Origin: Bacteroidota bacterium
GTDB taxonomy: Bacteria; Bacteroidota; Bacteroidia; 2-12-FULL-35-15
Assembly (NCBI GenBank): GCA_947479085.1
Contig: CANJYB010000005.1
Span: forward strand, 1-64,000
Direction: 5' to 3'
Length of the DNA stretch: 64,000 bases
In this document: positions 1 through 64,000 of the stretch, piece after piece
Layout: every line of letters starts with the position of its first letter
Numbering within the stretch: the first letter of the stretch is position 1
Position numbers and translations under genes: made by a program
Notes under the pieces: model-generated
Seen by the model: only the letters and a program-made list of their open reading frames with translations
The model's database searches: none
What the model was told of the DNA's origin: nothing

Positions 1-368
1 CCCGTTTCCGAAGAGCAATTAACCACCACACAAACAAAAATTTCAACACAGAGAACACCGAGGAAAAAAATAGAGCTTCAAAGAAAACTGCTCCGTGAAA
101 CTCCTTTAACTCTGCGAACTCTGTGTTGAAAGAAAACTTTTTTAACTCAGAGTTGAAAAAACAAAAAAAGCCCCCGTTTCCGAAGAGCAATTAACCACCA
201 CACAAACAAAAATTTCAACACAGAGAACACCGAGGAAAAAAATAGAGCTTCAAAGAAAACTGCTCCGTGAAACTCCTTTAACTCTGCGAACTCTGTGTTG
301 AAAAAAAACTTTTTTAACTCAGAGTTGAAAAAACAAAAAAAGCCCCCCGTTTCCGAAGAGCTTTTTTA
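1..368. repeat. 172-173 bp tandem direct repeat, two copies plus start of a third
   Basis: Two nearly identical units start at 1 and 173, and a third begins at 346 but diverges after about 20 bases. Each unit begins CCCGTTTCCGAAGAGC, contains the Bacteroidota-type stretch with CTCTGCGAACTCTGTGTTG, and ends in an A-rich run followed by GCCCC. No coding frame is convincing. A diverged copy in the opposite orientation lies at about 29797-29940. The copies differ by single bases, which suggests recent duplication. Function unknown. Confidence 0.9.
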
Positions 369-389
369 AAATCTGAAATCTGAAATCTA
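369..389. repeat. Heptanucleotide array overlapping a stop codon
   Basis: Three consecutive 7-bp units, AAATCTG, AAATCTG and AAATCTA. The last contains CTA, which is the TAG stop codon of the minus-strand gene that ends at 387. Similar heptamer arrays occur at 3608-3635, 54052-54086 and 57098-57139. Confidence 0.8.
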
Positions 390-1304
390 CCCCCTCACCA
401 TCCGTATCGTCACCTCCACCATTTTCCCTTTCTCCACAGTTATAGCCCTTCTCACCGAAATCCTCCCTTCAGCACTCGCATTAAAATAAGCCGGACCCGA
501 CATAATTCTTTCAATCTCATACTTATCATTAAAAGTATTACCCAACACAAACTTGCCATTCCTCTCACACTCCAATCTTCCATCAGTTATCGCACCACCA
601 TCCTCATCCCTCACCAAATGCGCCAACACAATATTATGTCTCCTTCCCAGCAGTATCGCGCGCGATTTCAATTCAAACTGATTCACCAAATTCGCATCAT
701 CCGTATCATCCAGGTAACTATGCAGCAACTCAATCTCCTGTTGAATAAACCCTTTCAGCAAATCAATTTCCGGCTGGATCAAATCCGTACCATCCGCCTT
801 TTTCTCTTTAATAATATTAATAGGTCTATTTCTCAAATCCACAAATGCCTGAATAGCATCCCCCATCGTAGTAATATTACCTGCAATAATATTTGTCAAA
901 ACTCCACCCGGACCTTTATTCGCATTCATCAGATTTTTCATATCATTAGCCCTTGTCGCAGCCAGCACATCATCCGCTTTAAAAATATAAGTTTTCGGAT
1001 GGTCCAGAGCAGTCGCTATCTCATCCAGTCCCAACTGTTCTGCTTTCACCTTTCCTCTCAATGCATACTTAATCACCTGTTTCGCCATTTCCTCTTTTGC
1101 CAGTTCTTTTTCATTGCTCACTTCACCGTAGTCATGCTGCTGCGCATCTTCAGCCGCTTGTATAGCCGCCACCTGGGCAGCAATGCCTGTAATTATAGTA
1201 TTCATACCTTCAATTCCGCCTATAACCGTAAGGTGATCAGCATCACTGTTAAACTCATCACATCTTTCTCCGGCTTCAAGTTCAGCCCTTTGTAAATCTT
1301 TCAT
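387..1304 (-). CDS. Hypothetical protein, 305 aa
   Basis: I do not recognise this protein. It starts MKDLQRAELEAGERCDEF and has no signal peptide or clear membrane span. Residues about 30-60 are alanine-rich and hydrophobic enough to form an amphipathic helix. The middle is rich in Asp, Glu and Lys and looks helical, with repeated I/L spacing around residues 150-200. The last 60 residues look beta-rich and end VTIRMVRG. The intact length with ordinary codon use argues for a real gene. The overlapping plus-strand frame at 618-1295 is low-complexity and is taken as its shadow. The stop codon is formed by a heptanucleotide repeat array, and a 21-bp minisatellite lies upstream of the start. Confidence 0.75.
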   Translation of the reverse strand: MKDLQRAELEAGERCDEFNSDADHLTVIGGIEGMNTIITGIAAQVAAIQAAEDAQQHDYGEVSNEKELAKEEMAKQVIKYALRGKVKAEQLGLDEIATALDHPKTYIFKADDVLAATRANDMKNLMNANKGPGGVLTNIIAGNITTMGDAIQAFVDLRNRPINIIKEKKADGTDLIQPEIDLLKGFIQQEIELLHSYLDDTDDANLVNQFELKSRAILLGRRHNIVLAHLVRDEDGGAITDGRLECERNGKFVLGNTFNDKYEIERIMSGPAYFNASAEGRISVRRAITVEKGKMVEVTIRMVRG

Positions 1305-1389
1305 TTTTTCTCTTACGCCCTACTTTGCTCAGGCGATTTTTATTTAGTTAATTATTTATCAAATTAGTTTTTTCATTCTTTTCAATTTA

Positions 1390-1656
1390 TCATCCATCCC
1401 CGACAACATATCATCCATTCCCTACAATATTTCATCCATCCCCGACAATATTTCATCCATTCCCGACAACATATCATCCATTCCCGACAATATATCATCC
1501 ATTCCCGACAATATTTCATCCATCCCCGACAATATATCATCCATTCCCGACAATATTTCATCCATCCCCTACAATATTTCATCCATCCCCGACAACATAT
1601 CATCCATCCCCTACAATATTTCATCCATCCCCGACAATATTTCATCCATTTCAGTC
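1390..1656. repeat. 21-bp minisatellite, 12 full copies plus a degenerate one
   Basis: Units of exactly 21 bp start at 1390, 1411, 1432 and so on to 1621, with a decayed copy at 1642. The unit is TCATCCATYCCCGACAAYAT plus one base. Variation is confined to a few positions: C/T after CCAT, CGAC versus CTAC, and the last three bases. Because 21 is divisible by three, several frames stay open. One minus-strand frame reads as a D-E-I-L-S-G-M heptad, but units carrying CTAC put a TAG stop into that frame. No plus-strand frame has an ATG upstream of the array. Probably non-coding, or the remains of a heptad-repeat coding sequence. Confidence 0.9.
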
Positions 1657-1821
1657 AAAATGATAAAAAAACATACGCTCACTCCCTTCATCAAAGCACC
1701 ATTTAAAGGGTTTCACTAAACTATGTCAAAGAACGAGGTGAAAAGAATGCTTTAAATCTAATACTAAGGTAGAGGGTAAAAAGAAAGGATTTTTAAAAAA
1801 AAGCCCTGCAGGGCGAAAATG

Positions 1822-2400
1822 CTAAAATATATTTTTCCCCGCACCGGTCAAAAAAGCTTTTTCCTCTCTTGTCAAATCATCAATTACATGAGCAAAACAA
1901 GCATCAAATTTTTGTCTCTTTTGCAAAGGAGAAAGCTGCTCATATTCCATGAGTATCAACTTATGCGCTTCACACGATTTTGTAAGCATGTTTCTCATAA
2001 TGATACCAAAGTCCGGAAAAGTACGGCTCAGGTAATTCAAATTATATTTGGAAATAACAAGTAAAGTGCTTTCTATTCTCGAAACAATACGCTGATTAGA
2101 AACTACCCCGTTTTCAAAACTATAACAATCCACCACCACACTATTATACGGTTCAAAAAACATTGCCCTTATTTTCTTTTCCCCGTTTGCATACGTTGAT
2201 TCAGCTTTAAATATTCCTGAATAAATAATACCTACTTCACCACATATTTTATTTTGCCCGCAGAACTCCTCATTATTTTTAAACGTCACACAATTAAATT
2301 TACTTATAATTAAATCCATATCCGCACACGAAAAGTTTTTACCCTCCGGGGTAGAAGTAAAAAAAGCAATTAAACAATCCGAATAAGCAGACAACATCAA
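1822..2400 (-). CDS. Crp/Fnr-like cyclic-nucleotide-binding-domain protein lacking the HTH, 192 aa
   Basis: The order of elements fits the Bacteroidota Crp/Fnr family: a beta-roll segment at residues about 30-115 with a GIIYSGIFKAE strand and a tail of turns, then the long C helix (about 115-150), then a segment resembling the conserved SPLQKRQKFDACFAHV helix. In intact members a winged HTH with a recognition helix of the LGITPETLSRIR type follows. Here the protein stops at LTREEKAFLTGAGKNIF, so the DNA-binding helix appears to be missing. It may be a degenerate regulator or a sensor-only protein. The start could be either of the first two Met codons. Confidence 0.55.
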   Translation of the reverse strand: MMLSAYSDCLIAFFTSTPEGKNFSCADMDLIISKFNCVTFKNNEEFCGQNKICGEVGIIYSGIFKAESTYANGEKKIRAMFFEPYNSVVVDCYSFENGVVSNQRIVSRIESTLLVISKYNLNYLSRTFPDFGIIMRNMLTKSCEAHKLILMEYEQLSPLQKRQKFDACFAHVIDDLTREEKAFLTGAGKNIF

Positions 2401-2760
2401 ACCACTATTTTTTAATTTTCGGAAAATAAAATAACTGCCCCGCCAATAGTTAAACTAACGGAATATGTGGCTGGTGGAAGCTACCAGCCGGAGCAATGAT
2501 TTTAAAGAGCGAAAAGGTTAATTTAAGATAGTAGCGGTTTTTATCAAATCATTAGAGGTTTTAAGGTTAAACACAAAAAAGGTAACTTGTTTAGGTCTGT
2601 AAAGTTTCTTCATGCTTTTATGAGATTTGATTAATACGAGAACAAAAATAAAAAATGTTTTCGAAATAATAAATACAGTAAAACAATTTTATTTCTAAAA
2701 AGATGTTAAAATTAATATGCCTATATTCGTGGTATATAAATAAAGGGGTTTTCAAATAGA
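2401..2760. other. 360-bp intergenic region
   Basis: No supported gene. It carries a short hairpin at 2469-2489 (GGCTGGT, 7-base loop, ACCAGCC). The stretch before 2761 is AT-rich and must hold the promoter of the secreted-protein gene, but I see no unambiguous -33/-7 pair. Confidence 0.6.
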
Positions 2761-3729
2761 ATGAAAAAAATTATCTTCCTTTCAGTTCTGCTGAACTTAT
2801 TTCAGTTTATATCTGTTAAATCTCAAAACTTAGTTCCGAATCCCAGTTTTGAGTTTTTTACACAATGTCCAACATCTGATGGGCAAACCGACTTTGCTTT
2901 TCCGTGGTACGATCCTACTGGCGCTACATCTGATTATTTCAACGCCTGTGCGAATCCATCTTATTTAGGAGTACCAAATAATTCTGGTTTTAATTGTTAT
3001 CAACCAGCAAAAACAGGAAGTGCATACTGCGGTTTTTTCTCAATTAATAGTGGTCTCCCCAATTATAGGGAGTATATTCAAGTAGAGTTAACAGATAGTT
3101 TGATATACAATGTTTGTTATTATATTGAATTTTATTTAAGTCTGGCAAATACTTCTTCTTACGGAACAAACAATATTGGTTGTTATATATCCAATACAGC
3201 AGTTACAACTGCCCAGCCTAACATTTTAAATTATACGCCTCAAATTTTGGCTGTAGGTAATCCTGTAATAAATGATACCGTTAATTGGGTAAAAGTTTCA
3301 GGTTATTATACGGCATTTGGAGGTGAAAAATACATTACAATAGGCAATTTTAATACGAATGCAAATACAAATGTTGCAGTTAATGATACTGTTACATTTT
3401 ATCCGGCAAATGACACCAGTTCTTATTATTATGTAGATGATGTAACTTTAATAGATTGCTCACAAATAGGAATAAATGAGATAGAAGGAAATTGTAATTT
3501 TATACTCTTCCCCAACCCCGCTTCCGGTAACCTAACCATTTCTTTTGCGTATAATAACACAAAGGCAATCGTTAACATTACAGATATAACAGGGAAAATT
3601 GTTTTACAATCCGAAATCCATAATCCGAAATCCGAAATTGATTTAACAGGTTTTGCAGATGGGATGTATTTTGTACAAATAAAAACAGGTGATTTTACCG
3701 AAACAAAAAAACTAATCGTTGAGAAATAA
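2761..3729 (+). CDS. Secreted T9SS type A sorting-domain protein, 322 aa
   Basis: An N-terminal signal peptide (about residues 1-21, MKKIIFLSVLLNLFQFISV) leads into an NLVPNPSFE segment, as in two paralogues in this window (24082-25281 and 28770-29729). The body (about 22-230) is beta-rich, with a YYYVDDVTL strand near its end typical of a jelly-roll domain. The last 75 residues are a type A T9SS sorting domain: NPASGNLTISF, then IVNITDITGK, then GMYFVQIKTGDFTETKKLIV. It should therefore be exported to the periplasm by Sec and delivered to the surface or medium by T9SS. A four-copy heptanucleotide repeat lies inside the sorting domain coding sequence at 3608-3635, currently in frame. The specific function is unknown. 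Confidence 0.85.
   Translation: MKKIIFLSVLLNLFQFISVKSQNLVPNPSFEFFTQCPTSDGQTDFAFPWYDPTGATSDYFNACANPSYLGVPNNSGFNCYQPAKTGSAYCGFFSINSGLPNYREYIQVELTDSLIYNVCYYIEFYLSLANTSSYGTNNIGCYISNTAVTTAQPNILNYTPQILAVGNPVINDTVNWVKVSGYYTAFGGEKYITIGNFNTNANTNVAVNDTVTFYPANDTSSYYYVDDVTLIDCSQIGINEIEGNCNFILFPNPASGNLTISFAYNNTKAIVNITDITGKIVLQSEIHNPKSEIDLTGFADGMYFVQIKTGDFTETKKLIVEK
3608..3635. repeat. Heptanucleotide repeat in a T9SS sorting-domain coding sequence
   Basis: Four 7-bp units: AATCCGA, AATCCAT, AATCCGA, AATCCGA. They encode part of the linker just before the last beta strands of the sorting domain. A unit of 7 bp is not a multiple of three, so gain or loss of a copy would shift the frame. Confidence 0.85.
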
Positions 3730-3829
3730 TATACCAATGACTTTACATACTTACTTGAACTACCTTTTAAATAGTCCTATTGCGAGGAACTTGTCTTTAA
3801 ATAAATTATCTTTGTAAAAAACAAACGCT

Positions 3830-4084
3830 ATGCAGGTAATAAATCAAAAAGTACACATTAATAAAGACGGAATATTAAAATTGGAAATTCCTACTCAATT
3901 GTCAGAAGCAGATGTTGATTTGGTTGTAGTTATAAGCCCTTCTGTTAATTCACCCAAAGATGGTTTAAGCGAATCTGAAATTTTATTAGTAGAAGAACGT
4001 TGGGAAGAATATCAGAAAAACCCCGAAAACGCTAAGACCTGGAAAGAAGTAAAGGCCTCTCTTTTAAAAAAGTATGATATATAG
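3830..4084 (+). CDS. Antitoxin of a ParE-type toxin-antitoxin pair, 84 aa
   Basis: Small protein whose N-terminus (MQVINQKVHINKDGILKLEIP) resembles the beta-hairpin found in many antitoxins. An acidic helical C-terminal half follows (SESEILLVEERWEEYQKNPENAKTWKEV), as in addiction-module antidotes whose C-terminus wraps the toxin. It overlaps the downstream ParE-like gene by 11 bases, the usual gene order and coupling for such modules. A TATCTTTG -7-like box lies at 3807-3814. No DNA-binding motif is obvious, so autoregulation is inference from the family. Confidence 0.8.
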   Translation: MQVINQKVHINKDGILKLEIPTQLSEADVDLVVVISPSVNSPKDGLSESEILLVEERWEEYQKNPENAKTWKEVKASLLKKYDI

Positions 4085-4370
4085 TCTTGTTATTTCATTG
4101 CCTGCCGAAACAGACATTGAAGAAATAATAGAATGGTATGGAAAGGAAAATAAAGATCTAAGCAGAGAGTTTGTAGAAATTCTTGAACAAACATTAGAGC
4201 AGGTTATTTCCAATCCCTTTCTTTTTCAGCAAGTGTTTAAAGACTATCGCAAAGTAGATACTGCAAAATTTCCTTATAAAATAATTTATCGCATCTCCGA
4301 AAACAAAATTATTGTGTTAGCGGTAATACATCACAAGCGAAATCCTGAAGTTTGGAAAAACAGAAAATAA
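4074..4370 (+). CDS. ParE/RelE-superfamily toxin, 98 aa
   Basis: Compact basic protein with the ParE pattern: an initial strand (YSLVISLPAETDIEEIIEWY), a helical hairpin, then the conserved beta core (VDTAKFPYKIIYRISENKIIVLAVIHHKRNPEVW). The FPYKIIYRI segment, the VLAVIHHKR strand and the terminal W are typical of this family. Family members inhibit gyrase (ParE) or cleave mRNA on the ribosome (RelE); the sequence does not decide which. The start codon lies inside the antitoxin gene, consistent with translational coupling. It appears intact. Confidence 0.88.
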   Translation: MIYSLVISLPAETDIEEIIEWYGKENKDLSREFVEILEQTLEQVISNPFLFQQVFKDYRKVDTAKFPYKIIYRISENKIIVLAVIHHKRNPEVWKNRK

Positions 4371-4498
4371 ATTCCACACATGTAAAAATGTAAACGAATT
4401 ACTATTGTTTATTAAAATAATAAGATTTTTTAATCCTTCTTACTGTAACCTCCACAAAGCTTTAAACGTATAATTAATATAAAGATAAGAATACACTC

Positions 4499-4903
4499 AT
4501 GACTTACCCCAAAATGATACCGCCCGCAACTGCAACCCTTTACGAAGGAGAGCTGGCTACCTTTTGGTTTGACGAAAACGGAATACTTTGTGCCATTTCC
4601 AAAAACATACCCCGTACATTGCAAATGCAAAAAGATAATTATGCCTTTATAAATAAAATAACAGCAAACAAAAAAGTATGTGTACTTACCGACACCACCA
4701 ACTCGTTGCCGCAAGACAAAGCAATAAGAGATTATCTTTCTACTGAAATACCAAAAGCATTTAAAGCCATGGCCATTATTTCCAAATCTCCGCTTGGGCA
4801 AATAGTGGCCAATATATTTGTCTCGGTACAACAAAATATTATCCCCATAAAATTTTTTCAACATGAGCACGAAGCCAAAGAATGGCTAAAAAACTATCTT
4901 TAA
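4499..4903 (+). CDS. STAS/SpoIIAA-like domain protein, 134 aa
   Basis: A short cytosolic protein with alternating strands and helices: GELATFWFDENGILCAISK, then KVCVLTDTT, then FKAMAIISKSPLGQIVANIF, then IPIKFFQHEHEAKEWL. This matches the small Bacteroidota proteins with a STAS/SpoIIAA-like fold (DUF7793 type) in which the last segment gives an HEHEAKEWL-like helix. Family function is not established. It is followed 55 bases downstream by the DOPA-dioxygenase-like gene on the same strand, so cotranscription is possible. Confidence 0.6.
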   Translation: MTYPKMIPPATATLYEGELATFWFDENGILCAISKNIPRTLQMQKDNYAFINKITANKKVCVLTDTTNSLPQDKAIRDYLSTEIPKAFKAMAIISKSPLGQIVANIFVSVQQNIIPIKFFQHEHEAKEWLKNYL

Positions 4904-4957
4904 ATCCTTTTTTATTTCTGACCTTTGCTCCCTGCAAGATTTTTAGTTTAGCATATA

Positions 4958-5848
4958 ATGAACAGAAAAAACTTTTTGAAAACGTTAGCATTATTACCTT
5001 TAACAGGAGCAGCAATGAAATTGAACGAACTAAACACCATGGCGGCTTCATTTGCCGCTACCGAACAAATGCCGGTATTATTTATGGGCCACGGCAGCCC
5101 CATGAATGCCATCGAGGAAAACGAATTTGTAGCCGGGTTTAGAAATGCTGGAAAAGGAATTCCCAAACCCAATGCCGTACTATGCATATCTGCCCATTGG
5201 GAAACCAGGGGAACTTTTATAACAGCCATGGAAAAACCCAGAACTATCCATGATTTCGGTGGTTTTCCACAGGCATTGTTTGATGTACAATACCCCGCAC
5301 CCGGAAGTCCGCAAATAGCAAAAGAAACCAAAGAGACCATAAAAAAAACAGTGGTAGGCCTGGATGAAAAATGGGGGTTGGACCACGGCTGCTGGAGTGT
5401 GGTAAAACATTTATACCCCAATGCCGATGTGCCGGTTATCCAGATGAGTATTGATTATACCCAGACACCTCAATATCATTACGAACTGGCAAAAGAACTG
5501 GCATCACTTCGTAAAAAAGGAGTGTTAATAATAGGCAGTGGAAACATGGTGCACAACCTTGGCATGGTGGCGTGGGATAAATTAAATACAGTGGATTATG
5601 CTTACGACTGGGCAGCAGAGGCAAGTGCTAAAATGAAAAAGTACATCCTTACCAACGACCATCAGCAACTCATCAATTTCAAGTCGCAGGGAAAAGCCTT
5701 CGACCTGGCCATACCCACTCCCGAACACTACCTTCCATTGCTGTATACATTGGCATTAAAAGGAGAAAACGAAAAAGTAAGTTTGTTTAACGACAAAGCA
5801 GTGGCAGGTTCCTTAACCATGACATCATTAAAAATAGAAAAGGCATAA
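4958..5848 (+). CDS. ygiD: 4,5-DOPA extradiol dioxygenase-like protein (LigB/YgiD family), 296 aa
   Basis: The protein matches the YgiD group of class III extradiol dioxygenases. Candidate metal-ligand positions are visible: H45 in MGHGSPMNA, H80 in SAHWETRG, H198 in GSGNMVHNLG and the later PTPEHYLPLLY. Members bind one metal ion and open aromatic diol rings; the E. coli enzyme acts on DOPA, and the natural substrate here is unknown. An N-terminal extension of about 38 residues (MNRKNFLKTLALLPLTGAA) looks like an export signal, which is unusual beside the roughly 260-residue cytosolic E. coli protein. The esterase-like gene starts 5 bases downstream, suggesting an operon. Confidence 0.85.
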   Translation: MNRKNFLKTLALLPLTGAAMKLNELNTMAASFAATEQMPVLFMGHGSPMNAIEENEFVAGFRNAGKGIPKPNAVLCISAHWETRGTFITAMEKPRTIHDFGGFPQALFDVQYPAPGSPQIAKETKETIKKTVVGLDEKWGLDHGCWSVVKHLYPNADVPVIQMSIDYTQTPQYHYELAKELASLRKKGVLIIGSGNMVHNLGMVAWDKLNTVDYAYDWAAEASAKMKKYILTNDHQQLINFKSQGKAFDLAIPTPEHYLPLLYTLALKGENEKVSLFNDKAVAGSLTMTSLKIEKA

Positions 5849-5853
5849 GGCAC

Positions 5854-6564
5854 ATGAAATGGATATTACCACTATTATTATTTGCATCCGTTAATCTGAA
5901 CTGCCAGAATTTAAAACCCAAAGAACCTGTGCTGCATTATTTAATAAGAGAACCTAAAATAAAATCGGGCAAGCCACCTGTCATCATCCTGATGCATGGA
6001 ATACGCAGTAACGAACGCGACCTGTTTTCATTTGCTGATTTGCTTCCGGCTCAGTTCCTGGTGGTTTCGGCCCGGGCACCTTATTCATTAGGTAATGATG
6101 GTTATGCCTGGTACCACGCTGATTTTTCAACCGATACACCTGTTATTAATGCAGAAGAAGCAGAGAAAAGCAGGGCAGTAGTAATTCAGTTTATTAACGA
6201 ATTAAAAGCAGTACATCCGTTTGACGAAACAAAAGTTTACCTCTGTGGATTCAGCCAGGGAGCCATCATGTCTTACAGTGTAGGGCTCACCCATCCGGAA
6301 CTTGTAAAGGGTATTGCAGTGATGAGCGGAAGAGTATTGGAAGAAGTAAAACCTAAAGTGGTGAAGAATAAAGTGCTTAAAAAGCTATCTGTTTTTATTT
6401 CGCATGGCATAAATGACAATGTAATAAAAGTGCAAAATGCCAGAAATGCAAAAACGTACCTGGAGAGTTTAGGTATTAGTCCTACCTATAAAGAATACAC
6501 AGAAGTTCATTCCATCAATAACGACATGCTTACCGACCTTGTGAATTGGTTAAGTAAAAAATAA
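5854..6564 (+). CDS. Phospholipase/carboxylesterase-type alpha/beta hydrolase, 236 aa
   Basis: Serine hydrolase of the carboxylesterase/YpfH type. The oxyanion loop is LMHGIRSNERDLFSFADLLP, the nucleophile is S135 in GFSQGA, the acidic residue is in HGINDNVIKV, and the catalytic His is probably that of EVHSINNDM near the C-terminus. A hydrophobic N-terminus (MKWILPLLLFASVNLNC) suggests export. It starts 5 bases after the dioxygenase-like gene, so both are probably translated from one message. The substrate cannot be inferred beyond an ester bond. Confidence 0.85.
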   Translation: MKWILPLLLFASVNLNCQNLKPKEPVLHYLIREPKIKSGKPPVIILMHGIRSNERDLFSFADLLPAQFLVVSARAPYSLGNDGYAWYHADFSTDTPVINAEEAEKSRAVVIQFINELKAVHPFDETKVYLCGFSQGAIMSYSVGLTHPELVKGIAVMSGRVLEEVKPKVVKNKVLKKLSVFISHGINDNVIKVQNARNAKTYLESLGISPTYKEYTEVHSINNDMLTDLVNWLSKK

Positions 6565-6566
6565 GC

Positions 6567-7388
6567 TTACTTAAATATCTTTTCGAAAAACAATTTCATT
6601 TCGTTAAACGAAGCAGTATCGGCAGCAGCATTATAAGCTATCGGCATATTAAATTTCTTTCCGGTTTCCGTAGCAGCCGGATTAGTAAAAGCATGCGTAG
6701 CTCCCGGATAAGATCTAAAAGTATAGCTTGCTCCGGCTTCATCCATTGCTTTCTTAAACTTATCCACTTCTTCTGCATTCACAAATTTATCTGCTTCACC
6801 ATTACAAACTAATATATCTGCTTTCAATAGTTTTTTATCGAGCGGCACACCGTTCAAACTGCCATGAAAACAAACCGCACCTTTTAAATTCTCTCCCAAT
6901 CGGGCAACATTTAATACAATGCCTCCTCCAAAACAATACCCAATAGCTGCTATTTTGGTAGTATCGGCCATAGGGTATGTTTTTATTTTTGCAACGGCAG
7001 CATCAAATCTCGCTTTTGCCATTTGCGGATTCTGATAAAAAGGCCCTGCTAATTTACCTGCTGCTTCCGGATTGTCCACTATGGTGCCATTTCCATACAT
7101 GTCTACTGCAATGGCCAGATAACCAAGTTCGGCAAGTTGTTTGGCCCTGTTTTTAGCATAATCTGTTAAGCCCCACCATTCCGGAACGATAAGCACTACC
7201 GGTCGTTTAGCATCAGTGGCCTCATTCCAGGCAACAAACCCTTTCATAGTAACACTATCCCCGGAGTAGGATACGCTCTCTTCTTTAATTGATACTTTTC
7301 CCGTTTCCATAGTTTTTGAAGTGGAATTGCTGTTGCAGGCTATTAATAATAGCATCGCTGCAGCCCCGGTTAATTGTAATTTTTTCAT
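6567..7388 (-). CDS. Dienelactone hydrolase family lipoprotein, 273 aa
   Basis: The N-terminus has a lipoprotein signal with Cys18 (LLLIACNS), so the mature protein is probably lipid-anchored. The catalytic part has the dienelactone-hydrolase arrangement: VPEWWG with the Glu that pairs with the nucleophile, C152 in GYCFGGG, an acidic residue in NGEADKFV, and His in GATHAFTNP. Members hydrolyse dienelactone or other esters; the lipoprotein form in Bacteroidota has no assigned substrate. It converges with the esterase gene, with a 2-base gap between the stop codons. Confidence 0.88.
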   Translation of the reverse strand: MKKLQLTGAAAMLLLIACNSNSTSKTMETGKVSIKEESVSYSGDSVTMKGFVAWNEATDAKRPVVLIVPEWWGLTDYAKNRAKQLAELGYLAIAVDMYGNGTIVDNPEAAGKLAGPFYQNPQMAKARFDAAVAKIKTYPMADTTKIAAIGYCFGGGIVLNVARLGENLKGAVCFHGSLNGVPLDKKLLKADILVCNGEADKFVNAEEVDKFKKAMDEAGASYTFRSYPGATHAFTNPAATETGKKFNMPIAYNAAADTASFNEMKLFFEKIFK

Positions 7389-7697
7389 GTTCTTATTTTG
7401 TTGTGTAAAATTAGATATTCCTTTTTTAATTTGGGTCTAAACAATAGAGTTTTTAAATATTAATATTCAGTACGAGTCCAAAATGTTTGTTGCATCTGAC
7501 TTTTTTAAACAAGTCTCCTCTTTCAACTGTCTGGCCATGGCTCCCATCCCCTTTTTTCAAGGGGAGGGGTCGGGGGAGAGGTCTCGAAATCAGGATTGTC
7601 ACTTAACCAATTCTTAAAACAATAATTCACAACTTTTGTTTAATATTTTTTTTTGACGAAAAAAATTAAGTTCTTTGTTCTGTTAAATAATAACCAA
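7389..7697. other. Intergenic region with a GC-rich palindromic repeat
   Basis: No gene supported. At about 7545-7569 there is a C-rich/G-rich palindrome (TCCCCTTTTTTCAAGGGGA) followed by GGGTCGGGGGAGAGG. A related motif (CCCCTCTCAAAGAGGGG) occurs at 29744-29760 next to another secreted-protein gene, suggesting a dispersed repeat. Confidence 0.6.
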
Positions 7698-8291
7698 ATG
7701 GTAAAGAAATTTGTTTTTTTGAGTTTGTTATCTCTCTTCATCGTTTCCTGCAGCAGGGAAGCTGTTTTTTCGGATGTAAAAATAAACAACCGTTACACTG
7801 TATCCATTCCCGATTACCTGCAGCCATGCAGCGATTTGCACAAGGAAGCTTCCTTGCAATATCAGAACATTGAAAAAGATGTTTATGCCATTGTAATTGA
7901 TGAAAAGAAAAAAACAATGGTGAATTATGATTTGAACTTTAATGTGGATTTATATTTCAATAACATAGCCAAGCAGGGATTTATCGAAACCATTAAGAAT
8001 GGAAAAATTAGTATCCCCGGCCGTGAAACTATAAACGGAAACAAAGCGTTGATAGCTGAAGTGACAGGTATGGTTGACCAGACAGAGGTTTTTTATAAAC
8101 TGGCAGTGATAGAAACCCCCTTTACGTTTTACCAGATTTTGGTATGGACCCGCGCAGAAAACAAAACAAAGTACGAGCCCGACATGATGAAAATAATAGA
8201 ATCGTTTAAGGAAATGAAATTATCCAAGGACGAACTACCTGTTCCTAAAGAAGAACAACCTGAAAAATTTACAATAAAACTAAAGTACTAA
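7698..8291 (+). CDS. Putative lipoprotein, 197 aa
   Basis: ATG at 7698 gives MVKKFVFLSLLSLFIVSCSREAVF, a clean lipoprotein signal with the lipidated Cys in FIVSC. An upstream TTG in frame at 7653 would add 15 residues ahead of it and spoil the signal, so 7698 is preferred. The mature part contains a YTVSIPDYLQPC segment and a two-layer pattern that resembles small Bacteroidota envelope proteins with a fold like PsbP or LpqN; that resemblance is tentative. It ends in a Pro/Glu/Lys-rich tail. It converges on aspS. Confidence 0.7.
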   Translation: MVKKFVFLSLLSLFIVSCSREAVFSDVKINNRYTVSIPDYLQPCSDLHKEASLQYQNIEKDVYAIVIDEKKKTMVNYDLNFNVDLYFNNIAKQGFIETIKNGKISIPGRETINGNKALIAEVTGMVDQTEVFYKLAVIETPFTFYQILVWTRAENKTKYEPDMMKIIESFKEMKLSKDELPVPKEEQPEKFTIKLKY

Positions 8292-8292
8292 C

Positions 8293-10044
8293 CTAAGCTT
8301 TCTTTACATCAATTCCCAGTTCTGTTAATTGAGCCTGGGCAATAGGAGAAGGAGAATCAATCATTACATCACGCCCCGAATTATTTTTAGGGAAAGCAAT
8401 AAAATCACGGATTACTTCAGCTCCTCCAAAAAGAGAACACAGTCGGTCGAAACCAAAAGCAATACCACCATGCGGAGGTGCCCCGAATTCAAATGCATTC
8501 ATCAGGAAACCAAATTGAGCCTGGGCTTCTTCCTTCGAAAATCCAAGTAAATCAAACATTTGTGATTGTAATTGTTTATTAAAAATACGGATGGAACCGC
8601 CACCTACTTCCACACCATTTATTACCATATCATAAGCATTGGCACGTACAGCACCCGGATTGGTAGATAACAAGGCAATGTCTTCCGGTTTGGGAGAAGT
8701 AAAAGGATGGTGCATGGCATGCCAGCGGTTAAGTTCGTCATTATATTCAAGTAAAGGAAAATCGACCACCCAATGGCAGGCAAAGGTGTTTTTATCGCGC
8801 AACCCAAGGCGATTGCCCATTTCTAAACGTAATTCCGAAAGTGCTTTACGGGTTTTGTTTTCTTCTCCTGCCAATATCAGCATCAAATCTCCCGGTTGAG
8901 CATTAAAAGCAGCAACCCATTTTTTTAATTCTTCTTCATTATAAAATTTATCTACAGACGACTTAATCGTGCCATCTGTATTATAACGTGCATATACTAA
9001 TCCTGTTGCACCAATTTGCGGGCGCTTAACAAACTCAGTAAGTTCATCCAATTGTTTGCGCGAATATTCTGCAGCTCCCTTTGCACATATACCTACCACC
9101 AAACCTGCATCATCAAATACTTTGAAACTCTTACCTTTAACTACCTCATTCAATTCCACAAACTTCATTTCAAAACGAATATCTGGTTTATCGTTACCAT
9201 AAAACTTCATAGCATCCGCATAAGTCATCCTGGTTAACTCGGGAATATCAATACCTTTTACACTTTTAAATAAATGACGGGTTAACCCTTCAAACGTATT
9301 TAATATATCTTCCTGCTCCACAAAAGCCATTTCACAATCTATCTGGGTAAATTCAGGCTGACGGTCGGCACGTAAATCTTCGTCTCTGAAGCATTTTACA
9401 ATCTGGTAATAACGGTCGAAACCACCCACCATTAATAATTGCTTAAATGTTTGCGGGGATTGAGGTAAAGCATAAAACTCCCCCTGGTTCATACGCGAAG
9501 GAACCACAAAATCTCTTGCCCCTTCAGGTGTTGATTTAATTAATACAGGCGTTTCCACTTCCAGGAAATTCAACTTGTCAAGAAATAACCTGGTTTCAAT
9601 AGCCATTCGGTGGCGAAGTTCCAGGTTCTGACGCACAGGATTTCTTCTTAAGTCAAGGTAACGGTATTTCATCCGGATATCATCGCCTCCATCCGTTTCG
9701 TCCTCAATAGTAAAAGGAGGAGTGATGGCAGAATTTAAAACAACTATTTTATCAGGCGTTATTTCTATATCCCCTGTGGCTATTTTATCCGATTTGGAAT
9801 AACGCTCTGTTACTTTCCCTGTAACACTTATTACAAACTCACGCCCTAACGAACGGGCAATATCAACAATGTCTTTACCGGCATTCTCGGTTTCAATGGT
9901 TATTTGGGTAATGCCATATCTGTCACGTAAATCAATCCAAAGCAAAGAACCTTTATCCCTTACTCCCTGCACCCATCCGCTGATGGTAACAGTTTGTGAA
10001 ACATTACTAATTCTTAATTCTCCGCAGGTATGTGTACGTAACAT
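8293..10044 (-). CDS. aspS: Aspartyl-tRNA synthetase, 583 aa
   Basis: Full-length bacterial-type AspRS, a class II enzyme that charges tRNA-Asp. The OB-fold anticodon domain occupies residues about 1-110 ([20 protein letters not shown]). The catalytic core shows motif 2 ([18 protein letters not shown]) and motif 3 ([11 protein letters not shown]). The GAD insertion domain lies between about 285 and 400, including the [15 protein letters not shown] segment. Length is normal for the bacterial family. It is transcribed alone; the next gene on this strand is separated by about 590 bases with a minus-strand terminator in between. Confidence 0.98.
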
Positions 10045-10084
10045 GGTTTATAAGGTATAAATGATTGTATAAAAATGGAATGCG

Positions 10085-10131
10085 AAAATACTAAAAAAAC
10101 AAAAGCGGCATTCTTATAATAAGAATACCGC
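10085..10131 (-). terminator. Rho-independent terminator, minus strand
   Basis: Read on the minus strand there is a hairpin GCGG-T-ATTCTTA-TTA-TAAGAAT-GCCGC (stem at 10105-10131) followed by TTTTGTTTTTTT. It lies upstream of aspS and would end a minus-strand transcript coming from about 10330, which supports a small gene there. Confidence 0.7.
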
Positions 10132-10139
10132 CTTCGCCC

Positions 10140-10200
10140 AAACAAAACAAACAAACTATTAACTAATCACCCCGCGTGTGCGGGCAAACAAAACAAACAA
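10140..10200. repeat. Duplicated 15-mer around a short hairpin
   Basis: AAACAAAACAAACAA occurs at 10140-10154 and again at 10186-10200. Between them is a GC hairpin (CCCGC-GTGT-GCGGG, 10171-10184). It sits in the 3' part of the probable small minus-strand transcript. Function unknown. Confidence 0.7.
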
Positions 10201-10207
10201 TGAAATA

Positions 10208-10332
10208 CTAAAATGAATTGTACACACATAAAAAAATGATTGCTACAGTTGCTATTGAAAGCAAAATGTTTGCAGTTCCTACTTCCTCTTTGGTAAAGTA
10301 GCGTCTGCGCTGAATTGAGATTTTTTCCTCAT
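10208..10332 (-). pseudogene. Short membrane protein gene with a frame break in an A6 run
   Basis: The ATG at 10332 opens MRKK and then runs into a stop after 17 codons. In the neighbouring frame, from the end of the A6 run onward, the sequence reads ISIQRRRYFTKEEVGTAN followed by a clear membrane helix (ILLSIATVAIIFLCVYNSF) and a stop at 10208. Seven instead of six A residues would join the two frames into a coherent 41-residue protein with a basic N-terminus and one transmembrane helix. This can be a sequencing or assembly error, a real mutation, or slippage-dependent expression. A minus-strand terminator lies downstream at 10085-10131. Confidence 0.45.
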
Positions 10333-10631
10333 GATTTCTATTTTTTAATTGTTAAACTTTTTCTATTATTAAAAAATAAGGTGAAAGAGTGTTTGTAATT
10401 TCGGTGACATCCCCACAGCGTCCCCAATATTTTAATGAACGACCTCTTTCACACTTATTTTTTCAAAGAACTTATCAGAAAACAGCTGATAAAAAAACAG
10501 TACCGAATCGAAATAATTCTGGTTGCTATTTCTGGTACAATTTTACGGAAGAAAAAAATAAAAAGGGGGGCACTTTGAGAGTTTGGCAGATTTTGGCACT
10601 TAAACGGTCGTTTTTGGGTTTAAATGACAGA
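10333..10631. other. Intergenic region
   Basis: About 300 bases between the start of the short membrane ORF and the 3' end of the response regulator. A plus-strand frame covering 10389-10694 exists but is low in hydrophobic patterning and runs into the regulator gene, so I do not call it. I see no other structure. Confidence 0.5.
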
Positions 10632-11381
10632 TCAGACCGAGGACATTCTGTCAAAAAGATCGGTTTTCCCTCTTCGGGACACCTCAACTTTTGAATCATC
10701 CGACATAATTAGGTAAGGATTTTCTCCCCGGACGAACTTTTTGATGTATTTATAATTAATAAGGTGAGAACGATGAACTCTCATAAAATCTTCATCCGAA
10801 AGCATCTGTTCATAATCTCCAATGGTACGGGCAACCACTATTTGTCTTCCATCGGTAAGGTAAAAAATGGTAAGGTTGCTTGAAGATTCACAACGAATAA
10901 TAATATCGGTTTCAATAAAAATGTATGATTCCCCTTCCGGTAAGGCAATTTTTTTTACTTTGGTGTCTTGTTTTACATTGGAAAGTAAGGCGTCAAATTT
11001 TTTTCTGAGTAAATCTTTTTGATGTACTTTGTTTTTCAAACGGCCAACAGCATTAACCAGTTCTTCCGGATCTATTGGCTTTAAAATATAATCAATGGCG
11101 CTGAACTTTATAGCTTTAATCGCATAATGGTCGTAAGCGGTGGTAAAGATTATTTCAAAGTTAATTTCAGGAAGTTTTTCGAGCAAATCAAAGGCATTTC
11201 CGTTGGGCATTTCAATATCTAAAAAAAGCAAATCCGGTTGATGAAGTTCAATGGCCAGAATAGCCGAATTCATGGAGTCGGCTTTTTCTACTACTCTTAT
11301 CTGAGGACAGTACTTTTCGACCAATTTAGATAATGATTCCCGAGCACCTTTCTCGTCATCAACTATTATAGCGTTTATCAT
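10632..11381 (-). CDS. LytTR-family response regulator, 249 aa
   Basis: The receiver domain (residues about 1-120) has the acidic pair D8-D9, the phosphoacceptor D55 in LLFLDIEMPNG, a conserved Thr in FTTAYD and Lys in YILKPID. A LytTR DNA-binding domain follows (about 140-245), with IIRCESSSNLTIFYLTDGR and FMRVHRSHLINYKYIKKF, both standard for this family. It lies 45 bases downstream of the sensor kinase gene on the same strand and is its probable partner. Targets are unknown. Confidence 0.95.
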   Translation of the reverse strand: MINAIIVDDEKGARESLSKLVEKYCPQIRVVEKADSMNSAILAIELHQPDLLFLDIEMPNGNAFDLLEKLPEINFEIIFTTAYDHYAIKAIKFSAIDYILKPIDPEELVNAVGRLKNKVHQKDLLRKKFDALLSNVKQDTKVKKIALPEGESYIFIETDIIIRCESSSNLTIFYLTDGRQIVVARTIGDYEQMLSDEDFMRVHRSHLINYKYIKKFVRGENPYLIMSDDSKVEVSRRGKTDLFDRMSSV

Positions 11382-11426
11382 GTTGTCAGTAGTTAAAAAT
11401 CACACGAATATACAAATGTATTTTAA

Positions 11427-14393
11427 TTATTCAATAGATTCAAGAGGAATTATTAACTTCACTTTGGTTCCAGATGGTTCCCCGTTTTCATACATATCCA
11501 TTATCTCCACAAATATATTGCTCTTTAAACTCGAATTCAATACCGATAATCGCTCCTGAGTAATGGTCATTCCCATAGATTTATGCTGTTGAACCCTGTT
11601 GCTTTTTAATTCAAGCGATTTTTTACGTCCTACACCGTTATCTTCAATAATACATAGAATGGTATCATCCTGTTTTCTTAAAGTTATCTCAAGTTTACCA
11701 CCCCCTTCTTTGGGCAACAGTCCATGTTTTATTGCGTTTTCCACATAAGGTTGAATAAGCATGGATGGAATCTGCTCGTAATTTTTATCAATGTCAGGAG
11801 CAATGTCAATATGATATTCAAATTTCTTTTTAAAACGCATCACTTCCAGCTCCAGATATAATTTAAGAGCATCCATCTCTTCAGCGATTGTTATCAGTTG
11901 CTGTTTCGAATTCTCCATTATTTTACGCATCAGTTGTGCAAATTTGGTTAGGTATCTCAAAGCAGAATCAGTGTCGTTACTTTGAATATAATCCTGTATG
12001 GAAGCCAATGTATTGAAAATGAAATGAGGATTCATTTGGGCCCGTAATGCCTGTGATTCTATATTAGCAATCTTTTTGTTGAGTTCAGTTTTCTCTTTCT
12101 CCCTGTTTTTTATTTGACGGATACGGAAACGGATAGAGAAAATCAAAGCCATAATAATTAATAAAGCTAACGAAACATTGAATTGCCATGTTTTCCAGTA
12201 AGGTCGGTTCACAGTGAAAGTGAAGGTAGCAGGGCTTTTGTTCCATAAATTTTCATTATTGGAACTAATTACCTGAAAGGTATAGGTGCCTGCCGGAAGA
12301 TTTGAATAAGTAGCTAATCTTTCTTTAGATGGAGGAGACCATATTTTTTCAAAACCATCTAGTTTATACATATACTTCACTTTTCCGGGGTTGGTAAGGC
12401 AAATTCCTGAAAAATTAAAGGTAATATTGTTATCATTATAGCCCAAGTGCACATTGTTATTCAGTATAGTGTCATTATAAAATAAACTGAATCCGGTAAT
12501 GCTGATTTTTGCTTCGGCTTTATTTTCAATATATTCGTTCTGGTCATATTTAATAAGCCCATATACGGTTCCAAACCATATCGCACCATCTTCATCCACC
12601 CAGGTTCCATTCGAATTGCACTCCACACCTGTAAATCCTTCCTGCTTTCCAAAAGGAATTATGTTTTTTTGTCCTGTTTTTTTAAATTCTGAAAGGTCAA
12701 TCTGGTTTAATCCCTGGTTAGTTCCTGCCCAAATTTCATCTTGTCTTCTGCCAAAAGTTAAAGAATAGACCAGGTCAGAACTCATTCCATCTGTTTTATT
12801 AAAATTAATAGGTTTTTTATCTGGGCTAAATGGGTTATACATCCAAACTCCATCAAGACAGCCGAAATAGATATTGCCTTCTTTATCAATTAGGGAAGTC
12901 AAATAAGAATCATTTTTGAATCCTAATTGCTGACTACATTCAGTCATCGTTTTTCCATCGTATTTGATTAGTCCCCCAAGATAAGTACCTATCCATAATG
13001 TTCCAAGGTTATCTTCCAGTATTGTCCACACCTGCGAGTTTTCATTCAGTCCTTTAAATCTTAGTCGGGTAAATGTTTTACCATCGTATTTGTACACTAC
13101 GTTATTTCCAGCTAACCAGATATTGTCTTTAGAATCTTTGTAAATGTAGTTAACTGGCTTATCAAAAACTCCTGAAGAATCTTTCTTTTTTGAAAAGGTT
13201 TTTTCCTCAAAAATGGTAAGACCATTATCTGTGCCTAACCAAAGAACCCTGGGAGAGAACTCATAAATTGAATAAACGGTATTAGCAGTTAAACCTTCTT
13301 CCTTTCCATACCGGTTGAAATTTTTATTATCATATTTGAAAAGACCTCCCCCTTGCGAGCCAATCCATAAATTGTCTTTTGAATCCCGGATAATTCCGTA
13401 AATGAGGCTACTTGTTATTCCATCATGAATGTCAAAACTTACAAATGGATTTCCCCTGTACTTAAATAAACCTGCATTGGTACCTATCCAAAGATTTTTT
13501 TCGTAATCCTCAAAAAAGCAATTAAGTTTATTACCGTTCTGGTCTCTTCTAACGGAAAGATTAAAAAACTTTTCATGGTCATACTTTATAAGTCCCATTT
13601 CGGTACCAAGCCAAATAATATTTTTATAGTCAACAATAATACTTTTGATATTATTATCTATAAGTCCCTGCTCTTTTTTATAGCTAGTGATTTTGTTTTC
13701 AATAAAACTACATAAGCCATTATCAGTTGCTATCCAGACGGTGTGAGAATCATCTTCACTTATTCCGTTAATATTATTTGAGGATAGTCCATCTTTAGAA
13801 GTAATTGTTTTGAAATGGTTTTGATCAAAAACGCTAATACCATTGCTTGTTCCAATCCAAATATTTCCCTTTTTATCCTGGTAAAAACATTTTATTTCAT
13901 TGTTTACCAATCCGTTTTTAGTTGAATAATTGGTGAATAGCGAACCGGATAACTTACTTATCCCTTTATTGGTTCCAAACCAGATATCGCCATTAGCATC
14001 TTTAAGGGAACAAGTTATTGAATTGCTTATCAGCCCTTCTTTGGTGGTATAACTTGTAAAGCTTTTGCCGTCAAATTTATTAATCCCAGCAATAGTTCCT
14101 ATCAGCAAGTTATAGTTATTATCCTCAATTACGGTGGTGACAGAGTGATTCAATAAACCTTCATTAGGGGTGTAATTAGTAAAAGTTACTCCATCAAATT
14201 TACTTAATCCACCATATCCACCCGACCATAAGTTCCCATTATGGTCTTGGAAAATAGCCGAAACCTGGATGAATGGCAAACCGTCTTCAACAGAATAATT
14301 TCTGAAATAATAGGATTGGGCAAATCCTTTGGGAGCAGGAGAAACAAGTGTAAAAACACAAAAGATGAAAAAGACTATTTTTGTTTTACTCAT
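11427..14393 (-). CDS. Beta-propeller sensor histidine kinase of the LytS type, 988 aa
   Basis: Signal peptide at residues 1-25, then a long periplasmic sensor made of repeated propeller motifs (for example NLWSGGYGGLSKFDG, DIWFGTNKGISKLSG, NIWIGTSNGISVFD) to about residue 620. A Y_Y_Y domain follows (about 650-720, with YKLDGFEKIWSPP and TYTFQVISSNN), then one transmembrane helix (SLALLIIMALIFSIRF), a short coiled coil and the His_kinase domain with the phosphoacceptor His in RAQMNPHFIFNTLASIQ. An ATPase part follows with IQPYVENAIKHGL and IEDNGVGR. It signals to the adjacent LytTR regulator. The thiL gene lies 24 bases upstream on the same strand. The ligand is unknown. Confidence 0.95.
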   Translation of the reverse strand: MSKTKIVFFIFCVFTLVSPAPKGFAQSYYFRNYSVEDGLPFIQVSAIFQDHNGNLWSGGYGGLSKFDGVTFTNYTPNEGLLNHSVTTVIEDNNYNLLIGTIAGINKFDGKSFTSYTTKEGLISNSITCSLKDANGDIWFGTNKGISKLSGSLFTNYSTKNGLVNNEIKCFYQDKKGNIWIGTSNGISVFDQNHFKTITSKDGLSSNNINGISEDDSHTVWIATDNGLCSFIENKITSYKKEQGLIDNNIKSIIVDYKNIIWLGTEMGLIKYDHEKFFNLSVRRDQNGNKLNCFFEDYEKNLWIGTNAGLFKYRGNPFVSFDIHDGITSSLIYGIIRDSKDNLWIGSQGGGLFKYDNKNFNRYGKEEGLTANTVYSIYEFSPRVLWLGTDNGLTIFEEKTFSKKKDSSGVFDKPVNYIYKDSKDNIWLAGNNVVYKYDGKTFTRLRFKGLNENSQVWTILEDNLGTLWIGTYLGGLIKYDGKTMTECSQQLGFKNDSYLTSLIDKEGNIYFGCLDGVWMYNPFSPDKKPINFNKTDGMSSDLVYSLTFGRRQDEIWAGTNQGLNQIDLSEFKKTGQKNIIPFGKQEGFTGVECNSNGTWVDEDGAIWFGTVYGLIKYDQNEYIENKAEAKISITGFSLFYNDTILNNNVHLGYNDNNITFNFSGICLTNPGKVKYMYKLDGFEKIWSPPSKERLATYSNLPAGTYTFQVISSNNENLWNKSPATFTFTVNRPYWKTWQFNVSLALLIIMALIFSIRFRIRQIKNREKEKTELNKKIANIESQALRAQMNPHFIFNTLASIQDYIQSNDTDSALRYLTKFAQLMRKIMENSKQQLITIAEEMDALKLYLELEVMRFKKKFEYHIDIAPDIDKNYEQIPSMLIQPYVENAIKHGLLPKEGGGKLEITLRKQDDTILCIIEDNGVGRKKSLELKSNRVQQHKSMGMTITQERLSVLNSSLKSNIFVEIMDMYENGEPSGTKVKLIIPLESIE

Positions 14394-14417
14394 ATCTGTG
14401 TTTCTGCTGTTTTTTTA

Positions 14418-15467
14418 CTATTCGTTTTTATTTAGGAGAGAATCCCAACCCTGAGCGGTAAGTGGGTGTGATGTGCCTCCTTTTGTAATCAGGTTAACTC
14501 CTTCCTTTTTATTGGTCATGTGACCGATTATGGTAATGTCAGGATTTGCCTTTACTTTAGGAAAATCTTCCTGAGAAATAGTGAATAGCAATTCGTAGTC
14601 TTCCCCTCCGCTTAATGCACAAACCGTAGGGTCCAAGTTAAATTCCCTGGCCATATTATAGGTTTGCGGGTCAATTGGGATTTTATCTTCATATAAATTA
14701 CAACCAACTTCAGATTGAGATGCAAGGTGAAGAATCTCTGAGGCTAATCCATCAGAAACGTCAATCATTGAAGTAGGTTTTACTTCCAGTTTTTTTAATA
14801 ATACCGGGATGTCTTTCCTAGCTTCTGGCTTCAGCTGGCGCTCCAGAATGTAGTCATTCCCGCCCAAATCAGGTTGAACAGTTGGCGTTTCCAGGAATAT
14901 TCTTTTTTCTCTTTCCAGTAATTGCAAACCAACATAGGCCCCTCCCAAATCTCCCGTAACGCACAATAAGTCTCCTTCTTTAGCGCCATCCCGGTAAACA
15001 AGGTCTTCATTATTTACTTCACCAATTGCAGTAATGCTGATTACCAAACCGGATTTATTGGTTGTCGTGTCTCCCCCAACTATGTCTACTTTATGTTTTT
15101 CGCAGGCGAGCATCATTCCGGCATAAAATTCCTCCATTGCCTCTACAGAAAATCGGTTGGAAATGGCAAGAGAAACGGTGATTTGCTTTGGGGTAGCATT
15201 CATGGCATAAATATCGGATAGGTTAACAGATACGGCTTTGAACCCGAGATGTTTAAGTGGAACATATGAAAGGTCAAAATGTACTCCCTCCACTAACATA
15301 TCTGTTGACACCACCATTTGTTTACCTTTATAATCAATTACAGCAGCATCATCCCCAATACCTTTAATAGTACTTTCATTTTTTATTTCAATAAATTCGG
15401 TCAGGTGTTTTATTAATCCGAATTCGCCAAGTGAACTCAATTCGGTACGGTCAGTGTTTTCTAACAT
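14418..15467 (-). CDS. thiL: Thiamine-monophosphate kinase, 349 aa
   Basis: ThiL phosphorylates thiamine monophosphate to the active diphosphate. The conserved N-terminal pattern is present: LGEFGLIKHL, then IKGIGDDAAVIDYKGKQMVVSTDMLVEGVHF, then VSVNLSDIYAMNATPK. The Mg/ATP region VGGDTTTNKSGLVISITAIG and the C-terminal IDVSDGLASEILHLA and GGEDYELLFTI motifs follow. I start it at 15467 (MLENTDRTELSSLGEF) rather than at 15497, since the upstream ten residues are not part of the family. I do not see a TPP riboswitch upstream. The kinase gene follows after 24 bases. Confidence 0.95.
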   Translation of the reverse strand: MLENTDRTELSSLGEFGLIKHLTEFIEIKNESTIKGIGDDAAVIDYKGKQMVVSTDMLVEGVHFDLSYVPLKHLGFKAVSVNLSDIYAMNATPKQITVSLAISNRFSVEAMEEFYAGMMLACEKHKVDIVGGDTTTNKSGLVISITAIGEVNNEDLVYRDGAKEGDLLCVTGDLGGAYVGLQLLEREKRIFLETPTVQPDLGGNDYILERQLKPEARKDIPVLLKKLEVKPTSMIDVSDGLASEILHLASQSEVGCNLYEDKIPIDPQTYNMAREFNLDPTVCALSGGEDYELLFTISQEDFPKVKANPDITIIGHMTNKKEGVNLITKGGTSHPLTAQGWDSLLNKNE

Positions 15468-15670
15468 TATATATATGGTATTGCGCTGTTTCTGCAAAAG
15501 TAGTAAATAAAAAGGATGTTAACTTTTTTAATAATCCTTGTCAGGAGTAAAAAAAAAGATTAGTATCTTTGAAGCCTGAATCTTTTGACAAATATAGGCA
15601 GGAAAGAATTAGATGTATTGGCTTTAAAAAAAGGTCAACGGTTGTAAAAAATTTAAAATTATTTTTGTTC

Positions 15671-16159
15671 ATGATTTATTTCTTAAACGCCTTTATAATT
15701 ATTGCTTCTTTCGTTCTTATGGAAGCAGTAGCATGGTTGATGCACCGATTTATTATGCATGGTTTTCTTTGGTATTTGCATAAAGACCATCATATTCCCC
15801 ATAATCATAAATTAGAAAAGAATGATTTTTTCGCATTGATATTCGTTATTCCAAGTTGGTTATTAATGATGTTTGGAGTGATGGCAGGCTGTGATTATAA
15901 ATTGTATATGGGAATTGGCATTACCTTATATGGGTTATGTTATTTTCTTATTCATGATGGGTTGATTCATGGCAGAGTAAAGTTTATGGCTAAAACAAAG
16001 AATACCACTTTGCTGGCGTTAAAATATGGTCATATTGCGCATCATCAGCATTCTACCAAACCTGATTATAAAAAAGAAAATGATGTATGTTACGGAATGC
16101 TTTGGGTACCGTTGAAGTATTTCATTGAAGCCAGAAAAAGGAAGCAAGTAACTGAATAA
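15671..16159 (+). CDS. crtZ: Beta-carotene hydroxylase-like membrane protein (CrtZ type), 162 aa
   Basis: Di-iron membrane hydroxylase of the fatty-acid hydroxylase superfamily. Four His clusters are visible: HRFIMH, HKDHH, HDGLIH and HIAHHQH, the CrtZ pattern. Three or four transmembrane helices surround them. The CrtZ family introduces 3-hydroxyl groups on beta-ionone rings, giving zeaxanthin. I use the ATG at 15671; the longer frame from 15569 adds a basic, unrelated leader. A TATCTTTG -7-like box lies at 15564-15571. The gene converges with the CrtI-like gene, supporting a carotenoid role. No phytoene synthase is in the window. Confidence 0.85.
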   Translation: MIYFLNAFIIIASFVLMEAVAWLMHRFIMHGFLWYLHKDHHIPHNHKLEKNDFFALIFVIPSWLLMMFGVMAGCDYKLYMGIGITLYGLCYFLIHDGLIHGRVKFMAKTKNTTLLALKYGHIAHHQHSTKPDYKKENDVCYGMLWVPLKYFIEARKRKQVTE

Positions 16160-16173
16160 AACTCTTTCAGTTT

Positions 16174-17658
16174 TTAAGAGAAAACCTTTTCCATTATTTT
16201 CGCAGAGTTCAGACACATTGGAATTCCGGCTCCGGGATGCACACTTCCTCCAACAAAATAAAGCCCCTTAATCTTTTTTGAAAAATTGGAATGTCTGAAG
16301 AAGGATGCGAATTTATCATTGGAACTGTTTCCGTATACTGCGCCAAAAGGACTGGAATAGTTTTTTTCTATCATTGGTGGTGTCATATAATCCTCGAAAA
16401 CAATATACTTTTCAATATCTGTTTTTAAAATTCTGTTTATCTTACTAATAATATTTTTTCTCGCCAGTTTTGTAAGTTCATCCCAGTTCTGCCCCTGGTC
16501 GTTAGATACAGTAATAAAGAGAAACCAGTTTTCGCAACCTTCAGGTGCGTCTTCTTTGATATGCTTTGATGAAATAGAAATGTAAATGGTTGGGTCGTCA
16601 GTAACGGTTTTCTCCTCGAAGATTGATTTGAACTCACCTTCATCGTCAGCAGAGAAGAGCATATTGTGAATGGCTAAATCCTCAAATTTTTTGTTGATGC
16701 CCCAAAAAAAGGAAATAACAGAACTCGATTTCGGTTGATTTAAAATACGCTCCGGTTGTTTTTCGTTTGGCAAAAGTTTTTTAAACGTATAATAAATATC
16801 CATATTGCTTATTACACGGTCATAATTTTTTACTCCTGAATTATTTGTTTTAATTCCAGTTACTTTTTTATTTTTCAAACCTGTTTGGGGAGTAATAATA
16901 ATTTCTTCAACTGTAGTGTTGTAATAAAATTTCACTCCCATATCTTCCGCCAGTTTTACCAAAGCCTTAACAATAGAATAGATGCCTTTTTCAGGTATAT
17001 AACTTCCTAAATTAATTTCTAAATGTTGAATAACATTTAAGGTTGCAGGTGCTACAAATGGGTTGGAACCAATATATGCAGCATAACTATTCAATAGTTG
17101 AACTAAATGCGGGTCTTTAAAAAACGATTTATTTCCGTCATTCATGGATTTGAAAGCACCAATTTTATGGAAATTTCTTAATCCATTTACTGTTCTGCGG
17201 TTAATAAAATTAGTTGCAACGTGAAGTGAGTTTTCAATAAAAACCTCATTTGTGATTTTATATTTTGTCTCAATGTCTTTTCTGTAGTTATCAAAAGCGA
17301 GTTTAGAGTCCTTGGTTTTTGACTCAATTTCTCTTCCATACCGTTCTACATCTGAATAGGCATTAATTACAAGACCATCTTCAAAAAAGTACTTAAATGG
17401 AATTTCAAGAGAGGAATAAGAAAAATAATCGCGGGGATTTTTATTACAGATTTCAAACAATTCATCAACCAGGTTGGGTAACATAAAAATGGATGGTCCC
17501 ATATCAAACCGAAAGCCCTCCTTGTTAAGTTCCTTCATTTTTCCTCCCGGGTAATTGTTGGTTTCATACACATCAACAGCATTGCCTTTTGATGCAATAC
17601 GAATGGCAGCAGCTAATCCTGCTATTCCGGAACCTATAACCGCACAGGATTTTTTCAT
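16174..17658 (-). CDS. CrtI-family phytoene/carotenoid desaturase, 494 aa
   Basis: FAD enzyme with the dinucleotide motif VIGSGIAGLAAAIRIASKG at the N-terminus, the FAD-linked YPGGKMKEL and FRFDMGPSIFMLP segments of CrtI-type desaturases, and the family C-terminus GLYFVGGSVHPGAGIPMCLNSAKIM. This family desaturates phytoene or modifies its products (CrtI, CrtD and CrtN types); the sequence alone does not fix which. It converges with crtZ and is divergent from the six-gene operon that starts at 17810. The 150-base divergent region contains TATATTTG (minus strand, 17706-17713) and TAATTTTG (plus strand, 17781-17788), both possible -7 boxes. Confidence 0.92.
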   Translation of the reverse strand: MKKSCAVIGSGIAGLAAAIRIASKGNAVDVYETNNYPGGKMKELNKEGFRFDMGPSIFMLPNLVDELFEICNKNPRDYFSYSSLEIPFKYFFEDGLVINAYSDVERYGREIESKTKDSKLAFDNYRKDIETKYKITNEVFIENSLHVATNFINRRTVNGLRNFHKIGAFKSMNDGNKSFFKDPHLVQLLNSYAAYIGSNPFVAPATLNVIQHLEINLGSYIPEKGIYSIVKALVKLAEDMGVKFYYNTTVEEIIITPQTGLKNKKVTGIKTNNSGVKNYDRVISNMDIYYTFKKLLPNEKQPERILNQPKSSSVISFFWGINKKFEDLAIHNMLFSADDEGEFKSIFEEKTVTDDPTIYISISSKHIKEDAPEGCENWFLFITVSNDQGQNWDELTKLARKNIISKINRILKTDIEKYIVFEDYMTPPMIEKNYSSPFGAVYGNSSNDKFASFFRHSNFSKKIKGLYFVGGSVHPGAGIPMCLNSAKIMEKVFS

Positions 17659-17809
17659 CTTTGGATATGAAATAGGTAGTTGGTAGTGTTATTTTTCATT
17701 GCCGCCAAATATAGATAAAAACAAATAGCGATTGCACGATATTTAAAATTGAAAAAGGGCTATTTTATGCTTAAAACGATTAATTTTGCTTCCTTTTGAA
17801 AAAACAATA

Positions 17810-18562
17810 ATGAAGGAGAATAGCTGTATTCGGGTTTCAAACTTATCGAAGAAATATTCAGGAAGTGATTCTTTTGCATTAAAGGATGTAACCCTTGAAA
17901 TTTTCAATGGAGAAATATTTGGTTTGCTTGGTCCTAACGGAGCAGGTAAAACTACTTTTTTTTCCATTGTTTGTGGCTTGCTTAATGCAACAAGTGGTAA
18001 TGCACAAATAGCAGGTTATTCCACAGACAAGGACATCGAATCAATAAAGAAAATAATTGGTGTGGTGCCCCAGGACATTGCTTTATACCCTACTTTATCT
18101 GGCAGGGATAATTTGATGTTTATTGGCCGCATGTATGGGTTAAAGGGTAAGGTATTGAAGGAAAGAGTTCAGGAGTGTTTATCTAAATTTGGTTTTGATA
18201 AAAACAGTAACGAGCAGGTAAAAAAATACTCAGGAGGAATGAAACGAAGGATTAACCTGATAGGAGGAATTCTTCATGAGCCTGAGATTTTATTGCTTGA
18301 TGAACCAACAGTAGGGATGGATGTTCAAACAAGAACTTCAATGATGGAACATTTGAAAGAACTGAACAAGGAAAAGAAAATGACCATTTTGTATACTTCT
18401 CATTATCTGGAACAGGCGGAATTGTTCTGTGACCGGGTTGCAATTATGGACCAGGGACAGATTCTTTGTCTTGGTAGCCCTGTGGACTTGATAAAAAAGG
18501 AAAACGGAAAGGACCTGGAAGATGTGTTTTTAAAATTTACAGGAAGAAAAATAAGGGATTGA
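17810..18562 (+). CDS. ABC transporter ATP-binding protein, 250 aa
   Basis: A complete ABC ATPase of the DrrA/CcmA type: Walker A GPNGAGKTT, Q-loop VPQDIALYP, signature YSGGMKRRI, Walker B ILLLDEPTVGMD, and the H-loop His in LYTSHYLEQAE. It begins at the ATG at 17810; the in-frame TTG at 17786 would add eight residues with no family match. It pairs with the permease one base downstream and is the first gene of a six-gene operon. Such pairs usually export drugs, lipids or secondary metabolites. Confidence 0.95.
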   Translation: MKENSCIRVSNLSKKYSGSDSFALKDVTLEIFNGEIFGLLGPNGAGKTTFFSIVCGLLNATSGNAQIAGYSTDKDIESIKKIIGVVPQDIALYPTLSGRDNLMFIGRMYGLKGKVLKERVQECLSKFGFDKNSNEQVKKYSGGMKRRINLIGGILHEPEILLLDEPTVGMDVQTRTSMMEHLKELNKEKKMTILYTSHYLEQAELFCDRVAIMDQGQILCLGSPVDLIKKENGKDLEDVFLKFTGRKIRD

Positions 18563-18563
18563 T

Positions 18564-19841
18564 ATGCGGAGACTGATTGCCACTTTTATTAAGGAATTTA
18601 AAATATTGATTGTTGACAAAACAGGTATTACTATTTTGTTTGTAATGCCGGTGATGTTGGTTTTTATTATGACCTTAATTCAGTTTGAGGCTTATAAAAG
18701 TCTAACGCAGTCAGGCATTCCGGTGTTGCTGGTAAATAATGACAATGGCAGCCTTGGGCTATCTCTTGAAAAAGGTTTTAAGAAATTCTCCATTTGCAAA
18801 CTTACTGTTGACCATGGTGAAAAATATAAAAACAGCGAAGACATAAAAAAACGAATTGTTGATGGAGAGTTTATTGTTGCGTTAGTTATTCCAAAAGGTG
18901 CAACTAATGTGTTAAGAGACAATGTGGGAGAAATGACCAATAGTTTTTTTGATAAAGAAAAAACGACAAAACAAATTGCTACACAGGTTAAAATTGAAGT
19001 TATTGTAGACCCTACTGCCAGCAAATCATTTGTGATGGCAATAAGCAGTGGACTGAAAGAATTTATAGCTTCTGTAAAAACCAAAGTGCTGTTTCAAATA
19101 ATGGGAGAAAAAATTGCACAGCTTTTAGATTCTGATACAAAAGCGGTATTACCGGAACAGGATTTTTTTGTTTATGATGAATCGTATGCCGTTAGAAATT
19201 CGGGAAAGACGTATGAACCCAATGCGGTGCAACACAATATTCCTGCGTGGGCCATCTTTTCCATATTTTTTATTGTCCTGCCTCTTGCGGGAAGTATTAT
19301 TAATGAACGTTCCGAAGGTTTATTTATACGAATGAGAACTTTTCCGGGAAATTATTTATCCATTTTATCCGGAAAATTATTTGTTTATTTCTTTGTTGCG
19401 ATCATTCAATTTGTAATGATTATGCTACTTGGGAAATTTGTAATGCCAATGTTGGGGCTACCTGTTTTAGATATAGGAACGCATTGGTTTGCATTAACAA
19501 CATTGACTATAATGCTTTCGCTTGCCGCTGTAAGTTATGGATTACTGATAGGGACATTATTCAGTACCCCTCAACAATCCGCAGTATTTGGAGGTATCAG
19601 CATTTTAATATTATCCGCATTGGGAGGTATTTGGGTTCCGGTAAATTTAATGCCTCCCATCATGCAGACCATCAGTTCGGTTTCTCCTTTAAACTGGGCA
19701 TTGGTAGGATACTATGAATTATTCATTAAAGGAGGAGATTGGCAGGCCATACAATTCCAGGTGTTAAAGCTGGCATTGTTTTTTATCTTTTCAATAACTG
19801 TTTCGTATCAATTATATAAATCAAAACTTCGTAAATATTAA
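18564..19841 (+). CDS. ABC-2 type transporter permease, 425 aa
   Basis: One N-terminal transmembrane helix, a large extracytoplasmic segment (about 50-225) and five C-terminal helices (about 230-420), the ABC-2 (YhgE/YbhR/DrrB-like) layout. The exporter motif GGIWVPVNLMPPIMQTISSVSPLNWALVGYYELF is clear. It begins one base after the ATPase stop. The carrier protein gene follows after nine bases, so the transporter probably exports the product of the enzymes encoded downstream. The substrate is unknown. Confidence 0.92.
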   Translation: MRRLIATFIKEFKILIVDKTGITILFVMPVMLVFIMTLIQFEAYKSLTQSGIPVLLVNNDNGSLGLSLEKGFKKFSICKLTVDHGEKYKNSEDIKKRIVDGEFIVALVIPKGATNVLRDNVGEMTNSFFDKEKTTKQIATQVKIEVIVDPTASKSFVMAISSGLKEFIASVKTKVLFQIMGEKIAQLLDSDTKAVLPEQDFFVYDESYAVRNSGKTYEPNAVQHNIPAWAIFSIFFIVLPLAGSIINERSEGLFIRMRTFPGNYLSILSGKLFVYFFVAIIQFVMIMLLGKFVMPMLGLPVLDIGTHWFALTTLTIMLSLAAVSYGLLIGTLFSTPQQSAVFGGISILILSALGGIWVPVNLMPPIMQTISSVSPLNWALVGYYELFIKGGDWQAIQFQVLKLALFFIFSITVSYQLYKSKLRKY

Positions 19842-19850
19842 TTTTTAACA

Positions 19851-20102
19851 ATGGAAAAAATAAGTGTGGAACAAATTTCAAAGGAATTATTGCTGTTTGT
19901 TCAGTCCAATCTTTTGGACAGCAAAATTGCCATAACTCCTGAAACACCATTTAATCAGGTGGGTCTGGACTCTATGTCCATTATTGAAATCGTGTTGTTT
20001 ATTGAACGGAAATTTGGAGTTGCTATTTCTGAAAAAGATTTAACTCCTGATAGTTTAAAATCAATTCAGTCGTTATCCGATTGTACTTTTAAATACCTTT
20101 AA
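19851..20102 (+). CDS. Free-standing acyl/peptidyl carrier protein, 83 aa
   Basis: Typical single carrier domain with four helices. The phosphopantetheine attachment Ser is S41 in VGLDSMSIIEIVLFIERKFG, and the acidic second helix (IIEIVLFIERKFGVAI) is intact. It carries the growing or activated substrate as a thioester. It is not the fatty-acid ACP of the cell, since it lies between an exporter and an acyltransferase and not in a fab operon. The AMP-ligase at 22645 is its likely loading enzyme and the 20107 protein its likely acyl acceptor. Whether it carries acyl or aminoacyl groups cannot be told. Confidence 0.9.
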   Translation: MEKISVEQISKELLLFVQSNLLDSKIAITPETPFNQVGLDSMSIIEIVLFIERKFGVAISEKDLTPDSLKSIQSLSDCTFKYL

Positions 20103-20106
20103 TTGC

Positions 20107-21399
20107 ATGAACCATGCATCCGGCATAGATAACATACCTCTTACGGCAACGGATTGTTTTATCCTGGCATTGGAAAAGCATGACCACCATACAGGTACAT
20201 CAGGCAATACATGCCGTTATGTGGTGGAGCTGGAAGGAAGATTAAACAAAGATGATTTTGAAAGTGTATTAAAAAGTAATTTACTTGCCCAACAACTCTA
20301 CTCATTTTCAATTTGCAAAGGAAATCTGTTTACTGTTCCAAAATGGAAGTCAATTTCGACTTCTTCCATCAAAGTAATGTGTTATGAAGACGATGCCTAT
20401 CTGCCCGATGCTATTTTGAATAAAAAAATTTCAGCTGAAAAATCCAATCTGTTTTCATTTGATATTATTTATCGCAGTAACGGAAACTCCACTTTGGTTT
20501 TTTCCTGGAACCATTTATTAATGGATGGTTATGGTGCAGTTTTATTTCTCAAACAATTAAATGGTTTTGGAAAAGAGGCTGGCTATTTGGCAACAGATTC
20601 AGCAATCAGATTAAACTTTTCAACTTTAAAGGAGGCTGTAAAAGCCAGATTCTTTTTGTCTTCTTCTGCCGCAAATCCAACATCTGGCATCAACCCGAAA
20701 AAAATATATACAGAAGTCAATCAAAGGATAAAAGTACTACGATTTACAAAACAGGAAACGGAACAAATAGATTTGATTGCACCAACATTAGGAGCAAGGT
20801 TTGGCAGAAGTCCTTTTTACCTTGCCTGTTCAGCAAGAGTAATAAAAGCAATACTTGAAAAGAGAGCAACTCCTGTAAGTAATTTTTGGATACCCGTTCC
20901 TCAAAACCAACGAAAAAAAGGAACAAACGGCCCTCTGTTGGGAAACCATTTATCTTTTTTGTTTTACAGGCTTGCTGCTACTATGCTCGATTCGCTTGAA
21001 AATACGGTGAAATCAATTAACGACCAGATGGTGAACCAGGTGCGCAAAGGAATTCCAAAAGCATGCGATGGATTAATGAATTACCTGAAAAGAATTCCAT
21101 CTTCCTGGTATTATCAATTAATAAAAGGACCCCAAGGTGGCTCACTTTCAGGATTTTTATTTACACTTGCAGAAGATCATCCTGAGGAACTTTTAAAATT
21201 CCAAGGGTTAAATGTAGTGGATGCATTAAGTTTTCCACCTAATACATTTCCTCCGGGATTAACGTTTGCTTTTATGCGGTTCAGGGAACAGTTGCAAATA
21301 ATGGTTTTATATTACGAAGAGGTGATAACAGAAACGGAAATGGAAAGCCTGGAAATCCAAATTCGGTACGAATTAATAAACGGTAAACATTTTAATTAA
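20107..21399 (+). CDS. Condensation-domain-like / wax-synthase-like acyltransferase, 430 aa
   Basis: Two-lobe CoA/carrier-dependent acyltransferase fold. The catalytic motif is NHLLMDGYG, in which H136 and D140 keep HxxxDG, while the first His of the usual HHxxxDG is Asn135. Two typical condensation-superfamily segments follow: WIPVPQNQRKKG and the latch-like SFPPNTFPPGLTFAFMRF near the C-terminus. The family forms amide or ester bonds by moving an acyl group from a carrier or CoA to an amine or alcohol. Here the donor is presumably the carrier protein, four bases upstream. The acceptor is unknown. It has no signal peptide, and its stop codon overlaps the next start by one base. Confidence 0.75.
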   Translation: MNHASGIDNIPLTATDCFILALEKHDHHTGTSGNTCRYVVELEGRLNKDDFESVLKSNLLAQQLYSFSICKGNLFTVPKWKSISTSSIKVMCYEDDAYLPDAILNKKISAEKSNLFSFDIIYRSNGNSTLVFSWNHLLMDGYGAVLFLKQLNGFGKEAGYLATDSAIRLNFSTLKEAVKARFFLSSSAANPTSGINPKKIYTEVNQRIKVLRFTKQETEQIDLIAPTLGARFGRSPFYLACSARVIKAILEKRATPVSNFWIPVPQNQRKKGTNGPLLGNHLSFLFYRLAATMLDSLENTVKSINDQMVNQVRKGIPKACDGLMNYLKRIPSSWYYQLIKGPQGGSLSGFLFTLAEDHPEELLKFQGLNVVDALSFPPNTFPPGLTFAFMRFREQLQIMVLYYEEVITETEMESLEIQIRYELINGKHFN

Positions 21400-22652
21400 T
21401 GAGTTCACGCGGTGTTGAAATAGTTGTTGTGGGTGCTGGTATTGCAGGATGTGCTGCTGCCATTGCTGCTGCACGAGAAAATAAAAAAGTAGTATTGATT
21501 GAAAAATCGGACTGTATTGGAGGCAATGCAACCAATAGCAATGTGGGAACTATTTGTGGTTTGTATTACCGAACGTTTTCTGAAACTCCTGAACAGGTGG
21601 GTTATTCATTTTCAAAAGAATTTATTTCAAAAATGATTGCTCGCTCTGAAACCAAGGCGCCCATTCATTATCATAAAGGCCTGTTTATTTATTCTTACGA
21701 ATGGTCCATTCTTCAGAATATACTGGAAGAGGAATTAAAGAGTAACGGAATAGAGGTAATGAGGGCTTCTGAAATAATAAAGATTGAAAGAGAGAACAGG
21801 CAAATAAAGGGTCTTGTAATAAAAACAAAGGAAGAAACAATTGAAATAAAACCGCAAACGATTATTGATTGCAGTGGAAATGGAATTGTTTCTCAGTTAG
21901 GGAACCTGGAAATGATAAGCTCCGGAAGTTACCAGTCGGCTTCGCAGATTTTCAGGGTAGAGAATGTATTGTCTGCCAATGAATTTTCGCTGAACATGGC
22001 TGTGAAAAAGGCAATGATTCAGCTGGTTGATTTACATAAGTGGCCTCAAAGTTTCAAATCGCTGAGCCTTGTTCCGGCTTCTTTAAAAAATAATCATGCA
22101 GATTTTAAAATTACATTGCCAGAAAAAGTGACGGACAATAAGGAAGCAAATGATGCATTAGCAGCAAAAGCAAAAGCATACGTGCAGGAAATATTTCCCC
22201 CGTTAAGTAAAATGGTGGAAAGTTTAAAATCAGCTGATATTAAAACGATTTTTCCTCAGTTGGGAATACGCATTCAGCAACGCTCGAGAGGTAAATATAT
22301 TTTATCGGAAACAGATGTATTGTCCTGTAACAAATTTGCTGATGGAGTGGCTGAGGGAGCATGGCCTATTGAAGAATGGCATGAGGATGGAAAGATAACA
22401 ATGGAATATTTTGAACCGGATGATGCATATATGATTCCGGCAGGCTGCCTGATTTCGGATGAAATGGATAATTTGTATTTTGCAGGAAAAAATATTTCGG
22501 CTACTACAAAAGCAATAGGTAGTGCAAGGGTGATGGGCACTTGCTTGCAAACAGGATATGCTGCCGGTAAACTGGCGACCTGTTCTTCTGCAGAAGAAAA
22601 AGAAACAATGATAGCAGTTTTAAGAAAAGAATTATTGCATAGTAATGAATAA
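21399..22652 (+). CDS. FAD-dependent oxidoreductase, 417 aa
   Basis: Rossmann FAD motif GAGIAG at residues 12-17 (VVVGAGIAGCAAA) and an IGGNATNSNVGTICGLYY segment, which matches the FAD_oxidored group in Pfam rather than CrtI or the acyl-CoA dehydrogenases. A second nucleotide-binding segment (TIIDCSGNG) and a C-terminal flavin segment (FAGKNISATTKAIGSARVMGTC) are present. It would oxidise a carrier-bound or free intermediate. It overlaps the condensation-like gene by one base and the ligase by eight, so translation is tightly coupled. The substrate is unknown. Confidence 0.85.
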   Translation: MSSRGVEIVVVGAGIAGCAAAIAAARENKKVVLIEKSDCIGGNATNSNVGTICGLYYRTFSETPEQVGYSFSKEFISKMIARSETKAPIHYHKGLFIYSYEWSILQNILEEELKSNGIEVMRASEIIKIERENRQIKGLVIKTKEETIEIKPQTIIDCSGNGIVSQLGNLEMISSGSYQSASQIFRVENVLSANEFSLNMAVKKAMIQLVDLHKWPQSFKSLSLVPASLKNNHADFKITLPEKVTDNKEANDALAAKAKAYVQEIFPPLSKMVESLKSADIKTIFPQLGIRIQQRSRGKYILSETDVLSCNKFADGVAEGAWPIEEWHEDGKITMEYFEPDDAYMIPAGCLISDEMDNLYFAGKNISATTKAIGSARVMGTCLQTGYAAGKLATCSSAEEKETMIAVLRKELLHSNE

Positions 22653-24081
22653 TGTTTACGATACATTAATTAATGCTGCCACCAAATGGCCGGATAAAGT
22701 GGCTGTACTGGACGAGTTCGGTGCGCTTACTTATGCTGAGTTGCTGGAGCAAACCGAAAAGTATAAAAATTATTTAATAAAGAAAGAAGTAAAAGAAGGA
22801 ACCGGAGTAGGAATAATAACCGGCAACAGCAGGTATTTTATCATTTCGCTGTATGCGGTTATTGGTTGTAAAGCCATTGCCATGCCCATTTCTAACCAGC
22901 AAAAGCAGGATGAAATTATAAAGGCTATCCGGGAAGCCAACTTACATTTTATCATTGCGGATGATTTTGAAAATGCATGCCTGGGAGAAGACCCCATTCT
23001 CAGTCCTTTATTTCCGTATCCGCTTTTTTTCAGTCGTACCGGGAGAGATAAACAAAACCTAACGGTTGATTTTATTACCAATATAGCCTTTATGCGTTTT
23101 ACTTCGGGCACTACGGGTAAAGCAAAAGGAGTGATTATCTCTCACCAATCGGCACTGGAGCGGGTGGATGCTGCCAACGAAGTATTGCAACTGAATGAAA
23201 ACGACAGGGTGGTATGGGTGCTGCCCATGGCTTACCATTTTGTGGTGTCCATTGTTCTGTATATTAAATATGGAGCGGGGATTATTATCAATACCCATTT
23301 TTTGGCCGATAGTATTATAGAGAGTATCCGGAAACACAAGGGTACATTTTTATATGCTGCACCTATGCATATAAAACTATTGGCAAATTATAATGAGCAG
23401 GTGGATATTGGAGGATTAAAAAAAGTAATTTCTACCACTACCGGAATAAGTGCTGAAATATGTACCTCTTTTGAAAAGAAATATAACCTGCCCGTAAGCC
23501 AGGCCTATGGTATTATTGAAATTGGCTTGCCGATAATCAACCTGAAACCCTCCACCGAATTTCCGGAAGCAGTAGGGTATGCCTTGCCTGCCTGCCATGT
23601 AGCGATACTGGATAAAGATTTGAATCCTTTGCCTGATGAAGAAACCGGGCTGCTGGGTATTAAAGGACCCGGTATGTTTGACGGCTACCTGAGCCCGCCC
23701 ACCTTAAGAAAAGACATACTTCAGAACGGCTGGTTTATGACCGGGGACTATGCCGAACGTAAAAAAGATGGATTGATAATAATTAAAGGAAGAGAAAAAA
23801 ACGTGATAAATGTTTCGGGAAATAAAGTATTTCCGAACGAGATAGAAGACGTTATCAATACTTATACGGGAATTAAAAACTCCAAAGCATTCAGTAAAGT
23901 ACATCCCCTAATGGGTGAGGTGGTGGCTGTTGAAATAGAAGTGGAGCCCAACGCTTCCATTGATAAAGAAGCACTTATTACCTACTGCCGCAAAAAACTA
24001 TCTTCCTTTAAACTGCCCCAGTTTATTACCATAGTGGAAGAAATAGAAAAAACCGGGAGCGGGAAGATAAAGAGGGGGTGA
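22645..24081 (+). CDS. AMP-dependent acid-CoA/carrier ligase (adenylation enzyme), 478 aa
   Basis: A complete ANL-superfamily enzyme. The P-loop-like A3 motif TSGTTGKAKGV is at residues 153-162, YGIIEIGLP is the A5-like segment, the GYLSPPTLRKDILQNGWFMTGDYAERKKDG segment carries the A7 Asp and GREKNVINVSGNKVFPNEIE the A8 hinge, and the A10 Lys is in KTGSGKIKRG at the C-terminus. It activates a carboxylic acid as the adenylate, then loads CoA or, more likely here, the carrier protein of the same operon. The Stachelhaus-type pocket cannot be assigned reliably by eye. It ends the operon and its stop codon meets that of the convergent T9SS gene without a gap. Confidence 0.88.
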   Translation: MNNVYDTLINAATKWPDKVAVLDEFGALTYAELLEQTEKYKNYLIKKEVKEGTGVGIITGNSRYFIISLYAVIGCKAIAMPISNQQKQDEIIKAIREANLHFIIADDFENACLGEDPILSPLFPYPLFFSRTGRDKQNLTVDFITNIAFMRFTSGTTGKAKGVIISHQSALERVDAANEVLQLNENDRVVWVLPMAYHFVVSIVLYIKYGAGIIINTHFLADSIIESIRKHKGTFLYAAPMHIKLLANYNEQVDIGGLKKVISTTTGISAEICTSFEKKYNLPVSQAYGIIEIGLPIINLKPSTEFPEAVGYALPACHVAILDKDLNPLPDEETGLLGIKGPGMFDGYLSPPTLRKDILQNGWFMTGDYAERKKDGLIIIKGREKNVINVSGNKVFPNEIEDVINTYTGIKNSKAFSKVHPLMGEVVAVEIEVEPNASIDKEALITYCRKKLSSFKLPQFITIVEEIEKTGSGKIKRG

Positions 24082-25281
24082 TTATTTCATAATTATCAGT
24101 TTATCTGCCTTTGTTTTAAAGCCGCTTATTTTTATTTCATAATAATAAACACCTGCATCAAGATGGGTAGCATCTATTAAGACATTTGTATTTGAACTGT
24201 TCAAATTTTTTGAACTTATTTGTTTACCTGTTACATCATAAATAGTAAGTGAACCAGATTGGTTACTTTCCAAATGATATTCTAAAGTAAAGTTTCCATT
24301 TGAAGGATTAGGATATAATTTAAAATTTGAGTTTTCGTTTTTATACTCATTAATACCTACCGTACAATTACCAACTGTTACCATCACACTATCCACAGTA
24401 GTTGCACAAGGCGTAGTTTGTGTTAAATAATAAGTAGTAGCAATACTAGGGCTTGCCATTGGGTTGCCTATGTTTGCATTACTTAGCCCTGTTGTTGGTT
24501 GCCAACTATAAGTTACGCCTTCATAATTATTAGTACCTAACTGCACACTATCACCAGTACATACCGTTGTATCTCTTCCTGCATCGCTTGTTTTTATTTC
24601 ATATATACTTACATCGTCTATATAATAGTAAGCCGCGTTATAAGAACTGGTAGAATCTACAATTTGTTCAACGGTTGTACTATCATAATTAAAATTACCT
24701 ATAGTTATATATTTTTCCCCACCAACAGCTTGATACAAATCAGATATTTTTGTCCAGTTTATTGTATCAACAATTGGAGGATTACCTTGTAATATTATTT
24801 GTGGATTATAATTCAAAACGTTATACCCTGAAGAGGTAACAGCAGTTTGTGAAATATACGCTCCAAGATTATTCGCACCTATTTTTAATTTATTCATTAG
24901 ATTAGCATAAAAAGTAACTGAATAACATTTACCAATTATTAGTGAATCAGAAATAGCACCTTGAATATATTCTCTGGCATCATTAAATGGGTGTTGAATC
25001 GAATAAAATCCTGCATAACCAATGCCTGAATGTGCGATTTGATAAAATCCTCCTAAGCCACCAGGCACATTAAAACCAGAATTATAAGCAGCACACCCGT
25101 TAAAATAATCTGCCGTACCACTATTTGGGTTCTGCCAGGGAGTTGCAAGAATAATAGTGGTAGAATAAGAATTATTAGGGCAATTAATATAAGATTCAAA
25201 ATCTCCATTTGATACTAAGTTCTGAGAATTTAAAGAGCTTATATTTATTAATAAAAATATTATTACCGTACCTTTTTTCAT
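24082..25281 (-). CDS. Secreted T9SS type A sorting-domain protein, 399 aa
   Basis: A paralogue of the 2761-3729 protein: signal peptide, then NLVSNGDFESYINCPNN, a beta-rich body with YYYIDDVSIYE near residue 230, and a C-terminal sorting domain (FKLYPNPSNGNFTLEY, ITIYDVTGK-like segment, GVYYYEIKISGFKTKADKLIIMK). Between the body and the sorting domain lies a short Ig/PKD-like segment that reads CTGDSVQLGTNNYEGVTYSW, seen in many Bacteroidota adhesin-like proteins. Predicted to be surface-attached or released. The specific ligand is unknown. It converges with the adenylation gene. Confidence 0.85.
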   Translation of the reverse strand: MKKGTVIIFLLINISSLNSQNLVSNGDFESYINCPNNSYSTTIILATPWQNPNSGTADYFNGCAAYNSGFNVPGGLGGFYQIAHSGIGYAGFYSIQHPFNDAREYIQGAISDSLIIGKCYSVTFYANLMNKLKIGANNLGAYISQTAVTSSGYNVLNYNPQIILQGNPPIVDTINWTKISDLYQAVGGEKYITIGNFNYDSTTVEQIVDSTSSYNAAYYYIDDVSIYEIKTSDAGRDTTVCTGDSVQLGTNNYEGVTYSWQPTTGLSNANIGNPMASPSIATTYYLTQTTPCATTVDSVMVTVGNCTVGINEYKNENSNFKLYPNPSNGNFTLEYHLESNQSGSLTIYDVTGKQISSKNLNSSNTNVLIDATHLDAGVYYYEIKISGFKTKADKLIIMK

Positions 25282-25292
25282 TTTTATAAGTA

Positions 25293-25330
25293 AAAGAACC
25301 TTTGAGTTTTAGTTCAAAGGTTCTTTTTCA
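25293..25330. terminator. Stem-loop terminator between two T9SS genes
   Basis: Perfect 13-bp stem AAAGAACCTTTGA / TCAAAGGTTCTTT with an 8-base loop (25293-25326). On the minus strand the stem is followed by TTTTAC. It would end the transcript of the truncated T9SS gene at 25336. Confidence 0.65.
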
Positions 25331-25335
25331 AGTGA

Positions 25336-26036
25336 TTATTTAATAATTATCAATTTATCCATCTTCACTTTGCTTTCATTTACTTTAATTTCGTAGAAAT
25401 AAGCACCTGCATTCAGTTCGTTTTCGTGTATTGTAACAACAGTACTGGAACTAGTGAAATTAAAGCTATGTATTAATTTACCTGCTATATCATAAATTGT
25501 TATTGTTCCTATTTCATTATCCGCAACATTATATGATAATGTGAAGTCTCCGTTATTAGGATTTGGGAATATTTTGAAATTATCATTTGATAAAATTGAA
25601 GACTTGCTTCCATGATGAATAAGGCTTTTTCCTTGGGCTTCACAATCTGCCTCAAATTCCCAATAATCATCAATAATACTATAATACAGAACCCGTGCGT
25701 CCCACACTCCGCCACCGCCTTCGGATGGGCATTGAACAGCAATATTGTAAATTGCTTCGGAATCTGCCGAAGAATACACATAAGCGGTATCAGTAAGAGA
25801 AAGTAAGTACAACCTGTTTATTTCTTTTTGGTTACTTTCTATAATGTTGTTTGCATACACACCGCTGTTTCTGCTGTCCGCCTGTGTATAGTTGCTATCG
25901 GCTATTTCTTTAGTTACCTGTTTCAACTGCCCTAACGATGCTACTTTTGCACTATCGTAAAATTGCTGCAAATCGGCACTGGTATCGGGGGATACTCCAT
26001 TGGTACTGCCCCGCCCGCGCGAGTGAAATTGCGATT
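25336..26036 (-). pseudogene. Truncated T9SS sorting-domain protein
   Basis: The sequence from about 26007 down to the stop at 25336 encodes NGVSPDTSADLQQFYDS, a Gln/Ser/Asn-rich body, and a complete T9SS sorting domain (FKIFPNPNNGDFTLSYN, TITIYDIAGKLIHSF, GAYFYEIKVNESKVKMDKLIIIK). The frame can be extended to 26109, but those residues (RSWVVKCGGTPQNNGHERNARASQ) translate the REP-like repeat, not protein. No signal peptide is present, so the original N-terminus has been lost at the junction with the RAYT element at 26037. The C-terminal part closely resembles that of the 24082-25281 protein. Expression as a secreted protein is unlikely. Confidence 0.7.
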
Positions 26037-26090
26037 GGCTGGCGCGAGCGTTCCGCTCGTGACCATTATTCTGTGGCGTCCCGCCACATT
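26037..26090. repeat. Left REP-type inverted end of the RAYT element
   Basis: Two hairpins in tandem, CGAGCGTTCCGCTCG and GTGGCGTCCCGCCAC. It is the reverse complement of 26699-26752 with four mismatches. Confidence 0.9.
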
Positions 26091-26105
26091 TCACCACCCA
26101 GCTCC

Positions 26106-26639
26106 TCATCCTAAATCCAGCATCTTTAATTCACTAAATGCATTTGCACTGCTGTATAAATAATCTTCGGGACGGGCTACTATTCCCTGTTTTACAGGGT
26201 TGTTATGCAAATAATTAATTTTCTGTTTAATTGCTTCTTCACTCCATAGTTCTATCGGGTGATTACCTTTTTGCCAAAACTGGTATTCTTCGTTTTGTGA
26301 ATTGCCTTTGCCAAAATAGTTAAACATATATAATAACCATTCCTTTCTGCTTTCTTTGCTGTTTTCGTCTATTTGTTTTATTAATTTTTTTGAAGTGTTA
26401 CTTTTCAAACTGCCAAGTAAATAATTCAATGGTTGGTTATTACAACGGGCAATAATATGAAAATGATTACTCATTATTACATAGGCATATAGTTCTAATC
26501 CCTTATTTTCCTGACAATACTTAAGATTGTTTATTAATTCATTTACATATTCTTTTCGTGTAAATACATCAATCCAACCTACCACGGTAACAGTTGCATA
26601 ATATAACTTTCCGGATTCTGTTTTGTATTTATCTGACAT
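26106..26639 (-). CDS. rayT: REP-associated tyrosine transposase (RAYT, TnpA_REP family), 177 aa
   Basis: Y1 transposase-like protein of the IS200/IS605 relatives. The HUH metal-binding motif is HFHII in YVIMSNHFHIIARC, near residue 57. The family C-terminus reads YLHNNPVKQGIVARPEDYLYSSA; the Tyr that attacks DNA is probably one of those there. It has no IS605 accessory gene. It lies between inverted REP-like ends that are its probable substrates. Family members are thought to act on REP sequences; activity here is inference. Confidence 0.92.
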   Translation of the reverse strand: MSDKYKTESGKLYYATVTVVGWIDVFTRKEYVNELINNLKYCQENKGLELYAYVIMSNHFHIIARCNNQPLNYLLGSLKSNTSKKLIKQIDENSKESRKEWLLYMFNYFGKGNSQNEEYQFWQKGNHPIELWSEEAIKQKINYLHNNPVKQGIVARPEDYLYSSANAFSELKMLDLG

Positions 26640-26698
26640 AGATTTTTAAATAGTAATACAAATATATATAAATAAGAATAAAAGATGTTTTTTTTTAT

Positions 26699-26752
26699 AA
26701 TGTGGCGAAACGCCACAAAATAATCGTCACGAGCGGAACGCTCGCGCCAGCC
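26699..26752. repeat. Right REP-type inverted end of the RAYT element
   Basis: Two hairpins in reverse orientation, GTGGCGAAACGCCAC and CGAGCGGAACGCTCG. It matches the left end at 50 of 54 positions. Confidence 0.9.
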
Positions 26753-27357
26753 GGTGAATTCATTTTCCCGAAAAAACAACCCCAAAACCCTCCCAAAATT
26801 CCCCTAAAACCCAAGGTAGGGTTTTTCAACCCAAAAATATATTTTTTCGACCTTAAAATATATTTTTTGGTGTGAACTGTGTCAGTTTGGTGGTCAAGAT
26901 ACTTTCTTGGGGTTTAAAAATATATTATTTAAACCCAAAAACATATTATTTGAAATGAAATGTACTGTTTTTAGTTTTTAAGTAGGTGCCTGTAAGTTCA
27001 AAAATATTTTTTTTGGTGGAATGTGGTATGGGTTTGGGATTAAAAAAAGTATTTTTAGGTTCAAAAAATATATTTTTAGGTTGAAAAGTGTTTATACGAG
27101 TTTTTGGGCTTTTTTTGCCCCTTTTTGCCTTCCTTTTTTATACTTTATTTGCTCAATAATGGGTTGGTAATTAATTTATTACGCCTTCATTGTTAATACA
27201 CTAACACTACCGCTCTTGTTCCTCCCCGCAGGGTAAGTAAAGGGGAAAAGGCAGGATAAAATTTCATTTTTGCCTTTAAAAATACCAACTTGTTGGTGCT
27301 TTCCTTTTTCTCCTTTTTTAGCATTTTTGTTTTATATAAACCTTTTAAAACAAAAAA
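26753..27357. other. AT-rich intergenic region with dispersed short repeats
   Basis: About 600 bases with no gene I can support. The part from 26800 to 27100 holds many variants of AAATATATTTTTTGG and TTTAAACCCAAAAACATATT, often bordered by GGTT or CCCAAAA. Some copies are inverted relative to each other. There is also a palindrome-like ACCAACTTGTTGGT at about 27281-27296. Confidence 0.7.
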
Positions 27358-27435
27358 ATGTACACAAATCAAATTACAAAAGACCTGCTAAAGACAGTTT
27401 CCTGTGCAGAAAAACAAACAGGGAAAATTAAATAA
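27358..27435 (+). CDS. Short ORF (25 aa) in frame with the next gene across one stop codon
   Basis: The ATG at 27358 gives MYTNQITKDLLKTVSCAEKQ and five more residues, then TAA at 27433-27435. The next ORF begins with ATG at 27436, in the same frame, so one stop codon separates them. It may be a leader peptide, a coupled small gene, or the first part of a gene interrupted by a nonsense mutation. Confidence 0.35.
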   Translation: MYTNQITKDLLKTVSCAEKQTGKIK

Positions 27436-27711
27436 ATGATAGAGGAAGGTGCAAACCCCGAACAGGTGTTGCACCAGTATTTATCAGTAAAAAAACAAGT
27501 GGAAATAGTTGGAGGCTGTCAGCTTATTCACCTGCTGAGGGATGAGCTGGATAAACGGATAGATAATATAAGTGAACATCCGCACCTTACCCAAGTGGAA
27601 GAAAAGGAATTGGAAATGATGGAGAAGCAACGCAACGAGCTGGAAGTGGATAAGTTTGTGAAGGTGTTCGACAGGTTGAATAAACTGATGAATGAACTGA
27701 ACAGGCGGTAA
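27436..27711 (+). CDS. Hypothetical protein, 91 aa
   Basis: A small, highly charged helical protein (MIEEGANPEQVLHQYLSV, then long Glu/Lys-rich helices such as VEEKELEMMEKQRNELEVDKFVKVFDRLNKLMNEL). Spacing of Leu and Val suggests a coiled coil in the last 45 residues. No known family recognised. It sits between the AT-rich repeat region and the 27967 hypothetical gene. It is in frame with a 25-residue ORF directly upstream. Confidence 0.6.
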   Translation: MIEEGANPEQVLHQYLSVKKQVEIVGGCQLIHLLRDELDKRIDNISEHPHLTQVEEKELEMMEKQRNELEVDKFVKVFDRLNKLMNELNRR

Positions 27712-27738
27712 GGCACTGTTAATAAAACCGTAAAAATG

Positions 27739-27930
27739 GTTAATAACTTTGGTCGAAAATACTTGACATACCCCCCCGTTGCCGAAAGACCTTTGGCAAA
27801 AAAACACGACCCATGCAAACAATAATAATGAGATTAAAAATTTCGCCCGGCTTATGGAAAGGCCGATACATAAGGAGCTGATAAAGGGAAACGGCAGAGA
27901 ACGGTTTCCCGCATACTTCAGGAATTGAAA
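27739..27930 (+). pseudogene. Possible short gene remnant
   Basis: One plus-strand frame stays open from about 27769 to a TGA at 27928-27930 and reads NNNEIKNFARLMERP followed by IHKELIKGNGRERFPAYFRN. This looks protein-like, but the only good Met (LMERP) is near its end, giving a 24-residue product. The stretch before it holds a C7 run and a hairpin (GCCGAAAGACCTTTGGC). I cannot assign it and list it only as a possible remnant. Confidence 0.25.
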
Positions 27931-28017
27931 TAAAAAAAAATTAATAATCTAAAAATAAATACTAAAATGATAAATTACTCCCGCACACTCGTATTCTATA
28001 ATATATACCTTAGTATT

Positions 28018-28638
28018 ATGCTACCTTACGCTATTGTATCTGCTAACGCAACAAGGCTGGGGCTGACCGCACAGCAAGTAACTGACCTTACCGGATTCCT
28101 TGCAGCATGGAACACGGCTTACGCCAATTACATTTCTCCGTTAACCTACGGGCGATTAACCACTGCCCAGATTAATGCGCTTTACAAATTGTACAAAGCT
28201 TATTGCGATGGGATAAAACAACAACTAAAAAATAACCCTGCATTAAGCCTTTCGGAACTGGAATACATCATTTTTGATATTCATAAAAATGTCATACCGA
28301 GGGCCCACATTCCTGCTCCTACAGCAGAAGCAAGTGTAACATTAAGAGCAGCTAACCATCTTAATAACGAATACCGTGCATCAGACATTGCTAACCCAAC
28401 AAAAGGAGGAAAACCAACGGATGTTAAAAAAGTAATTGTGTTTTTGCTTGTGTTGCCAGCCGATAAGCCTGCGCCTACACATGCCGACTTAAACGAGGAA
28501 ATGGAAAGTGGTTCAATGATTTTTGATATTCCGTTTACCGAAAATCTTATTGGAGAAATAGCGTATGTAGCAGTTTGTTTTGCTAACGATAGCGGTCGTG
28601 GAAACATGTCGGCTATTATTGCTTCGCCTATTATTTAG
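28018..28638 (+). CDS. Conserved-type hypothetical protein, 206 aa
   Basis: Starts at M of MLPYAIVSANATRLGL (28018); an ATG at 27967 would add 17 residues (MINYSRTLVFYNIYLSI) and is equally possible. The N-terminal half is helical (LTAQQVTDLTGFLAAWNTAYANY) and the C-terminal half beta-rich, in the style of a fibronectin-like domain (TLRAANHLNNEYRASDIANPT, KKVIVFLLVLPADKPAPTHADL, GEIAYVAVCFANDSGRGNMS). The layout resembles short Bacteroidota hypothetical proteins of unknown role. A rho-independent terminator follows directly. Confidence 0.65.
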   Translation: MLPYAIVSANATRLGLTAQQVTDLTGFLAAWNTAYANYISPLTYGRLTTAQINALYKLYKAYCDGIKQQLKNNPALSLSELEYIIFDIHKNVIPRAHIPAPTAEASVTLRAANHLNNEYRASDIANPTKGGKPTDVKKVIVFLLVLPADKPAPTHADLNEEMESGSMIFDIPFTENLIGEIAYVAVCFANDSGRGNMSAIIASPII

Positions 28639-28655
28639 TTTTGAAGTTTTAAGTT

Positions 28656-28687
28656 AAAAAGCTCCGCAGGAATGCGGGGCTTTTTTT
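28656..28687 (+). terminator. Rho-independent terminator
   Basis: Stem GCTCCGCA / TGCGGGGC with loop GGAA, flanked by A5 and T7. It ends the 28018 gene transcript. The same stem recurs at 29772-29803. Confidence 0.88.
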
Positions 28688-28769
28688 GTTTATTTGCTTT
28701 TGAATTCTATGGTTAATTGAAATAGATTATATTTACAAGAATTTAAAATTCAACTTAAAAAAACGAGCA

Positions 28770-29729
28770 ATGGATAAATCTGTTTTAGCTTTTTTGTTTT
28801 TTGTTTCCTTTTGTTTTACTTCAAAAGCACAAAACCTGGTGCCTAACCCAAGTTTTGAAAACATAACTCAGTGTCCATCCTATAATGAAATTTACTTTGC
28901 TCCGCCTTGGTTTCAACCATGTATTCATTTTGGTAATACCTATAATAGTTCAAGTACTGACTTATATGATACCTGTTCAAACTCAGCAGAGTTTGGAATA
29001 CCAACAAATGTAGTGGGTTTCCAATATGCAAGAACTGGTATTGGTTATGCAGGAATTGCAGTATACGAAGACACTATTAATTATAGAGAATATTTGGAAG
29101 TACCATTATTAGATACTTTAATTGCTAATAAAAAATATTGCGTAGAATTTTATGTTTCATTAAGTAATCCTAATGTTGCAGTTAGTAATTTTGGTGCTTA
29201 CTTTTCTGCTGATAGTTTGTTAGATACAACTAATTTGAAAACTATTGATTATGTGACGCCACAAATTGAGAATCCAAACGCAAATATGCTTAATGATACA
29301 TTAAATTGGATGTTAGTTTCAGGCAATTTTATTGCAACTGGGGGAGAACGATTTTTGACCATTGGTAATTTTCATTTACCTGCTAATACTAATATACAAA
29401 ATCTGGGTAGTGGCACGATAGCATATTATTATATAGATGATGTAAGTGTATTATATTGTGACCCCTCGGGGGTGGATGAGATGAAGAGGGACGAAGAAAT
29501 AAGCATATCACCTAATCCTTTCTCTTTCCAAACCACCATTAGCTTTACTGAACCACATAAAAATAACATCATAAAAATAACAGATATTCTTGGTAAGGAA
29601 ATAAAAACAATAAACTTTACAGGAAAACAATGTGTGATAGAAAGAGGGGAAATGAATGCTGGAGTATATTTTGTTCAGATTATTGATGAAAATAAAAACG
29701 TAGTAAACAGGAAGATAGTGTTACAGTAA
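28770..29729 (+). CDS. Secreted T9SS type A sorting-domain protein, 319 aa
   Basis: Third member of the NLVPNPSFE group in this window. Signal peptide (MDKSVLAFLFFVSFCFTSKA), then QNLVPNPSFENITQCPS, a beta-rich body ending in YYYIDDVSVLYC at about residue 233, and a C-terminal sorting domain (ISISPNPFSFQTTISF, IIKITDILGKEIK, AGVYFVQIIDENKNVVNRKIVLQ). The body has Cys residues at positions similar to those of the 2761 protein. It is intact, unlike the 25336 copy. The role is unknown but the set of three suggests a family of surface or matrix proteins. Confidence 0.85.
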   Translation: MDKSVLAFLFFVSFCFTSKAQNLVPNPSFENITQCPSYNEIYFAPPWFQPCIHFGNTYNSSSTDLYDTCSNSAEFGIPTNVVGFQYARTGIGYAGIAVYEDTINYREYLEVPLLDTLIANKKYCVEFYVSLSNPNVAVSNFGAYFSADSLLDTTNLKTIDYVTPQIENPNANMLNDTLNWMLVSGNFIATGGERFLTIGNFHLPANTNIQNLGSGTIAYYYIDDVSVLYCDPSGVDEMKRDEEISISPNPFSFQTTISFTEPHKNNIIKITDILGKEIKTINFTGKQCVIERGEMNAGVYFVQIIDENKNVVNRKIVLQ

Positions 29730-29743
29730 CACACCCCTTGCCC

Positions 29744-29760
29744 CTCTCAAAGAGGGGAAT
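29744..29760. repeat. CCCCTCT palindrome
   Basis: CCCCTCT-CAA-AGAGGGG, a perfect 7-bp stem, in a region resembling the C/G-rich palindrome at about 7545-7569. Confidence 0.6.
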
Positions 29761-29771
29761 AGTTATAGTAC

Positions 29772-29803
29772 AAAAAGCTCCGCATAAATGCGGGGCTTTT
29801 TTT
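29772..29803 (+). terminator. Rho-independent terminator
   Basis: Same stem as at 28656 (GCTCCGCA / TGCGGGGC), loop TAAA, with A5 before and T7 after. It ends the 28770 T9SS transcript. Confidence 0.88.
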
Positions 29804-29943
29804 GTTTTTTCAACTCTGAGTTAAAAGAGTTTTTTTTCAACACTGAGTTCGCAGAATTAAAGGAGTTTCACGGAGTTGTTCTCGGTGAAACTCTTTTTTT
29901 TCCGTGTTCTCTGTGTTGAAATTTTATTTGTGCGGTGTATTTC
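29797..29943. repeat. Inverted copy of the 172-bp repeat at the window start
   Basis: On the minus strand this stretch repeats most of the unit at 1-172: the GGGCTTTTTTTG start, CAACTCTGAGTT, the TTCAACACTGAGTTCGCAGA block, AAAGGAGTTTCACGGAG, and GTGTTCTCTGTGTTGAAA. It diverges and is shorter. It begins inside the terminator of the 28770 gene. Confidence 0.8.
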
Positions 29944-29959
29944 AAATAAATAAAAAGCC

Positions 29960-31084
29960 TCATTTTTTATACCCATACGCATCAAAGAAAAATCCCCATT
30001 CCTCCTCTATTTTCTTTTTTGTTTTTTCATCCATGCCGGAATAGGAATTGTTTTTGTAATTCTCTTCGCTATGTATTTCCTCATTCAGGTAGGGTTTGGC
30101 TTTTTCAAAATCACCTAAGTCCAGGTGACGGTAGGCTTGCTCTATGTATTCAATCGGGGTTTTTACAAAGTCGGTATAGGCCACTTCAAATAATTGATTT
30201 TTGGGAATGGAAGATTTATCGGCCTGGTATTTTTTATACATTTTCTGATAGGAATAAAAAATATAGTCCTGTATGAATTCATTTTTTACTTTTTGAAAAC
30301 CAAGCAGGGGAAGAATTTTTTCGTATAGTTTTTCGTTTGATTGATAAACCGTATAGGGGTCGCGGTGAATATGAATAAAACAGGCATCCGGGTATATTTC
30401 CAGTATTTCTTTCACGCGTCCGGTATTTGCGGGGCTTTTTAATAATACCCGTTTGCCGGAGTTTTTATAATTTATTTTTTTTACAAAATAAGTCAATTGT
30501 TTTTTCCATTGCGAAAGTATGGAGGAATCTGAATTTTCAAAAACCACTGTATCATCAAACACTTTAAAAATACTTTTTGGAAAATAATAACCATGTACCA
30601 TAGAAGTGGTGCTGATGCTGCCCATTGCAAATTCCTCTTCCTTGGGTTTGTCTGCCCCTGCTTTTACATTATCCTGTGGCCGGGTTTCGGGCATGGATAG
30701 TGTCATTATTTTTTTTGTGAAACCACCAATGCTTAAAAAGGTGAGTGGTGTTAAAGCTTCGTTGGTAGTGCAAAAGGCGAAAGCAGGGTCTTTGCTCAAT
30801 ACATATTGTAAGTAAGTGGTTCCGCTACGGGGGTGACCTATAATAAATACAGGTCGCGTTACTTTGGTGTTTTTTATTTTGCGGTTGTAGCGAAAATATT
30901 CATATAACTGGAAAGGTGTGTTTAGTAAAATGGTGGCGGTAATAAAAATTATCTTTGGTAAAAAACGAATGTCAATTGCAAACTTATTTTTTGCAAGTAA
31001 TTTTATCCAAACAGGTAAACTCATACCTATGGCGGTATGGGTGGTTAAATTCAAGTAGTTCTTTTTGCTGTATTTTATGTTCAT
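29960..31084 (-). CDS. Sulfotransferase-family protein, 374 aa
   Basis: PAPS-dependent sulfotransferase fold. The 5'-phosphosulfate loop is FIIGHPRSGTTYL near residue 85, and the 3'-phosphate segment is IHIHRDPYTVYQSN with a downstream KSPANTG motif. Family members transfer a sulfuryl group from PAPS to hydroxyls or amines of sugars, lipids or other acceptors. The N-terminal 60 residues hold a hydrophobic stretch and may anchor the enzyme in the membrane. I place the start at 31084; a further ATG at 31117 would add 11 residues. It stands alone on its strand. Acceptor unknown. Confidence 0.88.
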   Translation of the reverse strand: MNIKYSKKNYLNLTTHTAIGMSLPVWIKLLAKNKFAIDIRFLPKIIFITATILLNTPFQLYEYFRYNRKIKNTKVTRPVFIIGHPRSGTTYLQYVLSKDPAFAFCTTNEALTPLTFLSIGGFTKKIMTLSMPETRPQDNVKAGADKPKEEEFAMGSISTTSMVHGYYFPKSIFKVFDDTVVFENSDSSILSQWKKQLTYFVKKINYKNSGKRVLLKSPANTGRVKEILEIYPDACFIHIHRDPYTVYQSNEKLYEKILPLLGFQKVKNEFIQDYIFYSYQKMYKKYQADKSSIPKNQLFEVAYTDFVKTPIEYIEQAYRHLDLGDFEKAKPYLNEEIHSEENYKNNSYSGMDEKTKKKIEEEWGFFFDAYGYKK

Positions 31085-31291
31085 AAATGAAAAATCAATC
31101 AAAACAAAAATACACATTTATACCTCATCGCTTTTATAATAAGTCGGCATTAGTAATATAAGCTACGTAATATTCCGTGTTACATCAAACGTGTAAGAAT
31201 GTTAAATGGCAGAGTTCCTGAAAAATAAAAACTTTCTATGTTCCTTTTTTATAATTTTACATCAATAAACAAAGGCCCTATTCAATTATTA

Positions 31292-33793
31292 ATGAGCATA
31301 AATAAATTCTGTTTTTTACTTTTATCTGCTTCATTTTTATTTATTCAAACTGGTCTTTCGCAAACCACCACTGTGGAAGGGTATGTAAAAGAAAAAGGAA
31401 CCGATAACCCGGTTCCCTTTGTACATATACTGTTTAAAGGAACACAAACAGGCACGGCTACAGATACTGCAGGTTATTTTATCACTACGATTAACACTGC
31501 CAATATAAAAGAAGACTCGATTATTATTTCATCCTTAGGGTATACTGCACAAAAGATTAGTTTTAAAATCAACCAACGCCAACAGATGAATGTTGAAATT
31601 GTTCCTGAGTTTCTGCAGCTTCAGGAGTTTGTTGTGAAGCCCGGAGAAAACCCTGCATGGCGAATACTAAGGCAGGTAACAGATAAAAAGAAAATAAATA
31701 ATCCGGATAATAAGGAAAACTATTACTGCCAGGAATATTCGAAAATAAGGTTTGATTTGAATCATTTTACAGAAAAAATTAAGAAGAACATACTGGTTCG
31801 GCCGTTCGATTTTATCTGGAAAAATGTGGATACCACTGCTGACGGAATAACCTATTTGCCGGTACTGGTGGTGGAAAAAATGGTAGACCATTATTACCAG
31901 GCATCTCCACCCGAAAAAAAGGATTATGTAAATGCGGTAAATACAACCGGGCTAGAAGGGCCAAAGATTATGAAGTTTGTGGAGGACCTTTACCAGGCAC
32001 CCAATTTTTATGATAATTATGTAGTGATTCTGGATAAAAGTTTTCCAAGCCCATTGAACGATAACTATAAAAATAATTACAAGTTTTATCTGACTGATAG
32101 TTCGGGCTCAGGTAAAAGTAAAACCTATAAAATTACTTTTCTTCCGAAACAAAAAAGAGACCTTGCTTTTCTTGGAGAAATGCTGATTGACTCTGCGGAT
32201 GCAGCATTAAAGGAAATAACGGTGCGTTTTGATATTATGGCAAATGTGAATTTTGTTCGGAGTTATTGGATAAAACAAACTTATTCCAAATTGGAGGATA
32301 AGCATTGGATGGTAACGGAATCGGATGTTTTGGGAGATTTTACAGTTATCGAAAACTCTTCGGACCTAACGGGTTTTTTTGGAAGAAAAAATTCGAGCTT
32401 TACTAATTACAGGATAGATACTGTTTTACCAGCTAAAGTATTTAAAGGAGGAGCAAGGGTGGTGGAGTCGGACAGTTCTAAAAACAAAAGCGATGAATAC
32501 TGGAATAAATCAAGGAGTTTTGAATTATCGAAAGAAGATAAAGGAGTTTTTAAAATGGCTGATAGTTTAAAAAAAGACCCTCGTTTTATTCTCCGGAAGA
32601 AAGTAATAGGCGCATTGGCTAGTGGGTATTATCCTGTTTCATTTATTGATATTGGCGACTTTTATACCTTTTACAGTTATAATAATATAGAAGAGTCGAG
32701 AATAAAATTAGGTTTCCGAACGAATGATAATCTACGAATTCCTGTTTCGCTTTCCGCTTATGCGGCTTATGGAACGCTGGATGAACAATGGAAATGTAAA
32801 ATAAACCCGGAAGTGCATTTTGGGAAAACCAAACCAATTAAAACTACTTTAGGAGCTTCGTATCGATACGATATAGACCAACTGGGAAGGAGTTTTAATA
32901 ATATAGAACTGGACCATATTCTTTCTTCTTTTATCCAGATTGGGACTAATAGTGCATCGAAAAACTATGTTCAGGATGTTAATGCCTATGTGGAAAACAA
33001 ATGGGCAATGGGATTTGCCACGAAGGTTAATTATTTTTACAATACTATTACTCCCGTTACGGGAGTGGTGTTTAATTCAGTTAATAATTCGGGTGTTGTG
33101 GAACATCCGGTTAATTATTATACATCTGGATTTGACCTTACATTAAAATACAGTTGGCAAAACAAAAATGTGAATGGGAATTTTTATAACAAATCGGATT
33201 TCAAAAACACTTTCCGGAAGTTTCCGGATATTGCCTTTCAATATAAGGTAGCGGATAAAACACTTGGCTCTCAATTTAATTTTCAGAAATTTAAACTTAG
33301 CTTTAAACAACAAATCAGGACACAGAAACTCGGGTATTTTAAATATTATATAGAGGCAGGAAAAACGTTTAATACCGTTCCTTACCCTTACCTGGATATC
33401 CCTTTTGCAAACCAGTTGGTTATTATGGACGAATATGCCTTTAACCTGATGAACTTCCTGGAATACGCTTCAGATGAATACGTTTCCGTTCATCTGGAGC
33501 AGCATGTAGAAGGGTTATTACTGGACAGGATTCCATTAATAAATAAACTTAAATGGAGGAATTTTATTTTTGCCAAAGGTTATTTCAGTAACCTTTCGGC
33601 CTCAAATAATTCAGCTACTTATTTATTTCCTGAAAAGTTGGGTAAACTAAATGACCCTTATTATGAAGCAGGGTTTGGCATTGAAAACATTTTCAAATTT
33701 GCCCGTGTAGATTTTATCTGGCGATTGACCGACATAGAAAAACCGGGAGTTTATTATTTTATAGTAAAACCTTCGTTCCGGTTTACCTTTTAG
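31292..33793 (+). CDS. DUF5686 outer-membrane protein with carboxypeptidase-regulatory-like domain, 833 aa
   Basis: Signal peptide (MSINKFCFLLLSASFLFIQTGLSQ) from the ATG at 31292; the longer frame from 31238 adds a leader without signal character. The next 90 residues are a carboxypeptidase-D regulatory-like domain (VEGYVKEKGTDNPVPFVHILFKGTQTGTATDTAGYF, then IIISSLGYTAQKI). The rest is a large beta-barrel-like region typical of DUF5686 (FVVKPGENPAWRILRQV, EYASDEYVSVHLEQHVEGLLLDRIPL, GFGIENIFKFARVDFIWRL). It ends in a terminal Phe, as outer-membrane proteins do. Role unknown in this family. It is alone on its strand. Confidence 0.9.
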   Translation: MSINKFCFLLLSASFLFIQTGLSQTTTVEGYVKEKGTDNPVPFVHILFKGTQTGTATDTAGYFITTINTANIKEDSIIISSLGYTAQKISFKINQRQQMNVEIVPEFLQLQEFVVKPGENPAWRILRQVTDKKKINNPDNKENYYCQEYSKIRFDLNHFTEKIKKNILVRPFDFIWKNVDTTADGITYLPVLVVEKMVDHYYQASPPEKKDYVNAVNTTGLEGPKIMKFVEDLYQAPNFYDNYVVILDKSFPSPLNDNYKNNYKFYLTDSSGSGKSKTYKITFLPKQKRDLAFLGEMLIDSADAALKEITVRFDIMANVNFVRSYWIKQTYSKLEDKHWMVTESDVLGDFTVIENSSDLTGFFGRKNSSFTNYRIDTVLPAKVFKGGARVVESDSSKNKSDEYWNKSRSFELSKEDKGVFKMADSLKKDPRFILRKKVIGALASGYYPVSFIDIGDFYTFYSYNNIEESRIKLGFRTNDNLRIPVSLSAYAAYGTLDEQWKCKINPEVHFGKTKPIKTTLGASYRYDIDQLGRSFNNIELDHILSSFIQIGTNSASKNYVQDVNAYVENKWAMGFATKVNYFYNTITPVTGVVFNSVNNSGVVEHPVNYYTSGFDLTLKYSWQNKNVNGNFYNKSDFKNTFRKFPDIAFQYKVADKTLGSQFNFQKFKLSFKQQIRTQKLGYFKYYIEAGKTFNTVPYPYLDIPFANQLVIMDEYAFNLMNFLEYASDEYVSVHLEQHVEGLLLDRIPLINKLKWRNFIFAKGYFSNLSASNNSATYLFPEKLGKLNDPYYEAGFGIENIFKFARVDFIWRLTDIEKPGVYYFIVKPSFRFTF

Positions 33794-33940
33794 GATAAAA
33801 ACCAAATTAGTTCTTTTGAGAGAAACCCTTCCAAATGTGCGAGTTATTTAAAGACATAAGGCCCCTCTTTTTGCCTGAAAGCTTAAAAATTGTTAATGAA
33901 ATTATTGCGGACTGAAATTTGTAGTAACATTGCACACCGT

Positions 33941-34303
33941 ATGAAAAAGCTAATTTTTTGTTTGAGTTTTGTTGTTGCGCTGGTTCATTCTACTTATTCT
34001 AAAACAGTAGAAAAGACGGCTGCACATTCAATTGAAATTATTCAGCAGGAAACATTTCAATACATCCCCACTTCATTAAACGAAGATCAGGATTGTGAAA
34101 GTTGTTTATTGGAAGATGATGATAACGATGATGTAAACACAACACATAAAAATAAAATCACTTCAAATAAAGGTTCATTTTTACAGGTTTCTTTTGCGCA
34201 TCATAAATTTCCTGATGGATTCATTCAAAAAATCAGGAATACCCACAGCTTTTTTTATTTTACAAAATTATCTTTCGCTTCCATCAGGGTACTCAGACTC
34301 TGA
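33941..34303 (+). CDS. Small secreted hypothetical protein, 120 aa
   Basis: ATG at 33941 gives MKKLIFCLSFVVALVHSTYS, a signal peptide; the longer frame from 33890 has no signal at its start. The mature part contains an acidic cluster (DQDCESCLLEDDDNDDVNTT) with a Cys pair. It ends LSFASIRVLRL. The acidic Cys-containing stretch could bind metal or ions, but this is a guess. It lies about 200 bases upstream of the RND efflux operon and may be cotranscribed with it. Confidence 0.55.
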   Translation: MKKLIFCLSFVVALVHSTYSKTVEKTAAHSIEIIQQETFQYIPTSLNEDQDCESCLLEDDDNDDVNTTHKNKITSNKGSFLQVSFAHHKFPDGFIQKIRNTHSFFYFTKLSFASIRVLRL

Positions 34304-34499
34304 TTTCTTAACGTTAATGTTTCAATGGAGCACTGTATCTGCTGTTCCGAATGATCATTAACAATCCCATTTTATAACCATAATTGCAATTTGTTTAAGA
34401 GCTGATGCGTTTATCTGCCTGTGGTCAGGCATGTAAATCTTAATTCGAAAAATAAATGCAAGAGGACAAAACAAAAATTTCAATAAATAATTTATCGTT

Positions 34500-35582
34500 A
34501 TGAATAAAACAATTTTGCTAATTACTACTGTTGCTTTATCAGGATTTATTTCCTGCAAATCAAAGAAAGAAGAAAAACCTGAAGAAGGAAAGTATGCTGT
34601 AACGAGCCCGCTTTTGATGGATACATCTTTTACTAAGGAATACGTTGCCCAGATTCAGTCTGTGCAAAATGTAGAAATACATGCTTTGGTGAAAGGGTAC
34701 ATTGAGACAATAAATGTAGACGAAGGTCAACAGGTTAAAGCGGGTCAGATTCTTTTAACCATTATGCCTAAAGAATACCAGGCTGAATCGGCAAAGGCAA
34801 AAGCCGAAGCGAGAACGTGTGAAATAGAGTTGCAGAATGTAAAAACATTGGCAGATAAAAACATTGTCTCCAATGCAGAATTAGCAATAGCGCAGGCAAA
34901 ATTCGATGAAGCTAAAGCAGAAGCTGCCCGTGCGGAATTGTTTGTTTCATTTACTGAAATAAGAGCTCCTTTTGACGGAGTGATTGATAGAATACATTTT
35001 AAAGTGGGAAGCTTAATTGATGAAGGCACTTTATTAACCACTATTTCAAACAACAGAGAAGTATACGCTTATTATAATGTTTCCGAAGTAGACTATCTGG
35101 ATTACAGAGCCCGCAATAAAAATAATAAGAAGGACAGCGCTACTCTTTTATTGGCCAATAATCAACCTCACCTGTATAAGGGCGATATAGAAACAGTGGA
35201 AGGAGAATTTGATAATAGTACGGGAACCATTGCTTTCAGGGCAAAATTTCCAAATCCCGATTTGCTTTTGAAACATGGGGAAACCGGAAAAATACAGATA
35301 ACAGTGCCAATCAAAAATGCTTTACTGATTCCTCAAAAAGCAACTTTTGAAATACAGGACAAAATTTATGTGTATGTGCTTGATCAGAACAATGAGTTGA
35401 AAGCGAAAAGTATTTCTATAAAAGAAAGACTTTCGAACATATATGTTATTGAATCAGGACTTGAGGCAACAGATAAAATACTTTTAGAAGGAGTTCAAAG
35501 TGTGAAGGAGGATGATAAAATTCAAACTGAATTTATTCCCTCAAAGCAGGTTGTTGAACGTTTGCAATTAATTAAACAATAG
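34500..35582 (+). CDS. RND efflux periplasmic adaptor subunit, 360 aa
   Basis: Membrane-fusion protein (AcrA/MexA type) that links the inner-membrane pump to the outer-membrane channel. The N-terminal lipoprotein signal ends at FISC (MNKTILLITTVALSGFISC). Order of domains: barrel-sandwich first half (VAQIQSVQNVEIHALVKGYIETINVDEGQQVKAGQILLTI), helical hairpin (about 95-155), second lipoyl half (TEIRAPFDGVIDRIHFKVGSLIDEGTLLTTIS), beta-barrel and membrane-proximal domains to the C-terminus. It is the first gene of a three-gene operon; the permease follows after 28 bases. Substrate unknown. Confidence 0.95.
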   Translation: MNKTILLITTVALSGFISCKSKKEEKPEEGKYAVTSPLLMDTSFTKEYVAQIQSVQNVEIHALVKGYIETINVDEGQQVKAGQILLTIMPKEYQAESAKAKAEARTCEIELQNVKTLADKNIVSNAELAIAQAKFDEAKAEAARAELFVSFTEIRAPFDGVIDRIHFKVGSLIDEGTLLTTISNNREVYAYYNVSEVDYLDYRARNKNNKKDSATLLLANNQPHLYKGDIETVEGEFDNSTGTIAFRAKFPNPDLLLKHGETGKIQITVPIKNALLIPQKATFEIQDKIYVYVLDQNNELKAKSISIKERLSNIYVIESGLEATDKILLEGVQSVKEDDKIQTEFIPSKQVVERLQLIKQ

Positions 35583-35610
35583 AAATTTCACTTCTAATAA
35601 AACAAAGAAT

Positions 35611-38600
35611 ATGTTCAATAAATTTATACAAAGACCAGTACTGTCTATTGTTATCTCGCTTATAATAACGCTGCTTGGGGCATTGGCAATAACACAACTG
35701 CCAATAACACAGTTCCCTTCTATATCTCCACCTAAGGTAAATATTTCGGCAGAATACCCGGGAGCCAATGGGGAGTTAATGATTAAAGCGGTTGTTATTC
35801 CTTTGGAACGGGCAATTAACGGAGTGCCCGGGGTAAAATATATTGCTTCTGATGCAGGGAATGATGGTGTAGCTTCTATACAGGTTGTTTTTAATTTAGG
35901 TGTTGACCCTAATATAGCATCCGTAAATATTCAGAACAGAGTGGCGGGGGTGATTAATAAATTACCGCCTATAGTTGTAAGGGAAGGTGTTAAGATTACA
36001 AGAGAGGAATCGAACATGCTTATGTATATTAATGTGTATAGTAAAGATCCAAGTTTAGGTGTGAATTTTATATACAATTTCGCTGACATTAATATACTTT
36101 CTGAATTAAAAAGAGTGGATGGGGTCGGGTTTGCTGACATTCTTGGTGACAGAGAATATTCCATGAGAATATGGCTGAAACCAGACAGAATGTTGGCTCA
36201 CAAAATTTCCGCTGATGAAGTTATGAAAGCTCTTGACGAGCAAAGTTTGGAAGCTTCACCAGGCAGAACAGGTGAAAGTTCGGGAAGGAAATCGCAGGCT
36301 TTTGAATATGTAATAAAATATCCCGGAAGATTTACCACCAAAGAAGGTTATGAAAATATCATTTTGAGATCGAGCCCTGATGGACAAATACTAAGAATTA
36401 AAGATGTTGCCGATGTTGAATTTGGAACTGCCTATTATGATATATACTCAACGCTAAATGGAAAACCTGCCGCTGCAATAGTTGTAAAGCAATCTTACGG
36501 AAGTAATGCAAGTACAACAATAAGCAATATCAAAAAAAGGATGGAGGAAATAAAGGCTGAATCGTTTCCAAAAGGAATGGATTATGAAATCAGTTATGAC
36601 GTTTCTAAATTTTTAGATGCATCAATAGAGAAAGTGCTTCATACTTTGATAGAAGCATTTTTGCTGGTAAGTCTGGTAGTGTTTGTATTTCTTGGAGATT
36701 GGCGTTCTACATTAATTCCGGCAATTGCAGTACCTGTGTCCTTAGTTGGAACTTTCTTTTTCATGCAATTTTTTGGAATTACACTTAATATGATCACATT
36801 ATTTGCATTGGTGCTTGCCATTGGTATAGTAGTGGATAATGCCATTGTTGTGGTGGAAGCAGTTCACGCAAAAATGGAAGAATATAATCTGGGGCCAAAG
36901 GAAGCTACAGAATTAGCAATGTCAGAAATAAGCGGAGCCATCATTGCAATTACCTTGGTAATGGCAGCTGTATTTATACCTGTTGCATTTATGTCGGGAC
37001 CGGTAGGTATATTCTATCGCCAGTTTTCTGTAACCATGGCTACATCTATTATTTTGTCAGGTGTTATTGCATTAACATTAACTCCAGCTTTATGTGCAAT
37101 CATGTTAAAAAACACGCATGGAAAGGAGAAACGAAGGAACTTATTGAATAGATTTTTAACGGGATTCAATAATTGGTTCAACCGAACACTTGGCAGATAT
37201 ACTAAAATACTGCACCTGATTGTCAACAGAAGAGTGATCACATTTTTAACTTTAATCATTTTCTGTTTAGGAACCTGGGGTCTGAATAGTTTGATTCCTT
37301 CAGGATTTATTCCAAATGAAGACCAGGGCGTTTTCTATGCTATTATCAACACCCCACCGGGATCAACTTTAGAAAGAACAAATGAAGTGAGTGCCCAGGT
37401 TGGAAAAATTGCTGAAAAAATGGAAGATGTAAAATCTGTATCTTCTTTGGCGGGCTACGAAATTTTATCAGAAGGAGAAGGCTCAACAGCGGGAACCTGT
37501 TTAATTAATCTGAAAACATGGGATGAAAGAAAACACTCTGTGGAAGAAGTAATGAAGGAGTTAGAAGAAAAGTGTAAGGACATTAAAGGGGCAACCATTG
37601 AATTTTTCCCTCCCCCTGCGGTTCCGGGATATGGTGCTGCCGGTGGATTTGAATTACGTCTCCTGGATAAAATGGCCAGTGGCGATTACAAAAAAATGGA
37701 AACTGTAAACAATGATTTTGTAAAGGAGTTAAATAAAAGGCCTGAGCTTACCTCTGTTTTTAGTTTTTATAGTGCCAGCTATCCTCAATACATGTTGAAT
37801 ATCGACAATGATAAAGCACAGCAAAAAGGCGTTACTATTGATAATGCAATGAATACTTTATCAACACTGGTCGGGAGTAATTATGAAACAAGTTTTATTA
37901 AGTATGACCGGCAATATAAAGTAATGGTTCAGGCACTGCCCGAGTACAGGGCACTCCCTCAGGACCTTTTGAAACTTTACGTTAAAAACGATCGTGATGA
38001 AATGGTTCCATTTTCAGCTTTTATGAAAATGGATAAAGTGTTTGGATTATCCGAAATCACAAGACATAATATGTATAATTCATCAGAAATAAGTGGTAAT
38101 GCAGCACCGGGGTTTAGCAGTGGAGCAGCTATTGCAGCAATAAATGAGGTTGCAAAAACCAAGCTGCCAAGAGGTTTTGGTATTGATTGGGCAGGTATTT
38201 CAAAAGATGAAGTAGGAAGAGGAAATGAAGCGATTTATATTTTTCTTATTTGCCTTGCTTTTGTTTACCTGTTGTTGGCTGCTCAGTATGAAAGCTTTGT
38301 TCTGCCTTTCCCTATTATCCTTTCCTTGCCAACAGGACTTTTTGGAGCATTTTTCTTTTTGAAATTTTTGGGTCTGGAAAATAACATTTACGCCCAGGTT
38401 TCAATGGTAATGTTAATTGGATTGCTTGCTAAAAATGCTGTTTTGATTGTTGAGTTTGCAGTTCAAAAACATAAAGCAGGTTCTACTGTATTTCAATCGG
38501 CCATTGCGGGTGCTTCAGTTCGTTTACGTCCCATTTTAATGACTTCTTTTGCCTTTATTGCAGGACTTATTCCTCTTGTATTTGCTACGGGTCCGGGAGC

Positions 38601-38772
38601 AATAGGGAACAGAACTATTGGAACTGCTGCAGTTGGAGGAATGCTATTCGGTACCATTTTCGGAGTACTTATTATTCCGGGCTTGTATTACGTGTTTGCT
38701 AGAATTTCAGAAAAGCATATCCTTATTGAAGAAGAAGAAGAAAATCCTTTAACCGAAGAAATTGATGAATAA
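35611..38772 (+). CDS. RND efflux pump permease (HAE1 type), 1053 aa
   Basis: Full-length inner-membrane drug/proton antiporter of the AcrB/MexB group. TM1 is preceded by MFNKFIQRPVLSIVISLII. The porter domain contains FNLGVDPNIASVNIQNRV and GFADILGDREYSMRIWL. TM4 carries GIVVDNAIVVVEAVHAKM, with the acidic residues of the proton relay. The second half repeats the layout (GLLAKNAVLIVEFAVQKHKAG, then LRPILMTSFAFIAGLIPLVFA). It ends in an acidic tail. Its stop codon overlaps the start of the outer-membrane factor. Length is normal for this family. Confidence 0.97.
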   Translation: MFNKFIQRPVLSIVISLIITLLGALAITQLPITQFPSISPPKVNISAEYPGANGELMIKAVVIPLERAINGVPGVKYIASDAGNDGVASIQVVFNLGVDPNIASVNIQNRVAGVINKLPPIVVREGVKITREESNMLMYINVYSKDPSLGVNFIYNFADINILSELKRVDGVGFADILGDREYSMRIWLKPDRMLAHKISADEVMKALDEQSLEASPGRTGESSGRKSQAFEYVIKYPGRFTTKEGYENIILRSSPDGQILRIKDVADVEFGTAYYDIYSTLNGKPAAAIVVKQSYGSNASTTISNIKKRMEEIKAESFPKGMDYEISYDVSKFLDASIEKVLHTLIEAFLLVSLVVFVFLGDWRSTLIPAIAVPVSLVGTFFFMQFFGITLNMITLFALVLAIGIVVDNAIVVVEAVHAKMEEYNLGPKEATELAMSEISGAIIAITLVMAAVFIPVAFMSGPVGIFYRQFSVTMATSIILSGVIALTLTPALCAIMLKNTHGKEKRRNLLNRFLTGFNNWFNRTLGRYTKILHLIVNRRVITFLTLIIFCLGTWGLNSLIPSGFIPNEDQGVFYAIINTPPGSTLERTNEVSAQVGKIAEKMEDVKSVSSLAGYEILSEGEGSTAGTCLINLKTWDERKHSVEEVMKELEEKCKDIKGATIEFFPPPAVPGYGAAGGFELRLLDKMASGDYKKMETVNNDFVKELNKRPELTSVFSFYSASYPQYMLNIDNDKAQQKGVTIDNAMNTLSTLVGSNYETSFIKYDRQYKVMVQALPEYRALPQDLLKLYVKNDRDEMVPFSAFMKMDKVFGLSEITRHNMYNSSEISGNAAPGFSSGAAIAAINEVAKTKLPRGFGIDWAGISKDEVGRGNEAIYIFLICLAFVYLLLAAQYESFVLPFPIILSLPTGLFGAFFFLKFLGLENNIYAQVSMVMLIGLLAKNAVLIVEFAVQKHKAGSTVFQSAIAGASVRLRPILMTSFAFIAGLIPLVFATGPGAIGNRTIGTAAVGGMLFGTIFGVLIIPGLYYVFARISEKHILIEEEEENPLTEEIDE

Positions 38773-40207
38773 TATGAACTTATTTAGAAAAAATAAAAAC
38801 ATTGTTTTTTTATTTATGTGCATTCTGTATGCAGGTTGTAAAACTACTCCACCTCTTAAGAATACAATTGAACAGTCGTTACCGCATTCATATAATAGCC
38901 AAAATGACTCAATTAATTCTGCCGCGATAAAATGGAAAGATTTTTTTACTGATAAAAACTTAACAGCACTAATAGATACTGCTCTGAAAAATAACCTTGA
39001 TGTGTTAATTACTTTGCAGGATATAGAAATTGCGAAGTCAAATGTACGGTTCAGGAAGGGGATGTTATTTCCAACTGTGACAGCGGGAGCAGGAGCAGGG
39101 ATAGAAAAGGTGGGAACATATACCAGCCAGGGGGCGGGTGATGCGTCTGCAGAGATTACCCCCGGACAAATTGTCCCTGAAAATCTTGGTGATTTTTACC
39201 TCGGTTTGCATACAAGTTGGGAGGTGGATGTGTGGGGAAAATTAAGGAATGCGAAAAAGGCAGCATTTTCAAGGTATTTAGGTTCAATTGAAGGGAAGAA
39301 CTTTGTTGTTACTAATCTGGTTGGAGAAGTGGCTAATACTTATTATGAATTACGTGCATTAGACAATGAATTGCAGTACATCAAACAAACAATAGAGTTG
39401 CAGAAAAATGCGCTTGAAATTGCAAGGGTTCAGAAACAAGCTTCAGTGGTTACTGAATTAGCAGTAAAACAATTTGAAGCTCAGGTGTTCAATTCACAAA
39501 GCATGGAATTTGATATAAAACAACAAATTAAGGAAAGTGAGAATAAGTTGAATTTTTTATTAGGCAGATACCCTCAACCAATTATTCGGGACACTTCTGT
39601 TTTTCAGGACCAACTGCCAATGCCGGTAAAGGCAGGTATTCCTTCACAATTGATGAAAAACAGACCTGATATTAAACAGGCAGAAATGGAATTGTATGCC
39701 ACAAAATGTGATGTAGCAGCAGCCAGAGCTGAATTTTATCCTTCATTTAGTATTACGGGAGGTATTGGTTTTGATGCATTTAAACTATCTTATTTGTTTT
39801 CGACCCCACAATCTATCGTTTATTCTTTATTAGGCGATTTAACCGCACCATTGATTAACCGGACAGCAATTAAAGCAGAATTTAACAAAGCAAAAGCCTT
39901 TCAATTGGAAGCGTTATACAATTATCAAAAAACAATTCTGAATGGTTATGTAGAAGTATCCAATGAAATGTCCAACATTAGTAATCTGCAACAAGCATTT
40001 GACCAAAAAGCTAAAGCGGTAGATGCATTGACAAAGGCAATTGATATTTCGAATGATCTTTTCAGGTCAGGTCGGGCTAACTATTTTGAAGTATTGATGA
40101 CTCAGCGTGAAGCATTGGATTCGAAATTAGAACTAATTGAAGTAAAGAAGCACCAGTTCAATGCTATAACAAATATTTACAAAGCATTAGGTGGCGGATG
40201 GAGATAA
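38765..40207 (+). CDS. RND efflux outer-membrane factor (TolC/NodT type), 480 aa
   Basis: Lipoprotein-type outer-membrane channel with a signal ending LYAGC, then WKDFFTDKNLTALIDTALKNNLDVLITLQDIEIAKSNVRFRKGML, the standard N-terminal helix-loop of the NodT group. It is followed by a beta-strand segment (DFYLGLHTSWEVDVWGKLRNAKKAA), a repeat of the helix pattern, and FDAFKLSYLFSTPQSIVYSLLGDLTAPLINR in the second half. It closes the pump with the adaptor and permease, whose stop codon it overlaps by eight bases. A strong terminator lies downstream, immediately before the left att site of the next element. Confidence 0.95.
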   Translation: MNNMNLFRKNKNIVFLFMCILYAGCKTTPPLKNTIEQSLPHSYNSQNDSINSAAIKWKDFFTDKNLTALIDTALKNNLDVLITLQDIEIAKSNVRFRKGMLFPTVTAGAGAGIEKVGTYTSQGAGDASAEITPGQIVPENLGDFYLGLHTSWEVDVWGKLRNAKKAAFSRYLGSIEGKNFVVTNLVGEVANTYYELRALDNELQYIKQTIELQKNALEIARVQKQASVVTELAVKQFEAQVFNSQSMEFDIKQQIKESENKLNFLLGRYPQPIIRDTSVFQDQLPMPVKAGIPSQLMKNRPDIKQAEMELYATKCDVAAARAEFYPSFSITGGIGFDAFKLSYLFSTPQSIVYSLLGDLTAPLINRTAIKAEFNKAKAFQLEALYNYQKTILNGYVEVSNEMSNISNLQQAFDQKAKAVDALTKAIDISNDLFRSGRANYFEVLMTQREALDSKLELIEVKKHQFNAITNIYKALGGGWR

Positions 40208-40213
40208 AAGCAA

Positions 40214-40253
40214 AAAAGGGAAGAAAACTGGTTTTTCAGTTTCTTCCCTTTTA
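40214..40253 (+). terminator. Terminator after the RND operon
   Basis: Long stem AAAAGGGAAGAAAACTG / CAGTTTCTTCCCTTTT with loop GTTTTT (one unpaired base). It lies between the outer-membrane factor stop and the left att core at 40254. Confidence 0.85.
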
Positions 40254-40276
40254 GTGGTACCCACTGAACCCGAACC
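40254..40276. other. Left attachment site: duplicated 3' end of tRNA-Phe
   Basis: GTGGTACCCACTG is identical to bases 46356-46368, the acceptor-stem and T-arm end of tRNA-Phe plus one flanking base. Beyond it, CGAACC also matches the T-loop at the same offset. In all, 20 of 23 positions agree by eye. It lies 189 bases before the integrase start. It is a direct repeat in the same orientation, as expected for attL or attR. Confidence 0.8.
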
Positions 40277-40381
40277 TTTATTTCCTTACCTTTCTCTTTA
40301 CACCTCTACATACTACTAAATATAATACTTTGCTCAAATATGTAGGTAAGTAAGAAAAAGAAAGATTAAACTAAATTAAAC

Positions 40382-40407
40382 AAAACCGACACCTAAACCG
40401 ACACCTT
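40382..40407. repeat. 26-bp direct repeat, left copy, inside the element
   Basis: AAAACCGACACCTAAACCGA plus six bases, containing the ACCGACACCT unit twice. A copy with one mismatch is at 46276-46301 near the other end. Candidate arm-type integrase or excisionase sites. Confidence 0.85.
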
Positions 40408-40464
40408 GTCATTTTTTTATCTATTTTTGTACCGTTCAATATTTCGTAATACAAATTTATCAAA

Positions 40465-41802
40465 ATGGCAAAATTCAACTTCAACCTCAAAGAGGCTCAA
40501 TTAAACATTGACAGCCCAACAGAAACCCCGATTTTATTTATTGTTAGATGGGATAACAAAAAACTTGTTTACTATACAGGTGAAACAATTAACCCAAAGT
40601 TTTGGCAATTCGACAAAACAAAAGACAACTACCAAAGGGCAACCCGAAAGTTTACCTCATACCACGAATTAAATTCGAGATTAAACAGTATTTCTGCAAA
40701 TGCTGAAAGGTTAATTCTAAACTTTGAGAGTAATAACAAAAGGCAACCTACAATTGAGGAGTTAAAGGAACTGTTTATAAATGCTAATTTAAACGGAAAG
40801 GAAAAGGGACAGGAACCAAAGGAAACGAAATTAGATTTATTTGGTTCAATAGAACGGTTTATTTCAGATTCTAAAACCCGAACCAACGACAATACAGGCA
40901 AACCACTTAATGAGGTAACTATAAGGATTTATAAAAGGTCGAGAGATTTATTATTAGAGTTCAATAAGAAAAGAAAAAAGAAAATTGATTTCAGCAATAT
41001 AGATTTAGATTTCTATTATGATTATACAGCCTTTTTAACGACTACAAAGAAGTTTTCCACCAATACCATAGGGAAACATATTAGAACCCTTAAAATCTTC
41101 TTAAACGATGCCACAGAGAGAGGGTTAAATAATTCCTTTGCATATAAAAGTAAACGGTTTAAAATACAGGGCGAAAAAACTGAAAGTATTTATTTAAACG
41201 AAAAAGAACTACAGGAAATTTACGAATTAGATTTATCTTATGTTCCTCGATTGGATAGAGTGAGAGATTTGTTTTTAGTTGGGTGTTGGACAGGGTTAAG
41301 GTTTTCCGATTTCTCAACCATTGCACCCGAAAACATTAAAGGAGACTTTATAGAGATTGAAACCCAAAAGACAAAAAACAAAGTTACAATACCTATACAC
41401 CCAACAGTAAAGGCAATAATGAATAAGTACAAAGAGAGTTCTGTTAATTCTCTCCCTCCCTCAATTTCAAACGCTAAAATGAATGAGTATATTAAGGAAT
41501 TTGCTAAAGAAGTTACAAGTTTAAAAGAAACCATTACCTCGAAAACATACACAAAGGCAGGTTTAAATGTTACTGAAAACCTCAACAGATATAAACTAAT
41601 TACAACCCATACAGCTCGTAGGAGTTTCGCTACAAACCTATATAAAGACAAGGTGCCAGCATATACGATTATGCAAATAACAGGACACAAAACAGAAAAG
41701 GCGTTCTTATCATATATCAAAGTGAGCAACGATGAACACGCTAAAATATTAGAATTACATTGGAAAGAAAAAGAGTATAGAAATAATTTAAAGGCTGTAT
41801 AA
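40465..41802 (+). CDS. int: Tyrosine recombinase (integrase), 445 aa
   Basis: Integrase of the Bacteroidota type with three parts: an N-terminal arm-binding domain (residues about 1-100, IVRWDNKKLVYYTGETINPKFWQ), a SAM-like core-binding domain (about 120-220, LFGSIERFISDSKTR), and the catalytic domain. Active-site residues can be seen: R279 in GCWTGLRFSD, H382 and R385 in HTARRSFATNLY, H408 in ITGHKTEK, and nucleophile Y417 in AFLSYIK. It lies immediately inside the left att site and is the best candidate for integration into the tRNA-Phe gene. The next ORF starts one base after its stop. Confidence 0.96.
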   Translation: MAKFNFNLKEAQLNIDSPTETPILFIVRWDNKKLVYYTGETINPKFWQFDKTKDNYQRATRKFTSYHELNSRLNSISANAERLILNFESNNKRQPTIEELKELFINANLNGKEKGQEPKETKLDLFGSIERFISDSKTRTNDNTGKPLNEVTIRIYKRSRDLLLEFNKKRKKKIDFSNIDLDFYYDYTAFLTTTKKFSTNTIGKHIRTLKIFLNDATERGLNNSFAYKSKRFKIQGEKTESIYLNEKELQEIYELDLSYVPRLDRVRDLFLVGCWTGLRFSDFSTIAPENIKGDFIEIETQKTKNKVTIPIHPTVKAIMNKYKESSVNSLPPSISNAKMNEYIKEFAKEVTSLKETITSKTYTKAGLNVTENLNRYKLITTHTARRSFATNLYKDKVPAYTIMQITGHKTEKAFLSYIKVSNDEHAKILELHWKEKEYRNNLKAV

Positions 41803-41803
41803 T

Positions 41804-42736
41804 ATGAATAAATTAGATGGAGGTTTTATTTTTAGTACCGATTTGGATAAAAAAGAAGTGACGTTTTATATTGCGATTTTTAACAAATACTATGTCGCAA
41901 CTTCATTAAATAAAACCGCAATTAAAAAGTTAGTAGACTGGTATAGGAATTATTTTGATTTAGATAAAAAAGAGGTATTAGAAGATTTATTGCCTATTAT
42001 TAAAAATGAAAAAGATTTCAGTTTGATAGGTGAAAATAAAGAGGCGTATAAACAATTTTGTGAGTATATTAATGTACTACCAATACAGAGTTCAGAATTA
42101 TTAATAGAAAAATTTAACGAAGAGTTTGAGAGGGTAAAAGAAAAGTTTAAGAATAGAAGTATTGAAACAAATTTAGAAACATTAATTCTTTTTGAGATTG
42201 ATTTTATTAATAAACACATTGAGGTTATCAATAGAATGTACTTTAATATTTACCCTCAAAACCACAAAAGAAAAATAGCACCTCCACTAAATTTTGATAG
42301 GTTTATTACAGCAATAAAGGAACAACAGGGAACAAACTATACTACTACTGATTTGATACCATTAACAAAATATTTAAACGAGTTACAGAAAAGAGTAGTG
42401 TTGTTAATTAATGAAAAAAAGGAACCTGAGAACATTATTATAGATAGTGATATTTTAGAGAATAGAACAAAACTATTATTATTAAAAGAGTTGGGAGTAT
42501 TAGACATATTAAAAAAACTCAATTTGCCCGAACGAAAGTTAGCGCAACTAATAACCGAAATAATAGAATCTGATAAATCAAAAAAAACAGATACGGTTGA
42601 AAGTGTAAGAACTGATTTAAGATATATTGATTACACAAAAGAAAAAAAGGATAAATCCCCGAATAATAAAACTGCAATTAATAAAGTAAATTCAATTCTA
42701 TTAAAATATGGTTTGCCTATAATTAAAGGAACTTAA
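41804..42736 (+). CDS. Hypothetical element protein, 310 aa
   Basis: Unknown protein, coupled to the integrase (one-base gap). It is rich in Lys, Glu, Asn and Ile and looks largely helical, with a beta-like N-terminus (GGFIFSTDLDKKEVTFYIAIFNKYYV). The last 60 residues are basic (SVRTDLRYIDYTKEKKDKSPNNKTAINK) and could bind nucleic acid. There is no signal peptide or membrane span. Proteins with similar length and composition often follow integrases in Bacteroidota islands, but I cannot name a family. Confidence 0.75.
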   Translation: MNKLDGGFIFSTDLDKKEVTFYIAIFNKYYVATSLNKTAIKKLVDWYRNYFDLDKKEVLEDLLPIIKNEKDFSLIGENKEAYKQFCEYINVLPIQSSELLIEKFNEEFERVKEKFKNRSIETNLETLILFEIDFINKHIEVINRMYFNIYPQNHKRKIAPPLNFDRFITAIKEQQGTNYTTTDLIPLTKYLNELQKRVVLLINEKKEPENIIIDSDILENRTKLLLLKELGVLDILKKLNLPERKLAQLITEIIESDKSKKTDTVESVRTDLRYIDYTKEKKDKSPNNKTAINKVNSILLKYGLPIIKGT

Positions 42737-42823
42737 CCCTACTTTACATTTTGGGGACACCCCCCAATTTATCCCAATTTACGTTTGTGCCAAGTTTATT
42801 AATAACAATTAAAACAGGTACAA

Positions 42824-43114
42824 ATGACAAATCTATTAATGAGTTCTTATTCCTTACAGGAATTAACTACAGTAATCTCTGAAACTGTAAAAATCGAATT
42901 TGAAAGACAAAACAGCCTTTCAACACCTCAACCCGACAATGCGTATTTAACCCGAAAGGAAACAGCCCGAATTTTAGGCGTTTCTTTGCCCACGTTGAAC
43001 GATTGGAGTAAAAAGGGACTGTTACCCTCTTACCGCATTTCATCACGCATAAGGTACAAAAAAGAGGAGGTGTTAAACTCTCTGAATAAACGTAACTTTA
43101 AAGGGGGGGTGTAA
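42824..43114 (+). CDS. Excisionase-like HTH protein, 96 aa
   Basis: A helix-turn-helix of the MerR/HTH_17 type: YLTRKETARILGVSLPTLNDW, then SKKGLLPSYRISSRIRYKKEEVLNSL. This is the arrangement of Bacteroidota excisionases and DNA-binding accessory proteins of mobile elements. The ATG at 42824 begins MTNLLMSS; a second Met at residue 6 is possible. It would control integration direction or regulate element genes. It is separated from the 43116 gene by one base. Confidence 0.85.
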   Translation: MTNLLMSSYSLQELTTVISETVKIEFERQNSLSTPQPDNAYLTRKETARILGVSLPTLNDWSKKGLLPSYRISSRIRYKKEEVLNSLNKRNFKGGV

Positions 43115-43115
43115 T

Positions 43116-43538
43116 ATGGAAAAGTTGTTCAATTTCGTACATTACAAAGAGGTTAAGTATAAACTTAATTCTGAAACAGGATACTACCAAAAGGAACCCG
43201 ATAAAATACCATTCCTTAAACTCCCCAGCGATTTAAAAATAGAGAAAACTGTTAAGGAGTTTCTTAAACAGCAAGGCGCAAACGAAATAATAACGGGGCG
43301 TATCAAAAATAAAGAGAGATTATTTTTTACGGGTTTAATACCTATTCAAAACAACTTCTTTGAGGGCGACAATTACGAATTTATAAAAGGGGTAAAGAAA
43401 AAGAGTTTAATAGTATTTGAGTTTTCCGAGAGTAACGAATTTTTAACTCTCAATTACTTCAATCATTTCTATAAGGAAAACAAAGAGGAGAGATTCAAAT
43501 TTGTATTGTCATTTATCCAACAAAAAACAACACTATAA
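43116..43538 (+). CDS. Hypothetical element protein, 140 aa
   Basis: No family recognised. It opens MEKLFNFVHYKEVKYKLNS and is mostly beta and helix with many Lys and Phe residues. A FTGLIPIQNNFFEGDNYEFIKGVKKKSLIVFEFSESNEFLTLNYFN segment is characteristic. It starts one base after the HTH gene. Small proteins upstream of replication genes in such elements sometimes act with them, but this is inference. A terminator-like hairpin follows at 43549-43571. Confidence 0.7.
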   Translation: MEKLFNFVHYKEVKYKLNSETGYYQKEPDKIPFLKLPSDLKIEKTVKEFLKQQGANEIITGRIKNKERLFFTGLIPIQNNFFEGDNYEFIKGVKKKSLIVFEFSESNEFLTLNYFNHFYKENKEERFKFVLSFIQQKTTL

Positions 43539-43548
43539 AAAAGTAAAA

Positions 43549-43571
43549 GAGGGAGTTTCGTAGGCTCCCTC
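43549..43571 (+). terminator. Stem-loop inside the element
   Basis: GAGGGAG / CTCCCTC stem with a 9-base loop, followed by a weak CTTAATTG tract. It separates the int-HTH gene group from the replication-like gene at 43641. Confidence 0.55.
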
Positions 43572-43640
43572 CTTAATTGTTCAATATCCGTAAACAACAG
43601 GCAAACCCATTATAAACAGAATACAAAGGTATAAAAATAA

Positions 43641-44870
43641 ATGTTCGATTTCGTAAAAACAAATATTACCCAAAACATAAAAAGTGAGTTACTGAATAAC
43701 TCTCTCCTATCATTTGTTAGAACTTCAGATAGTGAGGGAGTAGTTTTAAAAGAGATTGCGGAATATAAAAACTTCAAATTTATCATTGGAGAAAGGTTTG
43801 TTAATGTGAATGGCAGTTTACATAAGTACTACAACAATGGACAACATAATTACAACAACTTTACAATTCTTAATTTGGTTGAGGTGTTATCAGACCTCTC
43901 AATTAAATTCGATATTAACCCCCTTTTATCCACTTTGCACAATTTAGAGTTTGGGGTTAATGTAATACTCCCCTTTGATGTAAATATGTTTTTAAACTCA
44001 ATTTTATCGTATAAGGGTAAAGAGTATGAAAAAGAAACATATAACGGGAAAGGTTATTTGTTGAGATTTCCTTTTGATAACTACCATTTGAAAATTTATA
44101 ATAAAAGTTTTCAATACGAATTAACTTCAAATGTATTGAGGTTTGAGATTAAGGTAAAAAAGATGGAATATTTTAAACGCAACAATATAGAACTTTCTAC
44201 TTTGTCCGACCTACTTAAAAACACTATTTACAATGATTTAAAAAACCTTTTGTTAGAGGCGTTTAATGAGTTATTGATATATGACAACACAATAAAATTA
44301 AAAGGTTTACCAGCTAAAGAAAAACAACTTTTAAAAGATGGGAGTAACCCAAAATATTGGATTGAATTAAGAGAGAAAGACAAAAATAAATTTAAGTACA
44401 AAAGAAAGGAGTTTAGAAAATTGGTTATAGAGTATGGAGACCAGGATTTACAGAAAACAGTTTATAAATTAATAGAAGACAAGTGCAACGAATTAACAAA
44501 CCCAAACGATAAAACCGACAAAATAATTTTTGAGTATCTCTCTCAATTTACAGATAGAAAATTACCCGAATTAACCACTTTTGGAAGTGCAACCAACAAC
44601 AAAGAATTTACCCGAATTAACAGTTCAAATAAAGGGTTAATATCGGTACAATCTGAAAGGGTTTGTTTAACGTGTGGAAGGGATATTTCAAACCAAAAGA
44701 AAGGGAGTTTTTTTTGTTCTGAAAAGTTGTACGGTAAAGAAGTAAAACAATGTAGAAATATAAACAGCAACCCACGAAACAATTATTTAAGAAAAGAGAT
44801 AAAATTATACGGTGCTGGTATTGGTTTATTGTTTGACGTAAACGAATTAAGAGTTCAAATTAATTATTGA
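43641..44870 (+). CDS. Putative replication initiator with C-terminal zinc ribbon, 409 aa
   Basis: The pattern NLEFGVNVILPFDVNMFLNSIL, then RFPFDNYHLKIYNKSFQYELTSNVLRFEIKVKKMEYFKR resembles replication-initiation proteins of small Bacteroidota elements and single-stranded phages. A C-terminal zinc ribbon uses C342, C345, C359 and C371 (CLTCGRDIS, then FFCSEK, then VKQCRN). I see no clear HUH motif, so the rolling-circle assignment is tentative. The middle region is basic (KDKNKFKYKRKEFRKLV), consistent with DNA binding. It could also be an accessory DNA-binding protein. It appears intact. Confidence 0.5.
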   Translation: MFDFVKTNITQNIKSELLNNSLLSFVRTSDSEGVVLKEIAEYKNFKFIIGERFVNVNGSLHKYYNNGQHNYNNFTILNLVEVLSDLSIKFDINPLLSTLHNLEFGVNVILPFDVNMFLNSILSYKGKEYEKETYNGKGYLLRFPFDNYHLKIYNKSFQYELTSNVLRFEIKVKKMEYFKRNNIELSTLSDLLKNTIYNDLKNLLLEAFNELLIYDNTIKLKGLPAKEKQLLKDGSNPKYWIELREKDKNKFKYKRKEFRKLVIEYGDQDLQKTVYKLIEDKCNELTNPNDKTDKIIFEYLSQFTDRKLPELTTFGSATNNKEFTRINSSNKGLISVQSERVCLTCGRDISNQKKGSFFCSEKLYGKEVKQCRNINSNPRNNYLRKEIKLYGAGIGLLFDVNELRVQINY

Positions 44871-44878
44871 TAATAGCA

Positions 44879-45058
44879 ATGGCAAAGAAACCAACTAAGA
44901 AAACAAGGTTCAATTATATGATGACTGAAACCGAAAGAAACGATTTAAACATACTACAGGAACATAGTAATATTAAACAGGGGAGAGGAGGGACAACCAT
45001 AGGGAGTATATTAAGAAAGTTAGTATCCGATGAGGTGAAACGGATTAAAACGGATTAG
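44879..45058 (+). CDS. Small basic DNA-binding-like protein, 59 aa
   Basis: ATG at 44879 gives MAKKPTKKTRFNYMMTETERNDLNILQEHSNIKQGRGGTTIGS. The in-frame upstream start at 44867 is a TTG and overlaps the previous stop, so 44879 is preferred. The basic head and the MTETERNDLNIL helix recall ribbon-helix-helix or MobC-type accessory proteins. Function not assigned. It immediately follows the replication-like gene. Confidence 0.55.
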   Translation: MAKKPTKKTRFNYMMTETERNDLNILQEHSNIKQGRGGTTIGSILRKLVSDEVKRIKTD

Positions 45059-45163
45059 AACGGATTATAAAAGTATATGTATTTAGTACCATATAAAAGT
45101 ATATGTATTAATGGACGTGAATTAAGGAGGTAAATTATTAATTGATAAATACAATAAAATACA

Positions 45164-45481
45164 ATGGGTTTTAAAAAAGGAACCAGCGGAAACGCAAAGG
45201 GCAAACCGAAAGGAGCGCAAAACAAAATTGACTTAAAGGCAAAGGAAATATTTGTTCATACATTGGAACAACAGCTCCCCAATATAGAACAGGCGTTTAA
45301 AGAAGTTTATAAAAATGACAAGGCAAAGTTTTTAGAGTTATTCTTTAAGTACGCTCAATATATCATACCAAAGAAAATTGAGGTTGAAAACAAAGAGGAG
45401 TTATCAGCACCTAAAATTATTTTAGATTGGACAGGTGCAACTACAGAGGAGTTAAAACAAATAATTGCAAACAGAGAATAA
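45164..45481 (+). CDS. DUF5681-like / small-terminase-like protein, 105 aa
   Basis: N-terminus MGFKKGTSGNAKGKPKGAQNK is typical of the DUF5681 type (a Lys/Gly-rich head seen in small terminase-related proteins), and the rest is a helical domain with TLEQQLPNIEQAFKEVYKND. Such proteins are common in phages and satellites, which hints at a packaging-like or DNA-binding role; no capsid gene is present. It ends WTGATTEELKQIIANRE. Possible partner of the replication-like gene. Confidence 0.6.
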   Translation: MGFKKGTSGNAKGKPKGAQNKIDLKAKEIFVHTLEQQLPNIEQAFKEVYKNDKAKFLELFFKYAQYIIPKKIEVENKEELSAPKIILDWTGATTEELKQIIANRE

Positions 45482-45483
45482 AA

Positions 45484-45570
45484 ATGCAAACAGAAAAGAA
45501 GTTTAAATTAACAAACAGAGTTTTAGTAGGAGTGATTTTAGTACTACTTTTATTAACTTTATATGGATAA
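45484..45570 (+). CDS. Short single-helix membrane ORF, 28 aa
   Basis: ATG at 45484, two bases after the 45481 stop. It encodes MQTEKKFKLTNRVLVGVI followed by LVLLLLTLYG: a short basic head and one membrane helix. A second tiny ORF (MDKDLNILFRDIYQD, 45563-45610) overlaps its end. They may be real small proteins of the element; chance is not excluded. Confidence 0.4.
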   Translation: MQTEKKFKLTNRVLVGVILVLLLLTLYG

Positions 45571-45610
45571 AGATTTAAATATATTGTTTAGGGATATTTA
45601 TCAAGATTAA
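45563..45610 (+). CDS. Tiny ORF overlapping the short membrane ORF, 15 aa
   Basis: ATG at 45563 overlaps the stop of the 45484 ORF by eight bases. The translation is MDKDLNILFRDIYQD. Only position and coupling support it. Confidence 0.2.
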   Translation: MDKDLNILFRDIYQD

Positions 45611-45692
45611 TCTTAAATGATTTAAAAAGAAATGGTCTTATATTTTAATTAACTTTGTTTATTATTAGTTTATTCTTTAAAATTTTTAAAAA

Positions 45693-46070
45693 ATGAAAAA
45701 TCTATATTTTATAATTATCTTCTTTCTATTATTTAGTTGTAAGAAAGAGAATACAACCACACCTCCTGCAACCACAAATAATGTTTCTCATACAGTAGAA
45801 GTAGATAGTCAATTTCCTACAAATGTACAGGTGACAATAAACGGGGTTAATCAAAATATAATTACAGGGGGGGTGCAAACATATAGTTTAGTGACTGGAG
45901 ACATTATTATTATTACAGGCAATGGTCAAGATACTACATTACTTGATGGACAAGGTAATGTTATTGGATACACTCAAGGTCATATTGATTTAACTGTAAA
46001 AAAAGATGGTATAATAGTTTATAGTATGCATTGCGATTGTGATGGATATTATACAATGACAATAAATTAA
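45693..46070 (+). CDS. Small lipoprotein, 125 aa
   Basis: Lipoprotein signal MKNLYFIIIFFLLFSC with lipidated Cys16, then KKENTTTPPATTNN, a threonine-rich linker, and a beta-rich domain (HTVEVDSQFPTNVQVTING, VIGYTQGHIDLTVKKDGIIVYSMHCDCDGYY). Two Cys in HCDCDG may form a bond or bind a metal. The last cargo gene of the element. A TAACTTTG -7-like box is at 45650-45657. Function unknown; a surface or immunity role is possible but not shown. Confidence 0.7.
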   Translation: MKNLYFIIIFFLLFSCKKENTTTPPATTNNVSHTVEVDSQFPTNVQVTINGVNQNIITGGVQTYSLVTGDIIIITGNGQDTTLLDGQGNVIGYTQGHIDLTVKKDGIIVYSMHCDCDGYYTMTIN

Positions 46071-46102
46071 GTTTTGTTAAGTAAATGATAAGTATATTTG
46101 GC

Positions 46103-46166
46103 AACTATTGGCTAACTATTGGCTAACCTTTTACAACTTTTTACAACTTTTTACAATTTATTACAA
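46103..46166. repeat. Phased iteron-like array near the right end of the element
   Basis: AACTATTGGCT occurs twice in tandem (46103-46124), followed by four TTACAA boxes that start at 46131, 46141, 46151 and 46161, exactly 10 bp apart. The first two 10-bp units are identical (TTACAACTTT). This is the spacing of protein sites along one face of the helix. Confidence 0.85.
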
Positions 46167-46275
46167 ACGAACTGAACAAAGATACTTTCAAAACCCCGAA
46201 CCTATTAACCCCCTACCTTAATTTAATTGATGTTACAAAGTTTTAAAACAGGGTTTTTATCATAGCAGAAACCTA

Positions 46276-46301
46276 AAAACCGACACCTAAACGGACACCT
46301 T
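46276..46301. repeat. 26-bp direct repeat, right copy, inside the element
   Basis: Matches 40382-40407 except for one base (ACGG for ACCG). A partial extra unit (ACCTAAAA) precedes it. Confidence 0.85.
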
Positions 46302-46310
46302 TAAAAAAGA

Positions 46311-46347
46311 AACCCTCTGAAACTATTGATTTCAAAGGGTTTTTTTG
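46311..46347 (+). terminator. Terminator at the right end of the element
   Basis: Stem AACCCTCTGAAA / TTTCAAAGGGTT with a 7-base loop and one G-T type mismatch, followed by T6-7. It would end plus-strand transcription from the element before the tRNA gene. Confidence 0.8.
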
Positions 46348-46356
46348 TTTTTGGTG

Positions 46357-46429
46357 TGGTACCCACTGGAATCGAACCAGTGACACAAGGATTTTCAGTC
46401 CTTTGCTCTACCAACTGAGCTAGGGTACC
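46357..46429 (-). tRNA. tRNA-Phe (GAA)
   Basis: On the minus strand the acceptor stem is GGTACCC / GGGTACC, the D-arm contains TAGCTCAGTTGGTAGAGCA, the anticodon loop is CTGAAAA with anticodon GAA, and the T-loop is TTCGATT. Discriminator A, and CCA is not encoded. All stems pair. It is intact, since the integrated element restored the 3' end. A TATATTTG box at 46445-46452 (minus strand) is the likely -7 element, 16 bases before the 5' end. Confidence 0.97.
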
Positions 46430-46444
46430 CCTTTTATTGGGGTG

Positions 46445-46452
46445 CAAATATA
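46445..46452 (-). promoter_or_regulatory. -7 box of the tRNA-Phe promoter
   Basis: CAAATATA on the plus strand reads TATATTTG on the minus strand, matching the Bacteroidota TAnnTTTG consensus, 16 bases upstream of the tRNA. A -33 TTG at the correct distance is not evident. Confidence 0.5.
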
Positions 46453-46532
46453 GAAAAATTATTAAAACGAAGAGGTTTTATCTTTTTTTCTGTAAGAAAT
46501 AGGTTTAATAAAAGCTATAAGCTCTGTTAAAT

Positions 46533-46550
46533 TATCCTAAAATTAGGATA
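46533..46550. promoter_or_regulatory. 18-bp palindrome upstream of the lipoprotein gene
   Basis: TATCCTAA-AA-TTAGGATA, a perfect 8-bp inverted repeat 59 bases before the ATG at 46609. It may be an operator for the lipoprotein gene or for the divergent tRNA promoter. The regulator is unknown. Confidence 0.5.
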
Positions 46551-46608
46551 TAGCCTCGATTATGGATAATTTTGTGTTTAAATAAATGTCAAAATCATAT
46601 TTTCGAAA

Positions 46609-46968
46609 ATGAAAATAATTAAAATTAGCTTTTTTATCAGTTTGTTTTTACTCTCTATCATGGGCTGTAAGGCAAATCCTGTTTTAAATTGCGCAATTAA
46701 CAATGGTTTTGATGTAAAGCAAAGTCCTCTTTGCGATGATGAAACAAATCCTTTAGAAGTAAATAGTACTGAAGTTGCAGAATTTGACACGGAAGAGAAT
46801 GATGAAAATAATTCCTGCTTTTCAGACTTTAATATCTTTTCGTTTTCTAAGTTAAATAATAGCCACCTGCATTTAATTTGTTTAGGCTTTAATGATAGCT
46901 ACAAATATCATTTAAATTTTTCATTTTCCGACTCAGTTCAGAGTTACCTTCAGGTTTTTCGAATATAG
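46609..46968 (+). CDS. Small lipoprotein, 119 aa
   Basis: Signal MKIIKISFFISLFLLSIMGC with lipidated Cys20, then a Cys-containing segment (NCAINNGFDVKQSPLCDDE), an acidic stretch (EFDTEENDENNSCFSDF) and an aromatic C-terminus. It resembles in layout the small secreted protein at 33941: signal, acidic Cys segment, short aromatic end. No family recognised. It is followed by 321 bases that end in a terminator just before the DUF2490 gene. Confidence 0.55.
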   Translation: MKIIKISFFISLFLLSIMGCKANPVLNCAINNGFDVKQSPLCDDETNPLEVNSTEVAEFDTEENDENNSCFSDFNIFSFSKLNNSHLHLICLGFNDSYKYHLNFSFSDSVQSYLQVFRI

Positions 46969-47289
46969 AATTTCTTCGCTTCTGTTTAATAAGCCTGATT
47001 GCTAAGGCTTATATTTCAATCAATTTCATTTTCTATAAGAATAGGTTTTAAAGAACCGGAATGTAAATACCTTTTGCCGAGGTCAAAACATTATATCTAA
47101 TAAATGGAATTTAAAGATTTAATAAAATAAGTAAATGCTGGTAAGAGTAAATAGTAAAAAAGACTAAAAATTTAATATGTATTGGAGTTAACGGGTTGAT
47201 ATTTTTATAGTTTGTAATGTCAACATTGTTAAAACTCCGTAACGTCTCGCACTTCGGTGCGGGGCGTTTTTTTTAATTGTAATTAAAGA
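46969..47289. other. 321-bp region between lipoprotein and DUF2490 genes
   Basis: AT-rich, no ORF of note. Its last part contains the hairpin terminator at 47242-47276. A TATAGTTTG-like box precedes it near 47205. See the terminator entry. Confidence 0.5.
47242..47276 (+). terminator. UUCG-loop terminator 14 bases before a start codon
   Basis: ACGTCTCGCAC-TTCG-GTGCGGGGCGT forms an 11-bp stem (two G-U pairs), followed by T8. The next ATG is at 47290. It can end the upstream transcript, or act as an attenuator of the DUF2490 gene if that gene is read through it. Confidence 0.85.
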
Positions 47290-48003
47290 ATGAAAAAAGT
47301 ATTTGTTTGTTGTTTGTTTTTTTTGTCAATAAGCAGTTTCGTAACCGCTCAATCTCCTGCAGTTAATGATGCTCAGGTTTGGGAAAATATTTACCTGGAA
47401 AAAAATATTACTCCAAAATTAATTGCCCGAATTAATGAGGAGGGGAGAATTACCGAAAACATGAGTAAGCCAAGTTTTATTTATGCGGACGTAGGGTTTA
47501 ACTATAAACTAAATAAACATTTTCATTTTACACTTGCTTATGTGTTGACTGAAAAAGAACAAAAAACGGAAACGTGGAGTACCCGCCATCAAGCTTATGT
47601 TTCCATGACAATAAGGAAGAAGTTCAAAAATTTTGTTTTTGATGATAGGCAGATGTTGCAATGGCAGGTCCAGGATGTTCATTCATCACGAGCAGGTAAA
47701 TATCCGGAGTATTATTTAAGAAATAAATTTACGATTAAATATGAAAAGTACTTTAAATTTCAACCCTACATATCAGAAGAAGTTTACTATTATATGAATC
47801 AACCCAATGTTTACTGGACCTATGATTTTAACCGTGTCCGTTATTTTGCAGGGCTTTATTATAACCCCAATATCATAAATCAATGGGAAATTTATTATTT
47901 GTTTGAAAATAACTTTAACCAGATTTCACCCAGTCGGACCAAGGTAGCTGCCAATCCACAAAATAACTATATTCTCGGTTTGGGTTATTCTCATAGTTTT
48001 TAA
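47290..48003 (+). CDS. DUF2490 family outer-membrane protein, 237 aa
   Basis: Signal peptide (MKKVFVCCLFFLSISSFVTAQ) followed by a twelve-strand-like beta barrel pattern: DAQVWENIYLEKNITPKL, FIYADVGFNYKLNKHFHFTLAYVL, YEKYFKFQPYISEEVYYY, and the C-terminal Phe of GYSHSF. This matches DUF2490. Its partner, by position, may be the TonB receptor that converges from the other strand. Function is unknown in this family. A terminator lies directly upstream. Confidence 0.85.
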   Translation: MKKVFVCCLFFLSISSFVTAQSPAVNDAQVWENIYLEKNITPKLIARINEEGRITENMSKPSFIYADVGFNYKLNKHFHFTLAYVLTEKEQKTETWSTRHQAYVSMTIRKKFKNFVFDDRQMLQWQVQDVHSSRAGKYPEYYLRNKFTIKYEKYFKFQPYISEEVYYYMNQPNVYWTYDFNRVRYFAGLYYNPNIINQWEIYYLFENNFNQISPSRTKVAANPQNNYILGLGYSHSF

Positions 48004-48045
48004 GAGAAAAATGCATGCGATTACCAATTGTAGTATTGAATCTCA

Positions 48046-50547
48046 TTAAGACTTTTTAATATTTAAAGGTATTACGAGTTTAAAACTAATATTTCTGCCC
48101 ATCCTATATATACCACTTCTTCCGCTGCCATTTACAGGGTAATTATCAAAATACTTTAAACGGCTCATGTTTGATTGGTAAGATATATCCGCCAGGTTGG
48201 TTCCCAGAATACTGATGGTAAATAATGTACTGCCTTTTTTGTTCACGATATCAGTCCCAATGCCGGCATCTATTAATGTATATCCGGGAGTTTTTGTTTC
48301 TGTTCCATAAGCAAGGTAAGCCTGATTTTGTGCAGCATAATATTGAATCCCTAATTTTATATAAGTATTGGCAAAGCAAACTATTTTTTTCTTTACATCT
48401 GCTCTCAGTTCAGAATTTGTATGCAGTGGTGGAATAAAAGGAAGGTACTTTGTGCTGTCGGTTATCACTGCACCGTTTCCTCCTTTGTTTACAGCATAAA
48501 TAATGGAAACTGAGTTTTCGAAATGCAGCCAGTCGAGCGGGTGAGGATGAATATCAAAACTGAATTCTCCTCCATACAGTTGTGCAGTAGTTTGACGGAA
48601 TTTATAAACCGGAAATGTATTCCCGTTTTGGTGAAACAAAGAATCGCCACCAAATGTGCTTACCAGTTTTTCGTTATAAATATAATTGTTGATGGTATTT
48701 GCAAATACTTCCAGACTTCCTGAAATATGTTTTTCTTCAAAAAATATTCCTGCATCTTCCTGCAAACTAAACTCGGGTTTAAAATTAGCATCGCCCAATT
48801 GTTCCAATCCTGTGCCCGGATGAACTCCTTTGGCAGCTATTTCAAAAACATTGGGAGCCCTGTAACCTCTCGCCACATTTGCTTTTATACTGATGTTATC
48901 GTTTACATTATAAGTGGCACCTATGCTTCCGCTAAAGCCGGTGAAAGTATGTTTGTAATAATCAAATTGTTTTGCAACAGTTGTATCCGAAGGATTGGAA
49001 GCAGTTATCACATCAAAACCTGTTACAGGGTCAGGTTTTGAAAACATAGAATCGTTTTTAAAAAAACGGGCATCGTATCTTGCACCCAAGGCCACATCCA
49101 ATTTCCCAAACGATTTTTTGAAATGAACAAACGGACCTACATCAAAAGAATGATAATCAGGAACCACAAACTCGGTGCCTTTAGATGCATTATTATCCTG
49201 ATACATTCCATTCACTCCTATGGTTGATTCCACTCCTTTTATTTCGGGCAAATAAAATTTTACATCATACGAGTAAACGTTGAGTATTAAATAAAGCCCT
49301 GCTACATCAGGGTAGGTAGGGTGACTGAATTCTCTCCGGATGCTTTGCTGTGCGGCAAGGTTAAGGGTAAGTTTACTTCTGCCGATAATAAAATTACTTA
49401 CCGAATATACCCTGTAATGCTGAACATGCTGATGAACCAAGCCAATGGTGTATGAATTTAATTCATCATTTGTTACTATTTGTCTCGAGCTGTCGGCATC
49501 GTTTATTTGTTTTGTAAATTTCCTTGTAACTGAATCGCGGCTGCCATCGGGTATTTCCTGGATATTATCATACACACTGAAATTAAGATGCGAGTACCCC
49601 CAGTGACGGTGCAAACCAAGGTGCAGGTTCAAATCGTTTTCGTTGTATTTGGTTCCAAATACTCTTCCATCGTATTTGTTTTCATAATCAGAAGCATTCT
49701 TATGAGAAGCCCTTAGCCCCCAAACAAATCCTTTCTGGTTGCCATCCAAAGCAAAAGAACCGGCCAGCTGTTTATTATTGGTTTGGTAATTTGTTTGAAC
49801 ATTTCCTCTGATAGCACCGACCGGAACTGGATTGGCAGGGAGTAAATTAACCACACCTGCCAATGCATCAGAACCATACATAAGGCTGGCAGGTCCTTTT
49901 ATTACTTCAATATGGTCAACAAGGAACTGATCAATCTCTATTCCGTGTTCATCTCCCCATTGCTGTCCTTCCTGCCTCACCCCATCAAACATGGTGAGTA
50001 CACGGTTATAACCCAATCCCCGGATAAAAGGTTTAGAAACATTAGGACCGGTGGACAAAGTGCTGACACCCGGAACTTTATTTAATGATTCAATAATGTT
50101 AGTGGAAGAATTTTGTGCAAGATATTGTTGATTGATAGCGACCATGGGCACAGGGTTTCTCTTTATCTCAGTAGCTTTAGATGTTCCTGTAATAACCACT
50201 TCATTCATTTCCTTTACGGAAGCTTCCATTGCAAAATCTCGTGTGGTAATGGTTGAAAGATCAATGGTTTCAATAATTGATTTATAACCGATATAACTTA
50301 TCTGTATCAGTATTTTTGTTTGTGGAAGGTTTTCAATTTTATAAGTTCCATTTATATCGGTAACAGTTCCCGATTTTAAATCAGGAACATACAAGGCTAC
50401 TCCTATAAGTGCTTCACCAGTTGTTTTATCAGTTACTTTGCCCGAAAGAGATGTTTTGCCGGGAATGAAATTTATTGCTCTGCAAATGTTTATGTTTTGA
50501 AATAGTAGTCCCATACAGGCAACAACTATTAAGTAATATTTTTTCAT
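48046..50547 (-). CDS. TonB-dependent receptor, 833 aa
   Basis: Signal peptide, then a carboxypeptidase-regulatory-like domain (SLSGKVTDKTTGEALIGVALYVPDLKSGTVTDINGTYKI) and a plug domain (VVITGTSKATEIKRNPVPMVAI, then GPNVSKPFIRGLGYNRVLTMFDGVRQEGQQWGDEHGIE). The barrel follows to a C-terminal FKLVIPLNIKKS. The plug resembles those of receptors for metal ions or metal chelates (GDEHG segment, IEVIKGPASLMYGSDALAGVVN). The 105-residue His/Cys-rich gene just upstream on the same strand points to a metal substrate, likely copper or zinc; that is inference. It imports its ligand using TonB energy. Confidence 0.93.
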   Translation of the reverse strand: MKKYYLIVVACMGLLFQNINICRAINFIPGKTSLSGKVTDKTTGEALIGVALYVPDLKSGTVTDINGTYKIENLPQTKILIQISYIGYKSIIETIDLSTITTRDFAMEASVKEMNEVVITGTSKATEIKRNPVPMVAINQQYLAQNSSTNIIESLNKVPGVSTLSTGPNVSKPFIRGLGYNRVLTMFDGVRQEGQQWGDEHGIEIDQFLVDHIEVIKGPASLMYGSDALAGVVNLLPANPVPVGAIRGNVQTNYQTNNKQLAGSFALDGNQKGFVWGLRASHKNASDYENKYDGRVFGTKYNENDLNLHLGLHRHWGYSHLNFSVYDNIQEIPDGSRDSVTRKFTKQINDADSSRQIVTNDELNSYTIGLVHQHVQHYRVYSVSNFIIGRSKLTLNLAAQQSIRREFSHPTYPDVAGLYLILNVYSYDVKFYLPEIKGVESTIGVNGMYQDNNASKGTEFVVPDYHSFDVGPFVHFKKSFGKLDVALGARYDARFFKNDSMFSKPDPVTGFDVITASNPSDTTVAKQFDYYKHTFTGFSGSIGATYNVNDNISIKANVARGYRAPNVFEIAAKGVHPGTGLEQLGDANFKPEFSLQEDAGIFFEEKHISGSLEVFANTINNYIYNEKLVSTFGGDSLFHQNGNTFPVYKFRQTTAQLYGGEFSFDIHPHPLDWLHFENSVSIIYAVNKGGNGAVITDSTKYLPFIPPLHTNSELRADVKKKIVCFANTYIKLGIQYYAAQNQAYLAYGTETKTPGYTLIDAGIGTDIVNKKGSTLFTISILGTNLADISYQSNMSRLKYFDNYPVNGSGRSGIYRMGRNISFKLVIPLNIKKS

Positions 50548-50645
50548 AATGAATAATGATTGTTAGAAATGAATGAAATTCGGATGAATACTATTCAAGC
50601 ATCCATCTTAAAACACGATTAAATCAATAACTGATTTAATTATAA

Positions 50646-50963
50646 CTAACAAACAATGGGAGGTGCCCGGGCAGGTAATAAATGAAATGAAGAAGAAGTA
50701 AAACTACTTTCTATAAAAGGAAGAAAGGAAAAGTCATTAGCAGAAATAATAAATCCGGAAGATGTTTCAGGAGTGGTAATTGTATTGGTGTTGGTGAAAT
50801 CGCAAACAGAACAATTATGCTCAAGCGAATGGAAATGTTTATCAGTTGCAGAACAATGAATATCGGCTTTATGTTCTAAGGCGTGAATTTCTTTCTCCAC
50901 CATTGGGAAAAGAAACAGGAACAGAAAGAAGAGAGAAAAATATTTTTTAACCTGCGAATTCAT
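50646..50963 (-). CDS. His/Cys-rich exported small protein, 105 aa
   Basis: A short hydrophobic leader (YFSLFFLFLFLFPMVEKEI) is followed by a cluster of metal-binding-type residues: HALEHKADIHCSATDKHFHSLEHNCSVCDF. The C-terminus is LLPARAPPIVC. Small proteins with this layout and the RAPP ending often precede TonB-receptor genes in Bacteroidota and are linked to metals. It is upstream of the TonB receptor in the same direction and probably cotranscribed. Metal binding is a prediction. Confidence 0.65.
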   Translation of the reverse strand: MNSQVKKYFSLFFLFLFLFPMVEKEIHALEHKADIHCSATDKHFHSLEHNCSVCDFTNTNTITTPETSSGFIISANDFSFLPFIESSFTSSSFHLLPARAPPIVC

Positions 50964-50984
50964 TTAATGATAAAAGATAATCTA

Positions 50985-53288
50985 TTAATGTTGTATCACC
51001 AGTTTCTTTATAAGCGAACCTGATTTAATACTTCCATCGGTTTTAATTTCTGATACTTTGCAAAAGTACATGCCTGCAGCAAAGTTCTGCGTATTAATAG
51101 TAAATGTATTGGTTGTTGTTTTTTCAGAAATAATTTTTTGCCCCATCACATTTGAAAGTTCTATAGTATAACCGACTGCTGCAATATCATTATTTATTTT
51201 TATAGTAATAATATCATTTGCAGGATTAGGAAATAAATTAAAGGTCCAGGTAAATTTGTTTGCAACCTCATTAATTCCATTTAAAGAGGACACTCCTTTG
51301 TAATAGGTAACTCCACCTTCATAATTTCCTAATGCCATATCCAGCAACCCGTCATTATCAATATCCGCAACATTGGGTGCAGTGCGTGTTCCCTGAAAAA
51401 TTCCAAGAAAGGTAGAATCCACCTGGTTAAAATATCCGGAAAGATTACTATCAATACTGTCGTAAAGACGAACATGTCCACCATCGTCTCCTACCAGCAT
51501 TTTTGTAATTCCACCTTCTTTAAAAACACAAGGATAACTATACCCCCAGATGTGGTAAACTTCTTTTACATTAACGTGACCAAAGTAATTAGTAACAGAA
51601 TCAAATAATGGAACAGTTTCCGTTCCTGTACCGGCATGATGAAGGTACAAGAGTTTCCCATTACTTCCTCCAATTACAAGATCTTTTTTCCCATCCCCAT
51701 CTATATCCACAAGCTGAGGTGCAGCAGTGTATCCCACATCAATATAATGATTCAACGTGTTTCTTAAATTTGGCATTGATAAAGCAAACTGTGCTGTTCC
51801 ACCAGCGGGAGCAATATTTTGAAAATAATGAATCTTACCCTGGTCACTTCCTACAATCATATCAGCATCACCATCTCCGTCCAGGTCGCCAAATGTTGGT
51901 ATCATATTTACAAGGGTTAGCTGGCTCATGTTATCATAATCACGGGTTATCAATTCAAATTTGGGTTGAGCAGTTGTACCTGTATTATGAAACTGTGCTA
52001 TTTGATTTCCATGATGAGTAGTGTCATAATAATTGGCATTGCCAATAAATAAATCCTGCAACCCATCATTATCATAATCAAAGAAAACAGGATAAGCACC
52101 TTCTCCTACATCTATCATACTGTCCTGTAAAAAATTACTTTGTTGAAACTGGAAACTTGGAAAACTATTTGTCCCTACATTTTTATAATACAATACACTG
52201 TTAAAATTTTCAGATTGATTGGGAACATTAGGGCTTACCATTATATCGTTGATGCCATCATTATTTACATCTACCTTAAAAGCGCAAGGCATTAATGCCA
52301 AATCAACAGCAGGGCCGGTTCCGTTATTTAAAGGAAAATCAACATCATTTGCAACAAAGTTGCAAAGCAACGGGCTACCACCGTTTGTAATCATAGATAA
52401 GGTATTGAAATATATATTTCCGATTATTATTTCTTTATCAGCATCACCATCCAAATCCATACATAATTCGCAGTTGCCTGCATGGCGGTCTGTAGACCTG
52501 TTTCCTTCCGGATTATTATCTACCTGAATACCCGGATTTAAAACATTGTTAGCACAGGTATCATTTAAAATAAAAACATTGGATATAGGGCTTTCGCTTC
52601 CAAATCCCCATCCACGGTTTTTCATTTTAAACTTTAAACTGTCGCAAGTATGAAAGTCTTCCTGACTCTGGTTTTGATGGTATTCAAGACAGGAACCATT
52701 AATGGCAAATGTGATGATGTCTACATCGCCATCGTTATCAATATCAGAAATAGAAGGAATATCAACAGAAGTAACAAATAAATTAATTGGATTGTTAAAA
52801 GGTGGATTGGCATCAGGATTAAAAACTGAACGGAGAAGAGTGTCTACTAATTCGAACTGCAAACCAAATTGAGTAGTAGAAACATTTTTGTATACTTTAA
52901 TTCCTCCACCCAAATCGGCAAAACTAAAAATATCTTCTTTCCCATCACAGTTGTAATCAGCCAGAAGCACCCAATCATGAAGGTAGGGAAAAAAGTTTTC
53001 CCACTCAGGGGCATAACTGTAATTAGCTGCACCGGCTATTCCATTATTTACAAAAGTTCGTATTTTATTTCCTGTACGGTCAAATATAAAAAGGTCTTTT
53101 ACCCCATCCATATTCAAATCAATATTGGAAGCCTGGATAAAATTTAATCCTCCTGCCCATGGAAATTTGATAAAGTTTCCATTTATGTTTACCTGAATAT
53201 CATCGTTTCTTTGAAAATAAGGTTGAGCTGAAACAACTAAAGAGGAAAAGGAAATTACAACTATAAAAAGAATCCTTAAAATTTTCAT
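50985..53288 (-). CDS. FG-GAP/VCBS-repeat secreted T9SS protein, 767 aa
   Basis: Signal peptide at the start chosen here (MKILRILFIVVISFSSLVVSA, ATG at 53288); the frame extends upstream to 53387 but has no signal. The body contains multiple FG-GAP-like repeats of the form D-x-D-x-D-G-x-x-D (DLNMDGVKDLFIFD, DYNCDGKEDIFSFAD, DIDNDGDVDIITFA, DLDGDGDADMIVGSD, DIDGDGKKDLVIGG, DIDNDGLLDMALGN), which bind calcium in known members. The C-terminus is a sorting domain (WTFNLFPNPANDIITIKINN, IELSNVMGQKIISE, AAGMYFCKVSEIKTDGSI, LIKKLVIQH). Probably a surface adhesin or exported matrix protein. Function unknown. Confidence 0.88.
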   Translation of the reverse strand: MKILRILFIVVISFSSLVVSAQPYFQRNDDIQVNINGNFIKFPWAGGLNFIQASNIDLNMDGVKDLFIFDRTGNKIRTFVNNGIAGAANYSYAPEWENFFPYLHDWVLLADYNCDGKEDIFSFADLGGGIKVYKNVSTTQFGLQFELVDTLLRSVFNPDANPPFNNPINLFVTSVDIPSISDIDNDGDVDIITFAINGSCLEYHQNQSQEDFHTCDSLKFKMKNRGWGFGSESPISNVFILNDTCANNVLNPGIQVDNNPEGNRSTDRHAGNCELCMDLDGDADKEIIIGNIYFNTLSMITNGGSPLLCNFVANDVDFPLNNGTGPAVDLALMPCAFKVDVNNDGINDIMVSPNVPNQSENFNSVLYYKNVGTNSFPSFQFQQSNFLQDSMIDVGEGAYPVFFDYDNDGLQDLFIGNANYYDTTHHGNQIAQFHNTGTTAQPKFELITRDYDNMSQLTLVNMIPTFGDLDGDGDADMIVGSDQGKIHYFQNIAPAGGTAQFALSMPNLRNTLNHYIDVGYTAAPQLVDIDGDGKKDLVIGGSNGKLLYLHHAGTGTETVPLFDSVTNYFGHVNVKEVYHIWGYSYPCVFKEGGITKMLVGDDGGHVRLYDSIDSNLSGYFNQVDSTFLGIFQGTRTAPNVADIDNDGLLDMALGNYEGGVTYYKGVSSLNGINEVANKFTWTFNLFPNPANDIITIKINNDIAAVGYTIELSNVMGQKIISEKTTTNTFTINTQNFAAGMYFCKVSEIKTDGSIKSGSLIKKLVIQH

Positions 53289-53359
53289 TTGCTTATTTAA
53301 TTTATATGCAAAGCTAAGTAAATATTTTCGATAATAATTGGTTGTTTTGAAGCCGGAAA

Positions 53360-53776
53360 TTATTCGCCTTTCATTTTGGCTTTCCATGTTTCAGGAATAA
53401 GAATACTTTGATTGGTCCGGTAATTAAAACAAACAATAATTGCAAGACCTTTGGCAGCTTCTACTTCTTCACCGTTCACCATTCTAACAATTGAACAATT
53501 CATATCAAAACTCTTGGAACCTATTCGTGAAACCCAGGTGTAAACAAACACTTTATCCTCCAGCAAAATGGGCTGTTTATATTCTATCTCTATTTTGGCA
53601 AGAATAACACCTTCGTTATCCCAGTCTATTTTAATGTCGTCACCGGAAAGGGCATTAAAATAATCTACCCTGGCCAGTTCGAAATAAGTAACATGGTTGG
53701 CATTGTTTACATGGCCTAAACGGTCGATGTCTTTGAAGCGAATTTGAATGGGTGTTTTTTGTTTGAATGGGTTCAT
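53360..53776 (-). CDS. Acyl-CoA thioesterase (4HBT/YbgC type), 138 aa
   Basis: Hot-dog fold thioesterase. The pattern IQIRFKDIDRLGHVNNANHVTYFELARVDYFNAL is the YbgC/4HBT N-terminus, with the catalytic Asp in FKDIDRLGHVNN. It then shows KIEIEYKQPILLEDKVFVYTWVSRIGSKSF and IVRMVNGEEVEAAKGLAIIVCF. It hydrolyses acyl-CoA or acyl-carrier thioesters. It overlaps the longer upstream form of the FG-GAP ORF but not its chosen start. No close neighbours suggest a pathway. Confidence 0.92.
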   Translation of the reverse strand: MNPFKQKTPIQIRFKDIDRLGHVNNANHVTYFELARVDYFNALSGDDIKIDWDNEGVILAKIEIEYKQPILLEDKVFVYTWVSRIGSKSFDMNCSIVRMVNGEEVEAAKGLAIIVCFNYRTNQSILIPETWKAKMKGE

Positions 53777-53847
53777 TGAGTACGGATAACAAATTAATAC
53801 GAATTTACGAATTACGAATCTTTACAAATTTACAAATAAAAAAATAG

Positions 53848-53938
53848 AACCGCAGAGAAAAGGGAGGAAAGGCAGAGAGCCGCTGAGTATATTCTCTCAG
53901 CGGCTCTCTGCGTTTTTTTCTCTGCGCCCTCTGCGGTT
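53848..53938. repeat. Large imperfect inverted repeat
   Basis: A perfect 16-bp inner stem (GCAGAGAGCCGCTGAG with its complement, 53872-53887 and 53896-53911) inside an outer stem AACCGCAGAG/CTCTGCGGTT (53848-53857 and 53929-53938). The sequence resembles the GCAGAG-rich motif in the 172-bp repeat at the window start. Confidence 0.8.
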
Positions 53939-53943
53939 AATTT

Positions 53944-54051
53944 TTACTCTTTTACAAATTTCTTTCTTATTATTTGATTGTTGTCACCCCGAATAAGGCC
54001 TACTTCAATAAAATAAATTCCTTTGTTCAGCCCGCTTACATCTAAAGTAAC
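53944..54051 (-). pseudogene. Out-of-frame T9SS sorting-domain end of the 54005 gene
   Basis: Read in the other minus-strand frame, just downstream of the heptamer array, the sequence encodes VTLDVSGLNKGIYFIEVG then LIRGDNNQIIRKKFVKE and a stop at 53944-53946. This is the missing last part of the sorting domain of the protein at 54005-55660. Loss of one 7-bp repeat copy would join it in frame. Confidence 0.8.
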
Positions 54052-55660
54052 GTCCGATGTCCGATGTCCGATGTCCGATGTCCGATGACTGCACCATCTC
54101 TCCAAGTACATTATATATATGTATGGTTTCGATTGTTGAATTGTTCCCGTACGTGCGGGATTGAATTGTTAATTGGGTAGTAGCGGGGTTGGGGGAGATG
54201 GTTATTTCAGCTTTTGATTTTAATGGTTCTGCTACTCCTGTAAATGAGCATGGAAGATTTAATTTTGCTAAATAAGCAAGTTCAACAGCATTAGAATTAA
54301 CTAAAGTATCACTACCAATTATAAATTGAGATGTATAAAAATCTCCTGATAAAAAAAGATGACAATTATTATCAATTATCATAGGGGCATCATCGTCTCC
54401 TCCTCCATTATTAACTTGCCCCCAAATAGCTGTACCGTTCGAATCGTATTCAATAAGATATGAATTATCTTCATCGGGGTTATTCATATTAAGAGAAATA
54501 GTTCCAAAATTAATAACGCCCGAATTGCCTCCCGAAACCATGAATACATTTCCATTATTGTCGGCAGCTAATCCCCAGGGTCCAAAAAACGAACAGGAGC
54601 ATTGACCTTGTCTTGTCCAAAGTAAAGTTCCAGATGTATCGTATTTATATAAAGTAGGAAAGCTTGAATTACCTGAATTAGTTATTACCCTGTCAGCAAG
54701 AAATATTTCTCCCGCGTTATTAACACTTATATAACCATCCTGATTCTGATAAGTAGCAGTACCAATACTTCTTGCCCAAATTTCTCCACCATTTTGATCA
54801 AGTTTTACTATAAAATCATCGGTATGGCCTATTTTAATTAAATTGGTGGTACCGAAATTTATTGAAGGAGAATTAAAATTACCCATAAAATAAACATTGC
54901 CCAAATTGTCTGTAGCTATGGCATCACTAATATCATTACTAATACCACCTGCTGATTTTGCCCATAGTCCATTTCCGGAAGAATCTAATTTAACTACAAA
55001 AACTTTATCTCCAAAAGTAGTGTTAGTTACTGTTATAGATCCAAAGGACAGCGATGGTGACATAAAAAATCCTGTAATAAAAATATTTCCATTTGGGTCA
55101 GTAGCTATTGCTTCCGGTGAGTCAAAGGAGCTTCCACCAAACGTTTTAACCCATAAGGTATTTCCGGATGAATTAAATTTGGCAAGAAAAATATCGGCAG
55201 TACCAGCACTTGTAAGATGAAAAGTATCAATAGTTTCATTAGTCGCAAAACCAAAACGACCTGTAACGTATATATTTCCAGCTTGGTCCGTGGCTATATA
55301 TGGATAATACCCAGAAAACCCTTTCGCCCAAAGTAAAGCACCTGCCTGATTATACTTTGCTAAGTAATTATTCAGGTGATTAAATGTATCGTGACAAACA
55401 AGAGAAGTTGTACCAAATTGAGCAGTATCAGAAAAAACACCTGCTACATATATATTATTACTCCCATCTAAAGCAATGCTCATTCCCTCTTGAATTATTT
55501 GATTACTCCCACTACCAAATGCCTGTTCCGCCCATTGCCATGTTGGAACTTGGGCACTTAAACTTATATATGCAGATACAAGAAATAAAGTGGTAATTAC
55601 CCTCTTTCTCCATTTTGTCGGGATTTTGTTTATGATTATTTTATTTATTTTACCTAGCAT
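54005..55660 (-). CDS. Beta-propeller (SBBP-type) secreted protein with sorting domain cut by frameshift, 551 aa
   Basis: Signal-peptide-like N-terminus (WRKRVITTLFLVSAYISLSAQ), then a repetitive propeller with motifs such as NIYVAGVFSDTAQFG, NIYVTGRFGFAT, NIFITGFFMSPSL and NVYFMGNFNSPSINFG, as in SBBP-repeat proteins. A sorting domain begins at ITISPNPATTQLTIQSRTYG and IYNVLGEMVQSSD. In this sequence the heptamer array shifts the frame, and the product ends RYFRCKRAEQRNLFY, without the last strands. It would then be exported by Sec but not recognised by T9SS. In the other frame the domain continues to 53944. Candidate for phase variation. Confidence 0.82.
   Translation of the reverse strand: MLGKINKIIINKIPTKWRKRVITTLFLVSAYISLSAQVPTWQWAEQAFGSGSNQIIQEGMSIALDGSNNIYVAGVFSDTAQFGTTSLVCHDTFNHLNNYLAKYNQAGALLWAKGFSGYYPYIATDQAGNIYVTGRFGFATNETIDTFHLTSAGTADIFLAKFNSSGNTLWVKTFGGSSFDSPEAIATDPNGNIFITGFFMSPSLSFGSITVTNTTFGDKVFVVKLDSSGNGLWAKSAGGISNDISDAIATDNLGNVYFMGNFNSPSINFGTTNLIKIGHTDDFIVKLDQNGGEIWARSIGTATYQNQDGYISVNNAGEIFLADRVITNSGNSSFPTLYKYDTSGTLLWTRQGQCSCSFFGPWGLAADNNGNVFMVSGGNSGVINFGTISLNMNNPDEDNSYLIEYDSNGTAIWGQVNNGGGDDDAPMIIDNNCHLFLSGDFYTSQFIIGSDTLVNSNAVELAYLAKLNLPCSFTGVAEPLKSKAEITISPNPATTQLTIQSRTYGNNSTIETIHIYNVLGEMVQSSDIGHRTSDIGRYFRCKRAEQRNLFY
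54052..54086. repeat. Five-copy heptanucleotide repeat in a sorting-domain linker
   Basis: GTCCGAT occurs five times in tandem on the plus strand. On the coding (minus) strand it gives ATCGGAC repeats. 37 bases separate the in-frame codon CAG from the first codon of the sorting-domain end, which is 1 modulo 3; one copy fewer (30) or two more (51) would restore the frame. Confidence 0.92.
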
Positions 55661-55833
55661 GTTTTCTCTTTACTTTTGTAATGCCTATAGTGTAAATAAT
55701 AATAATGTGTAAATTCTTTTCATTATTATATAAATTTATTTCTCCCACAAATCTAATCTTAATTTTACTCTCCCACCTTATCTTTCATTAAAAAATAAAA
55801 ACCACTATGGAAGGACAAATAATGCAAATATTG

Positions 55834-55841
55834 TATCTTTG
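55834..55841 (+). promoter_or_regulatory. -7 box for the winged-helix protein gene
   Basis: TATCTTTG, 18 bases before the ATG at 55860. No convincing -33 TTG at the expected distance. Confidence 0.4.
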
Positions 55842-55859
55842 AAATAAAATATAAATACG

Positions 55860-56816
55860 ATGGCTGAAAAAATCATCCTGAATCATGAAAAAATTACGTT
55901 CATTATGCTAAAGCACTTGATGCTTTTGAAGGACAAAAAGGCATTTGTCAGTCATTATTCCGATATTACTTCGTTTGAAGAACTGGTAAATGGAAAAATA
56001 AATGAGAATAATGCTTTGGATGGAGATGCTGACAGAAATATCAACGGCATATTTAAAAAGAAAAATGCCGTTGAAAGTTCTGACAGTGGCATAATTGAAA
56101 ATAAAGATGCCGATGATAAATCGGACAACGGCTCAATAACTTCCGGGTATGCCTCTGACATATCTGACAGCGACACAAATAAAAACAAAGGCGCCATTGT
56201 TATAAATGACAAAGGCGTAAATCAAAACAAAAATGCCGTTGATAGTGGGAGTAACAGCATAAAAGCAGACTTTTATTCGTTATTAAAAGTCAGAAACGAG
56301 CCCATAGCACATCAATTGGTGTATGAAGTTTTTGAACAGGAGCTGATAACAGCCATGGAAGGGTTTTCGAAAACCGACAACGGGCAACATTCGTTGTATT
56401 CCTTTTATCAAAACTTTATCAAAACCCTGGATGAAATCAATATGCATGATGAAAGAACAAACCCCCGGCAGGTAACGTTAAATATGGAAGAAACACATTA
56501 CCTGCCCGGGCAAATAACTGTGGAGGGCACAGCCATGATAAAATTGAGGCATGAATTGCAAAAATTATTTCCTCCAAGGATAGCTCGAATAATTGCAAAA
56601 TCTATAGCAGGCGAATTGGCGAACCTGCATAACCATGGAAAAGCATCGGGCAGCGATTTGCGCAAATGGTCCGGACTGTCCAAGTCGGGCTTTTCGAAGC
56701 ATTTACCCAAATTGCAAAGCATGGGTTTTATCATCAGACAACCTCCGCGAATGTACGTGCTCACCGAAAAATCAAAACTGCTTTTGCTAAAAGCATTTGG
56801 TGTGCCGAAGAAGTAA
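55860..56816 (+). CDS. Winged-helix-domain protein with low-complexity linker, 318 aa
   Basis: N-terminal part (residues 1-40) is helical. Residues about 45-135 are a low-complexity region with imperfectly repeated units such as FKKKNAVESSDSGIIENKDA, NKNKGAIVINDKGVNQNKNAVDSGSNS. Residues 140-235 have another helical segment with SLYSFYQNFIKTLDEIN. The C-terminal 75 residues look like a winged helix-turn-helix: NLHNHGKASGSDLRKW, SGLSKSGFSKHLPKLQSMGFIIR, MYVLTEKSKLLLLKAF. It may be a transcription regulator, but I do not recognise a family. The linker is compositionally unlike the rest. Flanked by a MITE-like repeat. Confidence 0.65.
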   Translation: MAEKIILNHEKITFIMLKHLMLLKDKKAFVSHYSDITSFEELVNGKINENNALDGDADRNINGIFKKKNAVESSDSGIIENKDADDKSDNGSITSGYASDISDSDTNKNKGAIVINDKGVNQNKNAVDSGSNSIKADFYSLLKVRNEPIAHQLVYEVFEQELITAMEGFSKTDNGQHSLYSFYQNFIKTLDEINMHDERTNPRQVTLNMEETHYLPGQITVEGTAMIKLRHELQKLFPPRIARIIAKSIAGELANLHNHGKASGSDLRKWSGLSKSGFSKHLPKLQSMGFIIRQPPRMYVLTEKSKLLLLKAFGVPKK

Positions 56817-56827
56817 TAACGCAGGCC

Positions 56828-57084
56828 ACCCCTGTCAGGGTTCCAAACCAAGGGTGTCCGAAACCTTGTAAACCCTTGTTATATATCGTCCCTACGGGAC
56901 TTTTAAATTATTTTTATTTTCTTTTCTACCGATATTTTGCCCCTAACGGGGCATATAGCCATACTTGTTTTGTCCCGTAGGGACTAAATATCGGTAGGAA
57001 TAATTGCCCAACCAGCTCTCAAAGTCCCGTAGGGACAACATATTCCATGTTTCGGACACCCTTAGTTCCAAACCCTGACAGGGG
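56828..57084. mobile_element. MITE-like element with long inverted ends
   Basis: Inverted ends at 56828-56864 and 57049-57084 carry ACCCCTGTCAGGGTT and AAGGGTGTCCGAAAC, identical in both arms apart from a 7-8 base middle block that reads in opposite orientations. Inside are CGTCCCTACGGGACTTT, CTACCGATATTTTGCCCC and GTCCCGTAGGGACT blocks, themselves partly inverted (TCGGTAG near 56990, CCGATAT near 56926). It has no ORF. It lies between two convergent genes and may act as a bidirectional terminator or be a small non-autonomous element. Confidence 0.75.
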
Positions 57085-57097
57085 TATACGTAACACG

Positions 57098-57139
57098 AAA
57101 TCTGAAATTTGGAATTTGAAATTTGAAATTTGGAATTTT
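57098..57139. repeat. Six-copy heptanucleotide array next to a stop codon
   Basis: Units AAATCTG, AAATTTG, GAATTTG, AAATTTG, AAATTTG, GAATTTT. It is directly adjacent to the stop codon (CTA, 57140-57142) of the minus-strand sugar-nucleotide gene. Confidence 0.85.
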
Positions 57140-59026
57140 CTAATCCAACTCCACATACACGGAATTATTGCTCTTAAATTCAGGTACTAATTCCTTCATT
57201 TTCTTTACAATTGATTTATTATTTTGCTTTTCAAAAAGAAGTATTAATTCGGAAATAGAATTGGAAACAGTTGCGAAATCATACTCTTTTACTTTGGCAA
57301 TTAATATTTGTTTATGATGTGTTGGCAATGTGTTTTCATGGTCTGCCAAAAGTTCTTCAAATAGTTTTTCCCCGGGACGTAAACCTGTATAAATAATACG
57401 AATGTCTTTATCGAGGACTAAACCGGAAAGCTTAATCATCTTCACAGCAAGGTCGTAAATCTTTACAGATTCTCCCATATCGAAAATAAAAATCTCACCA
57501 CCTTTTCCCATTGCACCTGCTTCCAGAACCAACTGGCATGCCTCAGGAATAGTCATAAAATAACGGGTAATATCAGGGTGAGTAATGGTGATGGGACCAC
57601 CTGTTTCTATCTGCTGCCGGAAACGGGGAATGACCGAACCACTTGAACCAAGCACATTTCCAAACCGTGTAGTAATGAATCGGGTGTTTGATTTTTTATT
57701 TAAAGATTGGGTGTACATTTCGGCAATGCGTTTACTGGCCCCCATCACATTGGTGGGGTTAACAGCCTTATCAGTACTCACCATTACAAATTTCTCTACC
57801 TTATATTCAACAGATAAATCGGCAATGGTTTTTGTTCCAAGCACATTGGTTAAAACAGATTCGGATGGATTGTTCTCCATCATTGGCACGTGTTTGTATG
57901 CAGCCGAGTGAAAAACAATCTGTGGATGAAAAGTTTGGAATACATTTTCCATCCGTTCCTTATTCCTGATATCGCCCATCACCACCTCGTACCGCAGCTG
58001 ACTGTATTTATCATGCAGTTCCATTTCCATGTCATATAATGGAGATTCGGCCTGGTCGAGCAATACAATTTTTTCAGGGTTGAAACGAATTAACTGGCGA
58101 ACAATTTCGCTGCCAATGCTTCCGGCAGCACCTGTAACCAATATTACTTTGCCCGATAATTGTTTTTGAATATCCTCTTTATCGAGTTGTATGGGATCAC
58201 GCTCCAGCAATTCTTCAATCTGTACTTTTTTAATCTGCTTGAAACTTAATTCACCATTAATCCAGTTGGTAACCGGGGGAACGTTTAATACTTTGGTATT
58301 ATGGTTCAGGCAAATGTCCACAATCATTTGTTTTTTGGCAGGAGCAAGATTTTGAATGGAAATAATCAGATTGGAAACATCATGATGTTGCAATAATTCA
58401 TCCAGTTTTTCTATTCCATAAATAGTTACTCCCTCTAATTTCTTTTCCTGCTTTTTAGTATCGTCATCTATAAAGGCAAGTACTTTGTATTTAGTGCCGG
58501 CATCCCTGTCCAGTGTTCGCTTGGTTATTATTCCCGATTCTCCTGCTCCGAAAATGATAACGCTGCGTTTATCTTTATTAGGGTTGGTCAGTTCGAGGTA
58601 GAGCGCTTTGAACATTACCCGTAAACTTATCATCAAAAAAGTGGTGGCCATGTAATCAATGATGATGATTGAAAACGGGATAGGAAATTTTTTGTTGATG
58701 AAATAATAAGAAATAAAATCGATGAGACAGAAAACGACACTGCCAATGGAAATGACAATAAAAATACGTTGAGCATCTTTTGAACTCGTATATTTTACTA
58801 TGCCCTGATAGGTTTTTGAAAAGTAAAAACTAAAAGCACGAATAAATAAGATTATCCCGAAAACGAGCGGAAAAGCACCTATTTCGTTTGGAGGAATAGA
58901 GAAATTAAAACGAACCAGGTAAGCAAGAACTATGGAAAACAAACAAATGCCAAGGTCGATGAAAAAGATAATCCATCTCGGCATATTGCGTTGAAAAAGA
59001 CAGTCGATAGGTTTCATTGCGTTCAA
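57140..59026 (-). CDS. Nucleotide-sugar 4,6-dehydratase, membrane type (CapD/WbpM/FlaA1-like), 628 aa
   Basis: Four N-terminal transmembrane helices (residues about 15-130), then a first nucleotide-binding domain with VIIFGAGESGIITKRTL, and a C-terminal SDR domain with GKVILVTGAAGSIGSEIVRQL, FHSAAYKHVPMMENNPSE, and the catalytic STDKAVNPTNVMGASKRIAE segment. GDIRNKERM and TRFGNVLGSSGSVIPRF match this group. It makes a 4-keto-6-deoxy sugar nucleotide from UDP-GlcNAc or a related donor, for surface polysaccharide. It is divergent from a glycosyltransferase gene. Confidence 0.93.
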   Translation of the reverse strand: MNAMKPIDCLFQRNMPRWIIFFIDLGICLFSIVLAYLVRFNFSIPPNEIGAFPLVFGIILFIRAFSFYFSKTYQGIVKYTSSKDAQRIFIVISIGSVVFCLIDFISYYFINKKFPIPFSIIIIDYMATTFLMISLRVMFKALYLELTNPNKDKRSVIIFGAGESGIITKRTLDRDAGTKYKVLAFIDDDTKKQEKKLEGVTIYGIEKLDELLQHHDVSNLIISIQNLAPAKKQMIVDICLNHNTKVLNVPPVTNWINGELSFKQIKKVQIEELLERDPIQLDKEDIQKQLSGKVILVTGAAGSIGSEIVRQLIRFNPEKIVLLDQAESPLYDMEMELHDKYSQLRYEVVMGDIRNKERMENVFQTFHPQIVFHSAAYKHVPMMENNPSESVLTNVLGTKTIADLSVEYKVEKFVMVSTDKAVNPTNVMGASKRIAEMYTQSLNKKSNTRFITTRFGNVLGSSGSVIPRFRQQIETGGPITITHPDITRYFMTIPEACQLVLEAGAMGKGGEIFIFDMGESVKIYDLAVKMIKLSGLVLDKDIRIIYTGLRPGEKLFEELLADHENTLPTHHKQILIAKVKEYDFATVSNSISELILLFEKQNNKSIVKKMKELVPEFKSNNSVYVELD

Positions 59027-59041
59027 AGATATAAAAATTGA

Positions 59042-59070
59042 TTGCTACTCGCACTTACTTTTTATCTTTG
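59042..59070 (+). promoter_or_regulatory. Promoter of the glycosyltransferase gene
   Basis: TTG at 59042-59044 and TATCTTTG at 59063-59070, 18 bases apart, agree with the Bacteroidota -33/-7 pattern. The ATG is at 59086. Confidence 0.65.
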
Positions 59071-59085
59071 CACGCAATTAAATAT

Positions 59086-60171
59086 ATGCCCAGAATTTTA
59101 TTCATAGCTGCTCACCGTCCTAACCGCTCCCCAAGTCAGCGTTACCGCTTCGAACAATATTTTAGCTTTTTAAGAGAAAATGGTTTTGAATGCGATCTTT
59201 CATTTATTTTAAATGAAAGGGACGAAAAACTGTTCTATGGCCCGGGCAATATACCTGAGAAATTTTTCATTACCCTGAAAAGCGCTAAAATAAGGCTGAA
59301 GGACGTGCGACTTGCCAATAGTTATGATATTGTTTTTGTACAAAGGGAAGCATTTATGACCGGTTCTTCTTTTTTCGAAAAGAGATTCAGCAAATCAAAA
59401 GCAAAACTTGTTTTCGACTTTGATGATTCCATCTGGCTGCTGGATACTTCGGCTGCCAATAAAATATGGCAATGGATGAAGAGTGCAAAAAAAACCGGTA
59501 AAATAATTTCACTCTCTCACCTTGTATTGGCGGGTAACCAATACCTGGCCGATTATGCAAGACAGTTTAATAATAATGTAAAAGTAATACCTACTACTAT
59601 TGATACCGCTATTTTTAAAAGAGAAAAGGAATACCAGGACAATGAAAGGATTTGTATTGGCTGGAGTGGCAGCCATACTACGATAAAACATTTTGAAGCA
59701 GCTTTGCCTTATCTGAAAAAGATAAAACAAAAGTATGGTGAAAAGGTTTATTTTAAAGTAATGGGTGATGCAGAGTATGAAAATAAGGAATTAGGTATAC
59801 AAGGTATTCCCTGGACTAGCGAAACAGAAGTACCTGTTCTTTCGGGGTTTGATATTGGTATTATGCCCTTGCCGGACGACCAGTGGGTAAAAGGGAAATG
59901 CGGATTAAAAGGGTTGTCTTATATGTCACTGGAAGTACCTACTATTATGTCAGGAGTTGGAGTAAATACGGAGATAATTAACGATGGTGTAAATGGCTTT
60001 ATAGCCAATACTGACGAAGAATGGGTGGATAAAATTTCCCGCTTAATTGATTCGTTCGAATTAAGAAAGAAACTGGGGCAAAATGCAAGGAAAACAGTGG
60101 AGGTTTCGTATTCTCTTGAATCACAAAAAATGAATTACCTGAATTACCTGAAAGAATTATTGGCAAGATAG
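59086..60171 (+). CDS. Glycosyltransferase family 4-like protein, 361 aa
   Basis: Two Rossmann-like halves. The first has MPRILFIAAHRPNRSPSQRYRFEQYFSFLRENGFECDLSF, then LVFDFDDSIWLLDTSAANKIWQWMKSAKK; the second has VKVIPTTIDTAIFKREKEYQDNERICIGWSGSHTTIKHFEAAL and FDIGIMPLPDDQWVKGKCGLKGLSYMSLEVPTIMSGVGVNTEIINDGVNGF, the donor-binding region of GT4-type enzymes. I start it at the ATG 59086, after the promoter; a start at 59038 lies before the -7 box. With the dehydratase next door it probably acts in surface polysaccharide synthesis. Substrate unknown. Confidence 0.9.
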   Translation: MPRILFIAAHRPNRSPSQRYRFEQYFSFLRENGFECDLSFILNERDEKLFYGPGNIPEKFFITLKSAKIRLKDVRLANSYDIVFVQREAFMTGSSFFEKRFSKSKAKLVFDFDDSIWLLDTSAANKIWQWMKSAKKTGKIISLSHLVLAGNQYLADYARQFNNNVKVIPTTIDTAIFKREKEYQDNERICIGWSGSHTTIKHFEAALPYLKKIKQKYGEKVYFKVMGDAEYENKELGIQGIPWTSETEVPVLSGFDIGIMPLPDDQWVKGKCGLKGLSYMSLEVPTIMSGVGVNTEIINDGVNGFIANTDEEWVDKISRLIDSFELRKKLGQNARKTVEVSYSLESQKMNYLNYLKELLAR

Positions 60172-60224
60172 GTTGTTTCATTCATCAGATATAATTTTTC
60201 GAAAGGGATAAATTTTTAATTTAT

Positions 60225-60232
60225 TAACTTTG
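60225..60232 (+). promoter_or_regulatory. -7 box for the 49-residue ORF
   Basis: TAACTTTG, 23 bases before the ATG at 60255. No matching -33 element is evident. Confidence 0.4.
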
Positions 60233-60254
60233 TATAAATTAATGCAAATAAATT

Positions 60255-60404
60255 ATGACTAGTACAAAACAGGAATTAACTCCCTTTAGCCTGAAAGTTT
60301 TTTATGCAAGGAATGCCCAATCGCAAAAAGAAATAAAAGGCGGTAAACTGATTTCCAATAAGGATGTGAAAAAGCGTTTTCTTCAAAAAAATAATAGTTA
60401 TTAA
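60255..60404 (+). CDS. Small hypothetical protein, 49 aa
   Basis: ATG at 60255, stop at 60402-60404. The translation begins MTSTKQELTPFSLKVFYARN and ends NKDVKKRFLQKNNSY. Balanced amino-acid composition, a -7 box before it and a position between two genes support a real small gene. It is not a known family to me. It lies 94 bases upstream of gcvT. Confidence 0.55.
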   Translation: MTSTKQELTPFSLKVFYARNAQSQKEIKGGKLISNKDVKKRFLQKNNSY

Positions 60405-60497
60405 GTATTAAACCACATTTGCCTGACCAAACAAAAAAATCTAATTCTCAAATCTATATTTATCTTTACAAAAAAATAAAAAACAAAAAAATAAAAA

Positions 60498-61601
60498 ATG
60501 GAATCAACAGCAACAGAATTAAAGAATGTAGCACTTGGAGAAAAACACATTTCACTTGGGGCTAAAATGGTACCTTTTGCAGGATACTTAATGCCCGTAT
60601 CGTATAGCGGACTGAATGACGAACATGCTACGGTAAGAAATGCAGTAGGAGTATTTGATGTAAGCCACATGGGCGAATTTATTTTAAAAGGAGAAAACGC
60701 ATTGGATTTAATTCAGCGTGTTACCTCGAACGATGCAGCTGTTTTAATGGATGGTAAAGTACAGTATTCCTGTTTGCCTAATGATAAAGGAGGAATAGTG
60801 GATGATTTGCTGGTGTATCGAATTGACGAAAAAACATATATGCTGGTGGTAAATGCTTCCAACATTGAAAAAGACTGGAACTGGATTCAGAAGCACAATA
60901 CTAAAAATATAGAGATGCATAATATTTCAGACCAGACATCTTTACTTGCAGTGCAGGGACCGAAAGCAATTTTGGCGCTTCAGAAATTAACCGATATTAA
61001 TCTTTCAGACATTCCTTATTATACTTTCAAAAAAGGTAAATTTAATGGGGTGGATAATGTGGTTGTTTCTAATACGGGATATACCGGTGCAGGAGGATTT
61101 GAAATTTATTTTGAAAATGAATATGCTGATAAAATGTGGAACGCCATATTTGAAGCAGGGGCAGAATTTGGCATTAAACCTATTGGTCTTGGAGCCCGCG
61201 ATACATTGCGCCTCGAAATGGGTTTTTGTCTTTATGGAAACGATATTGACGATACCACTTCACCCATTGAAGCCGGGTTGGGATGGATAACTAAGTTTAC
61301 AAAAGACTTTACCAACAAGGCAGCCTTATTGGAACAAAAAGAAAAAGGAGTTACAAAAAAACTAGTTGGTTTCGAAATGATAGACCGTGGTATTCCGCGT
61401 CACGATTACCCTATAGCTGATGCATCAGGAGCAGTAATCGGGAAGGTAACTTCCGGAACTCAATCACCAACCATGAACAAAGCCATCGGGATGGGATATG
61501 TGCCAACCGCTTTTTCCAAGGCAGATTCTGAAATATTTATCATCATCAGGGATAAAGCTATTAAAGCAAAAGTGGTTAAAATTCCTTTTTTAAAAGCATA
61601 A
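60498..61601 (+). CDS. gcvT: Glycine cleavage system T protein (aminomethyltransferase), 367 aa
   Basis: GcvT transfers the aminomethyl group of glycine from lipoyl-H to tetrahydrofolate, releasing ammonia. Family signatures: [40 protein letters not shown] at the N-terminus, [21 protein letters not shown] in the middle, [15 protein letters not shown], and [22 protein letters not shown] before the C-terminal domain with [17 protein letters not shown] and [17 protein letters not shown]. Length is normal. comB follows after 11 bases on the same strand. The other gcv genes are not in the window. Confidence 0.97.
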
Positions 61602-61612
61602 TAAAATAATAG

Positions 61613-62335
61613 ATGCCAAAGAAGTTAACCGTTGATGTTTGTTTTTCACCCTTCCTGTATCCTATGTATCATAGGCCCGACAGCATAGTGGTGGTAATTG
61701 ATATTCTTCGTGCTACTTCGGCCATGTGTACCGCTTTTGAGTTTGGTGTAGATAAAATGATTCCTGTTGCCACGCTGGAAGAGGCCACAGAATATAAAAA
61801 GCAGGGTTTCCTGGTAGGTGCTGAGCGAAACGGAATTGCCATTGAAGGATTTGATTTTGGTAATTCTCCTTATTCATATCAAACAGAACTGATAAAAGGC
61901 AAAACAGTAGTAATATCTACTACCAACGGAACGCAGGCCATAGAGGCCGCCCGACAGGCTTATCAGGTAGTGATAGGTGCATTTACCAATATTACTTCTT
62001 TATGTAACTGGCTGAAAACTCAAAACAGGGATGTATTGCTTCTTTGCTCAGGATGGAAAAATAAGTTCAACCTGGAGGATACCTTATTTGCAGGAGCCGT
62101 GTCGGATATACTACTTGCTGACCATGCACAGTTCCGTTCGGGAGACGGTGCCCTGGCTGCAAGTTATTTATACACTTCTGCCCAAAAAAATCCTTACCGG
62201 TACCTGCGTAATTCTTCACATACCGAACGCCTTTCGCAGATGGGGCTAAAGCATGATATCAAGTATTGTTTAACGTTTGATCAAACGAATATTATACCAG
62301 TGCTGGATGGAAAATATTTAGTACCGCTGACCTGA
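61613..62335 (+). CDS. comB: 2-phosphosulfolactate phosphatase (ComB family), 240 aa
   Basis: Matches ComB: VVVIDILRATSAMCTAFEFG with the conserved Arg/Thr segment, VGAERNGIAIEGFDFGNSPYSYQ, VVISTTNGTQAIEAA, and LLLCSGWKNKFNLEDTLFAGAVSDIL. In archaea the enzyme makes sulfolactate on the way to coenzyme M; in bacteria the role is often unclear and may be a general phosphatase or part of sulfonate metabolism. It is 11 bases after gcvT and 5 bases before the zinc phospholipase-like gene, so all three may form one transcript. Confidence 0.92.
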   Translation: MPKKLTVDVCFSPFLYPMYHRPDSIVVVIDILRATSAMCTAFEFGVDKMIPVATLEEATEYKKQGFLVGAERNGIAIEGFDFGNSPYSYQTELIKGKTVVISTTNGTQAIEAARQAYQVVIGAFTNITSLCNWLKTQNRDVLLLCSGWKNKFNLEDTLFAGAVSDILLADHAQFRSGDGALAASYLYTSAQKNPYRYLRNSSHTERLSQMGLKHDIKYCLTFDQTNIIPVLDGKYLVPLT

Positions 62336-62339
62336 GAAA

Positions 62340-63326
62340 ATGAAAAAATTCTTCTTCATACTTTTGCTCGTAGCTGGTATCCTGTTTATTATTCCTCATA
62401 ATAATACGGCTTATTCCTGGGGATTTTTTGCGCATAAAAAAATTAACCGAATGGCTGTATTCACTTTGCCCGAAGGGATGATTGGTTTTTATAAGCAGCA
62501 TATCGATTACATTACCGAACATGCTGTGGACCCCGACAAAAGAAGGTATGCCAATGCCGATGAAGCGCCAAGACATTTTATCGACATGGATAGGTATGGC
62601 AAATACGCATTCGATTCTGTTCCGCATAAATGGAACGATGCCGTAAAAAAATACAGCGAGGACACTTTAAATTCAAACGGAATAGTTCCCTGGTGGATTG
62701 ATAAAATGATGTACCGCCTCACCCAGGCTTTCCGTGCCGAAAACATGGACCTGATTTTACATTACTCTGCCGATCTGGGCCATTACATTGGCGATTCGCA
62801 TGTTCCGCTCCATACCACTTCCAATTATAACGGACTTGCAACTAACCAAAAAGGCATACATGGTTTTTGGGAATCTCGCATTCCTGAGCTTAAATCCGAA
62901 GGTTACGATTATTGGGTGGGTAAGGCAAAGTATATTGATAAACCAATTGAAAAAGCCTGGAACACTGTAAAAGCAAGCAATGCAGCCCTCGATTCGGTGC
63001 TCCTGTTCGAAGCCGATTTGAATTCCCGTTTTCCGCAGGATAAAAAATACAGCTTCGAAAATCGCGGAGCCAGCCTAATGAAAGTATATTCGGTGGAATA
63101 TACCAATGCTTATAATACTATGCTGAATGGTATGGTCGAACGTAGGATGCGTGCTGCCATCATTACCGTGGGCAGTATGTGGTACACCGCCTGGGTAAAT
63201 GCCGGCAAACCCAACTTAGACAAGTTTGACAACAAAGAAATTTCCGATTCCTTAAAACAAGCCGATAAGGCACTTGAGCAGCTGAAAAGCAACCCCAACA
63301 TAGAAGTAAAAGGCCATAACGATTAA
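62340..63326 (+). CDS. Zinc-dependent phospholipase C / S1-P1 nuclease-like protein, 328 aa
   Basis: Signal peptide-like N-terminus (KFFFILLLVAGILFIIPHNNTAYS), then the metal-binding beginning WGFFAHKKINRMAVF, in which the first Trp and His are typical zinc ligands of this fold. Further His/Asp ligands: ILHYSADLGHYIGDSHVPLHTTSNYNG. The fold includes both PLC and nuclease P1 types. In Bacteroidota this group is usually annotated as zinc-dependent phospholipase C-like; substrate not proven. It is probably exported to the periplasm. It starts 5 bases after comB. Confidence 0.85.
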   Translation: MKKFFFILLLVAGILFIIPHNNTAYSWGFFAHKKINRMAVFTLPEGMIGFYKQHIDYITEHAVDPDKRRYANADEAPRHFIDMDRYGKYAFDSVPHKWNDAVKKYSEDTLNSNGIVPWWIDKMMYRLTQAFRAENMDLILHYSADLGHYIGDSHVPLHTTSNYNGLATNQKGIHGFWESRIPELKSEGYDYWVGKAKYIDKPIEKAWNTVKASNAALDSVLLFEADLNSRFPQDKKYSFENRGASLMKVYSVEYTNAYNTMLNGMVERRMRAAIITVGSMWYTAWVNAGKPNLDKFDNKEISDSLKQADKALEQLKSNPNIEVKGHND

Positions 63327-63518
63327 ACTTTTTTCAGAAAAGATAGTCTCTGCTAATTTATTAATTGTCTTCCCGCTTTCCGCTCCAATCTTTTTCTTTT
63401 TTTGAAATAAAAAAAGAAAAAGGATTTTCGCTTCAATCTGGTTTATATGGATAGGGTGGAGGTATTTATTATCTTTTATTCCTACTCTCGAAAGACTTTT
63501 TAAAATCCCTTTCTTTAA
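63327..63518. other. 192-bp region between convergent genes
   Basis: Contains a run CTTTTTCTTTTTTTGAAATAAAAAAAGAAAAAGG at about 63390-63423, which forms a strong A/T hairpin and may serve as a bidirectional terminator for the two convergent genes. Confidence 0.6.
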
Positions 63519-64000
63519 TTATTTAATGATGCTGAACATATCCTTATAATTATCAGCAATAGTAGTAGCGTTATGAAAGTCGGTAACGGAAGAAAGTTTT
63601 GATAAATCAATTGTTGTTGGTGTTTTCATTACTTCAGATGCATCCGCTTTTATGGTAAGGGTGGATGTTTTACCGGTCTCTATTTTTAAATTATCAATGG
63701 GTAATGCCACACTCCTGATGCAATTGGAAGGCTGTTTATACCCCCCAATATGAAATTCGAAAACATGTCCAGGTGAAGTGGAAACAGAAGATTTTCCCTC
63801 CAGTTTCAAAAATATGTATCCTGTATTCCATGCCCAGAACATTGCATTAACAGGGTCTAATGCCCCTGATTGTGCCCCGCTGCAGTTATGAATACTATCT
63901 ACTCCAATAATAAAATGACAGGAAATGTAATCTCCTGCCGGTATATCTGATAAAGTAATTTGCTTGGATGGCTCGTTATCTTCATTTATTAAAAAGTAAT
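63519..64000 (-). CDS. MbnP-family protein, cut by the window edge
   Basis: The minus-strand frame is open from the stop at 63519 to the end of the window. The Met at 63842 is not the start, because the coding pattern continues upstream: ITLSDIPAGDYISCHFIIGV, then DSIHNCSGAQSGALDPVNAM, then FWAWNTGYIFLKLEGKSS. This DIPAGDY, GVDS, GALDP and WNTGYIF.KLEG series is the MbnP family (a copper-related protein first linked to methanobactin genes). The C-terminal part reads FEFHIGGYKQPSNCIRSVALP. Function in Bacteroidota is not established; a metal link is possible. Confidence 0.82.
   Translation of the reverse strand, partial: YFLINEDNEPSKQITLSDIPAGDYISCHFIIGVDSIHNCSGAQSGALDPVNAMFWAWNTGYIFLKLEGKSSVSTSPGHVFEFHIGGYKQPSNCIRSVALPIDNLKIETGKTSTLTIKADASEVMKTPTTIDLSKLSSVTDFHNATTIADNYKDMFSIIK

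Follow-up and report, generated by a model that had tools for sequence, protein, structure and literature searches.

The locus described here raises the question of whether a seven-base tandem repeat within the gene for a T9SS cargo protein governs, through its copy number, the delivery of that protein to the cell surface, or whether the gene has lost its export signal incidentally. It lies in a stretch of 64,000 nucleotides from a Bacteroidota bacterium (contig CANJYB010000005.1), the whole of which is referred to as the window; the features concerned are collected in Table 1. A domain profile search assigns the propeller of the 551-aa ORF to the SBBP type (PF06739, 1.8e-15). At its N-terminus a hydrophobic stretch of approximately residues 19-36, ending in 'SAQ', is found behind an unusual 18-residue extension. 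Ahead of the gene start, where the relatives have a start codon, a 12-codon ORF (MKRIYTLLLFTL, stop) lies in the region 55661-55735 and is perhaps the relic of an older signal peptide. Taken alone, the 551-aa ORF reaches 26.2 bits against PF18962 (Por_Secre_tail), below the cut-off of 27, and a complete in-frame C-terminal sorting domain (CTD) is missing from it. The remainder of the domain is encoded in another frame as a peptide of 35 aa, closed by a stop codon at 53946-53944, and when the peptide is joined over both halves it covers positions 1-72 of TIGR04183 with 41 bits, where the cut-off is 23. The orthologues in two related genomes, G015 and G004, have the complete domain in frame (51 bits). 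The window's genome encodes the T9SS translocon (SprA_N, 1e-166) as well as other cargo, with at least 150 CTD matches over the cut-off.

Table 1. Positions of the split sorting-domain gene, its neighbours and a second sorting-domain array in the window.
Feature	Position	Strand	Remarks
AATCCGA array	3608..3638	(+)	4.4 copies, imperfect; at the same loop, in a sorting domain that is intact and in frame (3505-3720)
4HBT thioesterase gene, downstream	53360..53776	(-)	anchor of the orthologous locus
Sorting domain, second half, out of frame	53944..54051	(-)	VTLDVSGLNKGIYFIEV...KE; PF18962 positions 47-73
Propeller ORF	54005..55660	(-)	551 aa; signal-peptide-like N-terminus, SBBP beta-propeller, half sorting domain, nonsense tail
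Heptamer array	54052..54087	(-)	period 7, 5.1 copies, 100% matches; GTCCGAT, coding strand ATCGGAC
Sorting domain, first half, ORF frame	54077..54199	(-)	PF18962 positions 1-41
Upstream leader	55735..55805	(-)	91-92% to G015 and G004; followed there by a DUF285 passenger
Polysaccharide-biosynthesis gene, upstream	57140..59026	(-)	second anchor

The array between the two halves is 36 bp long and codes for the variable loop that follows the conserved 'NVLGEMV' motif of the type A sorting domain. All three frames are open across it, and a frame table shows that the end of the CTD is kept at four and seven copies and lost at two, three, five, six, eight and nine. It is a tandem unit of non-triplet length within a gene, the copy number of which decides the frame, as expected of SSR-mediated phase variation. 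An earlier note on this DNA had described five GTCCGAT copies, a propeller gene with the first half of a sorting domain, the missing end in the other frame up to the stop at 53944-53946, and restoration of the frame by the loss of one copy or the gain of two; the repeat and domain searches and the frame table agree with all of these. Throughout 0.85 Mb of the window's genome, period-7 runs of at least 12 exact matches number 11, compared to one in a Markov shuffle, and no perfect period-7 array in the sample is longer than the present one. The window's genome has only two loci with a 21-nt motif of three ATCGGAC copies, and none of the 246 other genomes searched in the class has it. A conserved heptamer family was rejected on this ground, as the period alone is shared, and a recombination junction at the array is unsupported, the identity pattern to the relatives being alike in both CTD halves.

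Orthologous alleles were found with a frame-blind DNA pattern (two ATCSGAN-type heptamers followed by GIYF codons), which retrieved near-identical CTDs in G005 and G015, while G004 was added by a DNA search across the genus. The three contigs (JANYDQ010000373.1, CANIQT010000001.1 and CAIYIS010000045.1 for G005, G015 and G004, respectively) belong to MAGs of uncultured Bacteroidetes. The same CTD is intact and in frame in all three, each with a heptamer array of 3.9 copies, and the in-frame domain of G015 reads '...NVLGEMVQSSDIGHRTSVALDVSGLNKGIYFIEA...'. Compared to these, the window allele is longer by 10 nt, equal to one heptamer and one codon; the extra in-frame codon adjoins the array, and further substitutions distinguish the window allele from its relatives. 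Copy number across the orthologous alleles is thus five in the window and about four in three other species, with three of the four alleles in frame. Internal substitutions interrupt the arrays of G004 and G005, while that of G015 is perfect. Given the in-frame four-copy orthologues and the longer window allele, the 'on' state occurs naturally, and what the window represents is an apparently recent 'off' state. At the DNA level, G015 and G004 share 97% identity in the second CTD half, and the window shares 94% with either of them, whereas the adjacent thioesterase gene shows 72-85% in the same comparison; this difference suggests that CTD DNA has been exchanged or homogenised between lineages. 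The window-specific changes in the second half, three nonsynonymous and one synonymous over 36 codons (too few for dN/dS), give a hint of relaxed constraint, although they are too few to weigh.

The surroundings of the gene indicate what kind of locus is affected. Positions 53371-54196, 55735-55805 and 57141-62990 of the window are collinear with one 11-kb region of G015 (80-98% identity by segment), and the corresponding stretches of G004 likewise match the window. The passenger between leader and CTD differs, being DUF285 in the relatives (PF03382, 7e-98 in G015 and 2e-121 in G004) versus the SBBP propeller in the window. The passenger has therefore probably been replaced in the window's lineage, as judged from these alignments, with leader and CTD retained. 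A close passenger orthologue by which the lesion could be dated was not found, the best matches being 41% within the genome and 38% at full length in G005. For most of the remaining genus members, the polysaccharide gene abuts the thioesterase gene, with no sorting-domain gene between them. As most of the genus lacks a CTD gene at the site, the cargo gene is, by gene content, accessory and belongs to a small clade, and a null allele of such a gene would need no special explanation. Directly past the sorting domain, a long near-perfect inverted repeat at 53848-53938 (AACCGCAGAG...CTCTGCGGTT), which is also present in G015 and absent in G004, looks like a palindromic element of the dispersed kind; a further heptamer array comes after it, at 53798-53837.

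Heptamer arrays in sorting domains are not confined to this gene. In stretches sampled from five genomes (2.2 Mb together, of which 1.34 Mb come from the window's genome and 0.87 Mb from relatives), searched with a CTD model built from domains of the window's own genome, a period-7 array with a score of at least 9 is found in 20 of 189 intact CTDs, compared to seven array matches for the other eight periods (4-12) pooled. Two loops, one that follows the PNP motif and one behind the 'GE.V' strand, account for nearly all of the CTD arrays. The repeat units of the arrays vary (AATCCGA, AATCTGA, AATTACG, AACAACT, GTCATTT), and one of the arrays is that at 3608-3638 of the window. All 20 arrays in intact CTDs are in frame and the array at 54052-54087 is the sole one out of frame, giving 20 of 21; were frame irrelevant, at least 20 of 21 would be in frame with p ~4e-9, a value to be read with orthologues and paralogues not being independent counts. 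The sole other split CTD in the sample, at 18583-18790 of L090, was rejected as a second case, being a degenerate paralogue lacking an array, and the remaining partial matches with a C-terminal part only are relics that likewise lack arrays. Arrays of the ATCGGAC type also occur in intergenic DNA and, in frame, in PriA (TIGR00595, 7e-178), an RmlD-like reductase (6e-59), a SpoIIE-domain protein and one unassigned protein. Heptamer arrays in frame lie in loops of the PriA, RmlD-like and SpoIIE-domain proteins (L152 6012-8564, L148 7770-8714 and L153 6852-8960). The pattern typical of SSR-mediated phase variation, though not strictly defining for it, in which arrays are concentrated at switchable surface genes and are often out of frame, is not the one seen here. 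Because such arrays are present in PriA, RmlD-like and SpoIIE-domain proteins and between genes, and because nearly all are in frame, the array by its distribution is a generic, selection-filtered repeat and no device specific to surface genes. Many degenerate 21-bp tandem minisatellites, differing in sequence from array to array, were also noted (window 1388-1649, L066 1772-1972, L089 13880-14140, L094 694-1733 and L102 9739-9952), and exact period-21 runs of at least 12 bases number 111 in 0.85 Mb, against none in a shuffle.

Taken together, and as far as one consensus sequence can tell, the window allele is probably an incidental CTD-null 'off' form of an accessory surface cargo gene, produced by slippage in a generic coding heptamer, with no evolved switch involved. 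The ancestral state at the locus would have been about four copies, in frame, and a further unit was then probably gained by replication slippage in the lineage of the window. On such an allele the ribosome would exit the CTD frame and the last 35 residues would be missing. Sec export of the protein should go on if its N-terminus still works, while the truncated protein should escape T9SS recognition and remain in the periplasm. Recognition by the T9SS fails on the loss of even two to four C-terminal residues: P. gingivalis RgpB lacking its two C-terminal residues is retained in the periplasm, and the export signal of HBP35 lies within the last 22 residues (PMC11285876, PMC4804311). By analogy, the loss of 35 C-terminal residues should block T9SS export here. 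As the array is perfect, the null allele would be revertible in principle. What counts against an incidental origin is that the array is perfect and that the out-of-frame half is stop-free and 94% identical to G015, which implies either that the lesion is recent or that some of the population continues to translate this half. Translation in a subpopulation is something that a live switch would also predict.

Such a switch, in which slippage toggles the sorting domain on at four or seven copies and off otherwise, so that a subpopulation displays the propeller, appears rather unlikely. It would account for the presence of both states among homologous alleles, and is consistent with a repeat that is perfect and leaves each of the three frames open, with an out-of-frame domain half that is still intact and with a protein of surface type; there is also the precedent of neuO in E. 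coli K1, which is switched by heptanucleotide slippage (PMC13001214). However, the copies are only five, the ancestral count of four is held in three relatives, and two of their arrays are broken by substitutions. Of 21 CTD heptamer arrays, 20 keep the frame, as opposed to an out-of-frame share of 65.6% among neuO genomes (PMC13001214); PriA and other housekeeping genes contain arrays of the same type, and the loss of an accessory gene is tolerable. The earlier note had held that copy number toggles surface delivery, and had proposed that the same locus be compared in relatives. That comparison yields the four-copy in-frame form in G015, G004 and G005; the part of the claim by which array length sets the completeness of the domain stands, while reversible toggling finds no support, four copies being seen in all the relatives and the arrays being generic. 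The case for a dedicated switch is weakened by the relatives and by the genus-wide arrays.

A wider reading would regard the heptamer arrays of sorting domains as genus-wide contingency loci for cargo destination, and the present locus as a plug-in site at which leader and sorting domain stay, passengers are exchanged and delivery depends on repeat length. One unit gained or lost would then cut off the signal for surface delivery and spare the passenger. We consider this unlikely. An assembly or sequencing error, with a real array of four copies and an intact gene, is quite improbable. The window does belong to a draft genome of 50 contigs and the three closest loci, all from MAGs, carry four-copy in-frame alleles, but an array of 36 bp is shorter than a short read, so that its copy number should be resolved, and the extra codon and other substitutions show that the window allele is no miscopied allele of a relative. 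Programmed +1 frameshifting or transcript slippage that joins the halves, so that the complete protein is normally made, is highly improbable: both frames overlap over the array and a shift at any point there would join them, but direct reading of the overlap reveals neither a long homopolymer run nor a known shift site, and the orthologues encode the domain in a single frame, a conserved recoding signal being neither needed nor seen.

If the array does slip in both directions, cells would alter the destination of a protein rather than its expression, through loss of the export tag alone. A literature search joining T9SS, phase variation and Bacteroidota found no paper, and the papers searched contained no case of T9SS export-tag switching. 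Even if no switching takes place, as under the favoured incidental origin, a recurrent class of period-7 repeats persists within T9SS sorting domains, in two of their loops, and the passenger of an orthologous cargo locus has been replaced with leader and sorting domain kept; both the repeat class and the passenger swap bear on the diversification of Bacteroidota surface proteins.

Three known systems offer comparisons. Both halves in the window match the T9SS type A domain (PF18962, TIGR04183) and the in-frame orthologues pass the curated cut-off, but unlike a standard type A domain the window allele is split and neither half passes the cut-off alone. Dispersed heptamer tandem arrays are likewise known in Bacteroidetes among the long SSRs and heptamer direct repeats (TAACTGA) reported for Bacteroidetes, Cyanobacteria and Beggiatoaceae (PMC4679880), and heptanucleotides are, according to a survey as cited there, the most abundant repeat class in most surveyed genomes. 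The TAACTGA repeats are mostly intergenic and of one sequence (PMC4679880), whereas here there are many heptamers, which recur in the loops of T9SS sorting domains. A parallel in form is neuO of E. coli K1 (phage CUS-3; AAGACTC), in which a perfect coding heptanucleotide array likewise determines, by copies modulo 3, whether the full protein is made (PMC13001214). Its arrays are located 5' and comprise 3-53 copies, and 65.6% of genomes have them out of frame (PMC13001214), while the window locus, as known from sequence, carries its array 3', with 4-5 copies, and three of its four orthologous alleles are in frame.
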